Source: Candidatus Iainarchaeum sp.
GTDB lineage: Archaea; Iainarchaeota; Iainarchaeia; JAADDC01
Assembly (NCBI GenBank): GCA_030445695.1
Contig: JASUTF010000019.1
Span: forward strand, 1-10,060
Length of the DNA: 10,060 nucleotides
Direction: 5' to 3'
Each line of letters begins with the position of its first letter. Position 1 is the first letter of the stretch. Both the position numbers and the translations under genes were made by a program. Under the pieces are notes generated by a model. The model saw only the letters and a list, made by a program, of their open reading frames with translations. It was not told the DNA's origin and did not search any database. Positions 1 to 10,060 of this stretch are shown in pieces.

Positions 1-264
1 CCTGTAACAAGGGCGGACGTCGCAGCCAACCGCGATCCCACGAAGTTCACAGTCGTCTGGGAGAACTGCGACGGGAAGGACGATATATACACGCTATCTG
101 ACGGACAGACTGCATACGTTATTTACCCCCTGCCCGAACCCGTTCCTTCTTCCACGTACATCACAATAGACCTATACGTTGCTGATGGATGGTCAAACCC
201 CATGAAGATCCGCGTCCCCGCGGGTCTGGACAAGGGGTACGTGCTCATATACCCAACATCATGA
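1..264 (+). CDS. C-terminal part of a beta-rich protein, possibly archaellum stator FlaF/FlaG-like
   Basis: The reading frame is open from the first base of the window and ends at TGA 262-264, so only the last 87 residues are visible and the start lies outside. The fragment alternates hydrophobic and polar residues in short strands separated by Gly/Pro/Asp turns (for example a TVVW strand near residue 17 and the end VLIYPTS). It has no membrane segment in this part. This fits a soluble beta-sandwich like that of the archaellum stator proteins FlaF and FlaG, and the next genes, 17 nt downstream, are FlaC/D/E and FlaH. FlaF and FlaG carry an N-terminal membrane helix, which would be upstream of the window. 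The assignment rests mainly on position, since I see no signature motif. It could be another surface protein of the same locus. Confidence 0.45.
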   Translation, partial: PVTRADVAANRDPTKFTVVWENCDGKDDIYTLSDGQTAYVIYPLPEPVPSSTYITIDLYVADGWSNPMKIRVPAGLDKGYVLIYPTS

Positions 265-281
265 TCCTGGAGGTGGTATGA

Positions 282-1001
282 GTGTTTGAAAACCTGTTGG
301 GCGGAAAGAAGAGCGCGGGAGCACCTGCTGCAAACAAGCCGGCTATTCAACCGGTTGCCCCAGTCGCCCCTGCTGCACAGGGCCCGGCCGCACCGGCGGC
401 CCCCGCAGGCGGAGCAACGTCCGCGGGAAAGGACATAACGGTGGAGGTAGAGGACCTCAGAAAGGACGTTGACAAGATGAAGGACTCCATAAACGCACTC
501 CGTGGCACTCTGAAGAGCTTGACAGAGAAGATGGACGCCATAGAGAACAACCTCGCACAGCTCGCATCCGTCTACGAGCTCCTGACCAACCAGATGAACC
601 CGTTCCTCGACGAGGAAGAGAAGGCAGTGGCAAGACCGAAGCCGAAGAAGGTAGAACCGGCACCCGCTCCGATACCTGCTCCCCAGCCAGAGGAGAAGGA
701 GGAGGAAGTGGTTCTCCCCGGGCTAGACCTGACGAACCCCAAGGTCATTCAGACGATACTGGACTGGATGCAGTTCGTTGTTGAGCGGGTAGGACATGCC
801 GGCGTGAAGGATGTGCTTCAATACTACGTGGATATTAAGTGGATCTCCCCCGAAGTTGCAGAGGTTCTCCAGAGGTACGCCGATGGCATAAAGGTGGATG
901 TGGAACCAGAGGTGCCCGAACCGGTGCAGCTGGACCCGGAGGATCACATGAAGTCCCTCGACTACATCCTCCAGATCAAGGAGTTCCAGGGCAAGGGGTA
1001 A
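282..1001 (+). CDS. Archaellum scaffold protein, FlaC-FlaD/E fusion type
   Basis: This 239-residue protein belongs to the archaellum accessory group FlaC/FlaD/FlaE, cytosolic proteins that form the ring or switch scaffold around the motor and link it to chemotaxis. Residues 11-45 form a low-complexity Ala/Pro linker. Residues 53-105 are a heptad-rich coiled coil that ends in a YELLTNQMNPF motif typical of FlaC. After a second charged Pro/Lys/Glu linker (117-143), residues 145-239 form a FlaD/E-type domain with DWMQFVVERVG, VLQYYVDIKWIS and HMKSLDYILQIKEF stretches. FlaC-like and D/E-like parts in one chain resemble the FlaCE fusions of haloarchaea. The start is GTG 282, because GGAGGTGG (269-276) sits 5 nt upstream and the nearby ATG (278) stops after three codons. 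The flaH start follows the stop by one nucleotide, so the two are one operon. The D/E domain marks a euryarchaeal-type archaellum. Confidence 0.88.
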   Translation: MFENLLGGKKSAGAPAANKPAIQPVAPVAPAAQGPAAPAAPAGGATSAGKDITVEVEDLRKDVDKMKDSINALRGTLKSLTEKMDAIENNLAQLASVYELLTNQMNPFLDEEEKAVARPKPKKVEPAPAPIPAPQPEEKEEEVVLPGLDLTNPKVIQTILDWMQFVVERVGHAGVKDVLQYYVDIKWISPEVAEVLQRYADGIKVDVEPEVPEPVQLDPEDHMKSLDYILQIKEFQGKG

Positions 1002-1002
1002 G

Positions 1003-1698
1003 ATGTACTCCATAGAGATCGATCGAGATGAGCTGGGGCGCCGACTGGGCGGTGGTATAGCAGAGGGTAGTATAACCCTTATCGAAGGAGGAGACGGCTC
1101 GGGAAAGACAATTCTGGCTCAGAGAATTGCCTATGGCCTCCTTGTGAACGGGCACTCCGTGACATACGTCTCCACGGAACTCTCCCTCCCGGAGTTCATG
1201 AAACAGATGATGTCCCTGAAATACAATATAACGCCATACGTTCTGAACGGGCAGTTCCGCTTTTTTCCCGTCTATCCCGCAACGGTCCGGAAGTTAAAGA
1301 AGAAGAAGGACCTCCTGAAGCGGCTGGCAAAGGCGGACATCATATACCAGACAGACGTCACGATCATCGACACGATAACGCTCATGCTCCCCGAGGAGGG
1401 CGTTGATGAAAAATCGGTCTTCGAGTTTTTGAACAAGCTCAAGAAAGAAGTGCTCAAGGGGAAGAGCATTGTGATAACGGCCGACCCGGAGGCGACGGAC
1501 GAGCGCCTCCTCGAACCATTGAGAGAAATAGCGGACAACTACCTGATAACAAAGCTAGAGCAGGCCGCGGAAGACATAAAGAACGTTATTCTTGTGCAGA
1601 GATGGAAAAGAACGGAACGAGAGGTCTCAAAGATCATAAAGTTCCGTGTAGAGCCCAAGTTCGGTATTGTCATCGATATATCCTCGTTCGCCATATAA
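1003..1698 (+). CDS. arlH: Archaellum ATP-binding protein FlaH (ArlH)
   Basis: FlaH is the RecA/KaiC-like cytosolic partner of the motor ATPase FlaI. It binds ATP inside the FlaC/D/E scaffold ring and regulates archaellum assembly and rotation. The 231-residue length matches the family. The sequence shows a Walker A motif, GGDGSGKT (residues 29-36), a conserved YVSTELSLPEF stretch after the first strand (about 55-65), and a hydrophobic strand ending in Asp (VTIID, D123) at the Walker B position. The C-terminal half ends in a beta-rich stretch, KFGIVIDISSF. The ATG lies one nucleotide after the scaffold gene stop, so translation is probably coupled. In most euryarchaeal loci flaI and flaJ follow, but here the next gene is an archaellin with its own promoter. 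Confidence 0.93.
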   Translation: MYSIEIDRDELGRRLGGGIAEGSITLIEGGDGSGKTILAQRIAYGLLVNGHSVTYVSTELSLPEFMKQMMSLKYNITPYVLNGQFRFFPVYPATVRKLKKKKDLLKRLAKADIIYQTDVTIIDTITLMLPEEGVDEKSVFEFLNKLKKEVLKGKSIVITADPEATDERLLEPLREIADNYLITKLEQAAEDIKNVILVQRWKRTEREVSKIIKFRVEPKFGIVIDISSFAI

Positions 1699-1752
1699 GA
1701 GGGGATTTGTAACTACCAATCCGTGAAAAAAAGTGGGGAACGGCGGATTAAG

Positions 1753-1762
1753 TTTTTTAAAG
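1753..1762 (+). promoter_or_regulatory. TATA box of the archaellin gene
   Basis: The sequence ttttttaaag, preceded by the purine-containing ggattaag (a possible BRE), lies in the 106-nt gap between flaH and the archaellin. It would place transcription start near 1780, giving a leader of about 25 nt that contains the ribosome binding site GGAGGG (1792-1797) 7 nt before the ATG. A second AT-rich stretch, catatttta (1771-1779), is an alternative box. A separate promoter would allow the archaellin to be made in larger amounts than the motor proteins. Confidence 0.55.
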
Positions 1763-1804
1763 CGGGAAAACATATTTTAGCGACAAAAAACGGAGGGATA
1801 AAAC

Positions 1805-2401
1805 ATGAAGGGCCAACAGGCAATTGGAACTCTGGTTATCTTTATAGCGCTGGTGATTACAGCAGCACTTGCGGCGTTCGTGCTTGTGAGCACAACGAAC
1901 GCCCTGCAGTCCAAGTCGCTCGCAGTGTCCCAGAAGACCATGGAGAAGGCAACGATGGGCTTCGCAGCCCGCCAGGTCGAGGGTATCTCCAGGGCAGATG
2001 GAGAGATCAACAGCATCATGGTCGGTGTTGAGCTGGCACCTGGTTCTGACACAGTAGACATGCTTGACTCCACACTGATCTGGACAGCAGCAGGCGGTAC
2101 GGTCTACGAAAAGTTCGACTTCAACAACACGCCCGAGACCTACGCGAACATCGCAAGCATACCCGCAAACCAGTTCAAGGTCATCAGCGACAGGTCTTCT
2201 GACAACGACGGTGGTACGCCTGACCGCTACCTTGAGTCCGGTGAGCTCTACACGCTCGGTTTCAACCTGACGACACCACTCAAGGAAGGTGAGGACTGGA
2301 AGATCATCCTCAGAACACCGTACACGCAGGACCTCATCGTCAGCGGTTACGCGCCAGAGGTTATCCAGAGTGGCCAGATCGTTACACTGAAGTCCGCGTA
2401 A
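1805..2401 (+). CDS. arlB: Archaellin (archaeal flagellin) with very short class III signal peptide
   Basis: This 198-residue protein is a pre-archaellin, the filament subunit secreted by the type IV pilus-like archaellum machinery after cleavage by the FlaK/PibD peptidase. The N terminus MKG-QQAIGTLVIFIALVITA matches the class III motif, with cleavage expected after Gly3 by analogy with the RG/QVGIGTL and KG/ASGIGTL sites of known archaellins. The hydrophobic helix (residues 7-30) forms the filament core, followed by the usual LQSKSLAVSQKT stretch. The remainder is a beta-rich outer domain with N-glycosylation sequons at N107 (NNT, followed by Pro) and N154 (NLT). The start is fixed: an in-frame TAA (1799-1801) lies just upstream and GGAGGG precedes the ATG. 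The mature leader is therefore really only three residues. Only one archaellin copy is in the window. A T-rich tract follows the stop. Confidence 0.92.
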   Translation: MKGQQAIGTLVIFIALVITAALAAFVLVSTTNALQSKSLAVSQKTMEKATMGFAARQVEGISRADGEINSIMVGVELAPGSDTVDMLDSTLIWTAAGGTVYEKFDFNNTPETYANIASIPANQFKVISDRSSDNDGGTPDRYLESGELYTLGFNLTTPLKEGEDWKIILRTPYTQDLIVSGYAPEVIQSGQIVTLKSA

Positions 2402-2416
2402 CGCCAAAAAAGCCCC

Positions 2417-2447
2417 CTTTCTTCTTCTTTGTTTTGATTGCCTTTTA
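2417..2447 (+). terminator. Poly-pyrimidine terminator after the archaellin
   Basis: Starting 16 nt after the archaellin stop is a run rich in T and C with several short T clusters (ccttt, cttcttcttt, gtttt, ccttttag). Archaeal RNA polymerase terminates on such T-rich tracts without a hairpin. It marks the end of the archaellum transcription unit, and the next gene is on the opposite strand. Confidence 0.6.
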
Positions 2448-2551
2448 GGGTTTACTGTGCACAATAATTCTGCGGCCTGGCTGCGCCCGGGGAGAAAACG
2501 ATGAGCCGGTGTCACGAGGGCCGCGCACACTACTCTCTAAAATACGAATAC

Positions 2552-2573
2552 GGAAACAGAAAGAGAAAGAAAA
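2552..2573 (-). terminator. T-rich terminator after eL41
   Basis: Read on the minus strand, the bases immediately after the eL41 stop codon are TTTTCTTTCTCTTTCTG, a pyrimidine tract with a T4 and several T3 clusters, as expected for archaeal intrinsic termination. The stretch between this tract and the archaellin terminator (about 2448-2551) holds no gene I can support. Confidence 0.55.
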
Positions 2574-2693
2574 TCAGCGGCGAGCACGCCTTCTCCTTCT
2601 CTTAAGGCGGCGCATCTTCTTCTTTCTCCACTTCCAGCGCTGCATTGCGTGGGGCTTCTTGAATCGGGATGTGTCCTTCTTTCTAATTCCCAA
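2574..2693 (-). CDS. rpl41e: Ribosomal protein eL41
   Basis: This 39-residue gene encodes the smallest ribosomal protein, eL41, which sits at the subunit interface. The minus strand reads MGIRKKDTSRFKKPHAM, then the highly conserved core QRWKWRKKKMRRLKRRRRR, ending ARR and TGA. The RWKW tryptophans followed by a single Arg/Lys helix are diagnostic. The archaeal form usually carries a basic N-terminal extension like this one. The start is TTG 2693, chosen because AGGAGG (2706-2701) is 7 nt upstream and a TATA box lies about 50 nt upstream. An internal ATG (2645) would give only the 23-residue core and has no ribosome binding site. It lies alone on the minus strand between the archaellum block and tRNA-Glu. 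The small size makes it easy to miss in automatic annotation. Confidence 0.9.
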   Translation of the reverse strand: MGIRKKDTSRFKKPHAMQRWKWRKKKMRRLKRRRRRARR

Positions 2694-2739
2694 GCGAGCA
2701 CCTCCTCGAACGTGAACGTAAAGTAGAGGGGGAAATGGA

Positions 2740-2750
2740 TTAATAAAAGG
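2740..2750 (-). promoter_or_regulatory. TATA box of the eL41 gene
   Basis: On the minus strand this reads CCTTTTATTAA. Its centre is about 26 nt before a predicted transcription start near 2719, leaving a short leader with the AGGAGG site. It also lies just downstream of the hairpin region and provides the first T cluster that could end transcription coming from tRNA-Glu. Read on the plus strand, TTAATAAAAGG could equally direct transcription into the hairpin region. Confidence 0.55.
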
Positions 2751-2754
2751 TGAT

Positions 2755-2774
2755 GTTATGCTCCGGCCGGGATT
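2755..2774. repeat. 20-nt direct repeat, copy 1 (detached 3' end of tRNA-Glu)
   Basis: These 20 bases are identical to 2885-2904. On the minus strand they hold part of the T-loop, the T-stem 3' side, the acceptor 3' side, the discriminator A and four bases of 3' flank (TAAC). One mismatch (2775 versus 2905) is followed by three more identical bases, then similarity ends. No tRNA body lies upstream of this copy on the minus strand: its T-stem partner is missing, so it cannot fold as a tRNA. Confidence 0.95.
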
Positions 2775-2884
2775 CGAAGGCCAAGTTCTTTGGCCGGACG
2801 AATGTGAGTGGGGTCTGCGACCCCACGCCCAGTGGTGCGGGCGACCGAAGCGTCGCCCTCGCCGTGGCGTTAACTGACACGGCG
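2772..2884. other. Array of four perfect-stem hairpins of unknown function
   Basis: Four inverted repeats follow each other with little spacing. The first pairs 2772-2776 with 2799-2803 and, inside it, 2779-2784 with 2790-2795 (loop of 5). The second pairs 2808-2815 with 2819-2826 (8 bp, loop of 3). The third pairs 2839-2845 with 2852-2858 (7 bp, loop of 6). The fourth pairs 2860-2866 with 2878-2884 (7 bp, loop of 11 holding GTTAAC). All listed stems are perfect. No credible reading frame occupies the stretch. It lies exactly between the two copies of the tRNA-Glu 3' end. It may be a structured RNA, transcribed from the tRNA promoter or from either strand, or a scar or recombination site. I do not recognise it as RNase P, SRP, 5S or a C/D guide RNA. 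Confidence 0.6.
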
Positions 2885-2904
2885 GTTATGCTCCGGCCGG
2901 GATT
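2885..2904. repeat. 20-nt direct repeat, copy 2 (3' end of intact tRNA-Glu)
   Basis: This is the same 20 bases as 2755-2774, here forming the genuine 3' end of the tRNA-Glu gene plus four flanking bases. The period between copies is 130 nt. A duplicated tRNA 3' end is the usual footprint of tyrosine-integrase integration (attL/attR), although the interval is far too short for a working element. Confidence 0.95.
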
Positions 2905-2963
2905 TGAACCCGGGTCTCGGGCTCGAAAGGCCCGAATGCTTGACCGGGCTACACCACCGGAGC
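2889..2963 (-). tRNA. trnE: tRNA-Glu (anticodon TTC)
   Basis: On the minus strand the 75-nt sequence folds as a complete cloverleaf. Acceptor GCTCCGG pairs with CCGGAGC, and discriminator A follows. The anticodon stem CGGGC/GCCCG encloses loop CTTTCGA, giving anticodon TTC at 2927-2925. The T-stem CCGGG/CCCGG encloses loop TTCAAAT. The D-arm has the usual GG in its loop and two G-U pairs in its stem. There is no intron, and CCA is not encoded, as is common in archaea. It decodes GAA and, by wobble, GAG. There is no T-run directly after the 3' end, so the primary transcript may continue into the hairpin region. Confidence 0.97.
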
Positions 2964-2966
2964 ACA

Positions 2967-3030
2967 AGATAGCAGTAGAATGCATTGGAGGAATGCTTTA
3001 AAGCGATGAGGATTATCAGCACTGCTATCT
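2967..3030. promoter_or_regulatory. tRNA-Glu promoter: palindromic TATA inside a 10-nt inverted repeat
   Basis: The palindrome gctttaaagc (2995-3004) is centred 36 nt upstream of the tRNA 5' end and fits an archaeal TATA box for the minus strand. It is flanked by agatagcagt (2967-2976) and its exact reverse complement actgctatct (3021-3030), whose midpoint is within 1 nt of the TATA midpoint. A smaller inverted repeat, gcatt/aatgc (2982-2986, 2992-2996), lies between. The inverted repeat is seen directly; a role in binding a dimeric regulator is inference. Confidence 0.5.
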
Positions 3031-3070
3031 CTCATCATCCTGGCGTCAGCCGAAACCTCCTTCATCACCA

Positions 3071-3083
3071 CATAAAAATAAAA
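3071..3083 (+). promoter_or_regulatory. TATA box of the membrane protein gene
   Basis: The A/T-rich cataaaaataaaa is centred about 29 nt upstream of ATG 3106, which places the transcription start at or next to the start codon. With no Shine-Dalgarno sequence in front of the ATG, the gene is probably translated from a leaderless mRNA. Confidence 0.5.
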
Positions 3084-3105
3084 AGAAGAAACACGTCCTT
3101 TTATC

Positions 3106-3492
3106 ATGGCACGGGAGTGGAAGGCAAAGGACATTGGGCTGCTGCTTCTCGGAACCGGTGCCCTGATCGTTGCTCTTGTCGTAGCCCACTGGTACTTCTT
3201 CGAGGTGCTCCCGCGGATGCACGCTGAAGCGGGGTTACATGCATGGTGCTCCGTGGAGGGTGGGAAGGCCATAGTTCAGATAAACGCGGATGAACACGTG
3301 AAGAACGTGAGCGTAAGCATCGCCGGGAAGACGTGCCAATACGACGAGATGTTCGCGGGCACGGAGCAGGTGTGCGAGGCGGATGTGAACGGGACCACCA
3401 TTTTCAAAATCTCCTACGAGAAGGGTGGGAAACGGATCGAGGAGTCCGGCGTGTGCAGGGTTTTTGAGAAGAGCGTGCCAACAGTAGATTGA
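3106..3492 (+). CDS. Membrane-anchored protein of unknown function with four cysteines
   Basis: I do not recognise this 128-residue protein. A basic N terminus (MAREWKAK) precedes one hydrophobic segment (about residues 10-33), followed by a soluble domain of about 95 residues. With the positive charges at the N terminus, the inside-positive rule puts the soluble domain outside the cell. That domain is beta-rich with alternating strands and turns (for instance KAIVQINADEH and VKNVSVSIAG). Its only cysteines, C48, C77, C90 and C117, could form two disulfides. There are two N-glycosylation sequons, N67 (NVS) and N95 (NGT). These suggest an extracytoplasmic Ig-like or similar sandwich domain tethered to the membrane. 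It stands alone behind its own TATA box. The next gene is on the same strand, 97 nt away, with a separate promoter. Confidence 0.75.
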   Translation: MAREWKAKDIGLLLLGTGALIVALVVAHWYFFEVLPRMHAEAGLHAWCSVEGGKAIVQINADEHVKNVSVSIAGKTCQYDEMFAGTEQVCEADVNGTTIFKISYEKGGKRIEESGVCRVFEKSVPTVD

Positions 3493-3560
3493 GGGCAGCG
3501 GGATGGGGAGATGAACCTCCGCCCGATCGATGAGGAGGGTAAGCACTCGCCGACCGCTGC

Positions 3561-3570
3561 CTTTTATCTC
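3561..3570 (+). promoter_or_regulatory. TATA box of the HD-domain gene
   Basis: The sequence cttttatctc is centred about 25 nt upstream of ATG 3590, and no ribosome binding site lies between, so a leaderless mRNA starting at or near the ATG is likely. This decides the start over an in-frame ATG at 3530 that lies upstream of the TATA box. An 8-nt inverted repeat (3494-3501 with 3554-3561) ends at the first base of the box. Confidence 0.6.
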
Positions 3571-3589
3571 CATCCCTCCAATTTCTATC

Positions 3590-4303
3590 ATGGCAAAGAT
3601 GTCTGACCTCCTGCACGTGGCAGAGAAAGAAATAAAGGAGGCAACCGTTAGAAACGCCGTTACTGATATCCTCAGAAACCCGAGGATAACGTTTGCAGAC
3701 GTTGAACCGAAGATCAGCATAGAAGAATCCCCCGCAGCCCCGAAAGCACATCATTCATACCCCGGCGGGCTGTTGGACCATACCGTGGGCGTTACCATCC
3801 TGGCGAAGCACTTCTCAAACGCCTTTTCCGAACTCTACGGCTACGACGTCCAAAGGGACTACATCATCGGCGCGGCACTCCTCCACGACATCTTCAAGTA
3901 CTACCAGTACGAGTGGGACGACGTGACGGGGGGCTTCCGCCAGCGTGAGGACTGGTATTTACAGCACGACTTCGCACTCATTGCGGAACTGTCGCACAGG
4001 GGAGCGCCGGAGTACCTGATACGGGTGTGTGCGGAAGCACATGGATTCAACGTCCTCGCAACGCCAGAGGGGCAGATAGTGCATCTGGCCGACTCAACCG
4101 ACTCAAAGTTCGCCGCCAAGATCCAGGACATCGTATACAGGGCATGCATCGATCTGGAAAGGGAAACGGATGGGAAGATACTGGCGATTAAGGCATATTA
4201 CGAGATCGTCAAGCGTCACTCCCTTTACGAGCTGGCACGAATCGCCCAGAAGGAGGGAACAAAGGCATTACGCGCTTTCATAAAAAGGGAGCTGGGAGCA
4301 TGA
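3590..4303 (+). CDS. HD-domain metal-dependent phosphohydrolase
   Basis: This 237-residue protein has the metal-binding residues of the HD superfamily in order: H54-H55 followed by YPGGLLDHT (H64), the HD doublet in ALLHDIF (H99-D100), EAHG (H151) and HLADSTD (D168). The HHSYPGGLLDHT arrangement resembles archaeal HD proteins and the HD domain of YhaM-type 3'-5' exoribonucleases. HD enzymes hydrolyse phosphoester bonds in nucleotides or nucleic acids, and I cannot tell the substrate. No OB-fold domain precedes the HD domain, unlike in YhaM. The start at 3590 fits the TATA spacing. Translation from the upstream ATG 3530 would add 20 residues that include the promoter. The stop overlaps the start of the next gene (ATGA), so the two are translated together. 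Confidence 0.85.
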   Translation: MAKMSDLLHVAEKEIKEATVRNAVTDILRNPRITFADVEPKISIEESPAAPKAHHSYPGGLLDHTVGVTILAKHFSNAFSELYGYDVQRDYIIGAALLHDIFKYYQYEWDDVTGGFRQREDWYLQHDFALIAELSHRGAPEYLIRVCAEAHGFNVLATPEGQIVHLADSTDSKFAAKIQDIVYRACIDLERETDGKILAIKAYYEIVKRHSLYELARIAQKEGTKALRAFIKRELGA

Positions 4304-4854
4304 AGATCGTGGGAGTGGATCTGGCCGCCTCTGAAAAGAACCCAACGGGCATCTGCGTGTTTGAGGACTGGAGAACAAGGTGCATCACCGTCAAGAGCGA
4401 TGAAGAGATCGTAGAGTCCATCCAGAAGGAGGCACCGGACCTCGTGGTGGTAGACGCGCCACTGGGAACGTCGGAAGGGCCATGGAGAGATGGAGAGGAA
4501 GCACTAATCAAAAGGGGCAAAAGACCGCTCCCGCTCACCATGGAGAGCATGAGAGCACTTGCAGAGAGAGCGGAACGTCTCAGAAAAAGATGGAAGGTAA
4601 AAACAATAGAGACGTTCCCCTCTGCGTTCCGTCCGAAGATCTTAGACGTGAAGATGGTCAGGAAGGTGCTCGGAATACATAACAGGCATGAGAGGGACGC
4701 CCTGCTCTGCGCACTTGTCGGCAGACGGTATTACCACGGCGGAATACAGAAACTGGGCAAAGAGCACCCGATATACATTATAACCGAAGAGGCGGCAAAG
4801 AAAGATGCGCTAAAAATCTACGAGAACATGAAAGGGGAAAAAGAAGGTCAGTAA
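4300..4854 (+). CDS. DUF429-type RNase H-fold protein (putative nuclease)
   Basis: This 184-residue protein resembles the DUF429 family of predicted nucleases with an RNase H-like fold. Visible acidic positions are D7 in the opening strand (IVGVDLAASEKNPTG), D52 in LVVVDAPLG, E104 in IETFPS and D133 in RHERDALLCALVGRRY, arranged like the catalytic acids of the fold. The WRDGEEALIKRG stretch (62-73) is also typical. No biochemical activity is established for the family as far as I know. Its ATG overlaps the HD gene stop by 4 nt, so it probably acts with or is expressed with that hydrolase. Its 3' end overlaps the convergent ssDNA binding protein gene by 7 nt. Confidence 0.8.
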   Translation: MKIVGVDLAASEKNPTGICVFEDWRTRCITVKSDEEIVESIQKEAPDLVVVDAPLGTSEGPWRDGEEALIKRGKRPLPLTMESMRALAERAERLRKRWKVKTIETFPSAFRPKILDVKMVRKVLGIHNRHERDALLCALVGRRYYHGGIQKLGKEHPIYIITEEAAKKDALKIYENMKGEKEGQ

Positions 4855-5252
4855 CGACCTCTTCCCCCGAAGGAACGCCCACGGCTCGGGAAATCATAGC
4901 GCTTGGGCATGGGGAACTCCTTGTCAGACACGTTGTTCTCCGTGTTCGCCTCAAAGTCCCCTTCTACCTTCTCCATGCTGCCATACTTGCCAACGTTCAG
5001 GCGAAGATGGCCGCGGATCACCGTCGTGTAGCCGTTGACCACGTGAACGTAATCGCCGGGCTGAACTGCCTCTGCGCTATCGTCCCATAGCGACATGATG
5101 ACGGAACCGCTTGGATCGCCAACAAGGTACTCCACGAGACGGTGCGTCCTTCCATCCTTGCGGGAGGTAATCTCCTTGTCCTCCACAACCTCTACAACCT
5201 TCACAGTCACGTCCACGTTCTTCGTGGACGGACCCAAATTCGCAACTTCCAT
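4848..5252 (-). CDS. ssb: Single-stranded DNA binding protein, one OB fold
   Basis: This 134-residue protein is like the short archaeal SSB known from Sulfolobus, which binds ssDNA through one OB fold. Residues 8-97 make the fold, with conserved EYLVGDPSGSVIMSLWDD (41-58, including W56) and a second conserved stretch, GHLRLNVGKYGSMEKVE (81-97), after the GD turn. The motif NTENNVSDKEFP (103-114) follows. The tail (124-134) is RG-rich and ends RGRY, similar to the Gly/Arg tail of crenarchaeal SSB though shorter. The start is ATG 5252 because GAGGTG (5264-5259) lies 6 nt upstream. The in-frame ATG at 5288 would be upstream of the expected transcript start near 5272. It diverges from the UPF0282-reverse gyrase operon and shares its TATA box. 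Confidence 0.88.
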   Translation of the reverse strand: MEVANLGPSTKNVDVTVKVVEVVEDKEITSRKDGRTHRLVEYLVGDPSGSVIMSLWDDSAEAVQPGDYVHVVNGYTTVIRGHLRLNVGKYGSMEKVEGDFEANTENNVSDKEFPMPKRYDFPSRGRSFGGRGRY

Positions 5253-5293
5253 TTTGTACACCTCGGTACGTCCAATGGAAGGGATCACGACAG

Positions 5294-5301
5294 TTTATAA
5301 A
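5294..5301. promoter_or_regulatory. Palindromic TATA box shared by divergent ssb and UPF0282-rgy operon
   Basis: The sequence tttataaa is its own reverse complement. On the plus strand its centre is 28 nt before the GTG start at 5326, matching a leaderless mRNA. On the minus strand it predicts a transcript start near 5272, about 20 nt before the SSB ATG, leaving room for the GAGGTG site. Plus-strand context cag-TTTATAAA-agg and minus-strand context ccct-TTTATAAA-ctg are both plausible BRE surroundings. No other TATA-like sequence lies in the 73-nt gap. Confidence 0.65.
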
Positions 5302-5325
5302 AGGGGTTGTAACCCGTATTTTCCC

Positions 5326-6189
5326 GTGAAGTTCAGGGTTTTGGCCTCCGATTCGCTGGGGGTCCGGTCCCTCGCAACGAGCGTTGACGCGGGCGGAGTA
5401 AAGATTCTAATAGACCCCAGTGCCGCCCTCGGCCCAAGAAAGTATGGTCTTCCCCCGCACGAACTGGAGGAACAGGCGCTGGCTTACGCCACGGATCTGA
5501 TCAGAAGGGAGGTAGAAGGTGCGGACATCGTTGTGTTCACGCACTACCACTGGGATCACTACGACCCTGGCCTCCCGCTGGAGGGAAAGACCTTATTCGT
5601 GAAGGATCCGAAGAACAACATAAACCTCTCTCAAAGGAAGAGGGCAGCGCTCCTGGAATACGAAGCGATCCCCGCGGACGGGAAGAGATTCGACATAGGG
5701 CCCGAAGAGATCGTTTTCTCGCCGCCGCTGCCACACGGGCCGGAAGGGACAAAGCTGGGATACGTCATCGCCGTGAAGATCGGGGACCTTCTGTTCTCCT
5801 CCGACATCCAGGGGCCCGTGAGTGAGGGGGCAGCGGAGTGGATCATTGAGCAGAATCCGAAGACCATCATCATGGACGGGCCGCCCACGTATTTTCTGGG
5901 CTACCGCTTCTCCGTCGATAGCAGGGACGCCGCCCTGCGAAACCTTGAACGCATAATGGAGAAGACAGACGTCCGTGAGATAATACTGGATCACCACCTT
6001 ACCAGGGATCTAAAGCGGGAGGAGAACTTCCCCATCTACGCGAAGGGGGAGGAGTACGGGGTGAAGATAAAGACGGCGGCGGAGCACAGGGATCTTGACA
6101 ATCTCTTCCTGGAGGCGTGGAGGAAGGAACTGTGGAAGGGTGAAAAAGAGATAGACCCCAATATTGTAAGGAGGGTATACAATGAATGA
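5326..6189 (+). CDS. UPF0282-family metallo-beta-lactamase-fold hydrolase
   Basis: This 287-residue protein begins MKFRVLASDSLGVRSLAT and continues with LIDPSAALGPRKYGLPPHELE, the hallmark N terminus of the archaeal UPF0282 family. The metallo-beta-lactamase metal site is visible: HYHWDH (H73, H75, D77, H78), a later His (H137), Asp in FSSDIQGP (D160) and His in LDHHL (H223/H224). Family members lack a firmly established substrate; the fold includes nucleases and other hydrolases. The GTG start at 5326 is chosen because the family begins there and because it lies 28 nt after the TATA box. Longer in-frame starts run through the promoter and the ssb coding region. There is no ribosome binding site, so leaderless initiation is likely. 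The stop overlaps the reverse gyrase start by 8 nt, indicating one operon. Confidence 0.88.
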   Translation: MKFRVLASDSLGVRSLATSVDAGGVKILIDPSAALGPRKYGLPPHELEEQALAYATDLIRREVEGADIVVFTHYHWDHYDPGLPLEGKTLFVKDPKNNINLSQRKRAALLEYEAIPADGKRFDIGPEEIVFSPPLPHGPEGTKLGYVIAVKIGDLLFSSDIQGPVSEGAAEWIIEQNPKTIIMDGPPTYFLGYRFSVDSRDAALRNLERIMEKTDVREIILDHHLTRDLKREENFPIYAKGEEYGVKIKTAAEHRDLDNLFLEAWRKELWKGEKEIDPNIVRRVYNE

Positions 6190-9100
6190 AAAGGCCATAT
6201 TCGTCAACCTCTGCCCCAACTGCGAGGGAGAGATAAAGGACACGCGCCTACGCATAAAGAACCCCTGTGATGTTTGCATCCCTGAAGAGGTCCACTCAGA
6301 GAGGTATGAGGAACTCGTATTCGAGATATACGACCGCCTTGTGAAGAACGATCGTCTCGAGAAGTATAGAACGGTCTACGAGGTTGTTTCCCGTTTAAAG
6401 GACTTCAACGAGTTCTTCAAGCGGGCAATAGGGTCGGAACTGTGGAGCGCCCAGAGGACATGGGCAAAGCGTGTGTTTCTGGGCAAGTCCTTCTCCATTG
6501 TAGCGCCGACGGGCATAGGAAAGACGGCCTTCGGCATGGCACTCGGTCTCTACCTCGCCAGAGAGGGAGAGAAGATCTACTTCATCCTGCCAACGTCTAC
6601 CCTCCTCCAGCAGGTAAGTCAGCGTCTAAAGGAGTATGCAGAACGCTCGGGAACCGATGCAAGAATCCTGACGATACACGGGAAGATGGGGAAGAAGGAA
6701 AGGGAGGAGGCAAACAAAGCGCTGAAGGAGGGGGAGTTCGACATCCTCGTTACGACGTCACAGTTCCTCACGCGCAACTTCGACAAGATAAAACATGTGC
6801 CCTTCGATCTCGTGTTCATAGATGACGTTGACGCGTTCCTGCGGGCGTCTAAAAACATCGATCGCGTTCTCATGCTCCTCGGCTTCACGGAGGAGATCCT
6901 GAACGACGCATACGAGCTCATAAAGGCGAAGTTCACGCTGGCGTTCCGGCCCAACGATCAGAAACTTAGGAAAAGGGTTAATGAGCTTCAGGGGAAGATC
7001 GAGGCGTTCAAGGAGAAAAACAGAGTAGGCCAGATCATCGTGGCATCCGCAACGGGCCGTGCGGCAGGGATCCGCGTCAAACTCTTCAGAGAACTGCTGG
7101 AGTTCGAAATTGGAAGCACGAGGGCAAACCTAAGGAACATTATAAACACGTACACGACCCTGGAAGACCCGAGGAGGCAGACAGTCGAACTCGTGAAGAA
7201 ACTGGGCAGCGGCGGACTGGTCTTCGTACCCGTGGATCAGGGGCAGGACTTTGCAAAAGAGTTAACAGAACATCTGAACAGGGTGGGTGTCAAAGCGATG
7301 CTTGCCACCTCTGAAAACGCCCAGAAGGTCCTTGAGGCACTCCAGAAGGGGGAGATAGACGTAGCCGTTGGCATGGCCGCATACTACGGCGTTCTCGTCC
7401 GCGGGATAGACCTGCCAGAAGTCATAAAATACACTGTGTTCACGGGGGTACCGAAGTTCAAGTTTACCCTGCGCTTCGAGAACGCCCCGCCGAGACGTGT
7501 AGCATACATGTTAGACGTGGTTGCAGATGTTCTGGAGGACCAGAAGAGAGCCACGGAGCTGAGGCGACTCGCCAATCAGATCAGAAGAAGGAACAGGGAA
7601 GAGGACGTCGAAAGGGGGAAGATGCTGCTCCAAGAGCTCCTCGAGAACAGAGATATACTGGAAAAGCTGAAGAAGAGTGAGGACGTCGTGATAATAGAGG
7701 AGGAGGGCGTTCCAAAGATACTCATAGCGGACGCGAAGACGTATATACAGGCAACGGGAAGAACATCAAGGATGTACGCCGGTGGGATTACTCCGGGCTT
7801 CTCCGTTGTTCTGGTGGACGATGAACGCGTCTTCGGCCAGCTAAGGAGATACATGCGCTACGTGCTCGACGAGGAATTCGCACCACTGCAGGAAGTGAAC
7901 ATTGAAGAGATAAAGAGGCAGTTAGAGGAAGAGAGAAGGAAGAAAGGCAGAATCATGGAGGACCCTGTTAAAACGGTGCTATTCGTTGTCGAATCGCCAA
8001 ACAAGGCAAGAACCATTGCACGGTTCTTCGGCTCGCCATCCACATACCGCATAGGGAACATAAGGGCCTACGAGGTGGCCACGGGAAAGTACGTTCTCAA
8101 CATCATCGCCACGAAGGGACACATGTTCGATCTCGTTACGGACAGGGGGTTCCACGGCGTCCTTGTTGGGGAACGGTTCGTGCCAGTATACACGACCATA
8201 AAGTTATGCAGGCGTTGCGGCGTCCAGACCGTGGAGGACAAGTGTCCGGTCTGCGGATCTGACCAATATCTGGACGATGCAATATGGAGGGTCAATGCAC
8301 TCCGCCTCTTCGCCCTGGAGAGCGATTTCGTCATAATAGGCACGGACCCTGACCGCGAGGGTGAGAAGATAGCGTGGGACACCGCGCTGGCCATAAGTCC
8401 ATACGTGCCGACGATAACGAGGGCGGAATTCCACGAGGTCACGAGATCGGCAATCCTGCGCGCACTGGAGGAGACCAGGGAAATCAACGAGAATCTTGTG
8501 AACGCACAGATCGTCCGGCGTGTGGAGGACAGGTGGATTGGCTTTGAGCTGTCAAAGAAACTCTGGGAAGCGTTCAACAACAACACGCTGTCCGCGGGAC
8601 GTGTGCAGACCCCCGTGCTGGGCTGGGTGGTAAAACGCTACGACGAGCACCAGAAGAGCGTCCGCGTGTTCATCGACGCTCGTGCAGACGGAGTGAGGGT
8701 GAGCTTCGAGACGCCCTTTGCAACACAGACGGAAGCACAGAAGTACGCGGAAGGGAAGAAACTTGTGGTAAAGATCAAGAACCGCAGAGAAGAACACGTC
8801 AATCCGGCACCACCGTTCTCCACCGACGCCATGCTGCGAGAGGCGGGAGAGAGAATGGGACTCGGGGCAAAGGACATCATGCAGCTGGCGCAGGACCTCT
8901 TCGAGGCAGGTCTCATCACGTATCACAGAACGGACTCCACACACGTGTCCCCCGCCGGAATGGCCCTCGCGAAAGAGTACATAACCCAGCGTTTCGGAGA
9001 GGAGTACTACAAGGGGCGGCCATGGGGTGAAGAAGGGGCCCACGAGTGCATAAGACCGACCAAGCCCATGGACACGGATACACTTATACGCCTGCTCCGC

Positions 9101-9691
9101 GAGGGTGAGTTAAATATTCAGGGGCTGACGAAGAGCCATCTATACCTTTACTCCATCATATTCGAGCGTTTCATGGCATCGCAGATGAGGGAGGCGGTCG
9201 TGAAGAAGGCAGACGTGGTTTATGAACTCGGCGAGCTGAAAACAGAGTCCACGATCATTGAGGAGGTTGTCGAACCGGGCTGGACGCTCATCAGGCCCCT
9301 CAGAACGGCAAAAATAGAGGAAGGAGAATACATGCCGGAGGAAATAAGAACGTTCAAGATGGCCACCGTTCCGTTATACTCCCAGGCAGACCTCGTGGCC
9401 CTTATGCGGGAAAGGGGAATAGGAAGGCCGTCTACATACGCCACGATCATACAGAAGCTGCTGGATCGGGGATACGTTAGAGAATCAAAGACCAAGAAAC
9501 GCCTGTTCCCGACGCCGCTTGGAATAAGGGTCTACGAGTACCTCTCCACAAACTATGGCCAGCTTGTATCGGAAGAGCGGACCAGAGAGCTTGAGGAAAC
9601 GCTGGACGCCATAGCAGAGGGCAAAAAGGACTATCAGGAAGCGATAAGGGAGACGTATGAGGAGATAAGGGAGGCAGTGGGCGTTGATTGA
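6182..9691 (+). CDS. rgy: Reverse gyrase
   Basis: Reverse gyrase introduces positive supercoils using ATP and is found in thermophiles, nearly all hyperthermophiles. The chain of 1169 residues is full length and has no intein. In order it shows an N-terminal zinc finger (C11, C14, C29, C32) and a helicase-like module with WSAQRTW (Q91), Walker A APTGIGKT (108-115), DDVDA (214-218), SATGR (289-293) and QATGRTSR (523-530). The topoisomerase IA module follows with toprim E604 (VVESPNKA), a second zinc finger (C676, C679, C688, C691), TDPDREGE (721-728), SAGRVQTP and the catalytic Tyr914 in GLITYHRTDST. RGIGRPSTYATI lies near the C terminus. All key residues are present, so it should be active. 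The start overlaps the UPF0282 stop by 8 nt, with AAGGAGGG about 7 nt upstream. Confidence 0.98.
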   Translation: MNEKAIFVNLCPNCEGEIKDTRLRIKNPCDVCIPEEVHSERYEELVFEIYDRLVKNDRLEKYRTVYEVVSRLKDFNEFFKRAIGSELWSAQRTWAKRVFLGKSFSIVAPTGIGKTAFGMALGLYLAREGEKIYFILPTSTLLQQVSQRLKEYAERSGTDARILTIHGKMGKKEREEANKALKEGEFDILVTTSQFLTRNFDKIKHVPFDLVFIDDVDAFLRASKNIDRVLMLLGFTEEILNDAYELIKAKFTLAFRPNDQKLRKRVNELQGKIEAFKEKNRVGQIIVASATGRAAGIRVKLFRELLEFEIGSTRANLRNIINTYTTLEDPRRQTVELVKKLGSGGLVFVPVDQGQDFAKELTEHLNRVGVKAMLATSENAQKVLEALQKGEIDVAVGMAAYYGVLVRGIDLPEVIKYTVFTGVPKFKFTLRFENAPPRRVAYMLDVVADVLEDQKRATELRRLANQIRRRNREEDVERGKMLLQELLENRDILEKLKKSEDVVIIEEEGVPKILIADAKTYIQATGRTSRMYAGGITPGFSVVLVDDERVFGQLRRYMRYVLDEEFAPLQEVNIEEIKRQLEEERRKKGRIMEDPVKTVLFVVESPNKARTIARFFGSPSTYRIGNIRAYEVATGKYVLNIIATKGHMFDLVTDRGFHGVLVGERFVPVYTTIKLCRRCGVQTVEDKCPVCGSDQYLDDAIWRVNALRLFALESDFVIIGTDPDREGEKIAWDTALAISPYVPTITRAEFHEVTRSAILRALEETREINENLVNAQIVRRVEDRWIGFELSKKLWEAFNNNTLSAGRVQTPVLGWVVKRYDEHQKSVRVFIDARADGVRVSFETPFATQTEAQKYAEGKKLVVKIKNRREEHVNPAPPFSTDAMLREAGERMGLGAKDIMQLAQDLFEAGLITYHRTDSTHVSPAGMALAKEYITQRFGEEYYKGRPWGEEGAHECIRPTKPMDTDTLIRLLREGELNIQGLTKSHLYLYSIIFERFMASQMREAVVKKADVVYELGELKTESTIIEEVVEPGWTLIRPLRTAKIEEGEYMPEEIRTFKMATVPLYSQADLVALMRERGIGRPSTYATIIQKLLDRGYVRESKTKKRLFPTPLGIRVYEYLSTNYGQLVSEERTRELEETLDAIAEGKKDYQEAIRETYEEIREAVGVD

Positions 9692-10060
9692 GCCGGTGGA
9701 TCGCGAAATGCTGAAAAGGTACAAGAAAGCCATAGAGGAAGTCAGCATAGAGCACCCCCTGCAGGAGACGTATGAAGCGGTCCTGCGGGGGGAGAAAAGC
9801 TGGAAAGAGTATGAAAAAGAGGTCCACGAGCACATATTCGGAAAGAACGACTGGGACGCAAGGGACGTGGCCCTGTATCACATACTCAAAACGCTGGACC
9901 AGAAACGGCTTGTAGGAAAGGACAGGGACTTCTGGGCAATGACCAACAAAGTCACCTCCTACTATGACCTCGGGGACGCATTTACCAAGTGGCTGCTGAC
10001 TGAGATCCACAAGAAAGCAGCAGTTTACGGTAAACACCACACGGACGTACTCGAGCACCC
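9684..10060 (+). CDS. Unrecognised protein downstream of reverse gyrase (partial)
   Basis: The frame is open to the end of the window, so at least 125 residues are visible and the C terminus is missing. I do not recognise the family. The sequence is strongly charged and mostly helical (KRYKKAIEEVS, LRGEKSWKEYEKEVHEHIFG, DVALYHILKTLDQKRL), with many Trp/Tyr/Phe residues and His-containing stretches (HEH near residue 48; KHH close to the visible end). There is no signal peptide or membrane segment. The start is uncertain. TTG 9684 has GGGAGG (9669-9674) 9 nt upstream and overlaps reverse gyrase by 8 nt, as the gene before does. GTG 9696 and ATG 9708 are alternatives, the last behind GGTGG. Tight packing indicates co-transcription with reverse gyrase and UPF0282. 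Confidence 0.7.
   Translation, partial: MIEPVDREMLKRYKKAIEEVSIEHPLQETYEAVLRGEKSWKEYEKEVHEHIFGKNDWDARDVALYHILKTLDQKRLVGKDRDFWAMTNKVTSYYDLGDAFTKWLLTEIHKKAAVYGKHHTDVLEH

Follow-up and report, generated by a model that had tools for sequence, protein, structure and literature searches.

Large integrative elements are known to land at tRNA genes, and organelles are known to contain hairpin elements. In the mitochondria of fungi and sponges, hairpin elements, double-hairpin elements and GC clusters have been described as short, non-coding, dispersed and apparently mobile sequences, the mechanism of which is unknown (PMC2800124). The window analyzed here (the whole stretch of DNA, 10,060 nt) comes from the genome of a Candidatus Iainarchaeum species, referred to as G000; nine relatives, G001 to G009, were compared with it, giving ten family genomes in all. 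Beside its tRNA-Glu gene lies an interval that is best explained, with a probability of roughly 0.6, as a non-autonomous, structured, tRNA-gene-specific mobile element whose insertion duplicates the tRNA end; we infer its mobility from its distribution. The element family is non-coding, ∼60–200 nt in length, composed of modular hairpins and found only beside tRNA genes. A ∼100-nt gene-less element family confined to tRNA genes, and present at more than half of the tRNAs of an archaeon, was undescribed in the open-licence literature searched.

The inserts resemble the mitochondrial hairpin elements in consisting of single or multiple hairpins whose stems differ by complementary substitutions. 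However, the mitochondrial elements occupy many intergenic regions, rRNA genes and protein genes, whereas the archaeal inserts occupy tRNA genes only; moreover, the Allomyces elements are without flanking duplications, whereas the archaeal inserts are flanked by a copy of the tRNA end (PMC2800124). Strict tRNA targeting, two classes of element and a compact host genome are shared with the Dictyostelium elements TRE5 (upstream) and TRE3 (downstream) and with yeast Ty3, although these are protein-coding retrotransposons that insert near the gene and outside it (PMC5006619). The archaeal inserts, by comparison, are ∼100 nt long, carry no gene, have their junctions in the D-loop or T-loop and duplicate the tRNA end, and no reverse transcriptase was found in G000. 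Overall, the elements work most like mitochondrial hairpin elements combined with the tRNA targeting of TRE and Ty3.

Among prokaryotic systems, the Sulfolobus MITEs SMN1 and SM3A are likewise short, ORF-less, multi-copy and presumably mobilised in trans, but MITEs have a partner IS transposase as well as terminal inverted repeats and small direct repeats (PMC3718332), whereas the inserts described here lie at tRNA genes only and no partner was found for them among four enzyme families in G000, G001, G003 and G008. The tRNA fragments that integrases of mobile elements and viruses generate are similar in that a whole tRNA and a partial copy of its end bracket an insert; those inserts, however, measure ∼9–23 kb and derive from large elements, whereas the hairpin inserts measure ∼0.1 kb, occur at more than half of the tRNAs and are found at both ends of the gene (PMC9897764). 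Casposons show variable target duplications (1–27 nt, median 15), some of them beside tRNA 3′ ends, but they carry cas1 and polB, and Cas1 was found here only in the element-poor G005 and in G002 (PMC4046053). A mobile element at the tRNA-Thr gene of Caldiarchaeum also has a 5′ tRNA fragment upstream of the whole tRNA, around the insert, but its insert is 1.8 kb long, contains a predicted recombinase gene, occupies one tRNA locus and is linked to intron gain (PMC3293823). For integrase scars, casposons and retroelements alike, the inserts failed on the defining features that were tested.

The features of the tRNA-Glu site are collected in Table 1. The original prediction, made from the letters of the window, had reported a repeat of the tRNA-Glu end, and this was recovered as GTTATGCTCCGGCCGGGATTCGAA in the outer copy and GTTATGCTCCGGCCGGGATTTGAA in the inner copy (23/24 identical, 130 nt apart); the four gene-less hairpins that it had placed between the repeats are likewise present in the spacer. 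The 135-nt region folded with −64.5 kcal/mol on the tRNA strand (z = −4.5), and a z-score of −3.3 was obtained for the plus strand. The only open reading frames that span the insert also run over the tRNA, on both strands, and for this reason the insert holds no credible gene. The right-end hairpin of this insert was also found at tRNA-Cys, tRNA-Leu and others, and in the relatives.

Table 1. Features of the tRNA-Glu site in the window.
Feature	Position	Strand	Basis
tRNA-Glu(TTC), intact gene	2888..2964	−	ARAGORN; Rfam RF00005, 61.5 bits
Inner copy of the duplicated end: tRNA-Glu T-loop to 3′ end plus 4 nt of flank	2885..2908	−	Repeat comparison
Insert, 106 nt, four hairpins, no gene	2779..2884	−	Folding, ORF list
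Left-end hairpin module AACCGCCGTGTCAGTTAACGCCACGGCG; AACCGCCACATCGGTTAACGC in relatives	2860..2884	−	Folding
Hairpin GGGCGAC-GCTTCG-GTCGCCC; frame GCGA..GCAC common to other copies	2839..2858	−	Folding, sequence search
Central-type hairpin GTGGGGTC-GCA-GACCCCAC; reverse complement of that at other tRNAs	2808..2826	−	Sequence search
Right-end hairpin GGCC-AAAGAACTT-GGCC; abuts the outer T-loop copy	2779..2795	−	Sequence search
Outer copy of the tRNA-Glu 3′ end, TTCGAATCCCGGCCGGAGCATAAC	2755..2778	−	Repeat comparison
Oligo-T tract 3′ of the outer copy, candidate transcription terminator	2739..2750	−	Sequence
TATA-like box CTTTAAAGC of tRNA-Glu, ∼35 nt upstream of the gene	2995..3003	−	Sequence

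Other copies near tRNA genes, by which the original prediction could be checked, were found at most tRNAs of G000. This genome was covered by sequence searches and in individual stretches. When it was searched with the window region, hairpin motifs were seen to adjoin many other tRNA genes, and the same insert-plus-copy layout was observed around most of them. In the downstream class (Glu, Cys, Val, Ser, Leu and Pro), the tRNA is followed by the insert and then by a second copy of its own 3′ end, starting from the T-loop; in the upstream class (Ile, Asn, Thr, Gly, Arg, Ala, Pro and Leu), a copy of nt 1 to ∼15 is followed by the insert and the whole tRNA. The host tRNA is whole in both classes, and both occur together at two proline tRNAs. 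The local tRNA end is duplicated at ∼40 sites, and many inserts of G001 have no end copy. Flank sequence repeated elsewhere in the same genome was found at 25 of 39 tRNAs in G000, 28 of 43 in G001, 23 of 41 in G002 and 25 of 33 in G008, but at only 4 of 30 in G005, in a census that rests on BLAST thresholds and on draft MAGs.

The copied end tracks the local tRNA despite differences between isoacceptors, as seen at two arginine tRNAs (GTGGCGTAG versus GTGGCCTAG). Among the 186 tRNA genes of five genomes, downstream copies matching at 19–20 of 20 positions numbered 6, against 1 in 930 mismatched comparisons, and upstream copies matching at 14–15 of 15 positions numbered 19, against 3 in 930; in these controls, local tRNA ends were compared with the flanks of other tRNAs. 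In other families of the class, an upstream copy was found at 1 of 101 tRNAs and a downstream copy at none of the 101, and 0/15 was obtained for other prokaryotes. A 1171-nt query of eleven inserts matched G000 at tRNA loci only, and the two matches at contig ends carry a copied alanine tRNA end. In the regions of the relatives that were examined, no core hairpin is more than 307 nt from a tRNA; copies unconnected with a tRNA were found neither there nor with the insert query in G000. Outside the family, the core pattern gave isolated matches only, none of which is a hairpin. At one tRNA-Ala(CGC) (L365) of G012, which belongs to a different family of the class, the 5′ end is copied at 14/15 positions ∼100 nt upstream, and the stretch between this copy and the tRNA holds hairpins and a further partial copy, which suggests a similar arrangement outside the family.

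The inserts appear to turn over between sites and species. For the repeat-bearing flanks, a different tRNA within that genome provided the best match in 20/27, 30/32, 25/30 and 27/27 cases, and copies are more like the inserts of other tRNAs within the genome than like the insert at the orthologous site. The Glu-TTC site carries an insert in G000, G001 and G002 but none in G004 (a member of the same genus), G005 and G006; more filled and empty orthologous sites were observed in the comparison of tRNAs among five genomes. A central hairpin inverted with respect to the tRNA was seen in G007 and at some other sites.

The compensatory changes in the stems, by which the original prediction could also be checked, were found. 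The core hairpin, within the frame GCGGGT...ACGCAC, occurs in 26 distinct forms, in which 6 of 8 pairs are changed on both sides and 96.2% are paired. Doubly changed cells numbered 37, against 11.9 ± 2.3 in shuffled data, a comparison in which related copies are not independent; pairing was lost when the partner was slid. In one submotif, 24 of 27 instances have a GNRA loop, and all four bases occur at its second position. The covariation and the GNRA loops favour selection on a folded RNA, and a single-stranded DNA recognised by its structure would also be possible from these sequences. The GC content is higher in the inserts (∼62%) than in the window (54%). Rfam scans of the inserts gave weak chance matches only, none near the gathering score. 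A known RNA family was rejected as an identity for the inserts, as a permissive scan yielded only noise related to tRNA and, outside the insert, a box C/D-like match.

The placement of transcription signals was compared between the tRNAs and their copied ends. Of 20 outer 5′ copies, 10 have a TATA-like hexamer 21–45 nt upstream; at the tRNA proper of filled sites it is present in 1 of 20 (87 of 158 for copy-less tRNAs). Similarly, TTTT within 40 nt followed the outer 3′ copy in 9 of 21 filled cases and the tRNA itself in 2 of 21. The insert therefore lies inside the tRNA transcription unit, as insertion with duplication predicts.

Upstream duplications were 15–21 nt long in 17 of 19 cases, the other two being longer tandem arrangements at leucine tRNAs of G008. 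At these two (Leu-CAA, L199; Leu-TAG, L159), the duplicated block continues leftwards past nt 1 for 21–30 nt and enters the right-end hairpin, a layout resembling a stack of two elements, or a tandem duplication, in front of a single tRNA. Downstream duplications extend from the T-loop to 0–22 nt beyond the gene. The varying length of the duplication, unlike a classical transposase footprint, counts against the mobile-element reading. In place of the TTCRA-ATCC of the tRNA, TTCGNG-ATCC is often found in the outer T-loop, and this recurrent change indicates that the element may bring its own T-loop-like end; the changed stretch would be either element-borne or a result of selection against a second functional T-loop. 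Changes of the outer T-loop were seen at L083 (Glu of G000), L078 and L074 (Val), L080 (Ser) and L091 (Leu), as well as in downstream copies of G001, G002 and G008, and further variants read TTTGG-ATCC and TTCGGTA-ATCC. The end of the right-end hairpin coincides exactly with nt 1, the RNase P site, in 26 of 52 upstream repeats, and some copies are 5′-shortened with intact right ends. In some families, the left hairpin is the reverse complement of the right one (GGCCAGGTTCTCTGGCC / GGCCAGAGAACCTGGCC; AACCGCCACATCGGTT / AACCGGGATGGCGGTT, the second pair approximately), and other copies are without this relation.

On the mobile-element reading, the element would enter the transcription unit of the tRNA at either the D-loop or the T-loop, and the stretch from the insertion point to the gene end would be duplicated at insertion. 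Insertions would survive because the duplication leaves a single-copy tRNA intact; only tRNA-sparing insertions would persist, and the duplication would therefore always span to the gene end. The element, being gene-less and hence non-autonomous, would be moved in trans by another activity. It is probably transcribed as part of the pre-tRNA and then removed by RNase P or tRNase Z, since the right-end hairpin abuts nt 1 in many upstream copies; this position suggests that the element RNA may be released by tRNA processing. That the element is a gene-less, RNA-structured parasite of tRNA genes, which is carried in the pre-tRNA, is freed by end processing, spreads by host enzymes only and has its tRNA restored by the end duplication, is a bolder proposal that we regard as rather unlikely.

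Reverse transcriptase, PF00589 integrase, Y1 transposase and Cas1 were undetected in G000, G001, G003, G004 and G008, an absence that is not proof because the genomes are draft MAGs of 68–92% completeness. Among the ten family genomes, reverse transcriptase (PF00078) was found in G002 only; its two domains (L311 and L312, on G002:C1 and G002:C8) lie in very long open frames of 1607 and 1876 aa. The PF00589 integrase is present in G002, G005 and G007 and gave no match in G000, G001, G003, G004, G006, G008 and G009. No Y1 transposase was found in any family genome searched, and Cas1 is restricted to G002 and G005. The distribution of the four enzyme families does not track the elements. A search for an autonomous version, in the limited sequence covered around tRNAs, revealed no larger element bearing these ends. 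A viral carrier was rejected, as a scan of IMG/VR with two right-end patterns gave no match and one chance match inside a phage coding region.

The interpretation offered by the original prediction held in part, and of its four options a minimal tRNA-targeting mobile unit fits best. Its option of a structured RNA co-transcribed with tRNA-Glu gained partial support from the TATA-like box at half of the outer 5′ copies and from the covarying stems. Conserved stems and GNRA loops, which are also expected of a functional RNA, count against mobility, and the inserts might instead be cis-acting leader or trailer domains of the pre-tRNA that are under selection and homogenised by gene conversion, with a role in processing, in the insulation of tRNAs in arrays or in a switch in which the copied end would compete with the real acceptor strand. 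The elevated GC content, the promoter placement that implies co-transcription, the right-end hairpin abutting nt 1 and the strict association with tRNAs agree with such domains. However, inserts are missing from about one third of the tRNAs in the same genomes, and G005 has hardly any. Moreover, species differ in whether a given tRNA is filled or empty, the central hairpin is found in both orientations with respect to the tRNA, and many older-looking copies in G001 are without an end copy; cis-acting domains are accordingly a minority possibility. Spread at the RNA level, in which a hairpin RNA freed from the pre-tRNA is copied back beside other tRNA genes in the manner of a SINE, appears quite improbable. 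RNA-templated copying would give duplications of variable length fixed at one junction, as is observed, and the RNA-type structure, the right ends at the RNase P site and the 5′-shortened copies would also agree with it, but nine of the ten family genomes have no reverse transcriptase domain (two are present in G002), and insertion in both orientations does not require RNA.

The remaining options of the original prediction, a decayed integrase scar and a degenerate tandem tRNA, fared poorly. Conventional scars, left by larger tRNA-integrating elements deleted down to ∼100 nt, would account for the block of identity from the T-loop to the 3′ end, which is the classical layout, and integrated elements commonly leave tRNA fragments in archaea (PMC9897764; PMC3718332). 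Related inserts, however, occur at dozens of unrelated tRNAs with different ends, 5′-end copies are as common as 3′ copies, seven genomes including G000 are without a PF00589 match, no remnant genes were found, and the stems covary rather than decay. This origin is very improbable, being largely refuted by copy number and covariation. A tandem tRNA duplication that degenerated around a chance hairpin-rich spacer is barely credible: a partial tRNA copy does stand beside a whole tRNA, but at dozens of tRNAs the duplicated piece is always the insert-side end, cut at one of two standard points (∼nt 15 or the T-loop), the spacers form one related family, and the pattern is missing in the out-of-family controls. 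An intron of the D-loop or T-loop was also rejected, as the tRNA is whole without splicing and the duplication would be unnecessary.

If the elements are mobile, the question arises of what moves them in genomes of ∼0.7 Mb in which the four usual enzyme classes were not found; if they are functional, they would constitute an unrecognised layer of pre-tRNA architecture. They also offer a concrete source for the 5′ and 3′ tRNA fragments beside archaeal tRNA genes, and they bear on the origin of split, permuted and intron-containing tRNAs.

The host family, of the Micrarchaeota/Diapherotrites, appears to be hydrothermal, judging from isolate names and the reverse gyrase gene. This gene is full-length in the window (6182–9691, plus strand), in a genome of ∼0.66 Mb, and is consistent with a hyperthermophilic DPANN archaeon as the host. 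Just upstream of the tRNA-Glu promoter, a box C/D sRNA-like gene (GTGATGA..CTGA..ATGATGA..CTGA) was observed at 3016–3068 on the minus strand of the window. A similar box C/D-like sequence lies upstream of tRNA-Glu in G001, G003 and G004, and the copy in G001 (L048:722-781) gave weak matches to Rfam sR families.
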